NCBI GenBank assembly: GCA_035547835.1
Contig: DASZTW010000019.1
Location: 1 to 64,000, forward strand
Origin: Acidimicrobiales bacterium
GTDB taxonomy: Bacteria; Actinomycetota; Acidimicrobiia; Acidimicrobiales; Iamiaceae
Length of the DNA stretch: 64,000 bases
Direction: 5' to 3'
In this document: positions 1 through 64,000 of the stretch, in pieces
How positions within the stretch are numbered: position 1 is the first letter of the stretch
Layout of the letters: every line of letters starts with the position of its first letter
Notes under the pieces: generated by a model
Database searches by the model: none
Seen by the model: only the letters and a program-made list of their open reading frames with translations
Told to the model about the DNA's origin: nothing
Position numbers and translations under genes: made by a program

Positions 1-28
1 TCCCAGGTGGTCAGCTGCTCACAGCACG
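1..28. repeat. right arm of a dispersed hairpin repeat, cut by the window edge
   Basis: Bases 16-28 are identical to bases 330-342 of the 48.3 kb region (48330-48342). The preceding bases also resemble that copy: a GGTGG block, then a 5-nt spacer, then TGCTCACAGCACG. In the complete copy at 48294-48340 this is the right half of a 12-bp inverted repeat. The left half here would lie outside the window. It sits just after the stop codon of the minus-strand gene at 31-987. Confidence 0.5.
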
Positions 29-30
29 GT

Positions 31-987
31 TCACTCGCCGAGGTTTCGCAGCGGGTGGTCGCGCGGTGGGGGAGGTGGAGGCTGGTCGCCTGGCGGTGGG
101 GGAGGTGGAGGCTGGTCGCCTGGCGGTGGGGGAGGTGGAGGCTGGTCGCCTGGCGGTGGGGGAGGTGGAGGCTGGTCGCCCGGGGGTTCGTGGCCCACCG
201 GATCTTCGGTGCCCACCAGATCTTCGGTGCCCACCAGATCCTCTGTGCCGAGGGCTGCGACGAGGACTTCGAGGGTGCGCGTGAGGCGCCGCAAGGTCTG
301 CGGGCTGGTCGCCCTCTCCAGGCGGCGTACCGAGTGCTCCAGCCGTTCGACCGTGGCGGCCAGGTCGGCCAGGCCGGAGCGCAGCTCGTGTTGGAGCGAA
401 CCCAGCTCGGAGGCCAGGGCATCGGCACGCGCGTTGTTCGCCGTCCCGGGCGTGGGCGTGCGGCCGTCGAGCTGGCGGCTGAGGCGTGACAGTTGCTCGC
501 CCACGTCGCTCATCGACTGGTCGGTCCGGTCCTGGTAACGGCGGACCGACGACGCGATGTCCTCGGCGAGTGACAAGTGGCGCCGCTGCGATGCGTGGAG
601 CTCCTGCAACATGCCGCTGAGCTCGAACTCGAGGTGGGTGACGGTGGCGCGCACCGGAGCGGGCAACGTGGGGTCGTGGCCTGAGGTGGTGGCCGGCAAG
701 GCCGGGAGCGCCCCCAGGTCGCCGGCCAGGCGGTGGGTCACGACATCGGCCACGTCGGCCGGGGTCGGGATCAGCGGGGCGATGATGTCGGCCACATCGT
801 GGGCCGAGGGCAGGTGCTCGGCCAGCAGGTCGACGATGCGCGTGGCCAGGTCATCGCCTGCGGCCGGCCCGCGTGGTGCCGGGCCGCTCGGCCCCGCGTC
901 GTTCCCGGCCCGCTCGTCCCCGGCCGGGTCGCCGGGCCCGGTGGGATCGCCCGCGCTCGGTGACCGTCCGCCGTCGGCCTCGGACAT
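31..987 (-). CDS. hypothetical coiled-coil protein with C-terminal proline decapeptide repeats
   Basis: 318 aa; I do not recognise a family. Residues 1-45 are a low-complexity Gly/Pro/Asp-rich start. Residues 46-110 are mixed, and residues 115-245 are rich in Leu/Arg/Glu heptad-like patterns (coiled-coil segments near 115-175 and 190-245). Residues about 248-263 are a short GTEDLV repeat. From about 268 to 309 a decapeptide of seven prolines plus Gly-Asp-Gln is repeated four times. No signal peptide or membrane segment is seen. ATG 987 is chosen because AGAGGGGA lies just upstream; an in-frame ATG at 1020 lacks such a site. It is divergent from SURF1. A scaffold or cell-envelope/polar role would be a guess. 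Confidence 0.7.
   Translation of the reverse strand: MSEADGGRSPSAGDPTGPGDPAGDERAGNDAGPSGPAPRGPAAGDDLATRIVDLLAEHLPSAHDVADIIAPLIPTPADVADVVTHRLAGDLGALPALPATTSGHDPTLPAPVRATVTHLEFELSGMLQELHASQRRHLSLAEDIASSVRRYQDRTDQSMSDVGEQLSRLSRQLDGRTPTPGTANNARADALASELGSLQHELRSGLADLAATVERLEHSVRRLERATSPQTLRRLTRTLEVLVAALGTEDLVGTEDLVGTEDPVGHEPPGDQPPPPPPPGDQPPPPPPPGDQPPPPPPPGDQPPPPPPRDHPLRNLGE
63..182. repeat. tandem repeat, 30-bp unit, four copies
   Basis: Four head-to-tail copies of a 30-bp unit (63-92, 93-122, 123-152, 153-182) are identical apart from one base near the end of the last copy. The unit is in frame in the minus-strand gene and encodes the Pro7-Gly-Asp-Gln decapeptide. Near-identity at DNA level, including third positions, shows recent amplification or ongoing homogenisation. 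Confidence 0.95.
201..252. repeat. tandem repeat, 18-bp unit, about three copies
   Basis: Two exact 18-bp units (201-218 and 219-236) are followed by a diverged third. They encode the repeated GTEDLV hexapeptide that joins the coiled-coil part of the protein to its proline tail. Confidence 0.9.
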
Positions 988-1124
988 CCCGGATCCCCTC
1001 TCGTCGCCGCCAGTCTGCATCCGTTGGGACTACCTCTGACAATCGTGGCCCACCAGCGGACGCAAGGGGCGTCGAGGCGCTGCCCGCTTGGTGTCCCGCC
1101 GGGTGGGCACCGTACCCTGAGGTG

Positions 1125-2003
1125 GTGGATCGGTTCCGCTTCGTGCTGCGTCCCAAGTGGATCTTCGGTCACATCCTCGTGGTGGCGCTCCTCGCGACGT
1201 TCATCTGGTGCGGGTTCTGGCAGCTGCGGCGCCTCGACCAGCGCAAGGCCTTCAACCGCCTGGCCAAGGCCAACGAGGACCTGCCGGTGGCCACGATCGA
1301 CGACCTGCACATCCGCACCGACCAGGGCACCGGCCACGCCAAGGCGGACCAAGGCCGGCCGCTGCGCTTGCGGGGGACGTACGTCGCGGACCGCTCGGTC
1401 GTGATCGACAGCCAGAGCATCGACAGCCAGCCCGGCGTGTGGATCGTCACGCCGCTGAAGACGACCGAAGGCCCCGTCGTGTTGGTCAACCGGGGCTTCT
1501 ACCCGAGCAACGGCGGGGTCGACTCGCCGCCGGCCAGCACGGCGCCTCCGAAGGGCTTGGTCACGGTGGACGGTTCGGTGCAGCCCACCGAGACGCCCGG
1601 CGTCTTCGAGCACCGGGACCCGGCCACGTGGCAGCACTTGTACCAACGCATCGACGTCGACCGGATCCGCGGCGCGCTCAGGCTCCCGACGCTGCCGTAC
1701 TGGGTGCTCCTGACCGGCCAGCACCCCGCCGACCCCGGCCTGCACCTCACGCCCGTGCCGCCGCCGGTGCTCACCAACGGCCCACACCTCGGCTACGCGA
1801 TCCAGTGGTTCGGCTTCACGCTGGTGGGTCTGGTCGGCTATCCGCTCCTCCTCATGCGCAAGGCCCGCGACCCGGACCGCTCCTCGCGCCGCGAGGAGGT
1901 CATCGACGAGACCGGCGGCGCGGCGGGCGACACCGACTCAGGGGACACCGCCGCGGCCGACGCGAGCGGTGGAGTCGGCGAGGAGCTGACCCCGAGTTCG
2001 TAA
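1125..2003 (+). CDS. SURF1 family cytochrome c oxidase assembly protein
   Basis: 292 aa. SURF1 proteins are inner-membrane factors that help build haem-copper cytochrome oxidase (haem a insertion). The expected two-helix layout is visible: a transmembrane segment around residues 12-30 (HILVVALLATFIWCGFWQLR) and a second near 225-245 (the stretch containing AIQWFGFTLVGLVGYPLLL). Between them is an external domain with the family's substitution of long loops, including LVNRGFYP. Start: TACCCT at 1113-1118 is a -10 box, which puts transcription start at about GTG 1125, so the message is probably leaderless; GTG 1122 is the alternative. The stop codon TAA forms part of the -10 box of the next gene. 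Confidence 0.85.
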   Translation: MDRFRFVLRPKWIFGHILVVALLATFIWCGFWQLRRLDQRKAFNRLAKANEDLPVATIDDLHIRTDQGTGHAKADQGRPLRLRGTYVADRSVVIDSQSIDSQPGVWIVTPLKTTEGPVVLVNRGFYPSNGGVDSPPASTAPPKGLVTVDGSVQPTETPGVFEHRDPATWQHLYQRIDVDRIRGALRLPTLPYWVLLTGQHPADPGLHLTPVPPPVLTNGPHLGYAIQWFGFTLVGLVGYPLLLMRKARDPDRSSRREEVIDETGGAAGDTDSGDTAAADASGGVGEELTPSS

Positions 2004-2013
2004 CATCTGGTGC

Positions 2014-2586
2014 GTGACCGACGACGCACGCCAACGGGTGCTGGAGGCCGCGGTTGCCGCCTTCGGGCGAGTGGGGATCGCCAAGTCGACGGTCGAGGAC
2101 GTCGCGAGCGCCGCTGGCGTGGCACGGGCCAGCGTCTACCGCTGGTTCCCGGGCGGGCGTGAGCAGCTGGTGGCCGAGGCCATCGCGTTCGAGGTCGGAA
2201 AGTTCTTCGACGGGCTGACCGAGACGTTGATGGGGGTCGACGATCTGGCGGAACGGCTGGAGCGGACGCTGCAGTACGCGCAGTCGACCCTGGCTGCCCA
2301 CGAGGTGCTCCAACGCGTGCTCGAGACCGAACCCGAACGCCTGCTCCCGCACCTGAGCGATGCTGGCCCGATCATGTTGGCCACGTTGCGCCAGCGCCTG
2401 CTCCTGCTGCTCGCCGATCAGGCGCTACGGCCGGGCCTCGACGCCGAGGATGCGGCTGACTGGCTCAGCCGGATGCTGCTGTCGTTCATCGTGTCGCCCG
2501 GGGGTTGGGATCTCGACGACCCGGCAGCTGTCCGCCAACTCGTCCGGGGACACTTGTTGGCAGGCGTGCTGGTCGACGACCCGTAG
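2014..2586 (+). CDS. TetR family transcriptional regulator
   Basis: 190 aa. The N-terminal TetR helix-turn-helix is clear at residues 5-50: a VLEAAVAAFGRVGIAKSTVEDVA stretch, then AGVARASVYRWFPGGREQL. The C-terminal ligand domain is unassigned. A TAACAT box (2001-2006) lies 7 nt before GTG 2014, so the gene is probably leaderless and has its own promoter although it follows SURF1 closely. A second TetR gene follows 55 bp later, and the pair precedes a ferritin-like di-iron gene and an SDR. It may regulate those genes; the ligand is unknown. Confidence 0.88.
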   Translation: MTDDARQRVLEAAVAAFGRVGIAKSTVEDVASAAGVARASVYRWFPGGREQLVAEAIAFEVGKFFDGLTETLMGVDDLAERLERTLQYAQSTLAAHEVLQRVLETEPERLLPHLSDAGPIMLATLRQRLLLLLADQALRPGLDAEDAADWLSRMLLSFIVSPGGWDLDDPAAVRQLVRGHLLAGVLVDDP

Positions 2587-2603
2587 GGGTGACAAGCGTC
2601 TCG

Positions 2604-2637
2604 TTGACGCTGAGACAGCGACACTCCTAATGTCTCA
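2604..2637 (+). promoter_or_regulatory. promoter and probable TetR operator upstream of the second tetR gene
   Basis: A -35 like TTGACG (2604-2609) and a -10 TAATGT (2628-2633) are 18 nt apart. A perfect 7-bp inverted repeat, TGAGACA (2611-2617) and TGTCTCA (2631-2637), brackets the spacer and the -10. A further GTCTC half-site lies at 2598-2602. An operator in this position would block RNA polymerase, as expected for TetR autoregulation. The predicted transcription start falls at or just before ATG 2642. Confidence 0.6.
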
Positions 2638-2641
2638 TCGT

Positions 2642-3304
2642 ATGGGCGAGGGGACTGCGCTCGGGGTTCGGCTGGCCGGCGCGCTGGCCCGCCGGGGATT
2701 GGATCAGTTCGCCGCGGCTGCCCGCCTCGACTCGGAGGTGTCCCGGCGTATCGGTCTCGCCGCGATCGAGCTCGTCGGCCGTTGGGGCGTACGCAAGACC
2801 ACCATCGCCGACATCGCGCAGCGGGCCGGTTGCAGCCGCGCCACCGTGTACCGGGTGTTTCCCGATGGCAAGCGCCAAGTGTTGCTCGCGGCCGGCGCGG
2901 CACGCCTCGAGGAGTTCCTGGCCGACATGGCCGCGGTTGCCGACCGAGCCGCGTCGGGCGAAGACGTGCTGGTAGGGCTGTTGTCCACGGCGGCCCGCGA
3001 GCTCGCCGACGACGCAGCGTTCCAGTTCCTCCTCCACCACGAGCACGACGTGCTCTTGCCGTTCCTCGGGTTCGCCGAGCAGGGTCGTCTCTTCGGGCTC
3101 GTTCGCACCGTCATCGGTCCGCACCTCGAACCGCACCTCGGCGAGCAGGCCGGCTGGACCGCTGAGTGGTGTGCCCGCATCCTGCTCAGCTACCTGTTCA
3201 ACCCGTCCGACGAGCTCGATCTCACCCGACCCGCCAACGCACGCCTGCTCGTGCGGCGGTTCCTGCTCCCGGCCCTCGCACCTCGAGTGCCCGTGCCGGC
3301 CTGA
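2642..3304 (+). CDS. TetR family transcriptional regulator
   Basis: 220 aa. The helix-turn-helix is set back from the N-terminus, at about residues 35-80: RRIGLAAIELVGRWGVRKTT, then IADIAQRAGCSRATVYRVFP. The rest is an all-helical ligand domain with no recognised specificity. ATG 2642 is chosen because the -10 box TAATGT (2628-2633) overlaps the earlier in-frame ATG at 2630. The inverted repeat over its promoter suggests autoregulation. It is transcribed toward the di-iron protein gene at 3362, a likely target. Confidence 0.85.
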   Translation: MGEGTALGVRLAGALARRGLDQFAAAARLDSEVSRRIGLAAIELVGRWGVRKTTIADIAQRAGCSRATVYRVFPDGKRQVLLAAGAARLEEFLADMAAVADRAASGEDVLVGLLSTAARELADDAAFQFLLHHEHDVLLPFLGFAEQGRLFGLVRTVIGPHLEPHLGEQAGWTAEWCARILLSYLFNPSDELDLTRPANARLLVRRFLLPALAPRVPVPA

Positions 3305-3361
3305 CCCGCTCCACCCGTTTCGAACCGACCACGTCCTTCCCGTTCCAAGGAGCCAAGCGAA

Positions 3362-4498
3362 ATGTCGTCCACCGAAGACCTCATCGGCCGAGCCGATATC
3401 AACGACCTCGAGGCGATCCTGTCGGTCACCAACACTGACGTCGATGCCACGCTCCACTCCGTGGCCGACAACGCCGACGCGATCTTCACGTGGGACTACG
3501 AGAAGGGTGCACGGCCGGCGCTGAACAAGCTCTACGAGAAGGCCAAGAAGAACCAGTGGAACGGCGAGACCGACCTGCCGTGGGAGACCGAGGTCGACCA
3601 GGAGGCCGTGGTGCTGGCCAACGCCGCCGCACAGGGCGCCATGACCGGGCTCGGGGGATCCACCCTCGACCTCGCCGGCACGCCGTTCGAGAAGTGGGAC
3701 GACAAGCAGTGGATCGAGCTCGGCATCCAGAGCCAGAACTGGACCCTCAGCCAGTTCATGCACGGTGAGCAGGGAGCCCTGGTCTGCACGGCCAAGATCG
3801 TCGAGACCGTGCCGTGGATCGACGCCAAGTACTACGCGGCCACGCAGGTGATGGACGAGGCCCGCCACGTCGAGGTCTTCGCCAAGTACCTCGACGAGAA
3901 GCTCTCGGGCCACTACCCCATCAACGCCCACCTCGGCCTGCTGCTCGACGACATCGTCAACGACAGCGAGTGGGACATGACGTACCTCGGCATGCAGATC
4001 ATGGTCGAGGGACTGGCGTTGGCTGCGTTCGGCTTCATCCACCAGCTCACGACCGAGCCGTTGCTGAAGCAGCTGCTGCGCTACGTCATGGCCGACGAAG
4101 CGCGCCACGTCGCGTTCGGCGTGCTCAGCCTCAAAGAGGTCTACGCCGAGATGAGCGCCGCCGACATCCGCCGCCGGCAGGAGTTCGCGTTCGAGGCCGC
4201 GGTCCGCATGCGCGATCGCTTCTTGCAGCAAGAGGTGTGGGACCGCATGGGCCTGCCCGTCAAGGAGACCATCAAGCTGGTCATGCAGGCGCCCGAGCGC
4301 CAGGTCTTCCAGCAGATGCTGTTCACCAAGATCGTGCCGAACTGCAAGAAGCTCGGCCTGCTCGACGCAGGCGACGGGTGGCTGCGCCAGAAGTTCGGCG
4401 AGCTCGGCGTCATCCAGTTCGAAGACTGGGAGGACACCGGCACCGAGTACGAGGCGCTGCAGGTCGACGAGATCGAGACGGGTGCGGCGTCGGCCTGA
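3362..4498 (+). CDS. ferritin-like di-iron-carboxylate protein
   Basis: 378 aa. Two copies of the di-iron signature DEARH are visible: MDEARHVEVF (about residue 165) and ADEARHVAFG (about residue 245). Upstream helices supply glutamates (HGEQGALV near 138; VEGLALAAFGF near 220). This EX~30DEXXH twice pattern is that of ferritin-like oxygenases, desaturases and R2-like proteins. The substrate is not evident; a fatty-acyl or small-molecule oxygenase fits the SDR that follows. AAGGAG about 11 nt before ATG supports the start. It follows two TetR genes and is separated from the SDR by 59 bp. The family assignment is firm, the reaction is not. Confidence 0.8.
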   Translation: MSSTEDLIGRADINDLEAILSVTNTDVDATLHSVADNADAIFTWDYEKGARPALNKLYEKAKKNQWNGETDLPWETEVDQEAVVLANAAAQGAMTGLGGSTLDLAGTPFEKWDDKQWIELGIQSQNWTLSQFMHGEQGALVCTAKIVETVPWIDAKYYAATQVMDEARHVEVFAKYLDEKLSGHYPINAHLGLLLDDIVNDSEWDMTYLGMQIMVEGLALAAFGFIHQLTTEPLLKQLLRYVMADEARHVAFGVLSLKEVYAEMSAADIRRRQEFAFEAAVRMRDRFLQQEVWDRMGLPVKETIKLVMQAPERQVFQQMLFTKIVPNCKKLGLLDAGDGWLRQKFGELGVIQFEDWEDTGTEYEALQVDEIETGAASA

Positions 4499-4512
4499 CC
4501 CGGCAAGAGTGT

Positions 4513-4523
4513 TACCGCCGGTA
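4513..4523. promoter_or_regulatory. 11-bp palindrome TACCGCCGGTA upstream of the SDR gene
   Basis: A perfect 5+5 bp palindrome around one central base, 34 bp before the SDR start and 14 bp after the stop of the di-iron gene. It resembles half-site pairs used by TetR proteins. It differs from the TGAGACA repeat at 2611, so it would belong to another regulator, perhaps the first TetR. Function is inferred. Confidence 0.35.
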
Positions 4524-4557
4524 GCATCGGGGTTCCCGGCCGCGCTAGACCAGTGAC

Positions 4558-5412
4558 ATGAAGGACTTCACAGGGAAGGTCGCGGCCGTCACCGGGGCCG
4601 GCTCGGGCATCGGGCGCGAGCTGGCCAAGGAGCTCGTCCGGCGCGGCGCCCGCGTCTCGTTGAGCGATGTGAACGAGCCCGGGTTGGCCGAGACGGTCGA
4701 CGAGGTCAAAGCGCTCGGCGGTGAGGCCCGTCACCAGCGGGTCGACGTGGCCGTGCGCGACGAGATGTTCGCGTGGGCCGACCAGGTGGTCGAGGACCAC
4801 GGCAAGGTCAACTTGATCTTCAACAACGCCGGGGTCGCGCTCGGCAGCCCCATCGCGACGATGAGCTACGACGACTTCGAGTGGCTCTTCAACATCAACT
4901 TCTGGGGCGTGGTCCACGGCACCAAGGCCTTCCTGCCGCACCTCGAGGCGACCGGCGAGGGCCACATCGTCAACACGTCGAGCGTGTTCGGTTTCGTGGG
5001 TGTGCCGTCGCAGTCGGCGTACAACGCCGCCAAGTTCGCGGTGCGCGGGTTCACCGAGGCGCTGCGCCAGGAGCTCGACCTCATGGATATCGGCGTGTCG
5101 GCCACCAGCGTCCACCCCGGCGGGATCAAGACCAACATCGCCCGCGACGCGCGGATGGACCCCGGTGTCGAGCGGCTCGGGCTCGACGCGTCGGACTCGA
5201 GTGCGGAGTTCGAAAAGGCGTTCATCACCACGCCGGAGAAGGCGGCCAAGGTGATCTTGAAGGGTGTCGAGCGCAACAAGCGACGCGTGCTGATCGGACC
5301 CGACGCGTACGTCATCGACGAGATGGCGCGGCTGATGCCGTCGTCGTACCAGCGGTTGATCACCACCGGCGCCAAGCTGGGCAGCCGGCTCCGTCGCCGC
5401 CAGAACAAGTAG
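4558..5412 (+). CDS. short-chain dehydrogenase/reductase (SDR)
   Basis: 284 aa. A classical NAD(P)-dependent SDR. The nucleotide-binding TGAGSGIG motif is at residues 12-19, NNAG near 90, a catalytic Ser in NTSSVFG near 142, and YNAAK (Tyr/Lys) near 155-159. The C-terminal extension is basic (RLRRRQNK). The PGGIKT motif after the active site is typical of alcohol or 3-oxo reductases. Together with the upstream di-iron protein it could oxidise or reduce a hydroxylated product; that link is inference from proximity only. Confidence 0.88.
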   Translation: MKDFTGKVAAVTGAGSGIGRELAKELVRRGARVSLSDVNEPGLAETVDEVKALGGEARHQRVDVAVRDEMFAWADQVVEDHGKVNLIFNNAGVALGSPIATMSYDDFEWLFNINFWGVVHGTKAFLPHLEATGEGHIVNTSSVFGFVGVPSQSAYNAAKFAVRGFTEALRQELDLMDIGVSATSVHPGGIKTNIARDARMDPGVERLGLDASDSSAEFEKAFITTPEKAAKVILKGVERNKRRVLIGPDAYVIDEMARLMPSSYQRLITTGAKLGSRLRRRQNK

Positions 5413-5433
5413 CGGCCGGAGGCGACGTCGCAG

Positions 5434-6369
5434 CTACGCGACGGACGTGACCCGCGCGTCGTCGATGCGCAGATCGTGCCGAAGCTCGGTGGCGTCGATG
5501 CCACCGCACGGCGGCAGGTGGATCTCACGGTTCACCGACACCCGCCCCTCGTAGCGCGTCGCGGTGCCATCACGCCGTCGTACCACGCACCAGGCGAGGC
5601 GCCCGGTGCCATCGCTCGCCTCGGCGTCAGGCTCGGCGCCCGTCTCGCGCTCCGCGTCGAACACGGACCAGCCCTCGGCCATGAGCGCGGCCCGTTCGGC
5701 GAGCTGCGCTTCGGGCCGGGTGGCCGAGCAGCCCCGGTAGTGGGTGGCGGCGACCGCCGGGTCGAGGCTGCGGTCGGCGACCCCCGCAGCCGTCTCGACG
5801 TCGAGGTGGGCCCACAGGTTGCCGTCGGGGAGGCTCAACGCGGTGGGAGCGAAACGATGCCCGCCGAGGTGTGAGGTGCGCCAGATCTCGAGGCCGGGCC
5901 GCGCCGCGGCGAGGTCGCTGGCCAAGTGCGTGCCGAAGCTGCCGCAGCACACGTCGCGGGCGCCGTGCGAGCAAACGAGCAGGCGCGGCAGGTCGACGGA
6001 TGGATCCGACGGCACCGCACCGGTGAGCGCGTCGAGCGTGAGCGCAGCCAGCGCGTCGCGGCGTTCGGCCGAGTCGAGGCCGCCGCGGTCACCGAGCGAC
6101 CAGGCCTGCACGTCGAACGCTCGGAACGGCCCGCGGTCGCGGTGCGCCACCAGCACCCGGTGCGGGGCGACTCTGGCGTCGAGGTGGTGGGCCAGTTGCA
6201 GGCGGTATCCGAGGTCGGCCGCGCGGTCGCGGACTGTCGCGAGCTCGGCGACCGCCTCGACTTTCGGCGGCCACGGCAACGGCCATTCGACGACCACCCA
6301 ACCGAGCACCTGGTTCGCCGTCCCGATCGGATCGAGGCCTGCGTTGTGGACTGAGACCGAGCAGCGCAT
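5434..6369 (-). CDS. sucrase/ferredoxin-like (Suc_Fer) family protein
   Basis: 311 aa. The central part carries the family's thioredoxin-like ferredoxin motif: LVCSHGARDVCCGSFG near residue 125-140, then WRTSHLGGHRFAPT near 165, with HYRGC near 215. Cysteines and histidines of this type can hold a [2Fe-2S] cluster in relatives. The cellular role is unknown. A CATAGT -10 box (6382-6377, minus strand) lies 7 nt before ATG 6369, suggesting a leaderless transcript of its own. It also follows the NRAMP gene by 8 bp and may be co-transcribed with it. Confidence 0.75.
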   Translation of the reverse strand: MRCSVSVHNAGLDPIGTANQVLGWVVVEWPLPWPPKVEAVAELATVRDRAADLGYRLQLAHHLDARVAPHRVLVAHRDRGPFRAFDVQAWSLGDRGGLDSAERRDALAALTLDALTGAVPSDPSVDLPRLLVCSHGARDVCCGSFGTHLASDLAAARPGLEIWRTSHLGGHRFAPTALSLPDGNLWAHLDVETAAGVADRSLDPAVAATHYRGCSATRPEAQLAERAALMAEGWSVFDAERETGAEPDAEASDGTGRLAWCVVRRRDGTATRYEGRVSVNREIHLPPCGGIDATELRHDLRIDDARVTSVA

Positions 6370-6377
6370 GGCGTCCA

Positions 6378-7688
6378 CTATGCCGCGACGCCGAACCAGC
6401 CCAACACGCTCCGCACGGCCACCACTGCCGCCAGCCCGGCGACGAGGACCGTGACGACGGTGGCCACGACGCGGATGGCCCGCCCGTTGGCGGCGTCGCC
6501 GAGGACGCTGGTGCGATTCGTGAGGATCAACAGGAACACCAAGATGATCGGCGCGATGAAGCCGTTGAGGATCTGGGTGTTGATCAGCAAGCGGATCAGG
6601 TTGCCGGGTGCCAGGGCCACGCCGGCGCCGATCACCACTTGGAGTGTGAAGAAGCCGACGAAGAACGGCGCTTCGCGAAAACTCCGCGACACCGAGCGTT
6701 CGACGCCGACCGCTTCGGACACGGCGTACGCGGTCGACAGCGGCACGACGGCGGCGGCCAGGGCCGACGCACCCAGCAAGCCGATGCCGAACAGCGTGGT
6801 CGCTGCTGACCCGGCCACCGGCTTCAGCGCGGCGGCCGCATCCTTGGCCGAAGCCAGCGGCCCGGTGCCCCCGATCGCCGCGGCGGTCGCCACGATGATC
6901 GCCATGGCCACGATCGAAGCGAAGATCGCACCCACCACGGAGTCGATCCGCTCCATCGGGTAGTTGTCGGGCCCGATCCCACGGTCGGCCACCGCAGCCG
7001 CTTGGTACAGCTGCATGTACGGCGTGATGCTGGTGCCGACGAGGGCGATCGCCAGCAACATGAAGTCCTTCGAACCGGTGAAGTGCGGCCAGGCGGCGTG
7101 GCGCGCCACCGCCCCCCATTGGGGGTGGGCCAGGAACGGCGCCACGAGGTACGCGACGAACGCCAGCGACAGCAACAAGAAGAGCCGTTCCGCGTAGCGG
7201 TACGAGCCGAACACGACCAGCGCCCAGATCACCACGGCTGCGACCGGCACGGTGAGGTAACGGCTCACGCCGAACAGCTCGAAAGCGGCACCGATGCCGG
7301 CGAACTCCGACACGACCAGGCCGATGTTGGCCACGACCAGCGCGACCACCGCGAACGTGGCTGCACGCAGGGGGAACTGCTCACGGATCAGCGAGACGAG
7401 CCCTTCGCCGGTGAACGCCCCGAGGCGTGCCGCCATCTCCTGCACGACGGCGAGGGCGATCGCCACGATGACCATGATGAACAACGTCTGGTAGCCGTAC
7501 TGCGCGCCGGCCGACGCGTACGTGGCGATGCCGCCGGCGTCGTTGCCGGCGTTGGCGGCCACCAGCCCCGGGCCGAGGATGGCGGCCACGCCGATGATCC
7601 TCCGCCACCGCCGGTGCCGTTCCTCGGCAGGTGAGAGCTCGACGGCGGCGGCCGGCTGGTCGCCGCTGTCGACCTTGGGCGGTGTCAT
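6378..7688 (-). CDS. NRAMP-type divalent metal transporter with altered metal-site residues
   Basis: 436 aa, about 11 transmembrane helices. The TM1 region reads LGPGLVAANAGNDAGGIAT (residues 38-56): where NRAMPs have DPGN this has DAGG, so Asp50 is kept but Asn is replaced by Gly. The TM6 region reads GTSITPY (218-224), where canonical proteins have an A-x-x-M-P-H motif, so the metal-selecting Met is Thr222 and His is Tyr224. Loss of the soft Met ligand is known from NRAMP-related Mg2+ transporters, so Mg2+ (or another hard cation) rather than Mn2+/Fe2+ is possible. ATG 7688 overlaps the stop of the MgtE-N/CBS gene (ATGA), implying translational coupling with that regulatory-looking protein. 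Confidence 0.85.
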   Translation of the reverse strand: MTPPKVDSGDQPAAAVELSPAEERHRRWRRIIGVAAILGPGLVAANAGNDAGGIATYASAGAQYGYQTLFIMVIVAIALAVVQEMAARLGAFTGEGLVSLIREQFPLRAATFAVVALVVANIGLVVSEFAGIGAAFELFGVSRYLTVPVAAVVIWALVVFGSYRYAERLFLLLSLAFVAYLVAPFLAHPQWGAVARHAAWPHFTGSKDFMLLAIALVGTSITPYMQLYQAAAVADRGIGPDNYPMERIDSVVGAIFASIVAMAIIVATAAAIGGTGPLASAKDAAAALKPVAGSAATTLFGIGLLGASALAAAVVPLSTAYAVSEAVGVERSVSRSFREAPFFVGFFTLQVVIGAGVALAPGNLIRLLINTQILNGFIAPIILVFLLILTNRTSVLGDAANGRAIRVVATVVTVLVAGLAAVVAVRSVLGWFGVAA

Positions 7689-9034
7689 CCGAGGATCCTC
7701 GGGAACCGCTGCCGCGCCTGTTCGGGCACCAGTGCGTCGATCACGTCGTCGGCGAGGATGCGTCCGATCGGCGTGTCGTCCTCGTCGACCACGATCACCG
7801 ACGCCGCGCGGCTGTCGGTCAGGCGGGCGACCACCTCGCTCAGCTCCGCATCGACCGTGACCGTGACGGGCCAAGGGGGCCGGACGAGGTCGTCGACCAG
7901 ATCGGAAGGCTCGGCGATCAGCAGCTCGTACAAGCTCAGGTCGTCGACCAGGCTGCCGTCGTTGTCGACGACCAGCACCGAGTCGATGTCGGCACGGTGG
8001 CCTTCTTCCTCGCGCAGACGCCGGCGCACGCTGGCCACGTCGGTGCCGGCCTCGATCAGCACGAGGTACGTGGTCATGAGGCCGCCCGCCGTCTGCTCCG
8101 GGAACGTCAACAAGGCAGCGAGCTCGCCCGCGACCTCACTGTCCATGGCGTCGAGGATCTCGTCGCGCTCGTCGGGCTCCAAGTCGCGCAAGGCGTCGAC
8201 CGCTTCGTCAGGCTCCATCTCGGCGAGCAGGCCGGCGGCCTGGTCGACGGGCGCGTCGCGCAGCAGCTGCTCCAGGCGCTCTGGCTCCATCTCCTCGAGG
8301 GCGTCCGCGGCGTCACGCTTGTCGAGCGCGTTCAACAGCTCTTGGCGCTCGTCGCGTCCGAGCTCTTCGAGCAGGTCGGCCATCTCGGCGGGCCGCAGGC
8401 GTCGCAGCGCCTGGTTGGATCGCGAGAGACGGACTTCGCCAGGTCGGGACCCGAACGGCTGGATCGAGCCCCAGTCGAGCACCCGATCGGGTGTGGGCCG
8501 GGTGCGGAACCGGGCAGGGCCGAGCCGGCGCATCAGGCTCTGCATCCCGACGTCGACCCCCACGAGGCGCCAGGCCAGACCGACGCGGGCCAGGTAGAGA
8601 TCGGAGGCCCGCACCACCCGTACACCGTCGACGTCGACGAGCTGGCGATCGAGCACGTCGCCGGCGAGCACCACTTCGCCCGGTCGGCGCTCGAAGTCGC
8701 GCAGGTCGAGCCGCGCCGACGCGAGCTGCACGCCGGTGTGCGTCATCTCGCGCACCTGGTTGATGCTGAGGAACGACAACCTGCGACCGACCCGCACGAC
8801 CAGCCCCGTGACGGGTGGATACGGCCCGCCGTCCCAGCGCGCCACGACGTCTTTGATGCGCCCGACCTCGGCCCCTTGCTGGTTGGTGACGGTGCGGCCG
8901 ATCAGGCCGGCGAGCGAGATGAGCGCGTCGGCGACCGATCGGTGGGTGAGCAGGCGCGCGTGCCGTTGGTCCGCCCGCGAGCGCATCGACGCTGGTCGCA
9001 GCGTCGCGGCGGGAAACGAGGGGCGGCGGGCCAT
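7685..9034 (-). CDS. MgtE N-terminal/CBS domain protein without a membrane domain
   Basis: 449 aa. Residues about 35-200 hold PRC-barrel-like beta segments (LIGRTVTNQQGAEVGRIKDV). Residues 205-315 are an MgtE intracellular superhelical domain with repeated helices such as LRRLRPAEMADLLEELG and LLAEMEPDEAVDAL. Residues 320-445 are a CBS pair ending PIGRILADDVIDAL. The membrane channel of MgtE is absent. In MgtE these domains sense Mg2+ and gate the pore; here they probably control the adjoining NRAMP-type transporter, whose start codon overlaps this stop (ATGA). A GGAGGT ribosome site 6 nt upstream fixes ATG 9034. Confidence 0.85.
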   Translation of the reverse strand: MARRPSFPAATLRPASMRSRADQRHARLLTHRSVADALISLAGLIGRTVTNQQGAEVGRIKDVVARWDGGPYPPVTGLVVRVGRRLSFLSINQVREMTHTGVQLASARLDLRDFERRPGEVVLAGDVLDRQLVDVDGVRVVRASDLYLARVGLAWRLVGVDVGMQSLMRRLGPARFRTRPTPDRVLDWGSIQPFGSRPGEVRLSRSNQALRRLRPAEMADLLEELGRDERQELLNALDKRDAADALEEMEPERLEQLLRDAPVDQAAGLLAEMEPDEAVDALRDLEPDERDEILDAMDSEVAGELAALLTFPEQTAGGLMTTYLVLIEAGTDVASVRRRLREEEGHRADIDSVLVVDNDGSLVDDLSLYELLIAEPSDLVDDLVRPPWPVTVTVDAELSEVVARLTDSRAASVIVVDEDDTPIGRILADDVIDALVPEQARQRFPRILG

Positions 9035-9321
9035 GGCGCACCTCCGGCAGACCAGACGGACAGGACGGACTCGCTGCTCGGTGGTGCCGCCGGCGCGCCG
9101 GGTCAGCCTGGCGCGGGCGACCCTCCCGGCCGCGCAGCGGTGGAAGGAAGGCCGGATCTATGACTAGGGGGTTCGCTTTGCACGGCCGGCACCTCCCTTC
9201 GGCTCGTCGGTGGCGCGTGGCCAGGGGGCTCGTTCGCCGGACACACTACTGCCCGTGCGGGCGCGGTTGACCAGCCGCGTATCCTCGTTCGCCAGACAGC
9301 CGAGCGTTGGGGGAGGCAGAG
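9035..9321. other. divergent intergenic region, 287 bp
   Basis: It lies between the minus-strand MgtE-N/CBS gene and the plus-strand acyl-CoA synthetase. The minus-strand leader ends in GGAGGT. On the plus strand TATCCT (9280-9285) is a plausible -10. I looked for a Mg2+-responsive M-box leader in front of the metal-transport genes and could not find its conserved core. Nothing else is recognised. Confidence 0.5.
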
Positions 9322-11037
9322 GTGGCGAATCCGGTCGACGAAGTGGCGCGCATCCTGCGCGCGCCGGCGGAGCTGTTCGCGAGCCTCCTGCGCGACCCCA
9401 TCGGCACGACCACGCGCCTGGCGGGGCGGACCGCGGTGGAAGCGCACGCGGTGGCCACGTTGCTGCGGGCGGGCGTGGTGGGGCCCGAGCCGCCTTGGCG
9501 CCTCGCCGAGATCGGGCGGGTGCTGCTGGAGCGGGGGCCGATGGCGGCGGCGCCGTCGCTGTTGGCGATCCGGCACGGGGAGCGCGCGGCGCTGGTCGAC
9601 GATCTGGGCTCGCTGACGTACGCCCAGATCGACCAGCGGGCCGAGGCGTTGGCGGGCGCGTGGCAGGCGCGCGGGCTGCGGGCTGGCGACGGCGTGGGCA
9701 TCTTGTGCCGGAACGGCCGCGGCTTGCTCGGCGCGGTGTTCGCCTGCACCAAGCTCGGCGCACGCGCGCTCCTGTTGAACACTGACTTCGCCGCGCCCCA
9801 AGCGATCGAGGTGTGCGCCCGCGAAGGCGCCGACGCGGTGGTGGCCGATGCCGACCTGTTCGACATCGTGGCGGGCGTGGATGCGCCCCGGGGTCGTTAC
9901 GTGGCCTGGGTCGATCCATCCGTTCCCGGCAGTGGACCCGAAGGCGACGGTCGGATCGACGACCTCATCGCGGGTGGCGAGCCGTTGACGACCCTGCGGC
10001 CCGACCATGACTTCTCGATCGTCATCTTGACGAGCGGAACCACCGGCACACCGAAGGGCGCCAACCGGGCATCGGTCCGCTCGCTCAGCGGCCCCGGCGC
10101 ACTGCTGTCGAAGATCCCGTTCCGTGCCGGCGACGTCGTGTACGTCGCGCCACCGATGTTCCACGCGTGGGGGTTGGCGAACGCCGCCATGGCGCTCGCC
10201 CTGGGCGGCACGGTCGTGACCCGTCGCCGTTTCGACCCCGTACAGGTGTGGGCCGACCTGGCAGCGAACCACTGCACCGGCTTGGTGGCTGTTCCCGTGA
10301 TGCTCAACCGCCTCCTCGGCAACGACGACGCCGCGGGGAATCCCGTGCTGCCCGATTTGCGCGTCGTGGCCGTCAGCGGCTCGCAACTCGAAGCTCCGCT
10401 GGCAACGCGGGCGCTCGACCGCTTCGGGCCGGTGTTGCACAACCTCTACGGGTCCACCGAGGTCGCATACGCCACCATTGCCACACCGGACGACCTCCGC
10501 GCCGCGCCTGGTTCCGCGGGTCGACCACCGTTCGGTGTCACGGTGAAAGTGCTCGGCGACGACGACGTCGAGCTGCCGGTCGGCCAGATCGGACGGATCT
10601 TCGTCGCCAACGAGGACCAGTTCAGTGGTTACACGGGCGGTGGCGGCAAGGCGATGGTCGACGGGTTGATGGCGACAGGCGACGTCGGCCACTTCGACTC
10701 AGGGGGCCGCTTGTGGATCGACGGGCGCGATGACGAGATGATCGTGTCCGGCGGCGAGAACGTGTTCCCGCACGAGGTCGAAGCGCTGCTCGCCGGGCAT
10801 CCCGCCGTCGTCGAGGCTGCCGTCGTCGGCGTGCCTGACGACGAGTTCGGCCAGCGCTTGCAGGCGTACCTCGTGCGCACCCCCGGCAAGAAGCTGACGG
10901 CGGCGACCGTGAAGGCATACGTGCGCGAGAACCTCGCTCGCTACAAGGTGCCCCGCGAGGTCATCTTCGTCGACGTGTTGCCTCGCAACCCCGCCGGCAA
11001 GGTCCTCAAGCGGGTGCTGGTCGACCAAGGCGGCTGA
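9322..11037 (+). CDS. acyl-CoA synthetase, AMP-forming (FadD type)
   Basis: 571 aa. It activates a fatty or other carboxylic acid to its CoA thioester through an acyl-AMP. The ATP-binding P-loop TSGTTGTPKG is near residue 238-247, the STE motif (LYGSTEVAYA) near 378, the hinge aspartate/arginine region GRDDEMIVSGGENVFPHEVE near 470, and the C-terminal catalytic lysine in PRNPAGKVLK near 555. An N-terminal 50-residue helical extension resembles mycobacterial FadD2/FadD12-like proteins. GTG 9322 is preferred because GGGGGAGG lies 6-8 nt before it; TTG 9307 is possible. It stands alone, convergent with pyruvate kinase. Confidence 0.88.
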   Translation: MANPVDEVARILRAPAELFASLLRDPIGTTTRLAGRTAVEAHAVATLLRAGVVGPEPPWRLAEIGRVLLERGPMAAAPSLLAIRHGERAALVDDLGSLTYAQIDQRAEALAGAWQARGLRAGDGVGILCRNGRGLLGAVFACTKLGARALLLNTDFAAPQAIEVCAREGADAVVADADLFDIVAGVDAPRGRYVAWVDPSVPGSGPEGDGRIDDLIAGGEPLTTLRPDHDFSIVILTSGTTGTPKGANRASVRSLSGPGALLSKIPFRAGDVVYVAPPMFHAWGLANAAMALALGGTVVTRRRFDPVQVWADLAANHCTGLVAVPVMLNRLLGNDDAAGNPVLPDLRVVAVSGSQLEAPLATRALDRFGPVLHNLYGSTEVAYATIATPDDLRAAPGSAGRPPFGVTVKVLGDDDVELPVGQIGRIFVANEDQFSGYTGGGGKAMVDGLMATGDVGHFDSGGRLWIDGRDDEMIVSGGENVFPHEVEALLAGHPAVVEAAVVGVPDDEFGQRLQAYLVRTPGKKLTAATVKAYVRENLARYKVPREVIFVDVLPRNPAGKVLKRVLVDQGG

Positions 11038-11042
11038 CGACC

Positions 11043-11063
11043 GACGGCGGTGGGTCAGCCGTC
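11043..11063. terminator. hairpin between convergent genes
   Basis: GACGGC (11043-11048) pairs with GCCGTC (11058-11063) across a 9-nt loop, between the acyl-CoA synthetase stop and the pyruvate kinase stop. There is no T-tract. It may act as a weak bidirectional terminator. Confidence 0.35.
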
Positions 11064-12510
11064 AGTCCACACGCACGAGGCGGAGCGTGTCGGTCGTGGG
11101 ACGAGGGTCGGCGGGCGAACCGGCCAGCACCGCCACGAGGTCGCCCGGGCGCACCAGCCCGCGCTTGGCAGCCGCCTCCACCGACACCCAGACCGTCTCG
11201 TCGGTCGTGGGTCGCGTCTCGACCAGCACCGGTGTCACGCCCCAGCTCATCGTGAGGTGACGCATTGTGCGCTCGTTCGGCGTGGCCGCCACGATGGGCG
11301 CGGCGGGTCGGTAGCGCGAGATCGAGCGGGCGGTCGCGCCGGAGTCGGTGCAGGCGATGATCACCGACACCTCGGCATCGACGACCGCGCGTGACGCGGC
11401 GGCCGAGATGGCGTTGGTGATGCGCACGGCCGGCCCGACGCCACTCGGATCGGCGGACTGCTGGCGCCCGAGGTCCTTGCCCCACGCCTCATACGGGAAG
11501 TCGCGCTCGGCCCGTTCGGTGATGCGGGCCATCATTCGCACCGCTTCGACCGGGTAGGCGCCGACCGCGGTCTCACCGGACAGCATGACGGCGCTGGTGC
11601 CGTCGTACACCGCGTTGGTCACGTCGGTGACCTCGGCGCGGGTGGGAACGGGCGCCCGCACCATCGACTCGAGCATCTGCGTGGCCGTGATCACGGGGCG
11701 CCCGTAGGCGACGCCCGAGTGGATGACCCGCTTCTGGAAGTGCGGCACGTCCTCGATCGCGCAGTGGATGCCGAGGTCGCCGCGGGCGACCATGACCGCG
11801 TCCGCCACCGCCACGATCTCGTCGAGGTTGGAGACGGCCTCCGGCGTCTCCACTTTCGCCACCAGCATCGGCGGGTCGGCGCCGAGCACCTGTTGGGCGC
11901 GCAACACGTCAGCCGCAGCGTTCACGAAGGAGATCGCGACCGCATCGACACCTTCTTTGGAGAGCGCTTCGAGCAGCTCGAGGTCCTCGTCGGTGGGTGC
12001 CTGGAGGTCGAGCCGCCCGGAGGGGAGGCTGACGCCGGGGCGACCCTGCACCTTGCCGCCGGTGCTGATCTCGGCCACGGCGCGCTCGCCGTCGCTGCGA
12101 GTGACCACGAGTTGGATCGCCCCGTCGCCGAGCACCACGCTGTCGCCCGCTCGCAGCGCCGCGACCGCGCCGAGGTGGTCGATGGCGATCCGGTGGCTGG
12201 TGCTCGTGGCCGCTTCCGCAGCGTCGACGAGCTCGACGGTGGAGCCGGCTTCGAGCATCACGCCCGTGCCTGCGAATTCGCTGGTGCGCACTTTCGGCCC
12301 GGGCAGATCGGCCATCGCCCCTATCGGACGGCCGAGGTCGTGGGCCACGTCGCGCACGCGGTGCATGCGGGCGACGGCTTCCTCGAGCGATCCGTGCGAC
12401 AACGAGATGCGCGCCATGTTCATGCCGGCGTCGGCGAGCGCGCGCAGCATGGCGGGGGAGTCGGAGGCCGGCCCGATGGTGGCGACGATCTTGGTGCGGC
12501 GGATCGGCAT
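11062..12510 (-). CDS. pyk: pyruvate kinase
   Basis: 482 aa. It converts phosphoenolpyruvate and ADP to pyruvate and ATP in glycolysis. The N-terminal RRTKIVATIGPAS and MNMARISLSHG motifs, the loop LPGPKVR, the catalytic MVARGDLG near residue 240 and the signature VITATQMLESM near 275 are all present, followed by SGETAVGAYP and a C-terminal allosteric domain. Length is normal. A TAGCAT -10 box (12523-12518, minus strand) lies 7 nt before ATG 12510, so the transcript is probably leaderless; GTG 12516 is an alternative start. Confidence 0.97.
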   Translation of the reverse strand: MPIRRTKIVATIGPASDSPAMLRALADAGMNMARISLSHGSLEEAVARMHRVRDVAHDLGRPIGAMADLPGPKVRTSEFAGTGVMLEAGSTVELVDAAEAATSTSHRIAIDHLGAVAALRAGDSVVLGDGAIQLVVTRSDGERAVAEISTGGKVQGRPGVSLPSGRLDLQAPTDEDLELLEALSKEGVDAVAISFVNAAADVLRAQQVLGADPPMLVAKVETPEAVSNLDEIVAVADAVMVARGDLGIHCAIEDVPHFQKRVIHSGVAYGRPVITATQMLESMVRAPVPTRAEVTDVTNAVYDGTSAVMLSGETAVGAYPVEAVRMMARITERAERDFPYEAWGKDLGRQQSADPSGVGPAVRITNAISAAASRAVVDAEVSVIIACTDSGATARSISRYRPAAPIVAATPNERTMRHLTMSWGVTPVLVETRPTTDETVWVSVEAAAKRGLVRPGDLVAVLAGSPADPRPTTDTLRLVRVD

Positions 12511-12591
12511 GCACACGATGCTAGGAGCGCACCCGCGTGTCGCCTCGGTTCATTCTCCGCGGCGGCGGCCGGCGGTCGCTGAACGAGAGCG

Positions 12592-12665
12592 CGCCCCCGG
12601 CAGGATTCGAACCTGCGACCTTGGGATTAGAAGTCCCCTGCTCTGTCCGGCTGAGCTACGGGGGC
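12592..12665 (-). tRNA. tRNA-Arg (anticodon UCU)
   Basis: Complete cloverleaf on the minus strand. The 7-bp acceptor stem GCCCCCG/CGGGGGC, D-arm TAGCTCAG, anticodon loop CTTCTAA (anticodon TCT, reads AGA) and T-arm GGTTCGAATCC are present. No encoded CCA. A TACCGT box lies about 9 nt upstream. Confidence 0.95.
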
Positions 12666-12773
12666 GGACCGCGAACGGTAGCGCGAGAGGCGGTCGAAGC
12701 TCGCCTGCCGGCACGCCCGGCGCGGTTACCGGTTCGGTCGTCACGGCGACCTGCTCTATGCTGGTCGACTCTT

Positions 12774-12848
12774 GGTGACCGTAGCTCAGGTGGTTAGAGC
12801 ACCGCGTTGTGGTCGCGGGGGTCGGGGGTTCGAGTCCCCTCGGTCACC
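12774..12848 (+). tRNA. tRNA-His (anticodon GUG)
   Basis: Cloverleaf with acceptor stem GTGACCG/CGGTCAC, anticodon loop TTGTGGT (anticodon GTG) and T-loop TTCGAGT. The extra 5' G (12774) facing the discriminator C is the tRNA-His identity element. TATGCT (12757-12762) is a good -10 box 11 nt upstream. Confidence 0.95.
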
Positions 12849-12854
12849 CCAAAG

Positions 12855-12878
12855 CGCCCCCGGCCCGGTCCGGGGGCG
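12855..12878 (+). terminator. terminator hairpin after tRNA-His
   Basis: A perfect 9-bp GC stem, CGCCCCCGG (12855-12863) and CCGGGGGCG (12870-12878), has a 6-nt loop and is followed by TTCCCATTTT. It fits an intrinsic terminator for the tRNA-His transcript. Confidence 0.75.
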
Positions 12879-12950
12879 TTCCCATTTTCGGGCCGGACGG
12901 TGGTTCTCGCGCCGGTCTGAGCGCGAGGAGGGGTCTGCTACATTCGCGCC

Positions 12951-13022
12951 GCGCCTCTAGCTCAATGGCAGAGCAACGGACTCTTAATCCGCAGGTTCCG
13001 GGTTCGAATCCCGGGGGGCGCA
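12951..13022 (+). tRNA. tRNA-Lys (anticodon CUU)
   Basis: Cloverleaf with acceptor GCGCCTC/GGGGCGC (one G-T pair), D-arm TAGCTCAATGGCAGAGC, anticodon loop CTCTTAA (anticodon CTT) and T-arm CCGGGTTCGAATCCCGG. TACATT (12939-12944) is a -10 box 6 nt upstream. Confidence 0.95.
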
Positions 13023-13127
13023 CGCCGAGCTGGCGGGGCCGCCCGCCGCTGCGCCGGCTGGTTGCCCAGATTCAGGGGCGAACCTGGTTCTCGTTCCCGC
13101 ACGATCGGCACGCGACGACCGGAGCCA

Positions 13128-13538
13128 TCAGTGCCTCGGCAACGTGTCGAGGGCGGTGGCGATGCGGCGGGCCGCCTCCTCCGCGACTTGGCGTAGCTGG
13201 GGGTCGCCGCTGACCTCTGCCATCACTTGTGGATCGAGCGCTTCGACGACGGTCTGGTCACCTTCGACCCGCACGACGACGTTGCACGGGAGCAGGGTCG
13301 CGACCCGCGGGTCGGCGGTGAGCGCGCGGTGGGCGAGGTGCGGGTTGCACGCGCCGATGATCAGTTGCGGCGCGGTGTCGACGTCGAGCTTGGCCTTCAG
13401 GGTCGAGCGGACGTCGATCTCGGTGAGGGTCCCGAAGCCCTGACCCTGGAGCGCGTCCTTGATGGCGTCGATGGCCGCCTCGTAACCGAGGCTCGTCACC
13501 ACGCGTTGGGTGAAGTGCAAGGTGGGCTCCATCGTCAT
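13128..13538 (-). CDS. DUF302 domain protein
   Basis: 136 aa, soluble. It matches the DUF302 pattern: a Tyr/Glu-rich N-terminal strand-helix (SLGYEAAIDAIKDALQGQGFG), IDVRSTLKAKLDVD, then IIGACNPHLAHRAL near residue 62-75 and LLPCNVVVR near 84. The two cysteines in these motifs are typical. Function is unknown; family members often sit beside CsoR-type repressors, sulfur or metal genes. ATG 13538 overlaps the stop of the CsoR-family gene (ATGA), so the two are translationally coupled. Confidence 0.85.
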   Translation of the reverse strand: MTMEPTLHFTQRVVTSLGYEAAIDAIKDALQGQGFGTLTEIDVRSTLKAKLDVDTAPQLIIGACNPHLAHRALTADPRVATLLPCNVVVRVEGDQTVVEALDPQVMAEVSGDPQLRQVAEEAARRIATALDTLPRH

Positions 13539-13804
13539 GCCAGCTTCAGGAACATCCGCTCGACGGTCTCGAGTGGATAGCCGTCCGCGGCGGCGTCTTC
13601 GGGGTTCTCGAGGCAGTACGTGAGCCCGGCGGCGACCAGTTTGAAGCCCGCCTGCTCGAGGGCCTTGGTCGCGGCCGACAGCTGCGTCACCACGTCGCGA
13701 CACTCCTTGCCGTCGGCCAGCATGCGCTCGACGGCCTGCACCTGGCCGGCGGCGCGCCGCAAACGCTTGCGCACGTCGTCGACGACCTCTTCGGGCATTT
13801 GCAT
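13535..13804 (-). CDS. CsoR-family repressor lacking the copper-site histidine (CstR-like)
   Basis: 89 aa, all helical, with the typical RLRRAAGQVQAVERML start and TQLSAATKAL core. CsoR copper sensors bind Cu(I) with Cys-His-Cys. Here Cys35 (KECRDV) and Cys64 (GLTYCLE) are kept with the normal 29-residue spacing, but the His expected about four residues before the second Cys is Gly60. A Cys pair without His is the pattern of CstR persulfide sensors, so reactive sulfur is a better guess than copper. GGAGG 6 nt before ATG 13804 supports the start. It is divergent from the MMPL exporter, with two operator-like palindromes between. Confidence 0.82.
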   Translation of the reverse strand: MQMPEEVVDDVRKRLRRAAGQVQAVERMLADGKECRDVVTQLSAATKALEQAGFKLVAAGLTYCLENPEDAAADGYPLETVERMFLKLA

Positions 13805-13835
13805 CTCGACCTCCAGGTTCGGGGTTGTCGACAGT

Positions 13836-13851
13836 ATACCCCCATGGGTAT
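13836..13851. promoter_or_regulatory. CsoR/CstR-type operator, copy 1
   Basis: ATACCCCCATGGGTAT is a near-perfect palindrome of the ATACCC...GGGTAT type bound by CsoR and CstR proteins. It overlaps TATACT (13838-13833, minus strand), a good -10 for the repressor gene itself, so autoregulation is expected. Confidence 0.75.
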
Positions 13852-13858
13852 CTTCGGC

Positions 13859-13874
13859 ATACCCTGAGGAGTAT
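13859..13874. promoter_or_regulatory. CsoR/CstR-type operator, copy 2
   Basis: ATACCCTGAGGAGTAT is an imperfect version of the same palindrome, centred 23 bp from copy 1 and just before the GGAGG and ATG of the MMPL gene. Two sites in an 87-bp divergent gap suggest joint control of both directions. Confidence 0.6.
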
Positions 13875-13891
13875 ATCGGATGGAGGATCAC

Positions 13892-16066
13892 ATGGCTGTC
13901 ACAACTCCCACCGCAGCTGCCTCGAGCCATGAGCCGTCCTCGCCGCCCGACCCCAAGGCCTGGTTCTCTCGGCTCGCGGCGTTCTCGGCGCGACGGCGGC
14001 GGTTGGTGATCGGCCTGTGGCTGGTCGTGACACTCGCTGCTGCCCCGCTCGCCATCACCTTGAACGGAGCGTTGTCGGGCGCGGGGTGGGAAGCCCAGGG
14101 TTCGACCGCGCAACGGGTGCGGGACGAGTTGCGCCACGATTTCCCTGCCCTCGGTGCCGAGAACCCTGTGGTCGTCTACCAGCAGCGGACCCCGATCCGC
14201 ACCCACCCCTCAGGGCTGCGGGCGCTGGTCGCCGATCTCACGCACGCCCCCCGCGCGACGTCGGTCGCCGACCCGCTCGCGCTGCCTTCGACCGCAGGAC
14301 TGATCGCGCGCGACGGTCGCACGGCCATCATTCCCGTTGCGCAAGCCGTGTCCAACGATGCGCAGCGCCCCGTCGCGGCCGGCGAGCTCGGGCACTACGT
14401 CAGCGGTCTGCGGTTGCCGGCCGGCGCACAGGCGAAGGTCACCGGCGAGTGGCCGGTGTGGAGCGACTTCAACCACATCAACGAGCAAGCCCTGCACAAG
14501 GCGGAGGTGCTGTCGGGGCTGCCGAGCCTGATCCTGCTGTTCGTGGCGTTTGGCATGCTCCTGGCCGCCGGGCTCCCGCTGCTGCTGGCCGTCGCCGGCA
14601 TCGCCGTCGGGTTCGCCGGCCTGCACCTGCTGACGGCGGTGACACCGCTGTCGGTGTGGTCGATGAACTTCTCGATGATGATCGGCCTGGCCGTCGGGAT
14701 CGACTACAGCCTGTTCATCGTCAGCCGCTATCGCGAGGAACGTGCCGAGGGCAAGGACGCGATCGCGGCGATCGAGAACACCTTGTCGACCGCCGGCAAA
14801 GCGGTGTTCCTCTCCGCGCTGACCGTCGTGCTCTCGCTCGCTGCGGTGTACCTCGTGCCGGTGATGGTGTTCCGGTCGATGGCGCTCGGCATGATCCTCT
14901 CCGTCGTCGCGGTCGCAGTTGCCGCGCTCACGCTGCTGCCGGCTGTCTTGGTCGCCCTCGGTGACCGCGTGCTCGTCAAGAAGAACGCCGCGGACCCCGA
15001 CATCACGGCCGAGTCGCGCTGGCGGCGGTGGACCGCGCAGTCGCTCGAGCGGCCGGGCACCGTTCTCGTACTCGGCCTCGTGCTGCTCGGCGGTCTCGCT
15101 GCGCCCGCGATCGGGATGCGCCTCGGAATGCCGAGCGCTCACGTTGTCGACACCGGCCACGGCAGCCGCGACGGCTACGACTTGCTGGTCCACGCGTTCG
15201 GCCCTGGTGCCGCTGCGCCGGTGTTCATCACCACGCCCACCGCGGATGCCAAGCAGGTGGTCGACATCGCACGGCAGCACGCGGGCGTCGTCGACGCCCG
15301 GGTCGTGACCGCCCCGGCATCGACCGGTCGCGTCGTGGTCCGCGTCATCGGCTCGACCCCCGTGGACAACGCCCGCACCGGCGCGCTGGTGGGCGCGCTC
15401 CGCAACGATTTGCACCGCGCGGCGCCGGGCGCACGCGTCGGTGGACCCGCCGCGCAGAACCACGACCTCACGACCGCGCTCACCGGACGCGCGCCCTATG
15501 CGATCGGCCTCATCCTGATCGTGGCCTTCGTGCTGCTGCTGGTCGTGTTCCGCAGCCTCGCCATCGCGGTCGCGTCGATCCTGCTCAACGTGCTGACCGT
15601 GATCGGCGCCTTCGGGTTCGCCACGCTCGTGTTCCAGCACGGGATCGGCGCCGGACTGCTCGGCATCGAGCATCAGCAGTTCATCGACGCCTGGGCGCCG
15701 CTGTTCTTCTTCGCGCTGCTGTTCGGCCTGTCGATGGACTACCAGCTCTTCCTGCTCGCGGCCATCCGCGAACGCTACGAAGCCACGGGCAACACCCGCA
15801 TCGCGATACAGGAAGGCATCGCGCGCACCGGCCGGCCCATCACCAACGCGGCCCTGGTGATGATCGTCGTGTTCATCGCGTTCGGCGTCACCGGCCCGAT
15901 CCCGCCCACCGAGCTCGGCATCACCCTGGCGATGGCCGTGCTGATCGACGCAACCGTCGTCCGCGTGCTGCTCGTGCCGGCGGTCATGGCGCTCATCGGC
16001 GAACGCAACTGGTACTTGCCGCGCTGGCTCGACCGAGCCCTCCCGCACGTCCACTTCAGCCACTGA
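13892..16066 (+). CDS. MMPL family RND-type transporter
   Basis: 724 aa. MMPL proteins export lipids or other hydrophobic compounds using the proton gradient. Visible layout: one N-terminal helix (LVIGLWLVVTLAAAPLAI, residues about 38-55), a periplasmic domain to about 200, five helices to about 350, a second helix and periplasmic domain, and five more helices to the end. The conserved GIDYSLFIVSRYREE after TM4 and the matching MDYQLFLLAAIRERYE in the second half (Asp-Tyr pairs) are present. GGAGG 5 nt before ATG 13892 decides the start over ATG 13880. Its promoter region carries two CsoR/CstR operators, so it is probably derepressed by the same signal. Confidence 0.9.
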   Translation: MAVTTPTAAASSHEPSSPPDPKAWFSRLAAFSARRRRLVIGLWLVVTLAAAPLAITLNGALSGAGWEAQGSTAQRVRDELRHDFPALGAENPVVVYQQRTPIRTHPSGLRALVADLTHAPRATSVADPLALPSTAGLIARDGRTAIIPVAQAVSNDAQRPVAAGELGHYVSGLRLPAGAQAKVTGEWPVWSDFNHINEQALHKAEVLSGLPSLILLFVAFGMLLAAGLPLLLAVAGIAVGFAGLHLLTAVTPLSVWSMNFSMMIGLAVGIDYSLFIVSRYREERAEGKDAIAAIENTLSTAGKAVFLSALTVVLSLAAVYLVPVMVFRSMALGMILSVVAVAVAALTLLPAVLVALGDRVLVKKNAADPDITAESRWRRWTAQSLERPGTVLVLGLVLLGGLAAPAIGMRLGMPSAHVVDTGHGSRDGYDLLVHAFGPGAAAPVFITTPTADAKQVVDIARQHAGVVDARVVTAPASTGRVVVRVIGSTPVDNARTGALVGALRNDLHRAAPGARVGGPAAQNHDLTTALTGRAPYAIGLILIVAFVLLLVVFRSLAIAVASILLNVLTVIGAFGFATLVFQHGIGAGLLGIEHQQFIDAWAPLFFFALLFGLSMDYQLFLLAAIRERYEATGNTRIAIQEGIARTGRPITNAALVMIVVFIAFGVTGPIPPTELGITLAMAVLIDATVVRVLLVPAVMALIGERNWYLPRWLDRALPHVHFSH

Positions 16067-16112
16067 GGACGCGCGGGAGTGGGACCTGTCGCGCGGGTCG
16101 CGCGGCCTCAAA

Positions 16113-16124
16113 ATATCTAGATCT
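16113..16124. promoter_or_regulatory. island operator, site 1 (ANATCTAGATNT)
   Basis: ATATCTAGATCT, matching the 12-bp palindrome shared by five promoters of the island. It lies between the -35 and -10 zones of the DUF35-thiolase promoter, whose TAACAT -10 is at 16131-16136. Confidence 0.7.
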
Positions 16125-16142
16125 CTCTGGTAACATGGCGTG

Positions 16143-16589
16143 ATGCAAAAGCCGTTGGCGCCCAACTTGTCGACGTGGCCCGACCCCGATCCGCAGCTGA
16201 TCGGCAGCCAATGCGGTGCGTGCGGGGCGACCACGTTCCCCACCCAAACGCGCTGCCCACGCTGCAGCAGCGCGGACATGGCCGACCTCCGGCTGCCCCG
16301 TCGGGGCACGCTCGTGTCATGGACCACGCAAGGGTTCGTGCCGAAGCTGCCCTACGCGGGCGGCGAGACCGCCGAGAGCTTTACCCCTTTCGGCGTCGGG
16401 CTCGTCCAGCTCGGCGAGGTGGTGCGAGTCGAGGCTCGGCTCACCGAGAACGACCCGGCGAAGCTCGAGTTCGGGATGGACGTCGAGCTGCAGATCGTGC
16501 CCTTCTACGTCGACGACGACGGTGACGAGATCATGACGTTCGCGTTCGCGCCGGTCGCGGCCGGCGCCGCCGCGACAGGAGGTGCGTGA
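16143..16589 (+). CDS. DUF35 zinc-ribbon/OB-fold acyl-CoA-binding protein
   Basis: 148 aa. The N-terminal rubredoxin-like zinc ribbon CGACGATTFPTQTRCPRCSS (Cys4) is at residues about 23-42, followed by an OB-fold beta domain to about residue 135. DUF35 proteins form complexes with SCP-x-type thiolases and aldolases, as ChsH2 does with Ltp2 in steroid side-chain breakdown, and help bind the acyl-CoA. The partner thiolase starts 1 bp after this stop. A TAACAT box 6 nt before ATG 16143 indicates a leaderless transcript; GTG 16140 is the alternative. Confidence 0.88.
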   Translation: MQKPLAPNLSTWPDPDPQLIGSQCGACGATTFPTQTRCPRCSSADMADLRLPRRGTLVSWTTQGFVPKLPYAGGETAESFTPFGVGLVQLGEVVRVEARLTENDPAKLEFGMDVELQIVPFYVDDDGDEIMTFAFAPVAAGAAATGGA

Positions 16590-16590
16590 C

Positions 16591-17736
16591 GTGAGCGACG
16601 TCGCAATCATCGGCATCGGCATCCACCCGTTCGGTCGCTTCGGCGACAAGACCGGCTTCCAGATGGGCGCCGAGGCGATCGAGGCGGCCGTCGCCGACGC
16701 CGGCGTGCAATGGCGAGACGTCCGGTTCGCGGTGGGCGGCAGCTGGGAGATGGCCCAGACCGATCCGCTCACCAGCCTGCTCGGGCTCACCGGCATCCCG
16801 TTCACCAATGTGTTCAACGCCTGCGCCACTGCTGCGAGCGCCATCGACGCGACGGCCGACGCCATCCGCCTCGGCAAGTACGACCTCGGTGTCGCCGTTG
16901 GCATGGACAAGCATCCCCGTGGTGCGTTCACGGCCGACCCGACCGGGGTGAACATGCCCGCTTGGTACGCCGAGAACGGTCAGTTCGTCACCACCAAGTT
17001 CTTCGGCATGAAGATCAACCGCTACTTGCACGACCACGACATCCCAGTGGAGACGCTCGCCAAAGTGGCGGCCAAGAACTTCCGAAACGGCGAGCTGAAC
17101 CCCAACGCGTTCCGCCGCAAGCCGATCTCGGAGGAGGAGATCCTGGCGTCGCCGGTGCTCAACCACCCGCTCACCTCCTACATGTTCTGCGCGCCCGACG
17201 AAGGGGCCGCGGCCGTGGTGATGTGCAACGCCGACATTGCCCACCGCTACACCGACAAGCCGGTGTTCGTGCGCGCCACGCAGATCCGCACCCGGCGCTA
17301 CGGCGCGTACGAGGTGAACACCACCTGGGCACCGGTCGACGAAGACGTCGCGCCGACGGTGTACGCGTCGCGGGCCGCGTACGAGCAAGCCGGGATGGGC
17401 CCCGAGGACATCGACGTGGTGCAGCTCCAGGACACCGACGCCGGGTCCGAAGTGATCCACATGGCCGAGAACGGGTTCTGCGCCGACGGCGACCAGACCC
17501 GCATGCTGGCCGACGGTGAGACCGAGATCACCGGCCGCTTGCCCGTCAACACCGACGGTGGATTGATCGCCAACGGCGAGCCGATCGGCGCGTCGGGCCT
17601 GCGCCAGGTCTACGAGCTCACGCTGCAGCTTCGGGGGCAGGCCGGCGAGCGCCAGGTGGCGGGCAACCCGAAGGCGGGCTACGCCCAGGTGTACGGCGCC
17701 CCCGGCACCGCCGCGGTCACGATCCTGTCGCGCTGA
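16591..17736 (+). CDS. SCP-x/Ltp-type thiolase, atypical active site
   Basis: 381 aa. Thiolase fold of the lipid-transfer-protein class, expected to cleave a 3-oxoacyl-CoA or run a related (retro-aldol) reaction. The nucleophile motif NACATA puts Cys at residue 78. The usual GHP motif reads NGEPIGASG, with Glu near residue 330 in place of His. The HDCF-like motif of this class is QDTD here. Such changes are seen in thiolase-like proteins whose chemistry is not simple thiolysis. AGGAGG (16577-16582) sits 8 nt before GTG 16591, inside the DUF35 gene end, so the two are coupled and probably form a complex. Confidence 0.85.
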   Translation: MSDVAIIGIGIHPFGRFGDKTGFQMGAEAIEAAVADAGVQWRDVRFAVGGSWEMAQTDPLTSLLGLTGIPFTNVFNACATAASAIDATADAIRLGKYDLGVAVGMDKHPRGAFTADPTGVNMPAWYAENGQFVTTKFFGMKINRYLHDHDIPVETLAKVAAKNFRNGELNPNAFRRKPISEEEILASPVLNHPLTSYMFCAPDEGAAAVVMCNADIAHRYTDKPVFVRATQIRTRRYGAYEVNTTWAPVDEDVAPTVYASRAAYEQAGMGPEDIDVVQLQDTDAGSEVIHMAENGFCADGDQTRMLADGETEITGRLPVNTDGGLIANGEPIGASGLRQVYELTLQLRGQAGERQVAGNPKAGYAQVYGAPGTAAVTILSR

Positions 17737-17778
17737 CCGACACCGGAGGGCCTCGGTGCGGCCTGCCGTGGCCGACCG

Positions 17779-18765
17779 TCATGCGTCGGCGTGGCGTCGC
17801 GCCACGGTTGGGAGCACGTCGTCGGTGACGCGCCGGAGGTACGTCCAGGCGATGTCGGGGTCGAGCCCCCCGCACAACGGTTGGAGGCCGAGGTAGCCGT
17901 ACTGGTCGACCAAGTCGGCCGCTTCTCCGACGGTGACCACCCGGTGCGAGCCGTGCTCGGCGCGCAGCTCGTCGACGGTGGCACCGCGAGAGATCGACGC
18001 GGTGAAGTCGGCCATGCCGGCGGCTTCGTTCCAAGCGGCGTACGAACGGGCATCGGCGAGCAGCGCGTCGCCCACCTCGGCCCAGCCCTGGTCGACGTCG
18101 TCGTTCACGAACACCGAGTTCGGCGCCTCGACCGAGGGCAGCAGGCACATCCCGGGTTGCTGGCCGGCCGCTTCCGCGGCGGCGACGTATGCGTCGCGCA
18201 GCTCGGGTCTGTCGGTCTGGGCGATGAAATCCAACCCGAGCCGTCCTGCCCGTCGCGCCGCGGCCACGGACCCGCCGCCCCACGACACCATCGGCCCGCC
18301 GTCGGTGAACGGGGCGGGCGTCACCGGTGTCGCCGCCGTGGCGCGCAAGTGTCCGAGCAGGATCGGGAGCTGCTCGTCGGCCAGTGCGCCGCGGCGGTGG
18401 AAGTCCACGCCGAAGACGTCGTACTCCTCGGGCCGGTAGCCGATCGCGAGCGTGTGACTCACCCGGCCCTGGCTCAGGTGGTCGAGCACGATGATCTCCT
18501 CCGCCAGGCGGACGGGGTCGTGCAGCGGGAAGATCGAGGCGGCGACCGACAGGGGCAACGTGGTCGTGACCGCCGCCATGGCCGACGCCAGCAACAGCGG
18601 CGCCGGCAGGTAGCCGTCGTCGGACATGTGGTGTTCGCACACGACCGCGGCGAGGCAGCCCTTGTCCTCTGCCCACGCGGCCATGTCGATCGCAGCTCGG
18701 TACAGCGCGGCCCGCTGCTGGGGACCTTGGTCGGGCGCGCGCATGTCGAAGCGCATCAAGAACAT
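17779..18765 (-). CDS. LLM-class flavin-dependent oxidoreductase
   Basis: 328 aa, luciferase-like TIM barrel. It would use FMNH2 or F420 to oxidise or reduce a substrate. Visible family traits: AVVCEHHMSDDGYLPAP near residue 40-55, SVAASIFPLHDPVRLAEEI near 75-95, LDHLSQGRVSHTLAIGYRPEEY near 97-117, and a C-terminal DIAWTYLRRV. Substrate unknown; F420 is plausible in actinobacteria. GGAG 5 nt before ATG 18765; the start overlaps the stop of the SnoaL-like gene by one base. This pair diverges from the crotonase operon across island site 2. Confidence 0.85.
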   Translation of the reverse strand: MFLMRFDMRAPDQGPQQRAALYRAAIDMAAWAEDKGCLAAVVCEHHMSDDGYLPAPLLLASAMAAVTTTLPLSVAASIFPLHDPVRLAEEIIVLDHLSQGRVSHTLAIGYRPEEYDVFGVDFHRRGALADEQLPILLGHLRATAATPVTPAPFTDGGPMVSWGGGSVAAARRAGRLGLDFIAQTDRPELRDAYVAAAEAAGQQPGMCLLPSVEAPNSVFVNDDVDQGWAEVGDALLADARSYAAWNEAAGMADFTASISRGATVDELRAEHGSHRVVTVGEAADLVDQYGYLGLQPLCGGLDPDIAWTYLRRVTDDVLPTVARRHADA

Positions 18766-19286
18766 CAGGGCTCCTTTGCCGGTGCTGCCATGGTGGAGTC
18801 GGGTGAACGCCAGTCGGTCGACACGAAGCGATGCCGGATCAGCCACTCGCCGCCCGACGGGACCAGCGTGTCGCGGTAGCGGCCGCAGTGGTCGAGGCCG
18901 ATCTCGGTCACCACGGTGAAGTACGACGCGACCAGCGCCTGGGTCGGTGTCAGCTCGAGGAACCGGATGTTCGCCACGTTGTGGCGCACGATCCTTCGCA
19001 CGCCGGACGCGGCCGCAGCGGCCCGGCGACGCGCCCGGCGGGCGTCGTCGTCGGCGGGAGCGCGCTCGCCGTCGCCGATGTCGACTCCCGAACGGGTGCC
19101 GACGCCGGAGAGGAACGCCACGATCGCATCACGGCCTTCATGGGGTGGGGTGTCGCGCACTTCGAGCACGCCATCGGGGCAGAACGCGGCGGCGAGCTCG
19201 TCGAGCCGGAATGCGTCGCCCGCCCACGTGTAGCGGGCGAGCGTGTCGCGGATCAGCTCCCGCGCCGTGAGCTCCCAGATGTCCAT
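18765..19286 (-). CDS. SnoaL-like (NTF2-fold) protein
   Basis: 173 aa. It begins with the alpha-helix typical of SnoaL-like domains (ELTARELIRDTLARYTWAGD), then LAAAFCPDGVLEVRD, GRDAIVAFL, a linker rich in Asp/Arg/Ala (residues about 75-105), and the strand pattern HNVANIRFLE, ALVASYFTVV, GRYRDTLV, WLIRHRFVS. Members include isomerases, hydratases and dioxygenase beta-subunit-like proteins; the substrate here is unknown. GAGGAG lies upstream of ATG 19286. It is coupled to the LLM oxidoreductase. Confidence 0.75.
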   Translation of the reverse strand: MDIWELTARELIRDTLARYTWAGDAFRLDELAAAFCPDGVLEVRDTPPHEGRDAIVAFLSGVGTRSGVDIGDGERAPADDDARRARRRAAAAASGVRRIVRHNVANIRFLELTPTQALVASYFTVVTEIGLDHCGRYRDTLVPSGGEWLIRHRFVSTDWRSPDSTMAAPAKEP

Positions 19287-19387
19287 GCGCGTGCTCCTCG
19301 ATCGGACGGACCCGGCGAGCGTACGGCTCCCCGAGGCCTCGCAGTGGCGCCTGGGGCGCGGCAGCGCCTTGACGATGTCCGAGCAAA

Positions 19388-19399
19388 ACGTATAGATGT
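19388..19399. promoter_or_regulatory. island operator, site 2 (degenerate) over a -10 box
   Basis: ACGTATAGATGT matches the ANATCTAGATNT consensus at 10 of 12 positions. It overlaps the TATAGA -10 box (19391-19396) of the crotonase gene, and lies between that operon and the divergent SnoaL-LLM pair. Confidence 0.5.
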
Positions 19400-19404
19400 C
19401 TCCC

Positions 19405-20235
19405 ATGACCGCCGAGGGGCTCGCGTCGTTTCATCCCGACATCCACGTCGAGCGCGAGGGGCACCTCACGACCGTCACGCTCGACCGGCCCGCGTCGCGC
19501 AACGCCTGCAACGGCGACATGTGGGTTGCGTTGGGCGCCACGTTCCAGCAGCTCGGCACGTCCGGTGCCAGGGTGGTGGTCCTCACCGGTGCGGGTGGCA
19601 ACTTCTGCAGCGGGGCCGACTTGACCCCCTCGACGGCCCCCAGCGGAGGCGCTGGTGGGCGAGGTGGGGGATCGGCCACCGCCAACAACCTCGACGGCAT
19701 GCGCGTGCTGGCCGACGTGGTGCTGGCGGTCCATCGCTGCCCGGTGCCTGTCGTGGCGAAAGTCGACGGTCTGTGCGTCGGCGCCGGCCTCGGTCTCGCG
19801 CTGGCCGCCGACCTCACCTGGTCCTCGGATCGGGCGCGCTTTTGCGCCATCTTCGCCAAGCGCGGCCTGAGCATGGACTTCGGCACGTCCTGGTTGCTGC
19901 GTCAGCGCATCGGCGTGCACAAGGCGAAGGAGCTGGCGTTCACGTCCCGGATGTTGTCGGGCACCGAGGCCTTCGAGCTCGGGCTCGTCAACGCAGCCGT
20001 GCCGTTCGACGACCTCGACCGCGCGGTGCAAGAGGTGGTCGATCAGATCGCCGCAGGCCCGCCCATGGCCTTGTCGTTGACCAAGCGCGAGCTCGACGGC
20101 GCCGGCGCGTCGACGCTCGCTGAAGCGCTCGAGGTCGAGTCGCTGTCGCAGAGCATCAACATCCGCAGCGACGACATGCGAGAGGCGTTCACCGCCTATG
20201 CCGAGCGTCGCGAGCCGAAGTTCACGGGTCGATGA
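19405..20235 (+). CDS. enoyl-CoA hydratase/isomerase family protein
   Basis: 276 aa crotonase fold. The oxyanion-hole segments NFCSGADL (near residue 66) and GLCVGAGLGLALAADL (near 122-138) are present. The second active-site region reads RGLSMDFGTSWLL with Asp158, as in PaaG- and ECI-type isomerases, while the Glu typical of hydratases near 129 is absent. An isomerase or hydratase of a 2- or 3-enoyl-CoA is therefore likely. A Gly/Ser-rich loop lies near 78-92. TATAGA 8 nt before ATG 19405 indicates a leaderless start; ATG 19396 overlaps the promoter. ATGA overlap with the carboxyltransferase gene. Confidence 0.85.
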   Translation: MTAEGLASFHPDIHVEREGHLTTVTLDRPASRNACNGDMWVALGATFQQLGTSGARVVVLTGAGGNFCSGADLTPSTAPSGGAGGRGGGSATANNLDGMRVLADVVLAVHRCPVPVVAKVDGLCVGAGLGLALAADLTWSSDRARFCAIFAKRGLSMDFGTSWLLRQRIGVHKAKELAFTSRMLSGTEAFELGLVNAAVPFDDLDRAVQEVVDQIAAGPPMALSLTKRELDGAGASTLAEALEVESLSQSINIRSDDMREAFTAYAERREPKFTGR

Positions 20236-21749
20236 GCGGCGCCGACCTGCAACCCGACGAGTCCGAGGGTTGGGACGGGGTCCTCGGCGAGCTCGCGCGG
20301 CGCCGCGAGGTGTCGAGGGCGATGGGCGGAGCGGAGCGCCTGCGAAAGCACCGCGAGGCCGGCAAGCTCGACGCTCGCGCGCGGGTCGACCACCTTCTCG
20401 ACCCCGGTTCGTTCCTCGAGTTGGGGACCCTGGTCGGCGGCGAGGACAACCCGGCCGACGCGGTGGTGATGGGCTCGGGCCGCATCGACGGCCGGCCGGT
20501 CATGGTCGCGGCCGAGGACTTCACCGTGAAGGCGGGCACGATCAGCCAAGCGGCCAACTCCAAGCGCTATCGCGTGGCCGAGATCGCCGCCCGCGACCGG
20601 GTGCCGTTGGTGATGATGCTGGAGGGGGCGGGATTTCGGGCCGACGGCAAGCCGCACGCCCGAACGCCCACCGACCTGCTCGCGCAAGCGCGCTGTTCCG
20701 GCCAGGTCCCGCTGGTCACCGCCGTGCTCGGTGCCTCGGCCGGCCACGGCGCACTGGTCGCGCCAATGTCGGATTTCACGGTGATGTCGGCCCACGCATC
20801 GATCTTCACGGCCGGCCCACCGGTGGTGTACGAATCCCTGCGCGAGACCATCTCCAAGGAGGACTTGGGCGGGCCGTCGGTGGCACTGACCAGCGGTCTG
20901 GTGCACAACGGCGCGGCCGACGACGCCGCCGCGCTCGACCTCGTCCGTGCGTACTTGCGCTACTTCCCGTCGTCCGCGTGGTCGTACCCGCCGTCGCTCG
21001 AAGGTGGCGACGACGCGCCGAGGTCGGTCGACGAGATCCTCGAGATCGTCCCGCGCAACGGTCGGCGCATCTATGACATGCACGACGTCGTCGACGTCGT
21101 GTTCGACGAGGACTCGGTGTTCGAAGTGCAACCCGACTTCGGGCGATCCGTGCTGTGCGCGCTGTGCCGCCTGGGCGGGCACCCGGTGGCAGTGGTGGCC
21201 AACCAACCCCAGGTGCTCGCCGGCTCCATCGACGCCGCCGGCGCCGACAAGGCGGCGCACTTCATCACCGTGGCCGACTCGTTCCACGTACCGTTGATCT
21301 TCTTGTCGGACAACCCGGGAGTCCTGCCCGGCAGCCAGTCCGAGCGGGCCGGGATCTTGCGCAGCGGCGCACGCATGTACGCCGCCCAGACGCTCGCGAC
21401 CTGCCCGAAGTTCGAGGTCACGGTGCGCAAGGCGTACGGCTTCGGGTCGATGGTGATGGGCATGATCCCGTTCGACGGGCAGTCCGGCGTCTTCGCGTTC
21501 CCGGGGGCGACGATGGGCGCGATGGGCGCGGCGGCCATGAGCCGGGCCAAGGGGTCCGACGCCGACGAAGCTGCGTGGTTGCGAGCGATGGAAGTCGAAG
21601 CGTCGTTCCGCTCGGCCAAGACGCTCGGGTTCGACGAGCTCATCGACCCGCGCGAGATCCGCAACGTGTTGCTGCACTCGCTGGAGCGGGCGTTGTACAG
21701 CCGCCAAGCCGCCCCCGAACCGAAAGCCCGGGTGGGCATCAACCCCTGA
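20232..21749 (+). CDS. acyl-CoA carboxylase, carboxyltransferase (beta) subunit
   Basis: 505 aa, AccD/PCCB-like with N- and C-terminal crotonase-type halves. The N half has ERLRKHREAGKLDARARVDHLLDPGSF, SGRIDGRPVMVAAEDFTVKAG and GASAGHGALVAPMSDF; the C half has DNPGVLPGSQSERAGIL, KAYGFGSMVMGM and AFPGATMGAMG. It would transfer CO2 from carboxybiotin to an acyl-CoA (or in reverse). No biotin carboxylase or biotin carrier gene occurs in the window, so it must share one or act as a transcarboxylase or decarboxylase. Start ATG 20232 overlaps the crotonase stop by four bases. Confidence 0.88.
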   Translation: MSGADLQPDESEGWDGVLGELARRREVSRAMGGAERLRKHREAGKLDARARVDHLLDPGSFLELGTLVGGEDNPADAVVMGSGRIDGRPVMVAAEDFTVKAGTISQAANSKRYRVAEIAARDRVPLVMMLEGAGFRADGKPHARTPTDLLAQARCSGQVPLVTAVLGASAGHGALVAPMSDFTVMSAHASIFTAGPPVVYESLRETISKEDLGGPSVALTSGLVHNGAADDAAALDLVRAYLRYFPSSAWSYPPSLEGGDDAPRSVDEILEIVPRNGRRIYDMHDVVDVVFDEDSVFEVQPDFGRSVLCALCRLGGHPVAVVANQPQVLAGSIDAAGADKAAHFITVADSFHVPLIFLSDNPGVLPGSQSERAGILRSGARMYAAQTLATCPKFEVTVRKAYGFGSMVMGMIPFDGQSGVFAFPGATMGAMGAAAMSRAKGSDADEAAWLRAMEVEASFRSAKTLGFDELIDPREIRNVLLHSLERALYSRQAAPEPKARVGINP

Positions 21750-21779
21750 GCGTGCCGACGCCCGCCCGGCGGGCCGGGG

Positions 21780-22562
21780 TCAGGACAGCAAACCGAGCAT
21801 GTCGGGGTAGCGCTTGGTGTGCGCGGCGCGGTCGACCAGGTGGAGCTGCCCCGAGATCGACGCCGACTCGTCGGACGCCAGGAACGTCACCAGGTTCGCC
21901 ACGTCGTCGGGGCTGGTGTGGGTCGCGACCGGCGCGTTCTCGTCGAACTCGGTGACGAGCTGGGGCAAGAGCCACATCGCTTCGGTCAGCGGCGTGCGGA
22001 CCAGCCCGGGACCGATGCTGTTCACCCGGATGCGGCGGGGTCCCAGCTCCATCGCCGCCACCTCCGCGAGCATGGCCAGCGCGGCCTTGGAGCAGCAGTA
22101 CGCGCTCATGCCACCGGCCGCCTGCACGGCGTTCAGGCTGGCGGTGACGATGATCGAGCCGCCGTCGGTGAGGCGTTGGCCGGCGTGCTTCACCGTCAGC
22201 AACGGACCGAGCAGGTTGACCTCGATCACGTTCATCCACTCGGCCGCGTCGACGGCCAGGATCGGGGCGAAGGACCCGATCCCCGCGTTGGCGAAGGCGA
22301 TGTCGAGGCCGCCGAGCTCGTCGACGGCGGTCTGGGTCAGCGCTTCGACGTCGCCCTCGACCCGCACGTCGCAGCGGCGGGTGACCACGGCCGATCCCAA
22401 CTCGGTGGCCACGGCATCCAGACGGTCCGCGTCGAGGTCGCCGATGACCACGCGGGCGCCCTCGGCGACGAAGCGTCGCGCGGTGGCGAGCCCGATACCG
22501 GACGCACCACCGGTGATCAGCGCGCGCTTGTCGGGCAGGCGGGGAGCGAGGGACGTGGCCAT
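21780..22562 (-). CDS. short-chain dehydrogenase/reductase (SDR)
   Basis: 260 aa classical SDR. The cofactor motif TGGASGIG is at residues 17-24 and Asp in IGDLDADRL favours NAD(H). Also present are ANAGIGSFAP near 90, the catalytic Ser in TASLN, and YCCSK (Tyr/Lys) near 153-157, followed by PGLVRTPLT. It probably acts as a 3-hydroxyacyl-CoA or alcohol dehydrogenase of the island. GGAGGT precedes ATG 22562. It follows the tandem-hotdog gene by 67 bp in the same direction and is probably in that operon, under site 3. Confidence 0.88.
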   Translation of the reverse strand: MATSLAPRLPDKRALITGGASGIGLATARRFVAEGARVVIGDLDADRLDAVATELGSAVVTRRCDVRVEGDVEALTQTAVDELGGLDIAFANAGIGSFAPILAVDAAEWMNVIEVNLLGPLLTVKHAGQRLTDGGSIIVTASLNAVQAAGGMSAYCCSKAALAMLAEVAAMELGPRRIRVNSIGPGLVRTPLTEAMWLLPQLVTEFDENAPVATHTSPDDVANLVTFLASDESASISGQLHLVDRAAHTKRYPDMLGLLS

Positions 22563-22629
22563 CGTGGCACCTCCAGCGGTGGATTGGACGGAAGGATCGA
22601 CGGGCGCTGACGGGATCCGTCGGTGACGG

Positions 22630-23481
22630 TCAGGCGACGGCGCAGAACTGGTAGGAGGCGCTGGTGATGGGCCGGTCGCCGGCGCCTTCGTCGTGGACGG
22701 TCACGCGGCAACCCACCAGGTCGCCGACTCGCGGGATCGGTTCGACCTCGGCCCGGAACGGACCGGTCTTGCCGCGTGCCAAGAACATGACGTGAGAGGA
22801 GAGCCCTTGCAGCTGGTCGGTGTCCGCCACGGCGTGGGCGGCGTCGAGGGCAGCGGTCTCCATCAACACGAACTGCGGCCCGAGGTGGAGCGCCGCGTCG
22901 GGCGACGCGAGGTCCTCGCGCAGGGGGCCCAGCTCCCAACGCCCGTCATGTCGCTGCGCGACGCCGAACACGTTCCACAGCGGCGGCAGGTCGGGGGAGT
23001 CCTGCACCTCGATCGGCGACGTGTCCATCTTCTGCAGACCCGCCGGGGGGACGCCGATGCTGATCCCTTGGCCCTCGGTGAGGGCGAGGATCCGTTCGGG
23101 GCGGTCGGCGTCGACGATGCGCGAGCGGCTGTAACCCATCTGGCGTCCCTGCTTCAGCACCTCACTCCGGACTTCTATCCGCGCGACGTCATGGCCGGGG
23201 TCGATCACCTGACAGGAGTGGACGACAGGGTTCGGCACTGCCTCGAGGTCGGACATGCCACCGCCCTCGGGTGAGCAGATCCCGATGACGGCGAGCAGCA
23301 GGCCGCCGGTCGCATTGCGCATGTCGCGCCGCACGACGACGGTGTCATCGATCGGTCCGACGTCCATCGATGCGTAGCGTCGACCGAGGTAGCGGTAGCT
23401 GAGCAACCCACCCCATCGGCGGCGCAACTCGGCGGCGTACGCTTCCTGCGTGTCGGACAGCTCTCGGATGTCGCGCAGCAC
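22630..23481 (-). CDS. tandem hotdog-fold (thioesterase-like) protein
   Basis: 283 aa. Two successive hotdog-like segments are apparent. The first (residues about 45-150) contains ATGGLLLAVIGICSPEGGG and ARIEVRSEVLKQGRQMGYSRSRIVD, as in PaaI-type thioesterases; the second (about 170-283) ends VGCRVTVHDEG and ASYQFCAVA. It may hydrolyse or hydrate an acyl-CoA intermediate. Catalytic residues cannot be assigned with confidence. AAGGAGG 5 nt before GTG 23481 decides the start. It is divergent from the isochorismatase-like gene across site 3. Confidence 0.6.
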   Translation of the reverse strand: MLRDIRELSDTQEAYAAELRRRWGGLLSYRYLGRRYASMDVGPIDDTVVVRRDMRNATGGLLLAVIGICSPEGGGMSDLEAVPNPVVHSCQVIDPGHDVARIEVRSEVLKQGRQMGYSRSRIVDADRPERILALTEGQGISIGVPPAGLQKMDTSPIEVQDSPDLPPLWNVFGVAQRHDGRWELGPLREDLASPDAALHLGPQFVLMETAALDAAHAVADTDQLQGLSSHVMFLARGKTGPFRAEVEPIPRVGDLVGCRVTVHDEGAGDRPITSASYQFCAVA

Positions 23482-23554
23482 CTCAGCCTCCTTCGCACCG
23501 CGCCGGCGGGCGCGTCGCCACCGTAGCCCCGAAGGGTCAACCGGGTGGGTGGAG

Positions 23555-23566
23555 AGATCTAGATGT
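23555..23566. promoter_or_regulatory. island operator, site 3 (ANATCTAGATNT)
   Basis: AGATCTAGATGT matches the shared palindrome exactly. It sits in the 141-bp gap between the divergent tandem-hotdog and isochorismatase-like genes and can serve both operons. Confidence 0.7.
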
Positions 23567-23622
23567 TTGTTTGGTAGCTTCCGGCCGTGATGGCGACCTC
23601 GCCGAAGACCGGAGGCGGCTGA

Positions 23623-24264
23623 GTGCCGGCACCAGACCTGCGCCAACTGCTCGATCCGGCCCACACGGCGATCGTCACCCAAGAGTGCCAAGGTGCGGTT
23701 GTCGGCCCCGACGCGGGGCTCCGCCAGCTCGCGGACGAAGCCGAACGGGAGTGCCTGCCGAACCTCGCGCGGCTGCTGCCGGTCGCCCGAGCTGCCGGTG
23801 TCGCCGTGGTCCACTGCTTGTTCCACCGACGGTCAGACGGTCGCGGGGGCAACCACAACGCGCGGCTGTTCGCCGCCACGGCCGGGTTGGATCTCGACAT
23901 GACACCGGGGAGCCCGGGCGGGTCGCTCGTGCCCGAGCTCGGCCCCGACCCGTCCGACCTCGTGCTCACGAGGTTCCACGGCGTGGGCCCGATGGGCGGC
24001 ACCGACCTCGATGCCGTGTTGCGCAACTTGGGCGTCGCCACGATCGTGGCCACCGGCGTGTCCGTGAACGTCGCCATCACCAACTTGGTGATGGACGCGG
24101 TCAACGCCGGCTACCAGGTGGTGGTACCGCGCGACGCAGTGGCCGGCGTGCCATCGGCCTACGCCGACGCCGTGATCGACAACACGCTGGCGCTGCTCGC
24201 CACCATCACCACCACCGCCGATCTCGTCGCGCATTGGTCCTCGACATCGACGGACGGACGTTGA
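23623..24264 (+). CDS. isochorismatase-like hydrolase homologue lacking the catalytic cysteine
   Basis: 213 aa with the isochorismatase/cysteine-hydrolase fold order. The family triad is Asp-Lys-Cys. Here the first motif reads IVTQECQG instead of IDMQ, the Lys region reads LTRFHGVGPMGGTDLD with Arg, and the Cys motif reads TGVSVNVAITNLVMDA with Ala151 where Cys should be. It is therefore unlikely to work as an ordinary hydrolase; a changed mechanism or a regulatory role is possible. GGAGG lies before GTG 23623. Its stop overlaps the TTG start of the next CoA ligase, so it is coupled to that ligase and two dehydrogenases. Confidence 0.78.
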   Translation: MPAPDLRQLLDPAHTAIVTQECQGAVVGPDAGLRQLADEAERECLPNLARLLPVARAAGVAVVHCLFHRRSDGRGGNHNARLFAATAGLDLDMTPGSPGGSLVPELGPDPSDLVLTRFHGVGPMGGTDLDAVLRNLGVATIVATGVSVNVAITNLVMDAVNAGYQVVVPRDAVAGVPSAYADAVIDNTLALLATITTTADLVAHWSSTSTDGR

Positions 24265-25769
24265 CGGCGATCGATGCCGGCGGGAGCGCCGGCACGTTCT
24301 GGGCCCTGGTGGAAGCGGCGGCCGTCGACCGTCCGGATTCGGTCATCCTGTCCGACGACCACGGTCGCTCGCTCACCACGGCGGGGTACCGCGATGCGGC
24401 GATGCGCGCGGCGGCCGGCCTCGCCGGCCACGGCGTCGGGCCGGGAACGGTCGTGTCGTGGCAACTCCCCACCACACTCGAAGCAGCCGTGCTCATGGCG
24501 GCGCTCGCCGGGCTCGGCGCGGTGCAGAACCCGATCATCCCGGTGTTTCGCGAGCGCGAGATCGCGTTCATCGTGGAGCAGGTCGACACGGCGCTGCTGG
24601 TGGTGCCCGAGACGTGGCGTGGGTTCGACCATGGCGCGATGGCCAGGGCGACGGGTCGTCGCGTGCTGGCGCTCGATCTCGACGGCGAGCCCGGATCCGA
24701 GCTGCGGCTGCCCGAAGGTGACCCGGCCCACCTGACAGATCCGCCGCAATCGGCCACGGAGCGGCGCTGGGTGTACTACTCCTCCGGCACCACCGCAGAC
24801 CCGAAGGGCGTCTGCCACCACGATGCCGGGCTGATCGCTTCGTCGAATGGGATGGTCGACGGGCTGGAGCTGGCGGAGGGCGATGTGTACCCGATCGCAT
24901 GGCCTTTCGCCCACATCGGCGGGATCGCCATGCTGTCCGCCGTGTTGCGTGCCGGCGGAACGCTCGTGTTGTTCGACGTGTTCGACCCCGCCACCGTCGG
25001 CGAGCGGATGGCCGCGCACCAACCGACGATCCTCGGCTCGGCCACCCCGTTCTTCAACGCGTACCTCGCGGCCCAGCGCCGTCACGGGGCCGAGCCGCTG
25101 TTCCCGCGCTTGCGGGCGTGCGTGGCCGGTGGCGCGCCAACCCCTGCGGCGGTCAACCGCGAGGTCGCCGAGGTGCTCGGCGTCGACGGTGTGCTCGACG
25201 CCTGGGGTCTCACCGAGTTCCCCGTCGCCACCAGCGAGTCGCCGCGCGATCCGAACCCCGGCACCACCGTCGGCCGTCCGGTCACCGGCGTCGACGCGCG
25301 AGTGGTCGACGGAGAGCTGCGCTTGAAGGGGCCCCAGTGCTTCGTCGGCTACGTCGACGCGTCGCTCGACGCTGCCGCGTTCGACGGCGAGGGATGGTTC
25401 CGCACCGGTGACCTGGGCTCGGTCACCGCGGAAGGCCGGGTTCGTGTCGAGGGTCGCCTGAAGGACATCATCATTCGCAACGCCGAGAACATCTCGGCGC
25501 TCGAAGTGGAGGAAGCGCTGTTGTTGCACGAGTCGGTGGCCGACGTTGCTGTGCTCGGCGTGCCCGACGAGCGGACGGGCGAGCGGGTGTGTGCCGTCGT
25601 GGTCCCTGCCCCGGATGCCGAGCCGTCGCTCGACGGGCTGGTCGCCCACTGCCTCGACCACGGGCTGGCCCGCTTCAAGTGCCCCGAGCAGCTCGAGGTC
25701 GTCGAGGAGCTGCCCCGCAGCCCGATGGGCAAGGTGCAAAAGCGAGCCATCCGGATCGGGTCGCGCTGA
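24261..25769 (+). CDS. AMP-forming acyl-CoA synthetase
   Basis: 502 aa. P-loop YYSSGTTADPKGVCHHD near residue 172-188, WGLTEFPVA near 318, GWFRTGDLGSV near 381, GRLKDIIIRNAENISALEVEE near 400-420 and the catalytic lysine in PRSPMGKVQKRA near 488-496. It activates an acid entering the island's pathway; the substrate is unknown. TTG 24261 (TTGA overlap with the preceding stop) is the only reasonable start near the N-terminal domain. It is followed, with a one-base overlap, by an acyl-CoA dehydrogenase. Confidence 0.87.
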   Translation: MTAIDAGGSAGTFWALVEAAAVDRPDSVILSDDHGRSLTTAGYRDAAMRAAAGLAGHGVGPGTVVSWQLPTTLEAAVLMAALAGLGAVQNPIIPVFREREIAFIVEQVDTALLVVPETWRGFDHGAMARATGRRVLALDLDGEPGSELRLPEGDPAHLTDPPQSATERRWVYYSSGTTADPKGVCHHDAGLIASSNGMVDGLELAEGDVYPIAWPFAHIGGIAMLSAVLRAGGTLVLFDVFDPATVGERMAAHQPTILGSATPFFNAYLAAQRRHGAEPLFPRLRACVAGGAPTPAAVNREVAEVLGVDGVLDAWGLTEFPVATSESPRDPNPGTTVGRPVTGVDARVVDGELRLKGPQCFVGYVDASLDAAAFDGEGWFRTGDLGSVTAEGRVRVEGRLKDIIIRNAENISALEVEEALLLHESVADVAVLGVPDERTGERVCAVVVPAPDAEPSLDGLVAHCLDHGLARFKCPEQLEVVEELPRSPMGKVQKRAIRIGSR

Positions 25770-26809
25770 TGGATCTGGCGCCGAGTCCGGAACAGGAGGC
25801 GTTGGTCGCGTCGGTCCGAGGTGTGCTGTCGAAGCACTCGTCGCCCGATCAGGTTCGTGCCGCTGGGCCGCGGGGGTTCGACCCGGCGTTGTGGGACGCG
25901 CTCGGTGAGTTCGGGGTCGTGGCGATGGCCGTGCCCGAAGCTGCCGGGGGTTGGGGAGCGGGGCTGCTCGAACTGGCGCTGATCGCCGAACAAGTGGGCG
26001 CGTTCGTGGCGCCGGCCCCGGTCATCGAGACCCAGGTAGCCGCGCGGCTGCTGGCGGCGATCGCCGCGTCCGCATCGGGAGGCTCACCGGCCGCCGACGC
26101 GCTCGGGCGGGTGCTCGCTGGCTCCACCATGGTGACCTGGTCGCCGCGGCCGGTCGAGCCCGAGGTACCTTCGCTGGTGCCCGGCGCCGCTGTGGCCGAC
26201 GCGGCGGTGCTGTTGCGAGGCGACGACCTGGTCCTGTTGCCGCTCGACGGCGCGGTCTCGGCGGTCGACAACCTCGCCGATGCGCCGCTCGCCGACGTGC
26301 GCGTGGGCGACGGCGCCGTCGTGCTCGCGCCGGGTGCGTCGGCCCACGAGCTGTTCGAGCGGGCGCTCGACGAGTGGCTGGTGTTGATCGCGGCCGCGCT
26401 GGTCGGGCTCGCGGCCACCGCCCACGAACAGACCTGCGAGTACGCCCGTGAGCGGATCGCCTGGGGTGTCCCGATCGGGACGTATCAGGGCGTCGCGCAC
26501 CCGCTGGCGAACGACGCCACCGCGCTCGACGGCGCTCGGATCCTGGCCCGCAAAGCGGCTTGGGAGCTCGACCACGGCACGCCCCGCGGGCGCGAGCTGG
26601 CCGCGATGGCGTTCGGCTTCGCGTCGGAGACCTCGGCGCGGGTCACGTACGACGCCATCCACTTCCACGGCGGTTACGGCTTCATGGTGGAGCACGATGC
26701 GCCGCTGTACTACACGCGCGCCCGCGGCTGGCCTCGGATCTGGGGTGACGCGCGCAAGGCGCACCAGCGGGTGTCCCGAGCGCGCTACGGCGTGGGAGCG
26801 AGGACCTGA
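25769..26809 (+). CDS. acyl-CoA dehydrogenase family protein, short (346 aa) type
   Basis: 346 aa, somewhat shorter than usual (about 380). It has the N-terminal helical domain (SPEQEALVASVRGVLSKH), VAMAVPEAAGGWGAGLLELALIAEQVG, a degenerate beta domain and a C-terminal domain with RIAWGVPIGTYQGVAHPLAND and FHGGYGFMVEHDAPLYYTRA. The YEG catalytic motif is absent. Such half-active subunits pair with a second dehydrogenase into alpha2beta2 enzymes in steroid degradation (ChsE types); the next gene is the obvious partner. Start ATG 25769 overlaps the ligase stop (TGATG). Confidence 0.83.
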   Translation: MDLAPSPEQEALVASVRGVLSKHSSPDQVRAAGPRGFDPALWDALGEFGVVAMAVPEAAGGWGAGLLELALIAEQVGAFVAPAPVIETQVAARLLAAIAASASGGSPAADALGRVLAGSTMVTWSPRPVEPEVPSLVPGAAVADAAVLLRGDDLVLLPLDGAVSAVDNLADAPLADVRVGDGAVVLAPGASAHELFERALDEWLVLIAAALVGLAATAHEQTCEYARERIAWGVPIGTYQGVAHPLANDATALDGARILARKAAWELDHGTPRGRELAAMAFGFASETSARVTYDAIHFHGGYGFMVEHDAPLYYTRARGWPRIWGDARKAHQRVSRARYGVGART

Positions 26810-26810
26810 C

Positions 26811-27956
26811 GTGGACTTCGAATGGGACCCCGCGCTCGATGCCTTCCGCGCGGAAGTCGAGGCATTCCTCGCCGACGCGCTGCCGCCAGAGCTGGCCGAA
26901 CAAGTCCACCGCAGCGGTGTGTCACACGACGACGGCTTCGTCCGCCGGTTGGCCGAGCAACGTTGGGTCGGTCCCGACTGGCCCCGCGACGACGGGCGAC
27001 CACCGCTCGGCCCGTACGAGATCTACGTCCTCGACCAGGTGATGACCGAGGCCGAGGCCCCCACGTACCTGATCACCACCACCGGCATGGTGGCGGCCGT
27101 GATCCGCACGGTGGGCTCCGACGACCTCAAGGCGGAGATCATCCCGCGGTTTCTCCGCGGTGACGTGCTGATCGCGCTCGGGCAGACCGAGCCCGAAGTG
27201 GGATCCGACGTCGGCTCGGTGCGCACCCGCGCCCGCCGCGACGGCGACCGCTGGGTCATCAACGGCCAGAAGATGTTCACCACCAATGCGCACGTGGCGG
27301 ACTACATCTTCCTGCTCACCCGCAGCGACCCCGACGCACCCAAGCACGCCGGTCTCACGTTGTTCCTCGTGCCGCTCGACCACCCCGGCGTCGAGGTGCA
27401 GGCCGTGTTCACGTTGTCGGGCGAACGCACCAACATCGTGTTCTTGAACGACGTCACCATCGACGACCGTTGGCGGGTCGGTCCGGCCAACGGCGGTTGG
27501 CGGGCGTTGATGCTGGCGCTGCAGGACGAGCACTCTGCCGCGTTCAGCCCGCACCTCGGCCGGTTCTTGCGCCACGCGGCGCAGTGGGCGCAGGACACGG
27601 ATCGACTTGATGACCCCGACGTGCAAGCGCGCCTCGGCAAGTGGGCCACCGAGCTCGAAGTCGCCCAGCTCCTCGAGCTGCGCACCGCGTGGATGGAGGC
27701 CAACGGGCAGGTGCCGGTGGCCGAAGGACCGATGTCGAAGCTGTTCAGCACCGAAGCGATCGTGGGCGGCGCCGAGGACCTGCACGCCATGGTCGGGCCC
27801 GACGCACTGCGCCGCCGGCTCGACCCGACCGCCATCGGCGGCGGCCACGTGGAGCACGCCGTGCGCTTCTCGCCGGGAAGCACCATCTACGCGGGGACCA
27901 GCGAGATCCAGCGCAACATCATCGCCCGGCAGGCGTGCGGGCTGCCGCGCCCCTGA
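26811..27956 (+). CDS. acyl-CoA dehydrogenase
   Basis: 381 aa, full length. FAD-binding features are ALGQTEPEVGSDVGSV near residue 123-138, DRWVINGQKMFTTNAHVADY near 145-165 and the C-terminal STIYAGTSEIQRNIIARQ near 357-374. In classical enzymes the residue before GTS is the catalytic Glu; here it is Ala, so the base must come from elsewhere or from the partner subunit. GTG 26811 is one base after the previous stop. It oxidises an acyl-CoA to the 2-enoyl-CoA, probably as a heteromer with the preceding protein. Confidence 0.86.
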   Translation: MDFEWDPALDAFRAEVEAFLADALPPELAEQVHRSGVSHDDGFVRRLAEQRWVGPDWPRDDGRPPLGPYEIYVLDQVMTEAEAPTYLITTTGMVAAVIRTVGSDDLKAEIIPRFLRGDVLIALGQTEPEVGSDVGSVRTRARRDGDRWVINGQKMFTTNAHVADYIFLLTRSDPDAPKHAGLTLFLVPLDHPGVEVQAVFTLSGERTNIVFLNDVTIDDRWRVGPANGGWRALMLALQDEHSAAFSPHLGRFLRHAAQWAQDTDRLDDPDVQARLGKWATELEVAQLLELRTAWMEANGQVPVAEGPMSKLFSTEAIVGGAEDLHAMVGPDALRRRLDPTAIGGGHVEHAVRFSPGSTIYAGTSEIQRNIIARQACGLPRP

Positions 27957-27965
27957 CCGTCGCCG

Positions 27966-29135
27966 TCAACGCGGGTCGCGCTCGGCGAGCTCCGCGAGCA
28001 CCTCGTCGGTGTGCTGGCCCAGCTCGGGCGCGATCGACGTCGGCCGGTTCGGCGTGCCGTGGAAGTCGGCGGGCGTCGCCACCATCGTCGTGGTCGTCGA
28101 CCCGTCCGGCACCTCGACGGCGCTGCCGGCGGCGGCGAACTGCGGGTCGGCCACGAGATCCTCGAGGCTGTTGACCGGTGCCCAGAAGAAGTCGGGCTCC
28201 TCGGCGAAGCGTGCGGCCCACTCATCGAGCGGCTTGGTCGCGAACACCGCGTCGAGCTCCGCGATGAGCTCTTTGGCGTGCTCGAACCTGCCGCGGCCCG
28301 TGGCGAACCGCTCGTCGTCGAGCCACTCGGGGTGGCCGACCACACGCGCGAGGGGAGGCCAGTGGCGGTCGCCTTCGAGCCCCACGATCCAAAATCGCCG
28401 ACCGTCACCGGCGACGTAGTTGTTCACGGTCGGGCTGCCCATCTTCGTTCGCTGCCCGCCTTGCACTTGCAGGCCCCACATCAGGTACACGTTCAAGTCG
28501 AACCCGATCGTGTACGCACCCTGGCGGAACAGCGACGTGGTGATGAGCTGTCCTTTGCCGGTGCGCCCGCGCGACACCAGGGCGGCGTTGATCATGGCGG
28601 CGCCGGTCATGGCCACGCTGTGGTCGCCCATGCCGCCACGTTGGAAGGGCGGGTCCTCGCCGGGTCGGCTCAACAGCCAGGCGATGCCCGAACGCGCCCA
28701 CCACGCGGCGATGTCGTAGCCCGCGGCGTCGGCATCGGGCCCTTCGGTTCCGTAGCCGGTCATCAGCGCGTACACGAGGCGGTCGTTGCGGGCCAGCAGG
28801 GCGTCGGGGCCGAGGCCCGCACGCTCGAGCCCGGCTTTGCGGACGTTGGTCACGAACACGTCGGCTTCGTCGATCAGCGCCAACGCCGCCGCGCGGCCTT
28901 CGTCTGATGCCAAGTCGAGGACGACGCTGCGCTTGCCCCGGTTGTCGAGCTCGAACGGCGGGTTGGTCGGCAGGTCGCCGCCGAGGATCTTCGTGAACCC
29001 GCGGGCAGGGTCGCCGGACGGCGGCTCGATCTTCACCACCTCGGCGTCCCAATCGCACAGGATCCCGGCGGCCGCCGGCCCCGCGACCCACATTCCGAGC
29101 TCGACGACCCGGATTCCTTCGAGCGGTCCTGGCAT
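27966..29135 (-). CDS. CaiB/BaiF family CoA-transferase (class III)
   Basis: 389 aa. It moves CoA between carboxylic acids, or acts as a racemase in the AMACR branch. Conserved start GIRVVELGMWVAGPAAAGIL, DWDAEVVKIEPPSGDPAR, NRGKRSVVLDL and the catalytic Asp171 in GGMGDHSVAMTG are present, with a C-terminal ELGQHTDEVLAELAE. It could activate an acid without ATP or epimerise a 2-methylacyl-CoA, a step needed for branched side chains. It stands alone and diverges from the aldehyde dehydrogenase gene across a long inverted repeat. It lacks the island operator. Confidence 0.87.
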   Translation of the reverse strand: MPGPLEGIRVVELGMWVAGPAAAGILCDWDAEVVKIEPPSGDPARGFTKILGGDLPTNPPFELDNRGKRSVVLDLASDEGRAAALALIDEADVFVTNVRKAGLERAGLGPDALLARNDRLVYALMTGYGTEGPDADAAGYDIAAWWARSGIAWLLSRPGEDPPFQRGGMGDHSVAMTGAAMINAALVSRGRTGKGQLITTSLFRQGAYTIGFDLNVYLMWGLQVQGGQRTKMGSPTVNNYVAGDGRRFWIVGLEGDRHWPPLARVVGHPEWLDDERFATGRGRFEHAKELIAELDAVFATKPLDEWAARFAEEPDFFWAPVNSLEDLVADPQFAAAGSAVEVPDGSTTTTMVATPADFHGTPNRPTSIAPELGQHTDEVLAELAERDPR

Positions 29136-29160
29136 GGTGCGAGCTCCCGTCTGACGATGA

Positions 29161-29214
29161 CCGTTCTGGGCTGGAAATTACGCGTCCCAACGCGTCGAAA
29201 GCAGCCCAGAACGG
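29161..29214. repeat. 13-bp perfect inverted repeat in a divergent intergenic region
   Basis: CCGTTCTGGGCTG (29161-29173) and CAGCCCAGAACGG (29202-29214) are perfect inverted copies around a 28-nt centre. The centre itself holds two ACGCGT palindromes (29180-29185 and 29190-29195). It lies 26 bp before the CaiB start and about 40 bp before the TAGTGT -10 box (29254-29259) of the aldehyde dehydrogenase gene. It could be a compound operator, a 5' hairpin in the CaiB message or a small repeat element. Confidence 0.8.
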
Positions 29215-29329
29215 AGGGGGTCGGTGCGCGGAAATCCCGCCTCCGCGATGCGATAGTGTCGCTCTCCAAAGGGGGCCGGATCGGGGGCAGACCGTGGATC
29301 CGGGCCGTCAGAGCTCACGAGGAGAGCTG

Positions 29330-30790
29330 ATGCACGAAGAACGCATGCTGATCGACGGCAAGCTCGTCGAGGCCGAAGGCGGACGTACCTTCGAGAACAT
29401 CAACCCCGCCACCGAGGACGTGCTCGGGACGGTGGCCGACGGTTCTCGGGCCGACATGGAGCGAGCGGTCGACGCGGCCCGCAACGCGTTCGACACCACC
29501 GACTGGGGCACGAACCGCGCGGCCCGCAAGGCGGCGATCTTGCAGCTGCAAGAAGCGATCGAGAGCGAGGTCGAAGATCTGCGTGCCGAACTGGTGGCCG
29601 AGGTCGGCTGCCCGGTGCTCAGCACGTACGGCCCGCAGCTCGACGCACCCTTGCGCGAGGCGTTGCGGTGGCCGGCCGACATGATCGACCAGTTCCCGTG
29701 GTCGCGCTCGCTCGGGCCCAAGGACGCCTTCGGCATGGGCCACGACTCCGAGCGTGAGGTCTGGAAGGAGCCGGTCGGGGTCGTCGGTGTCATCGTCCCG
29801 TGGAACTTCCCGATCGAGATCACACTCAACAAGCTCGGGCCGATCTTGGCCATGGGCAACACGTGCGTGCTGAAGCCGGCGCCCGACACTCCTTGGAACG
29901 CAACCCGTCTCGGGCGGCTGATCGCCGAAAAGACCGACATCCCGCCGGGCGTGATCAACATCGTGACCTCGTCGGACCACCTGGTGGGCGAAGTGCTGTC
30001 CACCTCGCCGAAGGTCGACATGGTGGCCTTCACCGGCTCCACCGCGACGGGCCGCCGCATCATGCAAGCGGCGTCGGCCACCGTGAAGCCCACGTTCCTC
30101 GAGCTCGGCGGCAAGTCCGTGAACTTGGTGCTCGAAGACGCCGACTTCGAATCGACGATCCCCATGGCCTCGATGGTGTGCATGCACGCCGGTCAGGGCT
30201 GTGCGATGCCCACCCGTCTCCTGGTGCCGAACTCCCGCTACGACGAGGCGATCGAGCTTGCGAAGGCGGGCTTCGCGGGCGTGGCGTACGGCGACCCCAC
30301 CGACCCGTCGGTGCTGCAGGGCCCCCAAGTCTCCAAGAAGCAGCAGGACCGCGTGCTCGGCTACATCGAGAAGGGCAAGCAAGAGGGCGCCCGCGTCGTG
30401 GTCGGCGGTGGCATCCCGAAGGATCAGCCCAAAGGCTTCTTCGTGGAGCCGACGTTGTTCGCCGACGTGGAGTCGGGCATGACCATCGCGCAAGAGGAGA
30501 TCTTCGGGCCGGTGCTGGTGGTGATCGGGTTCGACGACGATGACGACGCAGTCCGCATCGCGAACGACTCCGAGTACGGCTTGTCCGGCATGGTCACTTC
30601 CGGCGATCTCGAGCGAGCCAAGGGCATTGCCCGGCGCATCCGCACGGGCACGCTCGCGATCAACGGCGGCCTCTGGTACGGCGCGGACTCGCCGTTCGGC
30701 GGCTACAAGCAGTCCGGCGTCGGTCGCCAGTGCGGCCTCGAGGGCCTCGAGATCTTCACCGAGACCAAGTCGGTGGCCTGGCCCGCCTGA
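29330..30790 (+). CDS. NAD(P)+-dependent aldehyde dehydrogenase
   Basis: 486 aa, normal length. It oxidises an aldehyde to its acid. Rossmann and active-site motifs: VIVPWNFPIEI near residue 154, VLKPAPDTPWNA near 180, FTGSTATGRRIM near 234, catalytic Glu258 in LELGGKS, catalytic Cys291 in HAGQGCAMPTR, and EEIFGPVLVVI near 390. GAGGAGAG before ATG 29330 fixes the start. The product acid could feed the island's CoA ligases, but the promoter lacks the island operator, so regulation differs. Confidence 0.92.
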   Translation: MHEERMLIDGKLVEAEGGRTFENINPATEDVLGTVADGSRADMERAVDAARNAFDTTDWGTNRAARKAAILQLQEAIESEVEDLRAELVAEVGCPVLSTYGPQLDAPLREALRWPADMIDQFPWSRSLGPKDAFGMGHDSEREVWKEPVGVVGVIVPWNFPIEITLNKLGPILAMGNTCVLKPAPDTPWNATRLGRLIAEKTDIPPGVINIVTSSDHLVGEVLSTSPKVDMVAFTGSTATGRRIMQAASATVKPTFLELGGKSVNLVLEDADFESTIPMASMVCMHAGQGCAMPTRLLVPNSRYDEAIELAKAGFAGVAYGDPTDPSVLQGPQVSKKQQDRVLGYIEKGKQEGARVVVGGGIPKDQPKGFFVEPTLFADVESGMTIAQEEIFGPVLVVIGFDDDDDAVRIANDSEYGLSGMVTSGDLERAKGIARRIRTGTLAINGGLWYGADSPFGGYKQSGVGRQCGLEGLEIFTETKSVAWPA

Positions 30791-30827
30791 TCGGTTCTGG
30801 CGTCAGCCGCGGGGTCGCAGCGTCGCG

Positions 30828-32117
30828 TCAGTCGCGGGGTCGCAGCGTCCGGAGGAACTCGCCGTAGGGCCCTTCTCTTCCGGGCACGTTGTCGCGGGGG
30901 AGGCCGAGTCCCTGCTCCGCGATCACGTTGCGCTGGATCTCGTCGGCTCCGCCGTAGATGCCCGACGCGGGCGAAAAGACCATCGACGTGGCGAAGCGGC
31001 CGCCTTCGACGCCGTCGGGCTCGGCCAACATGCCGTCAGCACCCAAGATGTGGATCGCCAAGTTGGCTGCGTCCTTGGTGATCCGGGTCTGCAGGATCTT
31101 GCCGAGGTTCGCGATGCCCTTCCCGCCGCCTCGCGCCGCCTCGGCTTTGGCGCGCTGCGCGTTCCACATGCCGAGCACCGTGTGGGTGTGGAGGCGGGCG
31201 AGGTCCTGGCGGACGTGCGGATCGGCCGTGCGGCCCTGCGCGGCGGCGAGGTCGATCAGCTCGGGCAGCTTCACGATCAAGTTGCCGTCGGGCGCGGGCT
31301 CCTGCGCGGCCTCGCCCGCGTTGCGGCCGAGGAAGCCGCCTTTGGGACCGGGGGGCGGGAACCCGGCGTGCGACCCGCCGGCGCCGATGCCCGAGCGCTC
31401 GAAGAACAACGTGGTCTGCGCCAGCTTCCAGCCGTTGCCCTCACCGCCGACCAGGTCGGCGTCGTCGCAGACCGCGTCGTCGAAGAACACCTCGTTGAAC
31501 ACGGACTCACCGGTCATCTCACGCAACGGCCGCACGGTGACGCCCGGCTGGTCGAGCGAGAACGCGAACCACGAGATCCCGGCGTGCTTGCGCGCGGAGA
31601 AGTCGGTGCGGGCGAGCAGCATCCCGTGGTCGCAGTCGCGGGCCATGCTGCTCCACACCTTCTGGCCGTTGATGACCCAGCGGTCGCCGTCGCGCTCGGC
31701 CCGTGTGGTGAGCCCGGCCAAGTCGGACCCGGCGCCAGGCTCGCTGAACAGCTGGCACCAGTTGGTCTGCCCGTCGAGGATCGGGGGCACGTGACGGGCG
31801 ATCTGGTCGGCGGAGCCGTGCGTGAGGATCGTCGGCGCGGCCATCAGCAACCCCAGCCCGCCTGGCGGGCGCAGCGCCCCGTGGCGCACGAACTCCGATC
31901 GCACGGTGGTGGCCGCGTTGCGGGGCAGGCCGCGGCCGCCCTGCTCCGGCGGCAGGTGCGGCGCGGTCCAGCCGGCCTTGGCGACCAGGCGCCACCAGTC
32001 GTCGACCGACAGACCCGGGTCCCAGTTCTCATCGAGCCACGCATGCACTTCGGCCCGCAAGGCGTCGCGCCCGCCGGCAGGCGCGCTGGTCGACCCCTCG
32101 TGCGGCGGCGCAGCCAT
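30828..32117 (-). CDS. acyl-CoA dehydrogenase
   Basis: 429 aa. Family motifs: AGWTAPHLPPEQGGRGLPR near residue 46, CQLFSEPGAGSDLAGL near 122, DRWVINGQKVWSSMARDCD near 145, and the C-terminal ASGIYGGADEIQRNVIAEQ near 385. An insertion rich in Gly/Pro (GSHAGFPPPGPKGGFLG) precedes the C-terminal domain. The residue normally serving as catalytic Glu (YEG) is Gly. Start ATG 32117 overlaps the stop of the amidohydrolase gene by one base (TGATG), so the two form one operon read leftward from site 4. Confidence 0.87.
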   Translation of the reverse strand: MAAPPHEGSTSAPAGGRDALRAEVHAWLDENWDPGLSVDDWWRLVAKAGWTAPHLPPEQGGRGLPRNAATTVRSEFVRHGALRPPGGLGLLMAAPTILTHGSADQIARHVPPILDGQTNWCQLFSEPGAGSDLAGLTTRAERDGDRWVINGQKVWSSMARDCDHGMLLARTDFSARKHAGISWFAFSLDQPGVTVRPLREMTGESVFNEVFFDDAVCDDADLVGGEGNGWKLAQTTLFFERSGIGAGGSHAGFPPPGPKGGFLGRNAGEAAQEPAPDGNLIVKLPELIDLAAAQGRTADPHVRQDLARLHTHTVLGMWNAQRAKAEAARGGGKGIANLGKILQTRITKDAANLAIHILGADGMLAEPDGVEGGRFATSMVFSPASGIYGGADEIQRNVIAEQGLGLPRDNVPGREGPYGEFLRTLRPRD

Positions 32118-33310
32118 CAGAGCGCCTCGACGCCGAGCAGGTCGAGGGTGTTGGTCCGCATGATCTTGCGGGTCTCGTCCGCATCGAACGCGTGCAGTTC
32201 CTTGGTGAACTGCAAGGGCTCGGCCAATCCCTCGCCGTGGGGCCAGTCGCTGCCGAACAGCACCCGCTCGGTACCGATGAGGTCGGCGAGCGTCCGGATG
32301 TCCTCTTCGTAGTACGGCGTGACCCACACGTGCTCCCGGATCACGTCGAGCGGGTCGTGCGGGAACACCCACGGGGTCTGGTTGGCCTGCTTCTCGAGTC
32401 GCTTGGCGAGCAGTGCGACCCAGTCGGAGCCGTTCTCGATGCTGGCCACCCGCAGCGCAGGGTGCCGTTCGAACACGCCGTCGACGATCAGCGAGGCCAT
32501 CGTGTCGTGGATGGCGCGGTCCGACACGAGGATCCGGCTCAAGATGTTCATCTTCCCGAAGGCCTCGAAGGAAGCCGACCCGCCCCACATGGTGGTGAAC
32601 GCGTTGTAGCCGCTGTCGCCCAAGTGGAAGGCAGCCGGGATCGACGCCTCGGCCAGGCGCGCCCACACCGGGTCGTGGCGCTTGTGGCCGAGCGAGTACG
32701 ACTTGCCGTGCTCGCCGGGCACCGGCGCGGGACGGATGTGCACGAGGCGGGCTCCCGCGGCGAGCACCCGGTCGATCTCGGCCCCGGCCGCGGCCGGGTC
32801 GGCCAGTGAGATCATCGGCGCGGCGACCAGTCGGTGGTCGGCGCCGTAGCCCCAGTCCTCCTCGAGCCACCGGTTGAACGCCGTGAGGCTCGCCATGGTG
32901 GCGCCGACGTCGTCCTTCAGCGCTTCCTCCACGCCGCACCCGAAGGTTGGGAACAGCAGCACCGCGTCGAGGCCCTGCTCGTCGAGCACCCGGAGGCGGG
33001 CGTCGCGGTCTTGGTACTCGGGCCGACCGTCGAGCGGCTCGACTTTCATGAGGGTGCGGGGGTCGACGCCTTCGGGGATCTGGCCTCGGAACAGCGGATC
33101 GATGCAGCCCGGTACGATGATCGGGTCGAACGTGGGGTTGGGGATGAAGCGGTTGACCCGGCCGCCCATCAGCACTTGCTGATGGCCCCGATCGTCGGTC
33201 AGCACCTGCACGCCGCGGTGGGCAATGGCCCGGTCGAGGTGGCGGGTGAACGCGTCGAGCGGCTCGTAGTAGTGGTTGTCCGCGTCGATCGGCGCGAAGT
33301 CGAGGTCCAT
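32117..33310 (-). CDS. amidohydrolase-2 family metal-dependent hydrolase/decarboxylase
   Basis: 397 aa TIM barrel of the amidohydrolase-2 (ACMSD/gamma-resorcylate decarboxylase) group. The metal motif at the N-terminus is IDADNHYYEPLDAF (the DxDxH/E form), followed by LFPTFGCGVEE near 125, AAFHLGDSGYNAF near 228 and the metal Asp in LFGSDWPHGEGL near 357. It may hydrolyse a C-C or C-O bond or decarboxylate an intermediate. ATG 33310 is used; GTG 33343, just after a TACGCT -10 box on the minus strand, is a good leaderless alternative. It is divergent from a CoA ligase across site 4. Confidence 0.83.
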   Translation of the reverse strand: MDLDFAPIDADNHYYEPLDAFTRHLDRAIAHRGVQVLTDDRGHQQVLMGGRVNRFIPNPTFDPIIVPGCIDPLFRGQIPEGVDPRTLMKVEPLDGRPEYQDRDARLRVLDEQGLDAVLLFPTFGCGVEEALKDDVGATMASLTAFNRWLEEDWGYGADHRLVAAPMISLADPAAAGAEIDRVLAAGARLVHIRPAPVPGEHGKSYSLGHKRHDPVWARLAEASIPAAFHLGDSGYNAFTTMWGGSASFEAFGKMNILSRILVSDRAIHDTMASLIVDGVFERHPALRVASIENGSDWVALLAKRLEKQANQTPWVFPHDPLDVIREHVWVTPYYEEDIRTLADLIGTERVLFGSDWPHGEGLAEPLQFTKELHAFDADETRKIMRTNTLDLLGVEAL

Positions 33311-33375
33311 GGCGTGGTCGCCCCCGTCGGTGATGCCGTGCACTGCCGTGTCCAGCGTACTGCTCCCTCGTCGAA

Positions 33376-33387
33376 TCATCTAGACTT
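33376..33387. promoter_or_regulatory. island operator, site 4, over a -10 box
   Basis: TCATCTAGACTT matches the shared palindrome at 10 of 12 positions with an intact TCTAGA core (33379-33384). It overlaps TAGACT (33381-33386), the -10 of the CoA-ligase gene, and faces the divergent amidohydrolase operon. Confidence 0.65.
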
Positions 33388-33394
33388 TTCCGCG

Positions 33395-35020
33395 ATGCCG
33401 GGAGCTGAATGGTCCATCCCTGCGGTGCTCGACGTGGTCACCGGCGTTGCACCCGATCGCGACATGCTCGTGCGCGGGCCCGCTCGCCGGACGTATGCCG
33501 AGGTGCAGGACCGTACCCGCCGCCTCGCCGGGTTCCTGCAAGCGCGAGGGGTGTCGACGACGGCCCGCCTCGACGGGCTCGATCGGTGGGAGTGCGGCCA
33601 ACCGAAAGTGGCGCTGGTGCTGGCGAACTGCCCCGAGTACGTGGAAGCGATGATCGGGGCCTACCGGGCGCGAGCCGTGCCGTTCAACGTCAACCACCAC
33701 TACCAACCTCACGAGCTGGCGGCGCTGTTGCGCCAGATCGGCACCGACGCGGTGGTGTACCACCCGCGGCTGGGCCCACTGCTGGCCGGCGCCGACCTCG
33801 ACGGCCGGCTGCGGATCCACGTCGACGACGGATCCGGAACTGAGCCGCTGCCGGGGAGCGTCCCGTTCGAGGACGCCATCGCCGCGGGATCGGTCGCCGG
33901 CCTCCCCGAGCCGAGCCCCGACGACCGTTACCTGGTCTGCACCGGCGGCACCACCGGAAAGCCCAAAGGGGTGCTGTGGCGCCAGGCCGACGTGTACATC
34001 GGCGCCATGAGCGGGGTGGAGGACGCGACGGAGGAGCGGATCGCTGCGATCGCCGGTCGCGGTGCGGGGGTGTGGTTCGCGTCGCCACCGCTCATGCACG
34101 CCGCGGCGCAGTGGACGGTGTTCTCCTCGTTGCACATGGGCGGCACCGTGGTCCTCCATGACGACACGGCCACGTTCGATCCGGCCGCGATCTTGGCCGC
34201 CGCCGAGCGAGAACGGGTCACGTTGTTGACGATCGTCGGCGACGCGTACGGTCGCCCGCTCGTCGAGGAGCTGCGGCGCCACCGTTACGACCTGTCCGCG
34301 CTGCGGGTGCTGGCCACCGGCGGTGCCTTCACCAGCGCCGAGGTCAAGCACGAACTGCTCGAGCTGTTGCCGCACGTGACGATCAACGACGGGTACGGCG
34401 CATCGGAGACCGGCGGCATGGCGTTTGGCGCTTCCCGCAAGGGTGACGAGACCCGGCGGTTCGACCTGGCGGCCGGGGCGCGGATCTTGTCCGACGACCG
34501 CACGCACTTCCTCGAGCCGGGCGACGACTCCGTTGGGTGGACGGCGCGGTCCGGCCGCGTGCCGATCGGCTACCTCGACGACCAAGCTGCAACCGAGCGG
34601 ACCTTCCCGATCATCGACGGCCAGCGGGTCGCCGTTCCCGGCGACCGGGCCCGCTACGACGCCGACGGTCGGATGACCGTGCTCGGTCGCGACTCGATGG
34701 TCGTCAACACCGGTGGCGAGAAGGTGTTCGTAGAGGAAGTCGAGCAGGCGATCTGCCGCCACCCCGATGTGGCCGACGCGCTGGTGGTCGGGCGGCCGAG
34801 CGAGCGCTTCGGCCAAGAGGTCGTGGCTCTGGTGCAGGCCCGCCCCGGCGCGACGGTGACCCCCGCCGACATCCGTGCGTTCGCGGCCACCCAGGCGGCT
34901 CGGTTCAAGGCGCCGCGCGCGGTCTTGTTGTGCCAACACATCCGCCGTCACCCGTCGGGCAAGGCCGATTACACGTGGGCACGTGCCGCCGCGCTCGACG
35001 CCGTCGACGCGACGGGCTGA
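33395..35020 (+). CDS. AMP-forming acyl-CoA synthetase
   Basis: 541 aa. P-loop CTGGTTGKPKGVLWRQ near residue 183-198, PPLMHAAAQWTVF near 232, GYGASETGGMAFG near 335, GRDSMVVNTGGEKVFVEEVE near 432-450 and C-terminal lysine in RRHPSGKADYTWA near 520-532. The form resembles actinobacterial FadD enzymes of steroid and branched-acid pathways (FadD3/FadD19-like), which is only a resemblance. TAGACT 8 nt before ATG 33395 points to a leaderless message. Single gene, convergent with a crotonase. Confidence 0.87.
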   Translation: MPGAEWSIPAVLDVVTGVAPDRDMLVRGPARRTYAEVQDRTRRLAGFLQARGVSTTARLDGLDRWECGQPKVALVLANCPEYVEAMIGAYRARAVPFNVNHHYQPHELAALLRQIGTDAVVYHPRLGPLLAGADLDGRLRIHVDDGSGTEPLPGSVPFEDAIAAGSVAGLPEPSPDDRYLVCTGGTTGKPKGVLWRQADVYIGAMSGVEDATEERIAAIAGRGAGVWFASPPLMHAAAQWTVFSSLHMGGTVVLHDDTATFDPAAILAAAERERVTLLTIVGDAYGRPLVEELRRHRYDLSALRVLATGGAFTSAEVKHELLELLPHVTINDGYGASETGGMAFGASRKGDETRRFDLAAGARILSDDRTHFLEPGDDSVGWTARSGRVPIGYLDDQAATERTFPIIDGQRVAVPGDRARYDADGRMTVLGRDSMVVNTGGEKVFVEEVEQAICRHPDVADALVVGRPSERFGQEVVALVQARPGATVTPADIRAFAATQAARFKAPRAVLLCQHIRRHPSGKADYTWARAAALDAVDATG

Positions 35021-35060
35021 CGGCGGACCTCCTGGAGGGTCCCGCCGACTCCGCCACGGG

Positions 35061-35939
35061 TCAGCGGGGCTCGGGGACCTCGAAGTGCTCGTCGCGCAGC
35101 TCGAACGCGCGCTTGGTGCCGTGCTCGGCACGTACTTTCACGAAGTTGAAGTCGCCTTCGTCGAACTGCAGGTTGGTGCCGTACGCATGGATCAGGTAGC
35201 TGACGACTTCCTCGCCCTGGTACGCCTGCAGCTGCTCGACGAGGCGGAACGCTTCTTTCGCCAGCACGATCCCGTCGGCGGGCATGCGGGCAGCCTTCTC
35301 GGCCCACCAGCGGGCGCGCGCGGCGACGTCGCCGTCGTCGACCACTTCGGTGAACAAGCCGAGGTGCTCGATGGAGGCGGCGTCGATCACGTCGCCGGTC
35401 AGCAGCAAGCGCCGGGCGAGCACCGGGCCGAGCCGGTGGAAGAACACGTGGAGCGAGCCGAGCGCCGGGCCGAGAAAGCGCGTGGCCGGCGTGCCGAGCT
35501 GCGTGCCGCGCCCGACCACGGTGAGGTCGGCCATCAGCGCGAGCTCGAACGCGCCACCCAGCGCGTAGCCCTGCACCTCGGCCACGATCACCTTCGGGAA
35601 GCCCGTCACCTCGTGATAGAAGGTGAACGTCTCGCGGTCGACGGTCAGGCGCCGCCGTTGGCTGGGTCGGCGTTTGCCGTTCGTGCCGACCGACTTGTCG
35701 GTGCCCGCGCCGTACCAGGAGTACGCGTTGCCCATGTCCGCGCCGGTCGAGAAGATGCCGCCCTCGCCTCGGAGGTGCACCACTTTGATGCCGTCGTCGG
35801 TGGCTGCTTCATCGAGGAACGCCGCCATCTGGCGCCGCATCGCGGGGTCGTAGCAGTTGCGCCGCTCGACGTTGTCGATGGTGATCGTGGCGATGCCGCA
35901 GGCGTGGTCGCGGGTCAGCGTGACCCGCCCGTCGCTCAC
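35061..35939 (-). CDS. enoyl-CoA hydratase/isomerase family protein
   Basis: 292 aa crotonase fold. First oxyanion segment IFSTGADM near residue 62, second GYALGGAFELALMADLTVV near 125-143. The Glu at the hydratase position is kept in FELALM, but the second acid (normally in an LG-x-x-P-E/D stretch) is missing: the region reads TRFLGPALGSLHVFF. The C-terminal segment is long and rich in aromatic and charged residues. GGAGG precedes GTG 35939. It is divergent from the 11-gene operon across site 5. Confidence 0.8.
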   Translation of the reverse strand: MSDGRVTLTRDHACGIATITIDNVERRNCYDPAMRRQMAAFLDEAATDDGIKVVHLRGEGGIFSTGADMGNAYSWYGAGTDKSVGTNGKRRPSQRRRLTVDRETFTFYHEVTGFPKVIVAEVQGYALGGAFELALMADLTVVGRGTQLGTPATRFLGPALGSLHVFFHRLGPVLARRLLLTGDVIDAASIEHLGLFTEVVDDGDVAARARWWAEKAARMPADGIVLAKEAFRLVEQLQAYQGEEVVSYLIHAYGTNLQFDEGDFNFVKVRAEHGTKRAFELRDEHFEVPEPR

Positions 35940-35988
35940 CTCTCCGCCTCCCGCGCTCGACCTTGCACGGCGACGACCATAGCCTGTT

Positions 35989-36000
35989 ACATCTAGATAT
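35989..36000. promoter_or_regulatory. island operator, site 5 (ANATCTAGATNT)
   Basis: ACATCTAGATAT matches the shared palindrome exactly. It lies in the 91-bp gap between the minus-strand crotonase and the plus-strand 11-gene operon; TAGATA inside it could serve as a -10 for the operon. Confidence 0.7.
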
Positions 36001-36030
36001 TTCCACCACGGCCGGAAGGGGGAAGCGGCG

Positions 36031-37011
36031 ATGCAGTTCAGCCTCGACGACGATCAGCTGGCGATGCGCGACGCCGCGCGCGCGGTCTGCGACGACCACC
36101 TCGACCTGGCGAACGTGGCGCAACGTGAAGGCCGACCGGCCGGCTCCGCAGCTTGGAACGCGCTGGCCCACTTGGGCGTCTTCGAACTGCTGGCCGAGGG
36201 ATCGAGCGTCGGCATCGTCGAGGCCGCCGTCGTCTTCGAGGAGCTCGGCGCGCACTTGGCGACCGGCCCGGTGCTGTGGTCCACGCTCGCCGGCTCCTTG
36301 CCCGGCGGGGCTGCCGGGTCGGCACCCGTTGCCGGGATCGTGGCCGACGACCAGGTCGCACCAGGCCAGCCGATCGTGGTCGAGCACCTCGCCGAAGCCG
36401 ACTCCGTGCTGATCTTGCGCGCCGATGCGGTGGAGCGCTGCGCGGCCGATGACCTCGCCTCCGCGCCCAGCGACGCGCCGCTCGATCCGCTCACGCCGTG
36501 CTCGGTGCTCGACGCGATGCCGGTGGGCGAGCGCGTCGGCGATGCCGCCGCGGCGCATGCGCTGCGACGGTCGGGCCGGGTGCTGAACGCCGCCATGTTG
36601 GTCGGCGGCGCGCAGGGCGCGCTGACCGTGGCGCGCGACTACGCGCTCGAGCGGGAACAGTTCGGCGTCCCCATCGGTTCCTTCCAGGCCATCAAGCACT
36701 TGCTGGCCGACATGTACGTGCGCGTCGAGCTGGCGCGGGCGGCGGCGTACGCCGCGGCGGCGTTGGTGGCCGGTCGCGGTGCCGACGACCCTGACCGAGC
36801 GACCAGCGCCGCCAAGCTGCTCGCGGGCGAGGCGGCGATCGCCAACGCGCGCACCGCGGTGCAGGTCCTCGGCGGCATGGGGTTCACCTGGGACATGCTC
36901 CCGCACTACTTCCTCAAGCGTGCGTGGACGCTGGAGCACGCGTTCGGCACGTCGTCGTCGCATGCCGAGTCGCTCGGGACGGCGCTGGGCGCGGAGGTGC
37001 TGGCTTCGTGA
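36031..37011 (+). CDS. acyl-CoA dehydrogenase family protein, short (326 aa) type
   Basis: 326 aa, clearly shorter than a full dehydrogenase. Helical N-domain (QFSLDDDQLAMRDAARAVCDDH), a shrunken middle domain and a C-terminal helical domain with ALEREQFGVPIGSFQAIKHLLADMYVRVE and VQVLGGMGFTWDMLPHYFLKRA. The YEG motif is absent. It resembles the small subunits of heteromeric alpha2beta2 dehydrogenases; the full-length dehydrogenase at 40878 in the same operon is a possible partner. GGGGGAAG before ATG 36031. First gene of an 11-gene operon. Confidence 0.83.
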   Translation: MQFSLDDDQLAMRDAARAVCDDHLDLANVAQREGRPAGSAAWNALAHLGVFELLAEGSSVGIVEAAVVFEELGAHLATGPVLWSTLAGSLPGGAAGSAPVAGIVADDQVAPGQPIVVEHLAEADSVLILRADAVERCAADDLASAPSDAPLDPLTPCSVLDAMPVGERVGDAAAAHALRRSGRVLNAAMLVGGAQGALTVARDYALEREQFGVPIGSFQAIKHLLADMYVRVELARAAAYAAAALVAGRGADDPDRATSAAKLLAGEAAIANARTAVQVLGGMGFTWDMLPHYFLKRAWTLEHAFGTSSSHAESLGTALGAEVLAS

Positions 37012-37814
37012 GCGCGGCTCCGGTCGAGGGCGTGGAAGTGGTGCAGGACGAGACGGTGCTGCGGGTGCGCCTCGACCGCCCCCGGCGCAAGAACGCCCTG
37101 TCGCCGATCGCGATCCGGGCGATCATCGACGCGCTCGAAGGGGCGTCGACCACCGACTCGTTGCGGGTGGTCGTGCTCGAGAGCGCGAACCGTGACTTCT
37201 GCTCCGGCGCCGACTGGGTGGCCACCAACTCCAAAGACGGCCCACGGCCGCGCGCCGGGAGCATCCAGCGCCGCACGCCCGTCCAGGCGCACCGCCTCAT
37301 CCACCTCATCACCGAGTTGCAGCTCCCCGTGGTGGCGGCCGTGCGTGGCTGGGCGGCCGGCCTGGGGTGCCAGCTCGCCTTGGCGGCCGACTTCACCGTC
37401 GCGGCCGGCACGAGCCGTTTCTGGGAGCCGTTCCTCACGCGCGGCTTCACCCCCGACAGCGGCGCCACGTGGCTGCTGCCACGCCTGGTCGGAGTGGCCC
37501 GGGCCAAGGAACTGCTCCTGCTCGGCAGGGAGCTGTCCGGCGCGGAAGCGGCCGAGTGGGGCCTCATCCACCGAGCCGTGCCGGAAGCCGATCTCGACGA
37601 GGCGGTGGACGAGCTCGTTGGTCGGCTGGCGGCGGCGCCCACGGTGGCGGTGGGGCTCACCAAACGTTGCATCAACCGCGCGCTCGACAGCTCGCTGTTG
37701 CACGCGCTCGAAGGGGAGGCGAACGCGTTGGAGCTCAGCTCCCGCACCGGCGACTTCCGAGAAGGCCTGGCCGCGTTCCGGGAGAACCGCCCGGCACAGT
37801 TCGAGGGGCGGTAG
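37008..37814 (+). CDS. enoyl-CoA hydratase/isomerase family protein (PaaG-like Asp)
   Basis: 268 aa. Oxyanion motifs DFCSGADWV near residue 63 and RGWAAGLGCQLALAADF near 113-129. The second motif reads RGFTPDSGATWLLPRLVG with Asp150, the pattern of PaaG and enoyl-CoA isomerases; the hydratase Glu near 123 is Gln. An isomerase moving a double bond, or a ring-directed hydratase, is likely. GTG 37008 overlaps the dehydrogenase stop by four bases (GTGA). Confidence 0.85.
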   Translation: MSAAPVEGVEVVQDETVLRVRLDRPRRKNALSPIAIRAIIDALEGASTTDSLRVVVLESANRDFCSGADWVATNSKDGPRPRAGSIQRRTPVQAHRLIHLITELQLPVVAAVRGWAAGLGCQLALAADFTVAAGTSRFWEPFLTRGFTPDSGATWLLPRLVGVARAKELLLLGRELSGAEAAEWGLIHRAVPEADLDEAVDELVGRLAAAPTVAVGLTKRCINRALDSSLLHALEGEANALELSSRTGDFREGLAAFRENRPAQFEGR

Positions 37815-37817
37815 CGG

Positions 37818-38633
37818 ATGACCACGTCGATCGAGTTCGAGACCATCGGCTACGAGGTGGCGGATCGGGTGGCGGAGATCACCCTCGACCGACCCGACCA
37901 GCTCAACGCGCTGAGCCCGCACATGGTCGGCGAGCTGCGGCGCGCGTACGAGCTCGCCGAAGCCGACCCCGACGTGTGGATCCTGCTGGTCACCGGCAGC
38001 GGCCGGGCGTTTTGCACGGGCGCCGACGTCGGCGAGATCCCCGACGACGGCCGGGTGATCTACGACGAGCCGTACCTGAGCACGTTCCCGCAATGGGAGG
38101 CCCCCCAGGAGGGCACGCCGCCGTTCCGCTCGATGACCAAACCGATCGTCGTGGCCGTCAACGGCTTGTGCTGCGGCGCGGGGCTCGACTGGGTCACCAC
38201 GGGCGACATCGTGATCGCGTCGGACCGCGCCGAGTTCTTCGACCCGCATGTGAGCATCGGGCTCGTGTCGGGCCGCGAGGTGGTGCGGCTGGCTCGGGCG
38301 TTGCCCACCAACGTCGCCATGCGGATGGCGCTGATGGGCCGCCACGAGCGGATGCCCGCGGCACGGGCCTACGAGCTCGGGTTGGTGTCCGAAGTGGTCG
38401 ACCACGACCGCCTGCTGGACCGGGCTCGGGAGCTGGCGGCCACCGTCAACCGCAACGCGCCGCTCGCCGTGCGCGGCACCCGGCTGGCGATCCGCCGCGG
38501 GCTCGACCTCCCGATGTACGAGGCCGAGGTGATGGCCGAGACGTTCCGCGAGCGCGTCGTGCGCACCGACGACGCCAAGGAAGGGCCCCGCGCGTTCATG
38601 GAGAAGCGGCCACCCGAATGGCGCTGCCAGTGA
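37818..38633 (+). CDS. crotonase-family protein without the usual acidic pair
   Basis: 271 aa. Motifs AFCTGADVGE near residue 64 and GLCCGAGLDWVTTGDIVIAS near 113-132 build the oxyanion hole. The catalytic acids are not where expected: position one reads AGLDWV and the second region SIGLVSGREVVRLAR. A hydrolase, decarboxylase or lyase reaction on an acyl-CoA is possible in such variants. It starts 3 bp after the preceding crotonase and overlaps the next one. Confidence 0.82.
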   Translation: MTTSIEFETIGYEVADRVAEITLDRPDQLNALSPHMVGELRRAYELAEADPDVWILLVTGSGRAFCTGADVGEIPDDGRVIYDEPYLSTFPQWEAPQEGTPPFRSMTKPIVVAVNGLCCGAGLDWVTTGDIVIASDRAEFFDPHVSIGLVSGREVVRLARALPTNVAMRMALMGRHERMPAARAYELGLVSEVVDHDRLLDRARELAATVNRNAPLAVRGTRLAIRRGLDLPMYEAEVMAETFRERVVRTDDAKEGPRAFMEKRPPEWRCQ

Positions 38634-39409
38634 GCGACTACGGCACGATCCTGTACGAGACGTCGCCCGACCACGTCGCGACGATCACGCTCAACCGGCC
38701 CGAGGTCCTCAACGCCTTCGACCGCCAGATGTGCGAGGAGCTGGGCCACGCGTGGCGTCGGGTCAAAGACGACCCGTCGGTGCACGCCGTGGTGCTCCGC
38801 GCAGCCGGTGACCGTGCGTTCTGTTCGGGCCTCGACACCAGCAAGCCGTACGGCCAACCCGACGACATCTGGAACCACGAAGATCCGGGCGAGCTGCTCA
38901 GCCCGAAGTGGCAACAGGTGTGGAAGCCCGTGGTGTGCGCGGTCCACGGCATGTGCACGGGTGGGGCGCTGTACTTCGTGAACGAGTCCGACATCGTGAT
39001 CTGCTCCGACGACGCCACCTTCTTCGACTCGCACGTCACGTACGGGATGGTCTCGGCGCTCGAGCCGGTCGGACTGATGCGCCGCGTCGGCTTGGCCGAG
39101 ACGTTGCGCATGGCGCTGTCGGGCAACGACGAACGGGTCACGGCGCAGACCGCGTTGCGGATCAGCCTCGTCACCGAAGTGGTGGCGCGCGGGCAACTGT
39201 GGCAGCGCGCCCACGAGCTCGCGGCCGGCATCGCCCGCAAGCCGACCGCCGCCACGCAAGGCACGGTACGGGCTATCTGGGAGTCGCTCGACAAGCCGTA
39301 TCGCGTCGCCATGCAGCAAGGGCTGATCTACACGCGCGTCGGTAACCCGATCGGCATGGCCGAAGTCGCCGAGCACGGAGCCGATCGCCCGGAGCCGAGG
39401 TCGCGATGA
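38630..39409 (+). CDS. crotonase-family protein without the usual acidic pair
   Basis: 259 aa. Motifs AFCSGLDTSKP near residue 62 and GMCTGGALYFVNESDIVICS near 101-120. The second acid region reads TYGMVSALEPVGLMRRVG. It is closer to the preceding crotonase than to the one before (same SDIVI and H-V-pattern), so the two may have arisen by duplication or form a mixed complex. GTG 38630 (GTGA overlap) fits the operon's pattern; ATG 38618 is an alternative four codons earlier. ATGA overlap with the next ligase. Confidence 0.8.
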   Translation: MSDYGTILYETSPDHVATITLNRPEVLNAFDRQMCEELGHAWRRVKDDPSVHAVVLRAAGDRAFCSGLDTSKPYGQPDDIWNHEDPGELLSPKWQQVWKPVVCAVHGMCTGGALYFVNESDIVICSDDATFFDSHVTYGMVSALEPVGLMRRVGLAETLRMALSGNDERVTAQTALRISLVTEVVARGQLWQRAHELAAGIARKPTAATQGTVRAIWESLDKPYRVAMQQGLIYTRVGNPIGMAEVAEHGADRPEPRSR

Positions 39410-40878
39410 CCGCAGGTCTCGTCTCGGTGCTCAGCCGGCGGATCGCGGAGGTGGCCGGCCTCGACCCTGCGGTGCCCGCCATGGAGTTCGAGGGCACCTG
39501 GCACACGTGGGGCGAGCTCGATCGCGCCACCCGCGCCGTTGCCGGGCACGTGGAGCCGGGCCAGCGCGTGGCGGTGCTGCTGCGCAACCGACCGGGTCAC
39601 GTCGCCATCGTGCTCGGTCTCCTGCGTGCCGGTGCCTGCGTCGTGACCGCCAACCCGGACCGAGGCGCCCAGCGAGTGCGATCCGACCTGGCGTCGCTCG
39701 GGGTCGACACGTTCGCAGGTGAGGCCGCCGACCTCGAGTTGCTGGCCCCGCCGGGGAGATGGCTGGTCGTCGACGGGCTCGACGTGTCAGTGCGCGGTCG
39801 CGAGGTCGATCCCGGCGACACGGCGGAACGGCGTCCCGGGGTGGCGGTCGAGATGCTCACCAGCGGGACCACCGGCCCGCCCAACCGCGTGCCGCTCAGC
39901 TACGAGGCGTTGCTGCGGGTGCTGGTGGGCGCCAAGCACTACGAGCGCAACGCCGACGTCGAGGTCCGTCTCCGGTCCGGCGTCACGATCGTCAACTCGC
40001 CGCTCGTGCACCTCGGCGGGCTGTTCCGCATCTTGCAGTGCGTGCACGACGGTCGATCGTTCTGCTTGCTGGAGAAGTTCGAAGTCGGCGGGTGGGCCGA
40101 CGCGGTCCGCCGCCACCGTCCGCGCACCGTGAGCCTCGTGCCCGCGGCCTTGCGCATGGTGCTCGACGCCGACCTCGATCCCGCCGACTTGGCGAGCGTG
40201 AAGTCCGTGGTGTCGGGCACGGCGCCGCTGTCGCCCGACGACGCCGACGCGTTCCGCGAGCGGTACGGCGTGCCGGTGCTGATCTCGTATGCGGCCACCG
40301 AGTTCGGCGGCGGGGTGGCGGGGTGGAACCTCGCCGACCACGAGCGCCACTGGGCCGCCAAGCGCGGCAGCGTCGGGCGGGCGCACCCTGGCTGCGAGCT
40401 GCGGGTGGTCGACCCGTCCTCGGGGGAGCCGCTGGCGGCGGGACACGAAGGCCTCCTCGAAGTGCGCGCCGGTCAACTCGACGACGCTGGCGCGTGGAAC
40501 CGCACCACCGACTTGGCGCGGATCGACACCGACGGTTTCGTGTGGATCCTCGGCCGGGCCGACCAAGCCATCAACCGGGGCGGGTTCAAAGTCCTTCCCG
40601 ACGACGTGCGCGCCGCGCTCGAGCGCGATCCGCGGGTGCTCGCGGCCGCAGTCGTCGGCCGGGCCGACGCGCGCCTCGGCGCGGTGCCGGTCGCCGCTGT
40701 CGAGCTACGGCCGGGCGCGCCAGCCGTGTCAGGCGACGACTTGCTGGCGGAGGCGTCGAACGTGCTGGCTCGCTACGAACTGCCCGTCGAGTTGCGAGTC
40801 GTCGAGGCGCTGCCTCGCACGCCGCCGGGCAAAGTCGACTTGGCCGCGGTGCGCGAGCTGTTCGCGGCGGAGGGCTGA
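39406..40878 (+). CDS. AMP-forming acyl-CoA synthetase with altered P-loop
   Basis: 490 aa, somewhat short. The P-loop reads MLTSGTTGPPNRVPLS near residue 149-164: the conserved Lys after Pro is Asn. YAATEFGGGVAG near 295, GRADQAINRGGFKVLPDDV near 383-400 and the catalytic lysine in PRTPPGKVDLA near 472-482 are present, so adenylation chemistry is probably retained. Substrate unknown. It overlaps both neighbours (ATGA before, TGATG after). Confidence 0.82.
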   Translation: MTAGLVSVLSRRIAEVAGLDPAVPAMEFEGTWHTWGELDRATRAVAGHVEPGQRVAVLLRNRPGHVAIVLGLLRAGACVVTANPDRGAQRVRSDLASLGVDTFAGEAADLELLAPPGRWLVVDGLDVSVRGREVDPGDTAERRPGVAVEMLTSGTTGPPNRVPLSYEALLRVLVGAKHYERNADVEVRLRSGVTIVNSPLVHLGGLFRILQCVHDGRSFCLLEKFEVGGWADAVRRHRPRTVSLVPAALRMVLDADLDPADLASVKSVVSGTAPLSPDDADAFRERYGVPVLISYAATEFGGGVAGWNLADHERHWAAKRGSVGRAHPGCELRVVDPSSGEPLAAGHEGLLEVRAGQLDDAGAWNRTTDLARIDTDGFVWILGRADQAINRGGFKVLPDDVRAALERDPRVLAAAVVGRADARLGAVPVAAVELRPGAPAVSGDDLLAEASNVLARYELPVELRVVEALPRTPPGKVDLAAVRELFAAEG

Positions 40879-42071
40879 TGGATCTCACGTACAGCCCCTC
40901 CGACGAGGCGTTCCGCACCGAACTGCGCACCTGGTTCGACAAGGCGGTGCCCGAGCACGGGCCGCCGCCGCCGCCGGGCGACTGGCCGGCCCGCCGTGCG
41001 TACGACACCGCCTGGCAGCGCAAGTTGTTCGACGCGGGCTACGCGGGCCTCGCCTGGCCCGAGGCGTTCGGCGGGCGGGGTCTGCCCGTCACGCAGCAGC
41101 TCGTGTATCTCGAGGAGTACGCGCGGGCGAACGCGCCGTACATCAGCGTGAACTTCGTCGGGATGATGCACGCAGGTCCCACGCTCATCGCCGAGGGGTC
41201 CGACGAGCAGCGGTCGTTCCACCTGCCCAAGATCCTTCGTGGCGACAGCGTGTGGTGCCAGGGTTTCTCCGAGCCCAGCGCCGGCTCCGACCTCGCGTCG
41301 TTGCGCACACGGGCCGTGCGCGACGGCGACGGCTACGTCGTCAACGGGCAGAAGATCTGGAGCACCCGGGCGCACGTCGCGGACTACTGCGAGCTGCTGG
41401 TCCGCACCGATCCCGATGCCGCCAAGCACAAAGGCATCACGTGGCTGATCCTCGACATGCACTCGCCGGGCGTCGAGGTGCGCCCGATGCGCACGATCGA
41501 CGGCGAGAGCCACTTCTGCGAGGTGTTCCTGAACGACGTACGGGTGCCTGCAAGCAACCGGGTTGGCGACGAGAACGACGGGTGGCGGGTCACGAACGTC
41601 ACGTTGCGCTTCGAGCGCGGCACGGCCTTCGCACAGCACATCATCACGTTGCGCTCCCAAGTCCGCGGCTTGGTCGACATCGCCAGCAAGGTTCCGGGGC
41701 CGCACGGCGAGGCCACGGCCTGGGACGATCGATCGTTGCGCGAGCACGTCGGCCGGCTCGAAGCCAACGTCGAAGCGCTGTGGCGGCTGACCCAGCGCGG
41801 CGTCGCGGAAGCCGAGGCGACCGGCCTCCCGTCCCCGACGGGGTCTGCGGTGAAGCTGCGCTACAGCGAGCTCAACCAGGAGATCAACGAGCTGGCCATC
41901 CGTGTGCTCGGTCGGCTGGCGACCGGCGGCGTGCGGACCGCCGACGTCGACGCCGCCGAAGCGGCCCGCGCGTACTTGTGGTCGTTGCAGTACACGATCG
42001 CGGCGGGCACCTCGCAGATCCAGCGCAACTTGATCGCCGAGCGCATCCTCGGCATGCCGAGGTCGCGTTGA
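40878..42071 (+). CDS. acyl-CoA dehydrogenase
   Basis: 397 aa, full length. Motifs: GYAGLAWPEAFGGRGLPVTQQ near residue 54, CQGFSEPSAGSDLASLRTRA near 126-145, GYVVNGQKIWSTRAHVADYC near 150-170, and the C-terminal AAGTSQIQRNLIAERILGMP near 375. The usual YEG Glu is Ala here. It resembles the large subunits of steroid-type heteromeric dehydrogenases and could pair with the short protein at 36031. It starts on the last base of the ligase stop. Confidence 0.87.
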   Translation: MDLTYSPSDEAFRTELRTWFDKAVPEHGPPPPPGDWPARRAYDTAWQRKLFDAGYAGLAWPEAFGGRGLPVTQQLVYLEEYARANAPYISVNFVGMMHAGPTLIAEGSDEQRSFHLPKILRGDSVWCQGFSEPSAGSDLASLRTRAVRDGDGYVVNGQKIWSTRAHVADYCELLVRTDPDAAKHKGITWLILDMHSPGVEVRPMRTIDGESHFCEVFLNDVRVPASNRVGDENDGWRVTNVTLRFERGTAFAQHIITLRSQVRGLVDIASKVPGPHGEATAWDDRSLREHVGRLEANVEALWRLTQRGVAEAEATGLPSPTGSAVKLRYSELNQEINELAIRVLGRLATGGVRTADVDAAEAARAYLWSLQYTIAAGTSQIQRNLIAERILGMPRSR

Positions 42072-42718
42072 CCGGCACGGCGCCACCGTGGACCTTCGGG
42101 CTCGAGCCGCTCCCGCAGGCCGTCGAGCTGGCACCGCTGCTCCGCGAGCTCACCGGGCTGGTGCTGTCGCTCGACGCGGATGACGGGGCTGCGGCGGACC
42201 TCGCCGAACAGCTGCGGGTCGCGCTCGCCGCGCTCCGCGAGCGCGTGCCGCCCGATCCTCGTCCCCGCCTCGGTCTCGACGCCCCTGCCAGTCAGCGGCC
42301 GTATCTCGACCACTCCCGACACGTCGGCCGCTTCAACGCGGGCTTCCCGGAGTACGAGATCGCCGTGACCGGTGACCGAGCGAGCGGCACGGTCACGTTC
42401 CCGTTGGCGTTCGAAGGCCCACCCGGGGTCGTGCACGGCGGCGTGCTCGCCACGTTCTTCGACTGCGTGATCCAGCACCACAACTGCGATGTCGGCGTGG
42501 CCGGCAAGACGACGTCGTTGCGGCTCGACTACCGGCGCCCGACTCCGGTCGGCACCGACCTCGCGTTCGAGATCGAGCGCACGGCCGACGATCGGCGGAT
42601 CACGTCTGCCGCACGGCTCGTGGCGGGCGGCGACCTGTGCTGCACCGCCGCGATGGAGGCCGTGGCCGGCGACCGGAGCCGCTTGCCGATGATCGCATCC
42701 CGGACCGGCCGGCCGTGA
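42068..42718 (+). CDS. hotdog-fold thioesterase, PaaI/THEM4 type
   Basis: 216 aa. An N-terminal helical part (residues about 1-75) is followed by the hotdog domain with GPPGVVHGGVLATFFDCVIQHHN near residue 118-140, the motif in which His-Gly-Gly and a nearby Asp act in PaaI thioesterases, then TTSLRLDYRRPTPVGTDLAFE near 152. It probably releases CoA from a dead-end or end product. TTG 42068 forms a TTGA overlap with the dehydrogenase stop; no better start lies nearby. Confidence 0.82.
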   Translation: MTGTAPPWTFGLEPLPQAVELAPLLRELTGLVLSLDADDGAAADLAEQLRVALAALRERVPPDPRPRLGLDAPASQRPYLDHSRHVGRFNAGFPEYEIAVTGDRASGTVTFPLAFEGPPGVVHGGVLATFFDCVIQHHNCDVGVAGKTTSLRLDYRRPTPVGTDLAFEIERTADDRRITSAARLVAGGDLCCTAAMEAVAGDRSRLPMIASRTGRP

Positions 42719-44307
42719 CCGCCACCCGCGTCGATGTTGGCGACGGGCTGCCGCTCACGCTCCCCGCGCTGCTCGCGGCCCGGGCTGTGGACCGCCCCGA
42801 TCACCGGTGGGTGGTCTGCGACGACGACGCGCTCACGTACCGCGAAGCCGACACCGCCTCGGCCGCGCTGGCCAAGGGCCTTCTCGCCGCCGGGGTGGGT
42901 CGCGGCACGCACGTGGGCCTGTTGCACCCCAACGGCTCGGAGTTCGTCGTGCGCTGGCTGGCCGCGGCCCGCATCGGCGCGGTGGCCGTGCCGTTCGCGA
43001 CGCTGTCGACCGCGCCGGAGCTGCGGGCGTTGCTCGACGGCGCCGATGTCGAAGTGATGCTGGCGGCGCGGGGGTATCGCAACCGCGACTACACCGCCAC
43101 CTTGGCCGCCGCGCTCGACATCGCAGATCTCTCCGCGCAGCCGCTCCAGCTGCCCGCGGTGCCCGCCCTGCGTCGGGTCGTGTTCGAGACCGACTACCTC
43201 GTGGCGGCCGGCACTGCGATCGACGACGCCACGCTGGCCGCAGCCGAGGCCGAGGTGACACCGGCCGACCGGCTGGTCATCGTCCACACCTCGGGGTCCA
43301 CCAGCGCGCCCAAAGGGGTCATCCACCAGCACGGCCCCCTGATCCGCCACCTCGACAACCTCAACGAGCTCCGCGAGTACGCGCCCGACGACGTGTTGTT
43401 CGCCAACTCGGCGTTCTTTTGGATCGCCGGCTTCGCGTACGGCCTGATCGGCACGTTGCTCGCGGGCGCGACGCTCCTGTGCTCCAACGCCACCGACCCG
43501 TCCGACACGCTCGACCTGCTCGAGCGCGAGCGCCCCACCATGGTGAACGGCTTCGCTGCGGCCGTCGCCCATCTCGCGGAGCACCCGTCGTTTTCGAGCC
43601 GCGACCTCAGCTCGATCCGGCGCGGCAACCTCTGGCCGATCCTGCCGCCCGACATCCGACCGGCCGACCCCGGCCTGCGCCACAACATGTTCGGCATGTC
43701 GGAGACCGGCAGCGTGTGCTTGGCGTGCCCCGACGAGACCGACCAGCCCGAGCACCGCCGCGGGTCGTGCGGCAGGCCGGTGCCCGGCCTCGACGCCAAG
43801 GTCGTGGACCCCGAAACCGGGGTCGAGCGCGCCACCGGTGAAGTGGGGGAGCTCTGGTTCCGGGGGCCCTTCTTGATGGAGGGCTACTACGGTCGGGAAC
43901 GCCACGACACGTTCACGCCCGACGGGTGGTTCCGCACCGGCGACCTGTTCCACGTCGACGACGAGGGGTTCTTCTACTTCGTGGGCCGGCGCGGCGACAT
44001 GATCAAGACGGCTGGAGCCAACGTGTCGCCGCGCGAAGTCGAAGCGGCCATCGCCGCCGAGACCGGTCTGACCGCCCACGTCGTCGGCCTCGACGATGCC
44101 GAGCGCGGGCAGATCGTGGCGGCGGCCATCCGGGTTCCTGCCGGACAGGCCTCACCCGATCTCGACCAGCTCCGGGTGGCGCTGCGGGGGCGGCTGTCGG
44201 CGTACAAGGTGCCGCGCCGGTTCCTTGCACTGGCCGACCTCGACGTACCGATGCTGTCGAGCGGAAAGCTCGACACGTCCGCCCTCGAGGCGCTGTTCGA
44301 TGCCTGA
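42715..44307 (+). CDS. AMP-forming acyl-CoA synthetase
   Basis: 530 aa. P-loop VHTSGSTSAPKGVIHQHG near residue 188-205, NMFGMSETGSVC near 325, GWFRTGDLFHVDDEGFFYFVGRR split near 405-425, DMIKTAGANVSPREVE near 428-443, and C-terminal lysine in LSSGKLDTSALEALF near 515-529. Closely resembles the next ligase (same spacing, same MFGM-S/T-ET motif), which suggests a tandem duplication with changed substrate. GTGA overlap at its start; 8-bp overlap with the next gene. Confidence 0.87.
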   Translation: MTATRVDVGDGLPLTLPALLAARAVDRPDHRWVVCDDDALTYREADTASAALAKGLLAAGVGRGTHVGLLHPNGSEFVVRWLAAARIGAVAVPFATLSTAPELRALLDGADVEVMLAARGYRNRDYTATLAAALDIADLSAQPLQLPAVPALRRVVFETDYLVAAGTAIDDATLAAAEAEVTPADRLVIVHTSGSTSAPKGVIHQHGPLIRHLDNLNELREYAPDDVLFANSAFFWIAGFAYGLIGTLLAGATLLCSNATDPSDTLDLLERERPTMVNGFAAAVAHLAEHPSFSSRDLSSIRRGNLWPILPPDIRPADPGLRHNMFGMSETGSVCLACPDETDQPEHRRGSCGRPVPGLDAKVVDPETGVERATGEVGELWFRGPFLMEGYYGRERHDTFTPDGWFRTGDLFHVDDEGFFYFVGRRGDMIKTAGANVSPREVEAAIAAETGLTAHVVGLDDAERGQIVAAAIRVPAGQASPDLDQLRVALRGRLSAYKVPRRFLALADLDVPMLSSGKLDTSALEALFDA

Positions 44308-45859
44308 CGCGCCCTGCACGTTGCCGCAGTTGCTGGCGCGCAACGCCGCCGAGCGCCCCGACGAACCGGTCGTGGTCACCGCCGACCGGTCGATCACCCA
44401 CGGCGAGCTGGCCGTCGACAGTCGCGCGCTCGCGGCGCGGCTCGTGGCCGCCGGAGTGGGCAAGGGCGCGCGCGTCGGTGTGGTGCTGCCCAACGGCGTC
44501 GAGTGGGCGGTGCTGGCGGCTGCGGTGCTGCGGGTCGGCGGGGTGCTGGTGCCGCTGAGCACGTTGTTGCGCCCACCCGAGCTGGCGGCGCAACTGCGCG
44601 CGGCCGGTGTGACCCATCTCGTGGTCGCCCGGTCGTTCCGGGGCCGCGACCATCCCGGTGACCTCGACGCGATCGCACCGGGGCTGCTCGATCGCCTGGC
44701 GGGGGCGGGGCTGCATCCCGCGCTTCCGAGCCTGCGCCGGATCTGGATCGACGCCGAGCTCCCCGACGATGCCGCGCGGCCCGAGCTCGTCGACGCGCTC
44801 GAGGCTCGGGTGCGTCCCGCCGACGACCTCGCCGTGCTGTTCACATCCGGCAGCCGCGGGGCACCCAAAGGTGCGATCCACACCCACGGGAGCGCGCTCG
44901 GTGCGGTCGCGGCCGGCCTCGACGCCCGGCGGGTGTTGCCGGGCGAGCGGCTCTACATCCCGATGCCGTTCTTTTGGACCGGCGGGTTCGCGATGGGGCT
45001 GCTGTCGGTGCTCGTGGCCGGCGCAACCCTGTTGACCGAGGCCGTTCCCCAGCCCGATCAGACCCTTCGCCTGCTCGAGCGCGAGCGGGTCACGCTGTTT
45101 CGGGGCTGGCCCGATCAGGCCGCCCGCCTCGCCGCCCACCCCGGCTTCGGCGCGGCCGACTTGTCGAGCCTGGGCCCCGGCAGCCTCCCTGCCGTGCTGC
45201 CCGCCGACCAGCGGCCCGCGCCCGGTGCGCGGGCCAACTTGTTCGGCATGACCGAGACGTTCGGTCCCTACCTCGGCGCGCGGCTCGACGTCGACCTCCC
45301 GCTGGCGGCGCACGGAAGCTGCGGGCGACCGTTCGACGGCTTCGACGTCGAAGTGGTCGACCCCGGCGGCAAGGCGTGCGCAACCGGGGACACGGGCGAG
45401 GTGTGCGTGCGCGGCCCCAACGTGATGCGGGGGATCTGTGGGCGCACCCGCGATGCCACGTTCGACGCCGACGGCTACTACCACACCGGCGATCTCGGCT
45501 CCGTCGACGCGGGCGGGTGGGTGTGGTCGCACGGCCGGGTCGACGACATGTTCAAAGTCAAAGGCGCGACGGTGTACCCATCCGAAGTGGAGGCCGCCCT
45601 GCGACGGATCCCGGGGGTGGCGCAGGCACATGTCACCGACGTCGACGGGGTCGGCGGGGGCCACGAGGTCGGTGCGCTGGTGGTCAGCGGCCGTGCCCTC
45701 GACGAGCTCGTCGCGGCAGCGCGCGAGCAGCTGAGCTCGTTCAAAGTGCCCACCAAGTGGGTGGTCGCGGCCACCGCCGACGCAGTGCCGCTGACCGCCA
45801 CCTCGAAAGTCGACAAGCCCGCGCTCCAGTCGCTGCTGCAGAAGGGAACCACGCCATGA
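44300..45859 (+). CDS. AMP-forming acyl-CoA synthetase
   Basis: 519 aa. P-loop LFTSGSRGAPKGAIHTHGSA near residue 182-201, NLFGMTETFGPY near 315, YYHTGDLGSVDAGGWVWSHGR near 393-413, DDMFKVKGATVYPSEVE near 415-431, and the C-terminal lysine in LTATSKVDKPALQSLL near 497-513. It is a probable paralogue of the preceding ligase. ATG 44300 overlaps the previous gene by 8 bp, and its own stop overlaps the amidohydrolase start (ATGA). Confidence 0.86.
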   Translation: MPDAPCTLPQLLARNAAERPDEPVVVTADRSITHGELAVDSRALAARLVAAGVGKGARVGVVLPNGVEWAVLAAAVLRVGGVLVPLSTLLRPPELAAQLRAAGVTHLVVARSFRGRDHPGDLDAIAPGLLDRLAGAGLHPALPSLRRIWIDAELPDDAARPELVDALEARVRPADDLAVLFTSGSRGAPKGAIHTHGSALGAVAAGLDARRVLPGERLYIPMPFFWTGGFAMGLLSVLVAGATLLTEAVPQPDQTLRLLERERVTLFRGWPDQAARLAAHPGFGAADLSSLGPGSLPAVLPADQRPAPGARANLFGMTETFGPYLGARLDVDLPLAAHGSCGRPFDGFDVEVVDPGGKACATGDTGEVCVRGPNVMRGICGRTRDATFDADGYYHTGDLGSVDAGGWVWSHGRVDDMFKVKGATVYPSEVEAALRRIPGVAQAHVTDVDGVGGGHEVGALVVSGRALDELVAAAREQLSSFKVPTKWVVAATADAVPLTATSKVDKPALQSLLQKGTTP

Positions 45860-46677
45860 CCCGCGTGATCGACGGCCTGATGAACGTCGACTTCGCCGAC
45901 CGCGAGATGCCCGACTGGATGGTCCGGGTGAAAGAGGACTACTTCAAGGCCGGCGAATCGTTCTTCAAGAGCCCCGAGCTCGGCGAGCTCGTCGACGACA
46001 TGGACGCCAACGGCGTCGAGCGGGCCATCTTGATCGCCAACGTGCGCGACCTCGAGGGCCGAGCCGTTCGCTTCGCGCGCGAGCGTCCCGATCGTTTCTC
46101 GCTCGCCGTCGGCGGCTTCAACTTGTTGAAGCCGATGAAGGCGCTGCGGGCGCTGGAGTCGTTCGTGGCCGATCACCCGGTCTCGTACGCGACGGTCGGC
46201 CCGAGCTTCTGGGGCGACGGCCGGTACCCGCCGAGCGACGCGGTCTACTACCCCCTGTACGCCAAGTGCTGCGAGCTCGACCTGCCGCTCAGCATGAACA
46301 TGGGGATTCCCGGTCCGCCCCTGCCGGCCGAGCCGCAGCACCCGATCCACCTCGACCGCGTCTGCCTCCGCTTCCCGGAGCTGAAGCTGTGCATGATCCA
46401 CGGCGCCGACCCCTGGTGGGACGTGGCCATCCGCTTGATGATCAAGTACCGGAACCTGCGGCTGATGACCTCGGCTTGGGCGCCCAAGTACCTGCCCGAG
46501 TCGCTGCTGCACTACATGCGCACCCGCGGTGGCGACCGCGTGATGTTCGCGTCGGACTATCCGGTGCTGCCCGTGTCGCGCTGTCTCGCCGAGGCCGCCG
46601 CGCTCGACTTGCCCGACGACGTGCGCGACGCCTGGCTGTACGGCAACGCGCAGGCGTTCTACTTCAGCGGGACCTGA
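45856..46677 (+). CDS. amidohydrolase-2 family protein with weak N-terminal metal motif
   Basis: 273 aa TIM-barrel protein. The region that should carry Asp-x-His or Asp-x-Asp-x-His reads VIDGLMNVDFAD and has no histidine. Later conserved parts are present: LPLSMNMGIPGP near 152, LKLCMIHGADPWWDVAIRL near 177, and VMFASDYPVLP near 233 with the usual Asp. It may bind metal differently or need none. It could hydrolyse or decarboxylate a CoA-bound or free ring product. Last enzyme gene of the long operon; GntR gene follows after 14 bp. Confidence 0.8.
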   Translation: MTRVIDGLMNVDFADREMPDWMVRVKEDYFKAGESFFKSPELGELVDDMDANGVERAILIANVRDLEGRAVRFARERPDRFSLAVGGFNLLKPMKALRALESFVADHPVSYATVGPSFWGDGRYPPSDAVYYPLYAKCCELDLPLSMNMGIPGPPLPAEPQHPIHLDRVCLRFPELKLCMIHGADPWWDVAIRLMIKYRNLRLMTSAWAPKYLPESLLHYMRTRGGDRVMFASDYPVLPVSRCLAEAAALDLPDDVRDAWLYGNAQAFYFSGT

Positions 46678-46691
46678 GGAGAGGAGCACGA

Positions 46692-47456
46692 GTGGCACGC
46701 ACCAGACGCCCACCGGCAAGGCCGCGCGAGAAACCCCAACAGATCGCCGACGAGCTCCGCGCGCTCATCGTCGCGGGAGAGCTGGTCGAAGGCGACTCCC
46801 TGGGTCACGAGCCGGAGCTGGTCGAGCGGTTCGGGGTGTCACGACCGTCCCTGCGAGAGGCGTTGCGCATCCTCGAAGCCGAGGGGCTGATCACGGTCGT
46901 GCGTGGGGTGCGCGGTGGGGTGGTGGTGCACGAGCCCGACGAGCGCATGACGGCGCGCACGGCCGCGCTGGTGCTCCAAGCGCGCAACGTGCCGCTGGCC
47001 GACGTGTACGAGGCCCGCCGCGTGCTCGAGCCGGCCGCGGCCCGCGCGCTCGCGGGCCAGCGCACCCGCCGCGGGGCCGTCAAGGAGTTGCGGTCGCTGG
47101 TCGCCGCCGAGGAAGCGGCCATCGAGGACCCCACCGAGTTCGGCGTGGCCAACGCGGTGTTCCACGAGCGTCTGGTGGCCCTCGCCGGCAACCAGACGCT
47201 GGCGATCGTCGCCGAGATGCTCGACGAGATCGTCACCCGCGCCGTCACTGCGGTGAGCAGCGGCGACGACTCGGTGGGATCACGATCGGTTCGCAGCCGG
47301 GGCATCCGCTCGCAGTTGCGTCTGCTCGACCTCATCGAGCGCGGGGAGGGCGACGCCGCCGAGGACCACTGGCGCGACCACATGCAGGTGGTGGGCAAGG
47401 TCCTCCTCGGCCAGCAGGCCTCCACCGTGGTCGACCTCCTCCACCACCACTACTGA
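46692..47456 (+). CDS. GntR family regulator, FadR/FCD subfamily
   Basis: 254 aa. Winged helix at residues about 14-80 (ADELRALIVAGELVEGDSLG, then RFGVSRPSLREALRILEAEGLITV) and an all-helical FCD ligand domain at about 95-245 with the metal/acid-binding pattern DVYEARRVLEPAAARAL, NAVFHERLVALAGN and a late DHWRDHMQVV. Such proteins bind carboxylic acids or acyl-CoAs and repress catabolic operons. It ends the 11-gene operon and is the most natural candidate to bind the five ANATCTAGATNT sites, which would give feedback control. GAGGAG before GTG 46692. Confidence 0.87.
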   Translation: MARTRRPPARPREKPQQIADELRALIVAGELVEGDSLGHEPELVERFGVSRPSLREALRILEAEGLITVVRGVRGGVVVHEPDERMTARTAALVLQARNVPLADVYEARRVLEPAAARALAGQRTRRGAVKELRSLVAAEEAAIEDPTEFGVANAVFHERLVALAGNQTLAIVAEMLDEIVTRAVTAVSSGDDSVGSRSVRSRGIRSQLRLLDLIERGEGDAAEDHWRDHMQVVGKVLLGQQASTVVDLLHHHY

Positions 47457-47481
47457 CCCGCCACAATCCCTTTACGGCGGG
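47457..47481 (+). terminator. terminator-like hairpin at the end of the island
   Basis: CCCGCC (47457-47462) pairs with GGCGGG (47476-47481) around a 13-nt loop directly after the GntR stop; TTC follows. It separates the island from the convergent MBL-fold gene. Confidence 0.45.
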
Positions 47482-47491
47482 TTCGGCCGGG

Positions 47492-48220
47492 TCAGCCGGC
47501 GGCGGCCTCGACTGCCTCGTCGAACCGGCGTTCGTAGTCGTCGGCCAGGGCTCGGAGCGCCGCGGCGCCGTCGCCGGTGTAGGCGGGCCCGTGCATCAGG
47601 CCCAGCATCGACGGATCCAGCTCGGCGAGCCGGCGGATGGTCGGAGCCGTCGCGGGGGTGAGCGCGGTGGCGTGGAAGAGGTCCTCGGTGGCGGCCGCGG
47701 GCTCGACGATCGACTGATCCGAGTGCGCGGGGCACGCGCCGACGGTGGTGAACAAGTCGCCGGCGAACAGCGTGCCCGTGACCTCCTCATACATCAGACC
47801 GGCGTCCCAACCGTGGGGTACCTGGGGCGTGTCGATCCACCGCACCCGCCGCCCGCCGAGCTCGAGCGTCTCGCCGTCCGCGAGGGGACGTGGCGGGCGG
47901 TCGGCCTGGTCGCCGAGCGACACCAACACGCCGATGGTGCCGTGCACGGCCTCTGCGCGAGGGGCCGACGTGAGCCACTGGTTGAGCGCGCCGCACTCGT
48001 CGGCTTCGAAGTGCCCGAAGCTGACCCACCGCAGACGGTCGGTGGGCAGCACGCGGTCGATGGCCGCGCGCACGTCGGGGAACAGCGCCCGCAGACCGGT
48101 GTGGAACAGCAGCGGCTCGTCCGCGTCGATGAGGTACTGGTTGAACGGCAGGTTGGCGGCCTCCACAAAGGTGGAGATGCGGTAGATGCGGTCACCAACC
48201 TCGTCGATCGTCGTGGACAT
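47492..48220 (-). CDS. metallo-beta-lactamase-fold protein, flavodiiron/ODP-like
   Basis: 242 aa. The first metal motif reads FGHFEADECG (His70-x-Glu72-x-Asp74), the His-x-Glu-x-Asp form used by the di-iron domain of flavodiiron and oxygen-binding di-iron proteins rather than the HxHxDH of hydrolases; the following His is Glu75. Other ligands are likely in TPQVPHGWDAG near 133-143, TLFAGDLF near 150 and LMHGPAYTGDG near 208. No flavodoxin domain. Role: perhaps oxygen or NO binding or reduction, or sensing; unknown. GGGGGG precedes ATG 48220. Confidence 0.8.
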   Translation of the reverse strand: MSTTIDEVGDRIYRISTFVEAANLPFNQYLIDADEPLLFHTGLRALFPDVRAAIDRVLPTDRLRWVSFGHFEADECGALNQWLTSAPRAEAVHGTIGVLVSLGDQADRPPRPLADGETLELGGRRVRWIDTPQVPHGWDAGLMYEEVTGTLFAGDLFTTVGACPAHSDQSIVEPAAATEDLFHATALTPATAPTIRRLAELDPSMLGLMHGPAYTGDGAAALRALADDYERRFDEAVEAAAG

Positions 48221-48293
48221 CGCCGACCCCCCTTCTGGCGGCGGTCACGCCGCCGAGCGCATGTCTGCGACGTTACCGATCCGCAAACCACCC

Positions 48294-48340
48294 TGCTGTG
48301 AGCACTTGACCACCTCCACGGTGGCTACGTGCTCACAGCA
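48294..48340. repeat. long hairpin repeat (REP-like), complete copy
   Basis: TGCTGTGAGCAC (48294-48305) and GTGCTCACAGCA (48329-48340) are perfect inverted 12-mers. Inside is a second 5-bp stem, CCACC/GGTGG (48310-48314 and 48320-48324), separated by 4-nt bulges. The right half recurs at bases 1-28 of the window, 48 kb away. It lies upstream of both the MBL-fold gene and tRNA-Gly, so it is not placed as a simple terminator. Confidence 0.8.
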
Positions 48341-48389
48341 CGATGGGGTCGGCGGCGCGATCGGCGTTCGCTAGCGTGGAGCGACCCCT

Positions 48390-48460
48390 GCGGGTGTAGC
48401 TCAATGGCAGAGTCCCAGGCTTCCATCCTGGTCACGAGGGTTCGATTCCCTTCACCCGCT
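48390..48460 (+). tRNA. tRNA-Gly (anticodon UCC)
   Basis: Cloverleaf with acceptor GCGGGTG/CACCCGC, D-arm TAGCTCAATGGCAGAG, anticodon loop CTTCCAT (anticodon TCC) and T-arm AGGGTTCGATTCCCT. TAGCGT (48372-48377) is a -10 box 12 nt upstream. Confidence 0.95.
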
Positions 48461-48465
48461 CACAT

Positions 48466-48505
48466 GGCGCCCGACCCGGCCCGTCAAGAGGGCCGGTGGG
48501 GCGCC
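48466..48505 (+). terminator. GC-rich hairpin between tRNA-Gly and trigger factor
   Basis: Two stacked 7-bp stems, GGCGCCC/GGGCGCC (48466-48472, 48499-48505) and CCGGCCC/GGGCCGG (48476-48482, 48490-48496), with a 7-nt loop. No T-tract follows; the TACACT -10 of tig (48508-48513) comes immediately after. Probably ends or processes the tRNA transcript. Confidence 0.5.
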
Positions 48506-48522
48506 GGTACACTGCTGGCCCT

Positions 48523-50034
48523 GTGAAGACGAGCGTCGAACCCCTCGAGGGGAACAAGGTCAAGGTCTCGGTCGAAGTGCCCGAGACGGAGTTCGAGTCG
48601 GAGATCGACGCTGCGTTCCGGCGTCTCGCACGTGAGGTGCGGATCCCTGGCTTCCGCCCCGGCAAGGCGCCGCGCCGCATCCTGGAGGCCCGGCTCGGCA
48701 GCGAGGTGGCCCGCGAGGAAGCGCTGCGGCACGCCGTGCCCGACTATTACGCGCGTGCGGTCCGTGACGAACAGGTCGACGTCATCGCTGCGCCCGAGGT
48801 CGAGATCACCGGCGGGGAGGACGAAGGCCCCGTGCAGTTCGACGCGGTCGTCGAGATCCGGCCGGTCGTCACGGTCGGCGGGTACAACTCGTTGCGGATC
48901 ACGGTGCCCTCGCCCGATCCGACCCCCGACGACATCGACCACCAGATCGACCACCTCCGTGAGCAGTACGCCGACCTCCAGACCGTCGACCGACCCGCGG
49001 CCGAGGGCGACCACGTGCTGATCGACGTGGCCGGCACGCAAGAGGGCGAGCCCGTGTCCGGCCTCACCGCGGAGGACTACCTGTACCCGGTCGGTTCGGG
49101 CACGGTCGTTCCGGAGCTCGACGAGAACCTGGTCGGCGCCAAGGCGGGCGACGAGCTCACGTTCACGGCCGAGCACCCCCAACCCGACCAGGAACCGGTC
49201 GAGTTCACGATCCACGTGAAGGAAGTCCGCGAGAAGGTCCTTCCCGACGCCAGCGACGACTGGGCGGCCGAAGCGTCGGAGTTCGACACGATCGACGAGC
49301 TGCGCGCCGACCTCACCAAGCGCCAGAAGCTCACCCGTCGCATCCAAGGCCAGATGGCGATCCGGGAGAAGACTGGCGAGGCGCTCGCCGATCTGGTCGA
49401 CGACGAACTGCCCGAAGCGCTCGTCAACGGCGAGATGCAGCAGCGCCTCCAGGACCTCGCCATGCGCCTCCAAGCGCAGGGGATGGGGCTCGAGCAGTAC
49501 CTCGTTGGTTCGGGCCTCACCCCCGAGCAGCTGCAAGACGACCTCCGCGAGACCGCCGCGCAGGCCGTGAAGGTCGACCTCGCGCTGCGGGCTGTCGTGA
49601 CGGCCGACGGCATCGAGGTGAGCGACGAAGAGCTCGAAGAGGAGCTCCAGTTGCTGTCGGATCGCCTCGGCCAGCCGCTCGACAAGGTCCGCTCACAGCT
49701 CGAGGAAGCCGGCCAGCTCCGCGAGATCCGCATCGATCTCGCCAAGCGCAAGGCGCTCGAACAGATCGTCGAGCAGGTCGAGATCGTCGACGACGACGGC
49801 AACCCGCTCCAACGGTCCGACTTCGAGCTCGACACGCTGACCGGCGACGGCGACGAGGCCGACGGTGAGGGCGAGGCCGACGGCGAGGGCGAGGACGAAC
49901 CGACCGCCGACGGCGACGGTGCAGAAGCCGAGGTAGACGACGTGACGGACGAAACGTCCGTCGCTGCTGGCGCCGACCCCGGTAGCGTCGAGGGGGCCGA
50001 CTCCGAGCCCGACACGAAAGGCACCCAGCAGTGA
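48523..50034 (+). CDS. tig: trigger factor (ribosome-associated chaperone and prolyl isomerase)
   Basis: 503 aa. The ribosome-binding N-domain has the signature region [19 protein letters not shown] near residue 44-62, the FKBP-like domain spans about 155-245, and the C-terminal substrate-holding helices follow to about 440. The last 65 residues are an unusually acidic Asp/Glu/Gly tail. It binds nascent chains at the ribosome exit. TACACT lies 9 nt before GTG 48523 and no Shine-Dalgarno is seen, so it is probably leaderless. GTGA overlap with clpP. Confidence 0.96.
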
Positions 50035-50681
50035 GTGAGCCCAGCGGCTTCCGGGCGTACAACTACCTCGTCCCCACGGTCGTCGAGCAGACGAACCGAG
50101 GGGAGCGGGCCTATGACCTCTACTCCCGGCTGCTCAAGGAGAACATCATCTTCCTGGGCACCCCGATCGACGACGCGATCGCCAACCTCGTGTGTGCCCA
50201 GCTCCTCCACCTGGAGTCGGAGAACCCCGACCGCGACATCAACATCTACATCAACTCGCCCGGTGGCGACATCACGGCGCTGTTCGCGATCTACGACACG
50301 CTGCAGTACATCAAGCCCGAGGTCAGCACGATCTGTTATGGCCAGGCCGCTTCGGCGGCGGCAGTGCTGCTGGCCGCCGGCACCCCCGGCAAGCGCCTCG
50401 CCCTGCCGCACTCCCGAGTCCTGCTCCACCAACCATGGGGGAGCGGCAGTGGCCAGGCAGCCGACATCGAGATCCAAGCCCGCGAGATCATGCGGATGCG
50501 CGACCTGCTGGAAGACATCTTGTCCCGGCACACCGGTCAGCCCAAGGAGCGCATCGCCAAGGACACCGACCGCGATTTCGTCCTGTCCGCGGAGGAAGCC
50601 AAGGAGTACGGCATCATCGACGAGGTGATCTCCACCCGCGAGATCGCCGACAAGAGCGGCGCCATCCGGGCTGCCGGGTAG
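50031..50681 (+). CDS. clpP: ATP-dependent Clp protease proteolytic subunit
   Basis: 216 aa. Serine protease barrel subunit. The triad is visible: Ser108 in YGQAASAAA, His133 in LLHQPWG and Asp182 in [19 protein letters not shown] near residue 74-83 is conserved. It degrades proteins unfolded by ClpX, whose gene follows 16 bp later. Only one clpP is here, whereas many actinobacteria carry a clpP1-clpP2 pair; a second copy may lie elsewhere. Start GTG 50031 overlaps the tig stop. Confidence 0.97.
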
Positions 50682-50697
50682 CGACGGGGGAGCGATC

Positions 50698-51975
50698 GTG
50701 GCGAAGTTCGGAGAAGGCGGCGAGCTGCTCAAGTGCAGCTTCTGCGGCAAGTCCCAGAAGCAGGTCAAGAAGCTCATCGCCGGCCCCGGCGTGTACATCT
50801 GCGACGAGTGCATCGACCTGTGCAACGAGATCATCGAAGAGGAGCTGTCGGAAGCTTCCGAGCTGCACTTCGATGAGCTGCCCAAGCCTCGTGAGATCTT
50901 CGACTTCCTGAACGAGTACATCGTCGGTCAGGAACCCGCCAAGCGCATCTTGTCGGTGGCCGTCTACAACCACTACAAGCGCGTCCAGTACGCGGCAGCC
51001 CACGGTGGTGTCGACGAAGTCGAGCTCAGCAAGTCGAACATCATGCTGATCGGGCCCACCGGCTGCGGCAAGACGCTGTTGGCGCAGACGCTGGCACGCA
51101 TGCTCAACGTGCCGTTCGCGATCGCGGACGCCACCGCGCTGACCGAGGCGGGCTACGTCGGCGAAGACGTCGAGAACATCCTGCTCAAGCTGATCCAGGC
51201 TGCGGACTACGACGTCAAGAAGGCCGAGACCGGGATCATCTACATCGACGAGATCGACAAGGTCGCTCGCAAGAGCGAGAACCCGTCGATCACCCGCGAT
51301 GTGTCGGGCGAGGGCGTGCAGCAGGCCCTGCTCAAGATCCTGGAAGGCACCGTGGCCTCGGTGCCGCCCCAGGGAGGGCGCAAGCACCCCCACCAGGAGT
51401 TCATCCAGATCGACACCACGAACATTTTGTTCATCTGCGGTGGCGCGTTCGCCGGGCTCGACAAGATCATCGAGTCGCGGGTGGGCTCCAAAGGCGTCGG
51501 CTTCGGGGCCGACATCCGCCGGGCCGAAGAGAAGGACATGGGCGAGCTGTTCAACCAGGTCCTTCCCGAGGACCTCATGAAGTTCGGCCTCATCCCCGAG
51601 TTCATCGGTCGCCTGCCCGTGCTCGGTGCGGTCTCGAACCTCGACCGCGACGCGCTGGTGAAGATCCTCGTGGAGCCGCGCAACGCGCTGGCCAAGCAGT
51701 ACCGCAAGTTCTTCGAGTTCGAGAACGTGGAGCTCGAGTTCACCCCCGATGCGCTCGAAGGCATCGCCGATCAGGCGCTGCTGCGTGGCACGGGCGCCCG
51801 CGGCCTCCGGGCGATCCTCGAAGAGGTGCTGCTCAACGTCATGTACGACCTGCCCGGTCGCACCGACATTGCAAAGTGCGTGATCGACGGCACCGTCGTG
51901 GCCGACAAGGTGAACCCCACCTTGGTCCCACGTGGTGAAGCGCGCCCCACGCGCCCCCGCCGCGCCGCGTCCTGA
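50698..51975 (+). CDS. clpX: ATP-dependent Clp protease ATP-binding subunit ClpX
   Basis: 425 aa. N-terminal Cys4 zinc finger (CSFCGKS ... CDECIDLC, residues about 13-42), Walker A GPTGCGKT near 118, pore loop GYVGED near 151, Walker [10 protein letters not shown] near 179, and sensor-2 [10 protein letters not shown] near 365. The IGF-type ClpP-docking loop is represented by the segment with [12 protein letters not shown] nearby. It unfolds tagged substrates for ClpP. GGGGGAG before GTG 50698. Confidence 0.97.
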
Positions 51976-51980
51976 TCCCG

Positions 51981-53441
51981 TCAGTCGTCGTCGCCGCCGG
52001 CCCACGCCGACAGCGCGTCGCGCAGGTTGTGGGAGCGACCACCCGCGACCGCGAGGTGGTCGCCTTCGTCCAGCACGGTGCTTCCGGTGGCGAGCACCAC
52101 ACGCCCGTCCCGGATGATCGTGATGATCCGGGCGTCGCCCGGCATCGGCACCTCGGCGATGGCACGGCCGACCACAGGGCTGGTCGGGTTGAGCTCCAGT
52201 TCCAACAGCTCGACGCCGAACTGGTCCATCGGCACCACGTCGACGATCGGGTCCCAGGGTCCCGGCTCGTGGCGCAACCCGAGCCATCGCGCGACTGGAA
52301 CCACCGTGGCTCCTTGCACCGTGGCCGACACCAGCACCACGAAGAACACGACGTCGAACACGAGTGAGCCGTCGGGATGGTGGGCAGTGAGCGGAAACGT
52401 CGCGAGCACGATCGGCACCGCCCCTCGCAGTCCCGCCCACGATACGAACGCGGCCGACCGCCACGGGATGCGGAACCACACCACCGACGCGGCCACGGCC
52501 ACAGGTCGCGCGATGAACAGGAGAACGGCGGCGATCGCGAGCGCCCGCCAAGCGACGCCACCGAGCTGTGACGGGAAGACCAAGATGCCGAGCAGGAAGA
52601 ACAGTCCGAGCTGGGCCAGCGAGGCCAGGCCGCTGTGGAAGGCGTTGCTGGCCTTGCCGTGCGACGGCGCCACGGCGCCCATCAACACGCCGCCCACGAA
52701 GACGGCCAGGAAGCCCGACGCCCCCAGCCACGCGGCGACGCCGTAGCAGCCCGCAGCGGTGGCCAGCCCTACGAGCGGCGCAGCCGACGATCCGCTCGTG
52801 CGCACGAGGATGCGGCTGCCGAGGTAGCCCACCACCACCCCGACGATCAGCCCGCCAGCGAGCTGTTGCACGCCGAAGATCACCCAGTCGCCGGCAGTGA
52901 CACCACCTTTGTAGGTGGCCAGCAGACCCACGGTGAGCAGCACGGCGGCCGGGTCGTTGCCGCCCGACTCGGTCTCGAGCAGCGCGTCGAGCCGTTCGGG
53001 GATGGGAGCGCCTCGCAACACCGAGAAGACCGCCGCCGCGTCGGTCGACGCGACGACCGCACCGACCAGCAAGGCGGTGTTGAACGACACGTGCAGCAGC
53101 CACATCGCGGCGACGCCGGTGATCACGGCCGACACGAACACGCCCACGGTTGCAAGCACCGAAGCCGGCGCAACCACTTGGCGCAGGAGCCGAGGCGAGG
53201 ACGACAGGCCGCCGTCGAACAAGATGAGGATCAGTGCGACGACGCACAGGTTCTGGGCGAGATGCGGGTCGCCGAAGTGCACCCATGCGAGCCCGTCGTC
53301 GCCAACCGCCATCCCGAGCCCGAGGAACAGCAGCAGGCCCGGCACTCGAATCCGGTCCGCCAATCGGCTCATCACCACCCCCGCGGCCAGCAAGCCGGCG
53401 CCGGCCAGGACGAGGTGGTCGACGCTCAGATGGGGGTGCAC
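51981..53441 (-). CDS. cation/proton antiporter with C-terminal TrkA-C domain (K+/H+ type)
   Basis: 486 aa. About 12 transmembrane helices occupy residues 8-385; the ion-site region reads VGAVVASTDAAAVFSVLRG near 135-150 and ESGGNDPAAVLLTVG near 163-177. A cytosolic TrkA-C-like domain follows (ELELNPTSPVVGRAIAEVPMP ... STVLDEGDHLAVAG, about 405-470). This resembles CvrA/NhaP2 K+/H+ antiporters. It probably adjusts cytoplasmic K+ and pH. GTG 53441 is the likely start. It lies convergent with clpX, 5 bp apart. Confidence 0.88.
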   Translation of the reverse strand: MHPHLSVDHLVLAGAGLLAAGVVMSRLADRIRVPGLLLFLGLGMAVGDDGLAWVHFGDPHLAQNLCVVALILILFDGGLSSSPRLLRQVVAPASVLATVGVFVSAVITGVAAMWLLHVSFNTALLVGAVVASTDAAAVFSVLRGAPIPERLDALLETESGGNDPAAVLLTVGLLATYKGGVTAGDWVIFGVQQLAGGLIVGVVVGYLGSRILVRTSGSSAAPLVGLATAAGCYGVAAWLGASGFLAVFVGGVLMGAVAPSHGKASNAFHSGLASLAQLGLFFLLGILVFPSQLGGVAWRALAIAAVLLFIARPVAVAASVVWFRIPWRSAAFVSWAGLRGAVPIVLATFPLTAHHPDGSLVFDVVFFVVLVSATVQGATVVPVARWLGLRHEPGPWDPIVDVVPMDQFGVELLELELNPTSPVVGRAIAEVPMPGDARIITIIRDGRVVLATGSTVLDEGDHLAVAGGRSHNLRDALSAWAGGDDD

Positions 53442-53524
53442 CCCGCCATAGTGGCGGAAAGTGGTGGAGCGGCGGGCACGTTTGGGGGAGTCGAGGTGCA
53501 GGACCGCTACCGTTGCGTGCGCCC

Positions 53525-54832
53525 ATGGACCTCACCGCTGCGCTGCGCTACCTCGACGAACACGTCAACTTGGAGGCCACGGCTGGACGGGTCGAGGGCC
53601 TCTCGTTGGAGCGCATGCGCGCGCTGGTCCACGTCCTCGGCGACCCGCACCTCGCGTACGGTGTCATCCACATCACCGGCACGAACGGCAAGGGCTCGAC
53701 CGCACGGATGGTCACCGAGCTGCTCCGCGCGTCGGGCCTGGCGGTCGGCACGTACACCAGCCCGCACCTCGAGACCGTCAACGAGCGCATCGCGTACGAC
53801 GGTGAGCCCATCGCCGACGACGAGCTGGCGGAGTTGATCTCCGACCTCGCTGCCGTCGAGCCGCTCCTCGAGCACCGGCCGTCGTACTTCGAGCTGCTGA
53901 CTGCTGCGGCGTTCCGGTGGTTCGCCGATCGGGGCGTCGACGTCGCGGTCGTCGAAGTCGGGCTCCTGGGTCGGTGGGATGCGACCAACGTCGTCGAGAG
54001 CCAAGTCGCGGTGCTCACCAACGTTGGTCACGACCACACCGACGGGGTGGGCGACTGGCGGCGTCGCATCGCCGAGGAGAAGTCCGGGATCGTGAAGCCG
54101 GGCGCCACGTTCGTGTTGGGCGAGGCCGACCCGGCCCTGCGCGACGTCTTCACCGCCACGCCCGCCGCAGAGATCTGGCTGCGGGGCGACACGTTCGGCT
54201 GCGAACGCAACGACTTGGCGGTCGGCGGCCGGGTGGCCGACTTGCGTACACCGTCAGGTGTGCTCGACGACGTGCAGATCCCGCTGCACGGGGCGTTCCA
54301 GGGCGACAACGCCGCCGCGGCGCTCGCCGCCGCCGAGGCGTTCTTCGGTCGGCGGTTGCCCGACGACCTCGTTCGGTCGGCGTTCGCCGGCGTGCAGGTG
54401 CCGGGCCGCTTCGAGATCCTCGCCCACGAGCCGCTGGTGATCCTCGACGGCGCGCACAACCTCGACGGCGCCGCGGCCGAGGCCGCCACCTTGCACGAGG
54501 AGTTCACGCTGACCGGGTCGCTGGTGCTGGTGGTCGGCATGTTGCGTGGCCGCGACCCCGTCGAAATGCTCGACGCCATGGGCGCTCGCGAGGCCGGTTA
54601 CGTGGTGGCGTGCAGCCCGCCGTCGCCGCGGGCGATCCCGGCGGCCGAGGTGGCCGCAGCCGCCGACCGTCTCGGCGTCGTGGCCGAAGCCGTGCCCGAC
54701 GTCGCGCACGCCCTTGCCCGCGCCCGCTCGTTCGCCACCGCCGAGGATGTGATCGTCGTGACTGGCTCCCTCTACGTCGTCGGTGCCGCCCGGCGATCCC
54801 TGCACGACCAGGCCGCGGAGCTGGCCGGGTGA
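53525..54832 (+). CDS. folC: folylpolyglutamate synthase/dihydrofolate synthase
   Basis: 435 aa Mur-ligase family enzyme adding glutamate to folates. P-loop HITGTNGKGSTARM near residue 48-61, VEVGLLGRWDATNVV near 145-159, NVGHDHTDGVGDW near 168, EEKSGIVKPGATFV near 186, and VILDGAHNLDGAAA near 307-320. TACCGT (53508-53513) is a -10 box 11 nt upstream of ATG 53525. GTGA overlap with the methionine aminopeptidase gene. Confidence 0.94.
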   Translation: MDLTAALRYLDEHVNLEATAGRVEGLSLERMRALVHVLGDPHLAYGVIHITGTNGKGSTARMVTELLRASGLAVGTYTSPHLETVNERIAYDGEPIADDELAELISDLAAVEPLLEHRPSYFELLTAAAFRWFADRGVDVAVVEVGLLGRWDATNVVESQVAVLTNVGHDHTDGVGDWRRRIAEEKSGIVKPGATFVLGEADPALRDVFTATPAAEIWLRGDTFGCERNDLAVGGRVADLRTPSGVLDDVQIPLHGAFQGDNAAAALAAAEAFFGRRLPDDLVRSAFAGVQVPGRFEILAHEPLVILDGAHNLDGAAAEAATLHEEFTLTGSLVLVVGMLRGRDPVEMLDAMGAREAGYVVACSPPSPRAIPAAEVAAAADRLGVVAEAVPDVAHALARARSFATAEDVIVVTGSLYVVGAARRSLHDQAAELAG

Positions 54833-55839
54833 GGGTGCGGCCGGACGACAGCCGAAGCGCCGAGGTCGACATCTTCCGGCTGAAGCCCAACGAGCCGTGC
54901 TGGTGTGGCAGTGGCCTCAAGTTCAAGCGTTGTCACCGTGCGTCGACCGACCGCATCCGCGCCGGTCGCCAGAGCCCGACGCGTGAGGTGCCCGAGGGCA
55001 TCGAGCGGCCGTTCTACGCGGGCACGGGCGAGCGGTCCCACCGCGGCGGGTCGCCGGTGCAGGCACCCGAGATCATCGACCGGATGCGCCGCACCGGCCG
55101 TCTCGCCGGCGACATCTTGGGGAGAGTCGGCGCGGCCATCGCCCCGGGTGTCACCACCGATGAGCTCGATGCGCTGTGCCACCGCCTCACCGTCGAGGCG
55201 GGCGCGTACCCGAGCCCGTTGAACTACGGAGGCTTCCCCAAGTCGCTGTGCACATCGGTCAACGATGTGATCTGCCACGGGATCCCCGACGATCGGCCCC
55301 TGCTCGACGGCGACATCGTCAACCTCGACGTCACCGTGTTCAAAGAAGGCGTGCACGGCGACACCAACGCCACCTGGTGCGTCGGCACCGTCGATCCGCA
55401 GTCGCGGCGCCTCGTGCGTGTCACGCGTGAGTGTCTGGAGCGGGGGATCGAGGCAGTGCGGCCGGGCCGGCGCCTGTACGACATCGGCCGGGCGATCCAG
55501 ACCCACGCGGAGGCCGAGGGCTTCTCCGTGGTGCGGGCGTTCATCGGCCACGGCATCGGTGAGGAGTTCCACACCGACTTCCAGATCCTGCACTACTTCG
55601 ACCCGCGCAACGACACGGTGATCGAGCCCGGCATGGTGTTCACGATCGAGCCGATGATCTCGGTGGGTGCCTGGCAGCACCGTTTGTGGGACGACGACTG
55701 GACCGCCGTCACGGTCGACGGCAAGCGCTCCGCCCAGTTCGAGCACACACTCCTGGTCACCGACGACGGCGTCGAGCTGCTGACCCTCCGCGCCGACGGC
55801 CAATGGTCCGGCGACGGCGGCCAACCCGCTTCCTCGTAG
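54829..55839 (+). CDS. map: methionine aminopeptidase with N-terminal SEC-C zinc motif
   Basis: 336 aa. Residues about 20-35 hold a SEC-C zinc motif (CWCGSGLKFKRCH), then a linker and the pita-bread peptidase. Metal ligands are visible: Asp in LDVTVFKEGVHGDTNAT (two Asp), His in GHGIGEEFH, Glu in TIEPMIS and Glu in QFEHTLL. It removes initiator Met. SEC-C motifs also occur in SecA, where they bind ribosomes and SecB; here the motif may place the enzyme at the ribosome. GTG 54829 overlaps the folC stop. Confidence 0.94.
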   Translation: MRVRPDDSRSAEVDIFRLKPNEPCWCGSGLKFKRCHRASTDRIRAGRQSPTREVPEGIERPFYAGTGERSHRGGSPVQAPEIIDRMRRTGRLAGDILGRVGAAIAPGVTTDELDALCHRLTVEAGAYPSPLNYGGFPKSLCTSVNDVICHGIPDDRPLLDGDIVNLDVTVFKEGVHGDTNATWCVGTVDPQSRRLVRVTRECLERGIEAVRPGRRLYDIGRAIQTHAEAEGFSVVRAFIGHGIGEEFHTDFQILHYFDPRNDTVIEPGMVFTIEPMISVGAWQHRLWDDDWTAVTVDGKRSAQFEHTLLVTDDGVELLTLRADGQWSGDGGQPASS

Positions 55840-55950
55840 CGGGTGGGGATGTGGTCGCCGGGGCGGCCGGTTGTCCCCCCTTCGAGAAGTGCGGTGGGCG
55901 GCCGTTCCGGTTCGCAGGGCGGCGACGGCGGCTTGTAGCGTGCTCGACTC

Positions 55951-56361
55951 GTGAACCGGACCTTCGTGATGTGCAAGCCCGACGCTGTTCGACGGGGACT
56001 CGTCGGTGAAGTCGTCAGCCGCCTCGAGCGCAAAGGCCTCACGCTCGTGGCCGCCGAGCTGCGGACCATCGACCGCCCGACGGCCGAACGTCACTACGAG
56101 GAGCACCAGGACAAGCCCTTTTTCGGTGAGCTCGTCGACTTCATCTGCGGCGGCCCCGTACTGGCCATGGTGGTCGAAGGCCCCGACGACAACACGTGGC
56201 ACCTCGTCCGCACGCTCATGGGCAAGACCAACGTCGACGACGCGCAGCCCGGCTCGATCCGCGGCGACTTCGCCACCACCACGCAGGAGAACCTGGTGCA
56301 CGGCAGCGACGGCCCCGAGTCGGCGGCCCGCGAGATCGGAATCTTCTTCCCGGACGTGTGA
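55951..56361 (+). CDS. ndk: nucleoside diphosphate kinase
   Basis: 136 aa, normal length. It balances NTP pools by phosphate transfer through His117, seen in [16 protein letters not shown]. The N-terminal [20 protein letters not shown] is typical. TAGCGT (55936-55941) lies 9 nt before GTG 55951 without a Shine-Dalgarno, so the message is probably leaderless. Confidence 0.97.
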
Positions 56362-56602
56362 TCTCGGGACGGCGCCAAGCCCTGCGCCGGCCGACGAAGA
56401 CCGCGGCCGGACACCGGTCGCCACCTTCCGCGGCGGCATTTAGCGCACCACGGACCAAGAGTGGTGGATGCTGATTATTGCGATTGCGTGACGCCCGCTA
56501 AGCTGCGATCTTCCGCGGGCCGAGGAGGGGTCCCCTCCGTGGCCTCCAGTTCCGCTCCTACGAGTCCGTCGGCTTCGGCGCACTCACGTCGGAGGCCAAT
56601 CG
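56362..56602 (+). promoter_or_regulatory. intergenic region with the probable mreB promoter
   Basis: 241 bp. TTATTG (56475-56480) and TAAGCT (56499-56504) form a plausible -35/-10 pair with an 18-bp spacer, in a locally AT-rich stretch. That would give a leader of about 90 nt before the mreB start, which has a GGAGG site. No other element is recognised. Confidence 0.5.
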
Positions 56603-57640
<1,038 letters not shown>

Positions 57641-57650
57641 TCCGCTCCTT

Positions 57651-58502
57651 GTGGTAGGTCCCCGGCGCGCTGGTCGCCGACGACGTGTGACGTTGCTGCT
57701 GCTCGTCCTCACGTCACTCACCATCCTCACGCTCGACTTCCGCCACTCCGGGCCCGTCGAGAAGGTGCGTGACGTCGGCGCCACCGTGTTCAGCCCGCTC
57801 CGCTCCGCCGGCGACGCGGTGTTCCGTCCCATCGGCAATGCCTGGAACAGCGCCTTTCACTACGACCGCCTGAAGAAGGAGAACGACCGGCTTCGGCGCC
57901 AGGTCGCCGACCTGAAGGGCAAGTCGTACCGGGCGCAGATCGACGAGAACGAGTACCGCCAACTCCGCGCCGCCGCCGACATCCAGTACCTGCCCGACCT
58001 CGACACCAAGATCGCCCGTGTCACGTCGGGTCCGCTCAACAGCTTCTCGCAGACGATCGAGATCAACCAGGGTGCCGGCGCCGGCGTCAAGCCCGGCATG
58101 CCGGTGGTGACGCCCGACGGGCTGGTCGGGACCGTCGAGATCGTCGAAGGCGGCCACTCGATCGTGCGGCTCGTCACCAGCCCCGAGTCGAAGGTCGACA
58201 TCACCCTCGAGACGAGCGACGCCAGCTTGCCGCCCACCCTGGGGATCGCCCACGGGAACGGCCTCGGCCAGCCGCTGCGGATCGACAGCGGGATCGATCC
58301 CCGCACGCCGGTCAAGAAGGGGCAACTGGTGGCCACCAGCGGTGTGGACCCGTCGATCTACCCCGGCGCCATCCCGGTTGGGAAGATCACCACGTTTCGC
58401 GATTCCGACGACGGCACCCAGAAGATCATCGAGCTGAAGCCGAGCGCCGACTTGGACCATCTCGGCTACGTCACCGTGGTCCTGTGGCAGCCGGTTCCAT
58501 GA
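57651..58502 (+). CDS. mreC: rod shape-determining protein MreC
   Basis: 283 aa. A basic start (GPRRAGRRRR) and one transmembrane helix (VTLLLLVLTSLTILTL, about 13-30), a coiled coil (HYDRLKKENDRLRRQVADLKG near 65-85) and two beta domains: ARVTSGPLNSFSQTIEINQG near 120, GMPVVTPDGLVGTVEIV near 147, KKGQLVATSGVDPSIYPGAIPVGKI in pieces near 222-247. MreC is a periplasmic scaffold joining MreB to PBP2. GTG 57651 keeps the basic stretch ahead of the helix; GTG 57687 would lose it. Confidence 0.93.
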   Translation: MVGPRRAGRRRRVTLLLLVLTSLTILTLDFRHSGPVEKVRDVGATVFSPLRSAGDAVFRPIGNAWNSAFHYDRLKKENDRLRRQVADLKGKSYRAQIDENEYRQLRAAADIQYLPDLDTKIARVTSGPLNSFSQTIEINQGAGAGVKPGMPVVTPDGLVGTVEIVEGGHSIVRLVTSPESKVDITLETSDASLPPTLGIAHGNGLGQPLRIDSGIDPRTPVKKGQLVATSGVDPSIYPGAIPVGKITTFRDSDDGTQKIIELKPSADLDHLGYVTVVLWQPVP

Positions 58503-58545
58503 CCACCGCCGGTCCCGTGACGCTCAGCGGACACCAGGGCGCGCC

Positions 58546-59064
58546 ATGAGGACGCTCCGGAGCGGCTTGCTGATCGCCTTTCTCATCGTCGTGCAGTGTT
58601 CGTTCATCGCACGCGTGCCGCTGTTCGGCGCGCGGGCGGACATCGTGGTCGTCGCGGCGATCGCGGCCGGCATCGTGGGCGGTCCCGACCTCGGCGCGCT
58701 GGTGGGCTTCGCGGCAGGGCTCGGGTTCGACCTGTTGTTGCCCACGCCGGTCGGGATGTCCGCGCTCTGCTACTGCCTGGTCGGCTACGGCTGCGGCCTG
58801 GCGCAGCAATCCGTGCTGCGCGTCCGCTGGTGGATCCCGGTGGCCACTGCGGCGATCGGCGGTGCGGCCTCGGCGCTGATGTTCTGGACCGTCGGCAACG
58901 TGCTGTCTGAGCCGCTGCCCTCGGTGCGGGACCTGCCGACTATCGTCGCCGTGATCGCCGCGGTGGCCGCGCTCTGGTGCCTCCCGATGGTGCGGGCGTT
59001 CCAGCTCGCGCTCGCCGACCCGGCGCGCAACCGCTTTGGCAACGAACGCATCCGCATGCGATGA
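58546..59064 (+). CDS. mreD: rod shape-determining protein MreD
   Basis: 172 aa, about five transmembrane helices (LLIAFLIVVQCSFIA, VVVAAIAAGIVGG, LVGFAAGLGFDLLL, VATAAIGGAASALMFW, TIVAVIAAVAALWCL). GADLV-like ARADIVVV and GLGFDLLLPTPVGMSALCY are typical of MreD. It helps hold the elongasome. Its stop overlaps the PBP2 start (ATGA). Confidence 0.88.
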   Translation: MRTLRSGLLIAFLIVVQCSFIARVPLFGARADIVVVAAIAAGIVGGPDLGALVGFAAGLGFDLLLPTPVGMSALCYCLVGYGCGLAQQSVLRVRWWIPVATAAIGGAASALMFWTVGNVLSEPLPSVRDLPTIVAVIAAVAALWCLPMVRAFQLALADPARNRFGNERIRMR

Positions 59065-61211
59065 CCCGCGATTCCTCACGTCTCAGGGTGGCCACCGTCG
59101 GCTTGGTCTGCATCAGCCTCTTCGCGGCGCTGTTCGCCCGCCTGTGGTTCCTCCAAGTGATGAACGCCGGCACGTACGACAAGGCGGCCGACGTCGCCGC
59201 CTACCGGGAGATCAACGTTCCCGCGCCTCGGGGTCGCATCCTGGACCGCAACGGCAAAGTGCTGGTCGACAACAAGTCGTACCTTGTGGTGGCGGTCGAC
59301 ACGCAGGTGCTGGCCAAGGCCAAGTCGCCCGACACGGTGCTGTCGCGCCTCGCCGATCTGCTCAACCAGTACATGGCGCCCACCACGCCGTACAACACGG
59401 ACATCTTGCGGGAGAAGCTGCGCAACAAGCAGGTGAGCCCGTACAAACCCGTGCCGGTGGCCACCAACGCGCCGCAACAGCTCGAGATCTACCTCTCCGA
59501 ACACCCCGACAAGTTCCCGTCTGTGTCGGTCGAACGTGAGACCTTGCGGACGTATCCGTACGGCACGCTCGCTGCCCAAGTGCTCGGTTACGTGGGCCCG
59601 ATCACCGATTCGCAGTGGAAAGCCCACGAGCACGACAAGGTGCCGTACCAAAAGGACGACGACATCGGCCGGGCGGGTGTGGAAGCCACGTTCGAGAAGT
59701 ACTTGCGGGGCACCCCGGGCCGGAAGGTGTTCGAGGTCGACCGTGTCGGCCGGGTGGTGCGCACCGTGAGCGAGACGCCACCGATCCCGGGCGACGACGT
59801 GTACCTCACGATCGACGCCAACGCGCAGGCGGTCGCCGAACGGGGTGTGGCGAACGGGCTCGAGAGCGCGCGCAAGACCTGCAACCGGGTGGGTTGCCCG
59901 CCGGCGCCCGCCGGGTCGATGGTGGTGCTCGACCCCCGCAACGGGCAGGTGCTGGCGCTGGCGTCGAACCCGACGTACGACCCGAGCCTGTTCGTGCCGG
60001 CCATCTCGACCCGGGACTACCAGAAGCTCACCGAGCCCGACAGCCACTACCCCTTCACCGACCGCGCCATCGCCGGCCAGTACCCGCCGGGCTCCACCTT
60101 CAAGTTGGTCACCAGCATCGCCGGACTGCGCGCCGGAGTGATCGACCCGAGCTTCACGTACGGCGACTCCGGCCAGTACAAGATCATCGGCTGCCAGAAC
60201 GACAGCCAGGGCTGCATCAAGTACGGCGACCAGAAGACCGCGCACGGCAACGTGAACCTCACGCGAGCGCTCACCGTGTCGAGCGACACGTACTACTACC
60301 GGATCGGCGATCTGCTGTGGCGCTCGAGCGACCACAAAGAAGCGATCCAAGACGTGGCCCGGGAGTTCGGCTTCGGGTCCAAGACCGGCATCGAGCTGCC
60401 CGACGAGCAGGCGGGTCTGGTGGGCACGCCGGAGCTCTTGAAGCGGCTGCACGACAAGTACGCGGCGGCGTATCCGTACGGCAACCAGTGGTACTCCGGT
60501 AACAACGCCAACTTGGCGATCGGCCAAGACGTCATCAACGCCACGCCGCTGCAACTCGCCAACGCGTACGCCACGTTCGCCAACAACGGCACCCGCTACC
60601 AGCCCACCTTGTTGCTCAAAGTCACCAAGTTCCGCACGGGCAGCGTCGTGATGACCCAACAACCCAAAGTGGCGGGCAAAGTCGACTTGCCGGCTCCGTG
60701 GCGCGACGCGATGCTCGCCGGGTTCGACGGCGTCACCACGTCGGGCGAAGGCACGGCGACCGGCGCGTTCGCCAACGCCGGCTACCCGATGGCGAACCTC
60801 CCCGTGGCCGGCAAGACCGGTACGTCGCAGAACAACACCGCGAAGAACGAGCAGGACAACTCGCTGTTCGTCGGCTTCGGCCCGTCGTCGAACGCGCAGT
60901 ACGTCGCCGCCGCGGTGTTCGAGCAAGCCGGCTACGGCGCGGCGATCGCCGCACCCGCCGTCGTTGACTTCTTCTTGCCGCTCGCGCAGCACGGAACCTT
61001 CCCCGAAGTCACCCCGGTCGACAGCACCGACACGGCGGCCGCGCCGTCGGCCCAAGCGGGCGGTGCGGCCCAGTCGATCAGCGCCGACACGACCACGACC
61101 GGTTCCGGCGGCCAGACGACGGGCGACACCATCGCGCCGCTGCAATCGTCTGACCCCAACGGCACCCGTACCAGCACGTCGTTGCCCGCGACGAGCGGGA
61201 GCGGGGGCTGA
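59061..61211 (+). CDS. mrdA: penicillin-binding protein 2 (elongation transpeptidase)
   Basis: 716 aa. One N-terminal membrane helix (VATVGLVCISLFAALFARLW, residues 10-30), the PBP dimerisation/pedestal domain with RGRILDRNGKVLVDN near 58, and the transpeptidase: SxxK in GSTFKLVTS near 352, SSD in VSSDTYYYR near 417, and KTG in VAGKTGTSQ near 592. A Thr/Ser/Gly/Ala-rich tail of about 60 residues follows the catalytic domain. It cross-links peptidoglycan together with RodA, encoded next with a one-base overlap. Confidence 0.95.
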   Translation: MTRDSSRLRVATVGLVCISLFAALFARLWFLQVMNAGTYDKAADVAAYREINVPAPRGRILDRNGKVLVDNKSYLVVAVDTQVLAKAKSPDTVLSRLADLLNQYMAPTTPYNTDILREKLRNKQVSPYKPVPVATNAPQQLEIYLSEHPDKFPSVSVERETLRTYPYGTLAAQVLGYVGPITDSQWKAHEHDKVPYQKDDDIGRAGVEATFEKYLRGTPGRKVFEVDRVGRVVRTVSETPPIPGDDVYLTIDANAQAVAERGVANGLESARKTCNRVGCPPAPAGSMVVLDPRNGQVLALASNPTYDPSLFVPAISTRDYQKLTEPDSHYPFTDRAIAGQYPPGSTFKLVTSIAGLRAGVIDPSFTYGDSGQYKIIGCQNDSQGCIKYGDQKTAHGNVNLTRALTVSSDTYYYRIGDLLWRSSDHKEAIQDVAREFGFGSKTGIELPDEQAGLVGTPELLKRLHDKYAAAYPYGNQWYSGNNANLAIGQDVINATPLQLANAYATFANNGTRYQPTLLLKVTKFRTGSVVMTQQPKVAGKVDLPAPWRDAMLAGFDGVTTSGEGTATGAFANAGYPMANLPVAGKTGTSQNNTAKNEQDNSLFVGFGPSSNAQYVAAAVFEQAGYGAAIAAPAVVDFFLPLAQHGTFPEVTPVDSTDTAAAPSAQAGGAAQSISADTTTTGSGGQTTGDTIAPLQSSDPNGTRTSTSLPATSGSGG

Positions 61212-62386
61212 TGGCGACGTACGACCAGTCGCTGTCACGGTTCGGTGCGCACGGCCGGAGTCGCTCGGGCCTGGGTGCGATGACGGCTGCCCCTGTCCGG
61301 CACCTCGATCTGGTGTTGCTCGGCGTGGTCGGGATCATCCAGTCGCTCGGGCTGCTGATGGTGTTCAGCGCCACCCGGGGCCCCAACCCGCCGTTCCGCT
61401 ACGGCTACCTCACCAAGCAGGCCGTGTTCGTGGTGCTCGGCGTGGCGGCGCTGTCGGTCGTGAGCCTGATCGACTATCGGCGATTCCGTGACTACGCGCT
61501 GTTCGTGTACGGCGCCGGCGTGTTCCTGCTGTTCTTGGTGCTGGTCCCGGGGGTCGGTTCGTCGGCCAAGGGCCACCAGTCGTGGATCTCGCTCGGGCCC
61601 TTCCAGCTCCAGCCCTCGGAGCTCAACAAGATCACCTTGATCGTCGGCCTCGCCGGCGTGCTCACGCACTACCAGGGCGACATCGACTTGCGGCGCCTCG
61701 GGATCGTCCTCGGGATGGCCGCAGTGCCGATGGCCCTGGTCTTGGTGCAAGGCGACCTCGGCACCACCTTGGTGTTCGCCGTGGTCGTGCCCACCATGCT
61801 CGCGATCGGCGGCGCGCGACCCAAGCACCTCGCCGTGTTGCTACTCGCGGGGATCCTCGTCGCCACGGTCGCGCTGAGCGGAGGGGTGCTCAAGCAGTAT
61901 CAGCGCGACCGCCTGACCACCTTCCTCCATCAGGACACGGCGGCGGCCACCGGAGGGGCGGCGTACAACTTGAACCGGGCGAAGATCGCCATCGGTCGGG
62001 GTGGGATGTTCGGCCAGGGGCTGTTCCGCGGCAGCCAGACCCGCCTCAGCATCGTGCCCGAGCAGCACACCGACTTCATCTTCACGGCAGTGGGGGAGCA
62101 GTTCGGGTTCTTCGGCGCCGGTCTGCTACTGGTGCTGTTCTGCCTGATGGTGTGGCGCATCTGGCGAACGGCGCTGCTGGCCCGCGACGAGTTCGGCACC
62201 CTGATCTGCGTCGGCGTGCTGGCCATGCTCGTGTTCCACACGTTCGAGAACGTCGGCATGACCATGGGGATCATGCCGATCACCGGCATCCCGCTGCCGT
62301 TCATGTCGTACGGCGGCTCGTCGACGCTGTTGAACTTCTTGGCCATCGGGTTCGTGCTCAACGTCCACATGCGCCGCTTCTCCTGA
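61211..62386 (+). CDS. rodA: rod-shape glycosyltransferase RodA (SEDS family)
   Basis: 391 aa, about 10 transmembrane helices. SEDS peptidoglycan polymerase. Conserved parts: QSWISLGPFQLQPSELNKI near residue 123-141 (the Gln-Pro-Ser-Glu motif), the catalytic-region LVQGDLGTTLVFA near 176-188 (Asp), VPEQHTDFIFTAVGEQFG near 281-298 and PFMSYGGSSTLLNF near 362-375. It polymerises lipid II and pairs with PBP2. TGATG overlap with mrdA. Confidence 0.95.
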   Translation: MATYDQSLSRFGAHGRSRSGLGAMTAAPVRHLDLVLLGVVGIIQSLGLLMVFSATRGPNPPFRYGYLTKQAVFVVLGVAALSVVSLIDYRRFRDYALFVYGAGVFLLFLVLVPGVGSSAKGHQSWISLGPFQLQPSELNKITLIVGLAGVLTHYQGDIDLRRLGIVLGMAAVPMALVLVQGDLGTTLVFAVVVPTMLAIGGARPKHLAVLLLAGILVATVALSGGVLKQYQRDRLTTFLHQDTAAATGGAAYNLNRAKIAIGRGGMFGQGLFRGSQTRLSIVPEQHTDFIFTAVGEQFGFFGAGLLLVLFCLMVWRIWRTALLARDEFGTLICVGVLAMLVFHTFENVGMTMGIMPITGIPLPFMSYGGSSTLLNFLAIGFVLNVHMRRFS

Positions 62387-62567
62387 GACGACGGCAGGTT
62401 TCGTGTCGCCCGGGTCGGGAAGGGCGGCTCCTCGGCTGCGTCGGCAGCCGTCTCTCATGGCGAGGAGTCCGAACCATGCCCCTGTCCACCTCCGCGGCGC
62501 TCGGCCGTGACGCCGATCGGCGTTCACGTCCGCCCATCTCCGTCATCTCCGATAACCTCCACCGCCC

Positions 62568-63029
62568 ATGACCCCGCCACACAGCTCTGCCCCCACGTCC
62601 ATGCCGTCGCCTGCCCGTCAACGGTCCCGTCGCAGTCTCGCTCTCGTGGTCGCGTTGCTGGCCGTGCTGGTGCTCGGAGCGGCCGCCTGTTCGGGCGGCT
62701 CCAGCAAGGTGCTGAAGACCACGACCACCAAGAGCCCGACCACGGAGGCCACGTCCGACACCGGGAGCTTCTCCGACACCGGGAGCTTCTCGGACTCCGG
62801 CGACTTCTCCGACTCGTCCAGCTACAGCGACTTGCTGTCGGACCTCTCGAGCGACGACAGCGGCAGTTCGGGCGGCAGCCTCCGCGACATCTTCTTGAAC
62901 TCCTGCGAGGGCAGCGGCGGCAGCAAGTCGTTGTGCGAGTGCGTGGCCGACAAGCTCGACTTCAGCGACCCCACGAGCCTCGTGACCGAGGCGCAGTCCG
63001 CTGCCCGCGAGTGCGTGAGCGGCGACTGA
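62568..63029 (+). CDS. putative lipoprotein with Ser/Asp-rich repeats
   Basis: 153 aa; no family recognised. A basic start (PARQRSRRS) and hydrophobic stretch (LALVVALLAVLVLGAAAC) end in a lipobox-like LGAAAC with Cys41, followed by SGGSS. Residues about 48-58 are Thr/Lys-rich, and 60-105 are Ser/Asp-rich with a GSFSDT repeat. The C-terminal 45 residues contain three cysteines in SCEGSGGSKSLCECVADKL and one in ARECVSGD, perhaps two disulfides. TAACCT (62553-62558) lies 9 nt before ATG 62568, so it is probably leaderless. The 181-bp gap before it holds nothing else recognised. Confidence 0.75.
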   Translation: MTPPHSSAPTSMPSPARQRSRRSLALVVALLAVLVLGAAACSGGSSKVLKTTTTKSPTTEATSDTGSFSDTGSFSDSGDFSDSSSYSDLLSDLSSDDSGSSGGSLRDIFLNSCEGSGGSKSLCECVADKLDFSDPTSLVTEAQSAARECVSGD

Positions 63030-63074
63030 CCCGTCGTCACCGACAATCGAGGCCACCTTGCGTCTGTGTCCATC

Positions 63075-63100
63075 GCCCGGGTGCATGACTGCACCCGGGC
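63075..63100 (+). terminator. perfect 10-bp hairpin after the lipoprotein gene
   Basis: GCCCGGGTGC (63075-63084) and GCACCCGGGC (63091-63100) pair perfectly around a 6-nt loop, 45 bp after the stop. There is no T-tract, common for actinobacterial terminators. Confidence 0.65.
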
Positions 63101-63150
63101 GAGGCGCGGGTGCGGGGCCACTGAGGGTGAGTCGGTAACATCGAGTGATC

Positions 63151-64000
63151 ATGACCTCGCTCTGGCCGCAGCTCGAGCCGCTCCTCATGCAGGTCGCCAA
63201 ACCTGCTCGCTACATCGGCTGCGAGGACGGCGCGGTGGTCCCTGACCACGATCCGCACAAGGTGGCCTGGCTGCTCGCCTACCCCGACACGTACGAGATC
63301 GGCCTGCCCAACCAGGGCCTGCAGGTGCTGGCCGAGATCCTCAACGAGCGCGCCGACGCGGTGGCCGAGCGAGCGTACGCACCTTGGCACGACCTCGAAG
63401 CCCTGCTCAGGGCCAACGGCCTGCCGCTCTTCTCGGTGGAGACCCACCGCGCGGCTGGGGACTTCGACCTGCTCGCGTTCAACCTGTCGGCCGAGCTCAC
63501 GTACACCAACCTGCTCAACATGGTCGACCTGGCGGGCGTCCCGGTGCGCACCGCTGACCGGTCGGTCGAGAACCCCCTCATCGGTGCGGGCGGCCACTGC
63601 ACTTACAACCCCGAGCCCATCGCCGACTTCCTCGACTTCGTGGTGCTCGGCGACGGCGAAGAAGCCGTCGGCGAGATCACCGAAGTGGTCGCCGACTGGA
63701 AGGCGAACGGGCGTGCCGGTGGGCGCGAGGCCGTGCATCGTGCCCTGGCGACGCTCGACGGGGTCTACGTCCCCGCGCTGTACGAAGCGGCGTTCGACGG
63801 GGACCTCTTCGGCGGCCTCACGCCGCTGGTGGCCGACGCGCCCGACGTGGTCGAAAAGCGCACCATCGCCGATCTCGCCGACTGGCCGTATCCGAAGCGC
63901 CAGCTCGTGCCGCTCACCGAGGTCGTGCACGACCGCCTCAACGTCGAGGTCTTCCGTGGCTGCACCCGCGGCTGCAGGTTCTGCCAAGCCGGGATGATCA
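63151..64000 (+). CDS. radical SAM protein, TIGR03960 type, N-terminal part
   Basis: 283 residues are visible and the reading frame is still open at the window end. The N-terminal B12-binding-like domain includes VAWLLAYPDTYEIGLPNQGLQ split near residue 33-53, AERAYAPWHDLEALLR near 71 and LAFNLSAELTYTNLLNMVDL near 110. The radical SAM motif CTRGCRFCQAG (Cys-x3-Cys-x2-Cys) is near residue 272. In other bacteria this family is followed by a TIGR03936 partner and sits near rodA and RNase E/G or ribosomal protein L21 genes; its reaction is not established. TAACAT (63136-63141) lies 9 nt before ATG 63151: leaderless. Confidence 0.88.
   Translation, partial: MTSLWPQLEPLLMQVAKPARYIGCEDGAVVPDHDPHKVAWLLAYPDTYEIGLPNQGLQVLAEILNERADAVAERAYAPWHDLEALLRANGLPLFSVETHRAAGDFDLLAFNLSAELTYTNLLNMVDLAGVPVRTADRSVENPLIGAGGHCTYNPEPIADFLDFVVLGDGEEAVGEITEVVADWKANGRAGGREAVHRALATLDGVYVPALYEAAFDGDLFGGLTPLVADAPDVVEKRTIADLADWPYPKRQLVPLTEVVHDRLNVEVFRGCTRGCRFCQAGMI

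Follow-up and report, generated by a model that had tools for sequence, protein, structure and literature searches.

An NRMT-type transporter gene and its overlapping MgtE-like sensor gene: a candidate Mg2+ uptake unit in an Acidimicrobiales bacterium

The two-gene locus

The window is the whole 64,000-nucleotide stretch of DNA that was analysed. It carries two overlapping genes, and a sequence-based earlier note had placed their reading frames at positions that were confirmed here. The features are:

6378..7688, reverse strand: 436-aa NRAMP-related transporter that belongs to the NRMT clade (ATG at 7688, stop at 6380-6378)
7685..9034, reverse strand: MgtE-like cytosolic sensor protein without a pore, 449 aa
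7685..7688, reverse strand: ATGA overlap of the sensor stop and the transporter start (transporter ATG 7688-7686, partner TGA 7687-7685)
8456..8914, reverse strand: N-terminal β-rich region of the sensor, residues ~41-193, PRC-barrel-like in relatives; the window protein itself scores under the Pfam cut-off
8096..8398, reverse strand: MgtE_N domain, residues 213-313; D244, D276 and D280 align with TtMgtE E59, D91 and D95 (sites Mg7, Mg4 and Mg6)
7715..8095, reverse strand: CBS pair, residues 314-440; D430 and D433 correspond to TtMgtE D247 and D250

The two frames share 4 nt, and the ATGA arrangement likely couples translation of the transporter to that of its partner. A gene for an MgtE cytosolic domain thus directly adjoins an nrmT-type gene, which is the arrangement that defines the two-gene unit of Shin et al. 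2014 (PMC4072509).

The transporter has the NRMT ion site

The transporter matches Pfam Nramp with E = 1.8e-84. Its TM1 motif is NDAGG (D50, G53) and its TM6 motif is GTSITPY (T219, T222), giving DAGG/TPY where classical NRAMP proteins have DPGN/MPH. The earlier note had described a transporter without the Met and Asn metal ligands, and the alignment agrees, with Thr222 in place of Met and Gly53 in place of Asn. The NRMT ion-site signature is reported as DxxG-TxxA/T (PMC8806188); the window transporter has D50xxG53 and T219xxT222, and Q372 and E128 are also present. Both TM6b histidines of the proton pathway are absent, with Tyr224 and Gln229 aligned there when the positions are read by eye.

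The top PDB match is EleNRMT (7qia, E = 2.3e-94), and the next is an MntH (8.2e-23). EleNRMT is reported as a Mg2+ transporter of solved structure that also moves Mn2+ (PMC8806188). A quick, midpoint-rooted tree, built without four rows shorter than 300 residues (L074, L081 and both pieces of L097), places the window transporter and EleNRMT together in a 78-row clade (SH-aLRT 98) with DraNramp outside. The rows nearest to EleNRMT, L024 (96% identical) and L029 (95%), both have an MgtE_N neighbour. The signature and the clade rule out a classical Mn/Fe NRAMP. The protein is NRMT-type by sequence, and Mg2+ is its predicted substrate.

The partner is an MgtE-like cytosolic protein without a pore

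The partner matches MgtE_N (6e-23, residues 213-313) and CBS (5.6e-9, two stretches). A Kyte-Doolittle count finds no hydrophobic segment in it, which bears out the description of the preceding gene as MgtE N and CBS domains lacking a pore. The MgtE pore domain PF01769 has no match at E ≤ 0.001 in the organism's own genome, which is 96.7% complete. The partner is therefore not classed as an MgtE channel: the MgtE_N domain and CBS pair are present, but the membrane pore is absent. The predicted model (mean pLDDT 85.3) superimposes on MgtE cytosolic structures with TM-scores of 0.82-0.88 normalized to target length and 0.47-0.49 normalized to query length.

About 200 additional residues precede the MgtE_N domain. 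A PRC barrel match lies above the cut-off in six of ten relatives tested, and two of the other four (L018 and L025) are truncated at the locus end. In the window partner PF05239 reaches 13.6 bits (E = 0.07), short of the cut-off of 21.2. A fold search names no PRC protein among the 50 PDB matches listed, whose descriptions are MgtE or other CBS-domain proteins. The Pfam matches in relatives and the strand pattern of the model suggest that residues 41-193 may form two barrels.

Not every MgtE feature is preserved in the partner. Site Mg5 is half lost (D226 is R409), and the ATP-site residues Y170, R187 and F227 are replaced by S352, Y369 and A410. The C-terminus falls at the MgtE plug helix, where an ungapped extension of the alignment, judged by eye, aligns E258 and D259 with Arg and Gln.

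The pairing is conserved in one transporter clade

An MgtE_N neighbour occurs in 54 of the 78 NRMT-clade rows and in 0 of 52 rows outside, which rules out chance neighbours. The count uses a threshold of >150 bits, so weaker matches at L036 (64 bits), L084 (83-84), L097 (63) and L114 (29) are uncounted, and an 111-bit piece at a contig end (L016) was counted by hand. The sample omits 11 of 140 places outside the own genome: nine low-scoring places, G052:C150 and the fragment G283:C95. No neighbour was found at the 17 DPGN/MPH loci, and it is also absent from the fetched stretch at 15 phylum-sample loci with a DAGG/APW transporter.

A second set consisted of 80 named relatives, the best of at least 542 confirmed stretches, so its neighbour share is not a random-sample estimate. 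An MgtE_N-type ORF lies upstream on the same strand in 63 of these 80, within ~240 bp in 57 and at 0.9-4 kb in six (L163, L167, L175, L187, L189 and L201). The partner is weak or partial at L144 and L175, and 12 of the 80 have no neighbour. The pairing is seen in records of many phyla and is widespread in bacteria; in the phylum sample it is limited to the one transporter clade.

The earlier note had proposed looking for conserved adjacency and for fusions, and of these only the adjacency was found. No stop-to-stop ORF holds both domains in 130 sources plus the 80 named loci (best 80 of 542). Apparent fusions are long open frames (for example 838 aa in L032) that match the transporter only; the remainder is taken as a second frame in GC-rich DNA.

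The lack of fusions and the 15 DAGG/APW loci without a neighbour would suit two metal genes that are merely co-transcribed and whose products never touch. This explanation is highly improbable, given adjacency across many phyla, tight spacing (in 80 of 110 pairs a possible transporter start lies -60 to +30 nt from the stop codon of the partner) and a partner domain known chiefly for gating a Mg2+ channel.

M-box and genome context

An M-box (RF00380) precedes the sensor gene, followed by the transporter, at seven loci titled as Bacillota genera or Firmicutes (L149, L150, L153, L158, L168, L174 and L199). L174 is a Clostridium carboxidivorans pair whose transporter has DAGG with TPY like the window transporter. 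The window has no M-box at the Rfam gathering score, and one of 13 further Actinomycetota loci scanned has one (L079). In the units described by Shin et al. the M-box accompanies many, not all, of the mgtE-fragment/nrmT genes and is not required by the description (PMC4072509).

The own genome (96.7% complete) has no second Nramp place, with P0002 as query, and no second MgtE_N place. It also encodes CorA, so the two-gene unit need not be the sole Mg2+ route.

Sensor residues are retained or lost together

Acidic residues predominate at the interdomain Mg2+-site positions of 119 partners: 93% at the E59 position, 87% at D91, 93% at D95 and 91% at D247, with D244, D276, D280 and D430 as the window equivalents. 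E59 is Gly in six of the 119. The two Mg4 residues, D91 and D247, are retained or lost jointly in 115 partners (104 have both and 11 neither); the remaining four (L079, L080, L082 and L165) have lost D91 alone. This is the strongest correlation of 595 conserved-column pairs, calculated with kinship among the 119 partners ignored.

The 25 long partners are dead-pore MgtE proteins: all 25 have lost Asp432, and all 25 retain D91, D247, E258 and D259; D95 (site Mg6) is lost in seven. Several of these proteins are cut N-terminally by the locus end. Dead-pore MgtE partners are a likely evolutionary intermediate.

The Mg4 losses may bear on the substrate. The Acidobacterium capsulatum NrmT, which lies beside an MgtE-like gene, fully rescues a Mn2+ defect, rescues a Mg2+ defect only when Mg2+ is in the low millimolar range, and is reported as a likely Mn2+ transporter; co-expression of the MgtE-like gene gave no further gain in Mg2+ rescue (Shin et al. 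2014, PMC4072509). Better rescue is not what a brake would produce. The window transporter could likewise be mainly a Mn2+ importer, with a partner that responds to Mn2+ or to divalent metals generally, and we consider this rather unlikely. The A. capsulatum rescue, the Mn2+ transport of EleNRMT and the missing M-box in the window are in its favor. So is the loss of both Mg4 acids in Acidobacteria-type records (L167, L172, L187, L189, L197 and L201, with L163 titled Rhodanobacteraceae) and in Smithella/Syntrophaceae-type records (L190, L193 and L204, with L196 titled delta proteobacterium). The majority of the 11 partners adjoin DAGG, DSGG or DTGG transporters, not DPNG; therefore Mg4 loss is wider than the single tested Mn2+ case, and DAGG alone does not tell the substrate. 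Against a Mn2+ importer, the locus taken to be A. capsulatum (L258) differs from the window on both sides of the pair: its TM1 motif is DPNG and its partner has Ser and His at D91 and D247, so Mg4 is absent. His replaces D247 in all six DPNG loci whose partner is readable (L197, L258, L259, L261, L262 and L263), and the L261 partner has Glu at 91. The window pair instead combines DAGG and TPY, as in the M-box-controlled L174, with both Mg4 acids.

An improbable alternative makes the partner a general adaptor or chaperone that responds to Mg2+ and associates with various membrane proteins, perhaps with the PRC-like region as the contact, and not the gate of this transporter. Stand-alone MgtE_N-CBS genes with no adjacent NRMT do precede a DUF1003 membrane protein at L279, L280, L282 and L283, four of five downstream frames submitted from Actinomycetota loci (the L278 frame has no match). 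In addition, each of the 15 genomes in which the DAGG/APW transporter stands without a neighbour has an MgtE_N match elsewhere; some of these matches may be ordinary MgtE. However, the stand-alone gene of C. pascui (L284) is followed by a cell-wall hydrolase, not DUF1003. A metal-gated role agrees better than a general adaptor with the adjacency confined to the NRMT clade, with dead-pore MgtE beside NRMT and with the joint retention or loss of the Mg4 acids.

A proposed trans-acting brake on a probable Mg2+ importer

The best explanation is that the two genes probably form a unit of Mg2+ importer and trans-acting Mg2+ brake, in which we infer the contact, the direction of regulation and the substrate. 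The transporter would move Mg2+, and Mn2+ as EleNRMT does, with most of the ion's hydration shell in place and without coupling to protons. The partner would be the MgtE cytosolic sensor minus its pore. At high cytosolic Mg2+, ions between the partner N and CBS domains would lock a compact form, which may then dock on the cytosolic face of the transporter and close it, analogous to closure of the MgtE pore.

The earlier note had suggested a two-part Mg2+ system of this kind. The NRMT signature, the grouping with EleNRMT, the conserved neighbour, the M-box in Bacillota and the Mg2+-site acids retained in the partner favor that reading; the window protein's substrate is a prediction. The idea itself has a precedent: Shin et al. 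2014 describe MgtE-fragment genes adjoining most nrmT genes, often under M-box control, and propose feedback regulation (PMC4072509). They also report that the C. acetobutylicum NrmTs transport Mg2+ and function without the MgtE-like gene, so we infer rather than observe that the partner regulates. Relative to the available text of that paper, the new elements are the dead-pore long partners, the joint retention of D91 and D247 and the absence of Mg4 in L258.

A bolder version is possible but doubtful: a dismantled MgtE would gate an NRAMP-fold transporter in trans, its pore having decayed while its gate was re-used, with sensor site Mg4 changing together with the transporter ion site as the substrate shifted from Mg2+ to Mn2+. 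The loss of Mg4 beside DAGG/DSGG transporters lowers the probability of the co-change. If the version is true, a channel gate has been re-used on an unrelated transporter. The sequence evidence singles out D276 and D430 in the window pair, provides a natural contrast in the A. capsulatum-type partner that has lost the site, and makes the feedback speculation of Shin et al. 2014 directly testable.

Comparison with known systems

The closest precedents are the mgtE-fragment/nrmT operons of C. acetobutylicum (Ca_c0685) and A. capsulatum (ACP2976/2977), which share with the window pair adjacent genes, an MgtE-like cytosolic domain and a proposed feedback role (PMC4072509). The window pair differs from these operons in lacking an M-box. 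A single gene encodes its sensor, whereas that of C. acetobutylicum is reported as split, and the window partner retains the Mg4 acids that the L258 partner lacks.

EleNRMT of Eggerthella lenta (7qia; PMC8806188) shares the clade, the DxxG-TxxA/T signature, the Gln and Glu positions and the replacement of both TM6b histidines; the window protein differs in having Thr222 for Ala and Tyr for Trp. It is 41% and 43% identical to the near relatives of EleNRMT in L023 and L029. The available text of PMC8806188 mentions MgtE only as a channel and does not mention an MgtE-like neighbour of the nearest EleNRMT relatives.

The MgtE channel (2yvx, 2zy9; PMC5882242, PMC5529423) and the window partner have in common the N domain, the CBS pair and most of the interdomain Mg2+-site acids. 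The partner lacks the pore, the plug-helix residues E258 and D259 (by eye) and the ATP-site residues, and carries the extra N-terminal PRC-like region. MntH/NRAMP proteins such as DraNramp share the fold family and the TM1 Asp with the window transporter, which differs from them in having neither the Asn, the Met nor the TM6b His.

The locus pairs an NRMT-type transporter with a pore-less MgtE-like protein

The pair consists of two genes that share an ATGA overlap:

9034-7685, minus strand: MgtE-like soluble protein of 449 residues (sensor), with MgtE_N at residues 213-313 and two CBS stretches (Pfam)
7688-6378, minus strand: NRAMP-fold membrane protein of 436 residues (transporter), with Nramp over residues 54-402 (Pfam)

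The closest solved relative of the transporter is EleNRMT, the NRAMP-related Mg2+ transporter (NRMT) of Eggerthella lenta (7qia, E = 2.3e-94); MntH structures reach 8.2e-23 at best. The NRMT ion-site motif, as worded in the available text of Ramanadane et al. 2022 (PMC8806188), is DxxG-TxxA/T. The window transporter fits this motif with D50xxG53 and T219xxT222, bearing out the earlier note's claim of an NRAMP site without the Met and Asn ligands, and the Gln and Glu named in that text are present as Q372 and E128. A quick maximum-likelihood tree was built from 130 rows, of which 127 come from a single, evenly drawn phylum sample and the others are the window protein, EleNRMT and the classical DraNramp. 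It places the window protein and EleNRMT within one 78-row clade (SH-aLRT 98), outside of which lie DraNramp and the proteins with DPGN/MPH as TM1/TM6 motifs. Three transporters in the NRMT clade (L036, L037 and L051) carry DPAG/APW and have no counted MgtE_N neighbor, L036 having a short 64-bit match upstream; they possibly have a different substrate.

A simple hydropathy count found no membrane segment in the sensor protein, in agreement with the proposal that the overlapping, preceding gene carries MgtE N and CBS domains and no pore. Its AlphaFold2 model (built from 45 sequences; mean pLDDT 85.3, pTM 0.66) resembles the MgtE cytosolic domains 2oux, 5x9g, 2yvy, 8gpv and 8gps with TM-scores of 0.82-0.88 by target length and 0.47-0.49 by query length. 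The window genome (96.7% complete) has one Nramp place, one MgtE_N and one CorA, and no MgtE pore domain was found in it. Elsewhere in the window, an ORF at 31-1020 (minus) ends in a proline-rich repeat (GDQPPPPPPP), and 33132-33230 (plus) matches the Mycobacterium sRNA family Ms_AS-1 at 38.2 bits, barely over the Rfam cut-off of 37.

In the phylum sample, the pairing is confined to the NRMT clade

Transporter matches at E ≤ 1e-20 occur in 114 of the 296 genomes in the phylum sample. The window's own genome aside, 140 places were listed, of which 129 were analyzed for neighbors; a neighbor was counted when an MgtE_N-type ORF exceeded 150 bits within the fetched stretch. Such an ORF accompanies 56 transporter ORFs, the window's included; in 52 cases it lies upstream in the same orientation, in 3 downstream and in 1 on the other strand. 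All 54 neighbor-bearing tree rows (54 rather than 56, four short rows being excluded from the tree) fall within the NRMT clade; the 52 rows outside it are all without a neighbor. Clade rows without one number 24, EleNRMT among them, and DraNramp is one of the 52; both were entered as sequence alone without a locus. L024 and L029, 96% and 95% identical to EleNRMT, do have the neighbor. None was found at 17 DPGN/MPH loci of the sample. It is also missing from the fetched stretches at 15 DAGG/APW loci, and all 15 of these genomes have an MgtE_N match elsewhere, which may be an ordinary MgtE in some. Among the best 80 of at least 542 confirmed stretches from named relatives, an MgtE_N ORF lies upstream in 63, in another position in 4 and is absent in 12, with one at a contig edge. 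Going by record title, these relatives span Actinobacteria, Clostridia, Acidobacteria, Chloroflexi, Nitrospirae, Deltaproteobacteria, Armatimonadetes, Omnitrophota, Spirochaetes and others. The adjacency of the two families, which the earlier note suggested checking, recurs.

The M-box (RF00380) is present in 8 of 12 loci of a first set, in 8/8 with Bacillota titles and 0/4 others. The order M-box, sensor gene, transporter is seen in L149, L150, L153, L158, L168, L174 and L199; at L155 (Clostridium pascui) the M-box precedes a transporter without an MgtE_N neighbor. Two fluoride riboswitches (2567-2625 and 3344-3403) lie a few kb upstream of that M-box-controlled NRMT. Among 13 Actinomycetota loci of a second set, only L079 has an M-box, ahead of a transporter with a downstream partner. 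Rfam detects no M-box in the window.

Most sensor acids are retained and the Mg4 acids covary

Mg2+ sites of Thermus thermophilus MgtE (TtMgtE) were taken from the accessible part of PMC5882242, where D91 and D247 were mutated jointly as site Mg4. The window sensor retains acids at E59 (D244), D91 (D276), D95 (D280), D247 (D430) and D250 (D433), but has R409 in place of D226. It has S, Y and A at Y170, R187 and F227, which the portion of PMC5529423 at hand lists as ATP-site residues. Across 119 partners, an acid is retained at 59, 91, 95 and 247 in 87-93%, at 250 in 78% and at 226 in 21%. Of these partners, 104 retain both D91 and D247, 11 retain neither and 4 have lost D91 alone. With all column pairs on the same phylogeny and kinship otherwise uncorrected, D91-D247 is the top correlation (0.84) of 595 pairs from 35 conserved columns, followed by 182-231 (0.83). 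Both Mg4 acids are retained in 7/7 M-box loci with an upstream partner; the L079 partner has Gly at 91.

Long partners have a decayed pore

Behind the CBS pair, 25 long partners (phylum-sample families f26, f35, f46, f53, f54 and f66, probably Coriobacteriia) continue into a membrane part. L018, one of these 25, aligns with almost the entire MgtE (residues 60-482 on chain 45-472, E = 1.6e-52). The pore residue Asp432 is replaced in 25/25 (Met 14, Val 7, Leu 2, Gly 1, Thr 1), and none carries GNTGNQ as such; all retain D91, D247, E258 and D259, and D95 is lost in 7. In partners of EleNRMT relatives (L015, L023, L024, L026, L028, L029 and L065), the CBS pair is instead followed by a single hydrophobic segment. 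Unlinked long MgtE_N proteins (L288, L289) of two genomes whose NRMT has no neighbor (G015, G176), and a long MgtE_N-CBS protein of Thermogemmatispora (L287), also lack Asp432 and retain the four acids. The ordinary Clostridium pascui MgtE (L285), a control, retains Asp432. A lost pore with the gate residues D91, D247, E258 and D259 retained is how a re-used regulator would be expected to look in sequence.

A PRC domain is matched in L287 and L288, both encoded away from NRMT. At L279 (2538-3251), L280 (4459-5070), L282 (4581-5348) and L283 (3149-3682), which include one Streptomyces and one Mycobacterium genome, the gene after that of an MgtE_N-CBS protein without an adjoining NRMT encodes a DUF1003 membrane protein (E = 2e-34 to 4e-37), which would give this sensor another type of membrane partner. 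The open-licence literature yielded nothing joining MgtE with PRC-barrel, or MgtE with N-terminal domain and DUF1003.

Regulation and substrate

In the most likely reading, Mg2+ bound between the N and CBS domains would turn the partner compact, and the compact partner would close the transporter from the cytosolic side. Features read from sequence, and their conservation, are the established part of this brake model; partner-transporter contact, the direction of regulation and the substrate of the window transporter we infer. In the sections of Shin et al. 2014 (PMC4072509) available to us, full rescue of an Mn2+ defect is reported for the A. capsulatum transporter, which relieved an Mg2+ defect only when Mg2+ was in the low millimolar range; adding the MgtE-like gene gave no further gain in Mg2+ rescue, and C. 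acetobutylicum transporters functioned without the MgtE-like gene. These rescue results, as far as those sections go, count against a simple Mg2+ reading. The missing gain neither opposes nor supports a brake, because a brake would not improve rescue.

At L258, which we take to be the A. capsulatum chromosome locus, the transporter has DPNG in TM1 and the partner has Ser/His at D91/D247. His occupies 247 in 6/6 DPNG loci with a readable partner. The Mg4 pair is also lost beside DAGG, DSGG and DTGG transporters, which may or may not carry Mn2+, in other Acidobacteria-type and Smithella-type records. This speaks against a simple rule; Mg4 loss correlates with a single tested case of Mn2+ transport. 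The bolder reading, that a dismantled MgtE gates an NRAMP-fold transporter in trans, its Mg4 site shifting with the transporter's ion site as the substrate goes from Mg2+ to Mn2+, we hold to be rather unlikely, and slightly more so because Mg4 loss extends beyond the DPNG group.

Relation to the known mgtE-fragment/nrmT pairing

The two-part Mg2+ system of the earlier note is partly supported: the NRMT signature and clade, the conserved neighbor and the retained sensor acids favor it, and the A. capsulatum Mn2+ rescue speaks against it. Its outline is already in print: according to the text of Shin et al. 2014 (PMC4072509) accessible to us, most NrmT genes adjoin a gene homologous to the N-terminal cytosolic domain of MgtE, an M-box controls many of them, and the neighbor is speculated to act in feedback regulation from the cytoplasm or as a chaperone. 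This makes the two-part idea a rediscovery. From 2014 on, NRMT, MgtE and operon were found jointly in the open-licence literature only in that paper, and none of the other titles listed concerns the partner. The window locus is a further instance of the known mgtE-fragment/nrmT pairing, to which the residue-level evidence is added, making the role of the MgtE-like gene testable.
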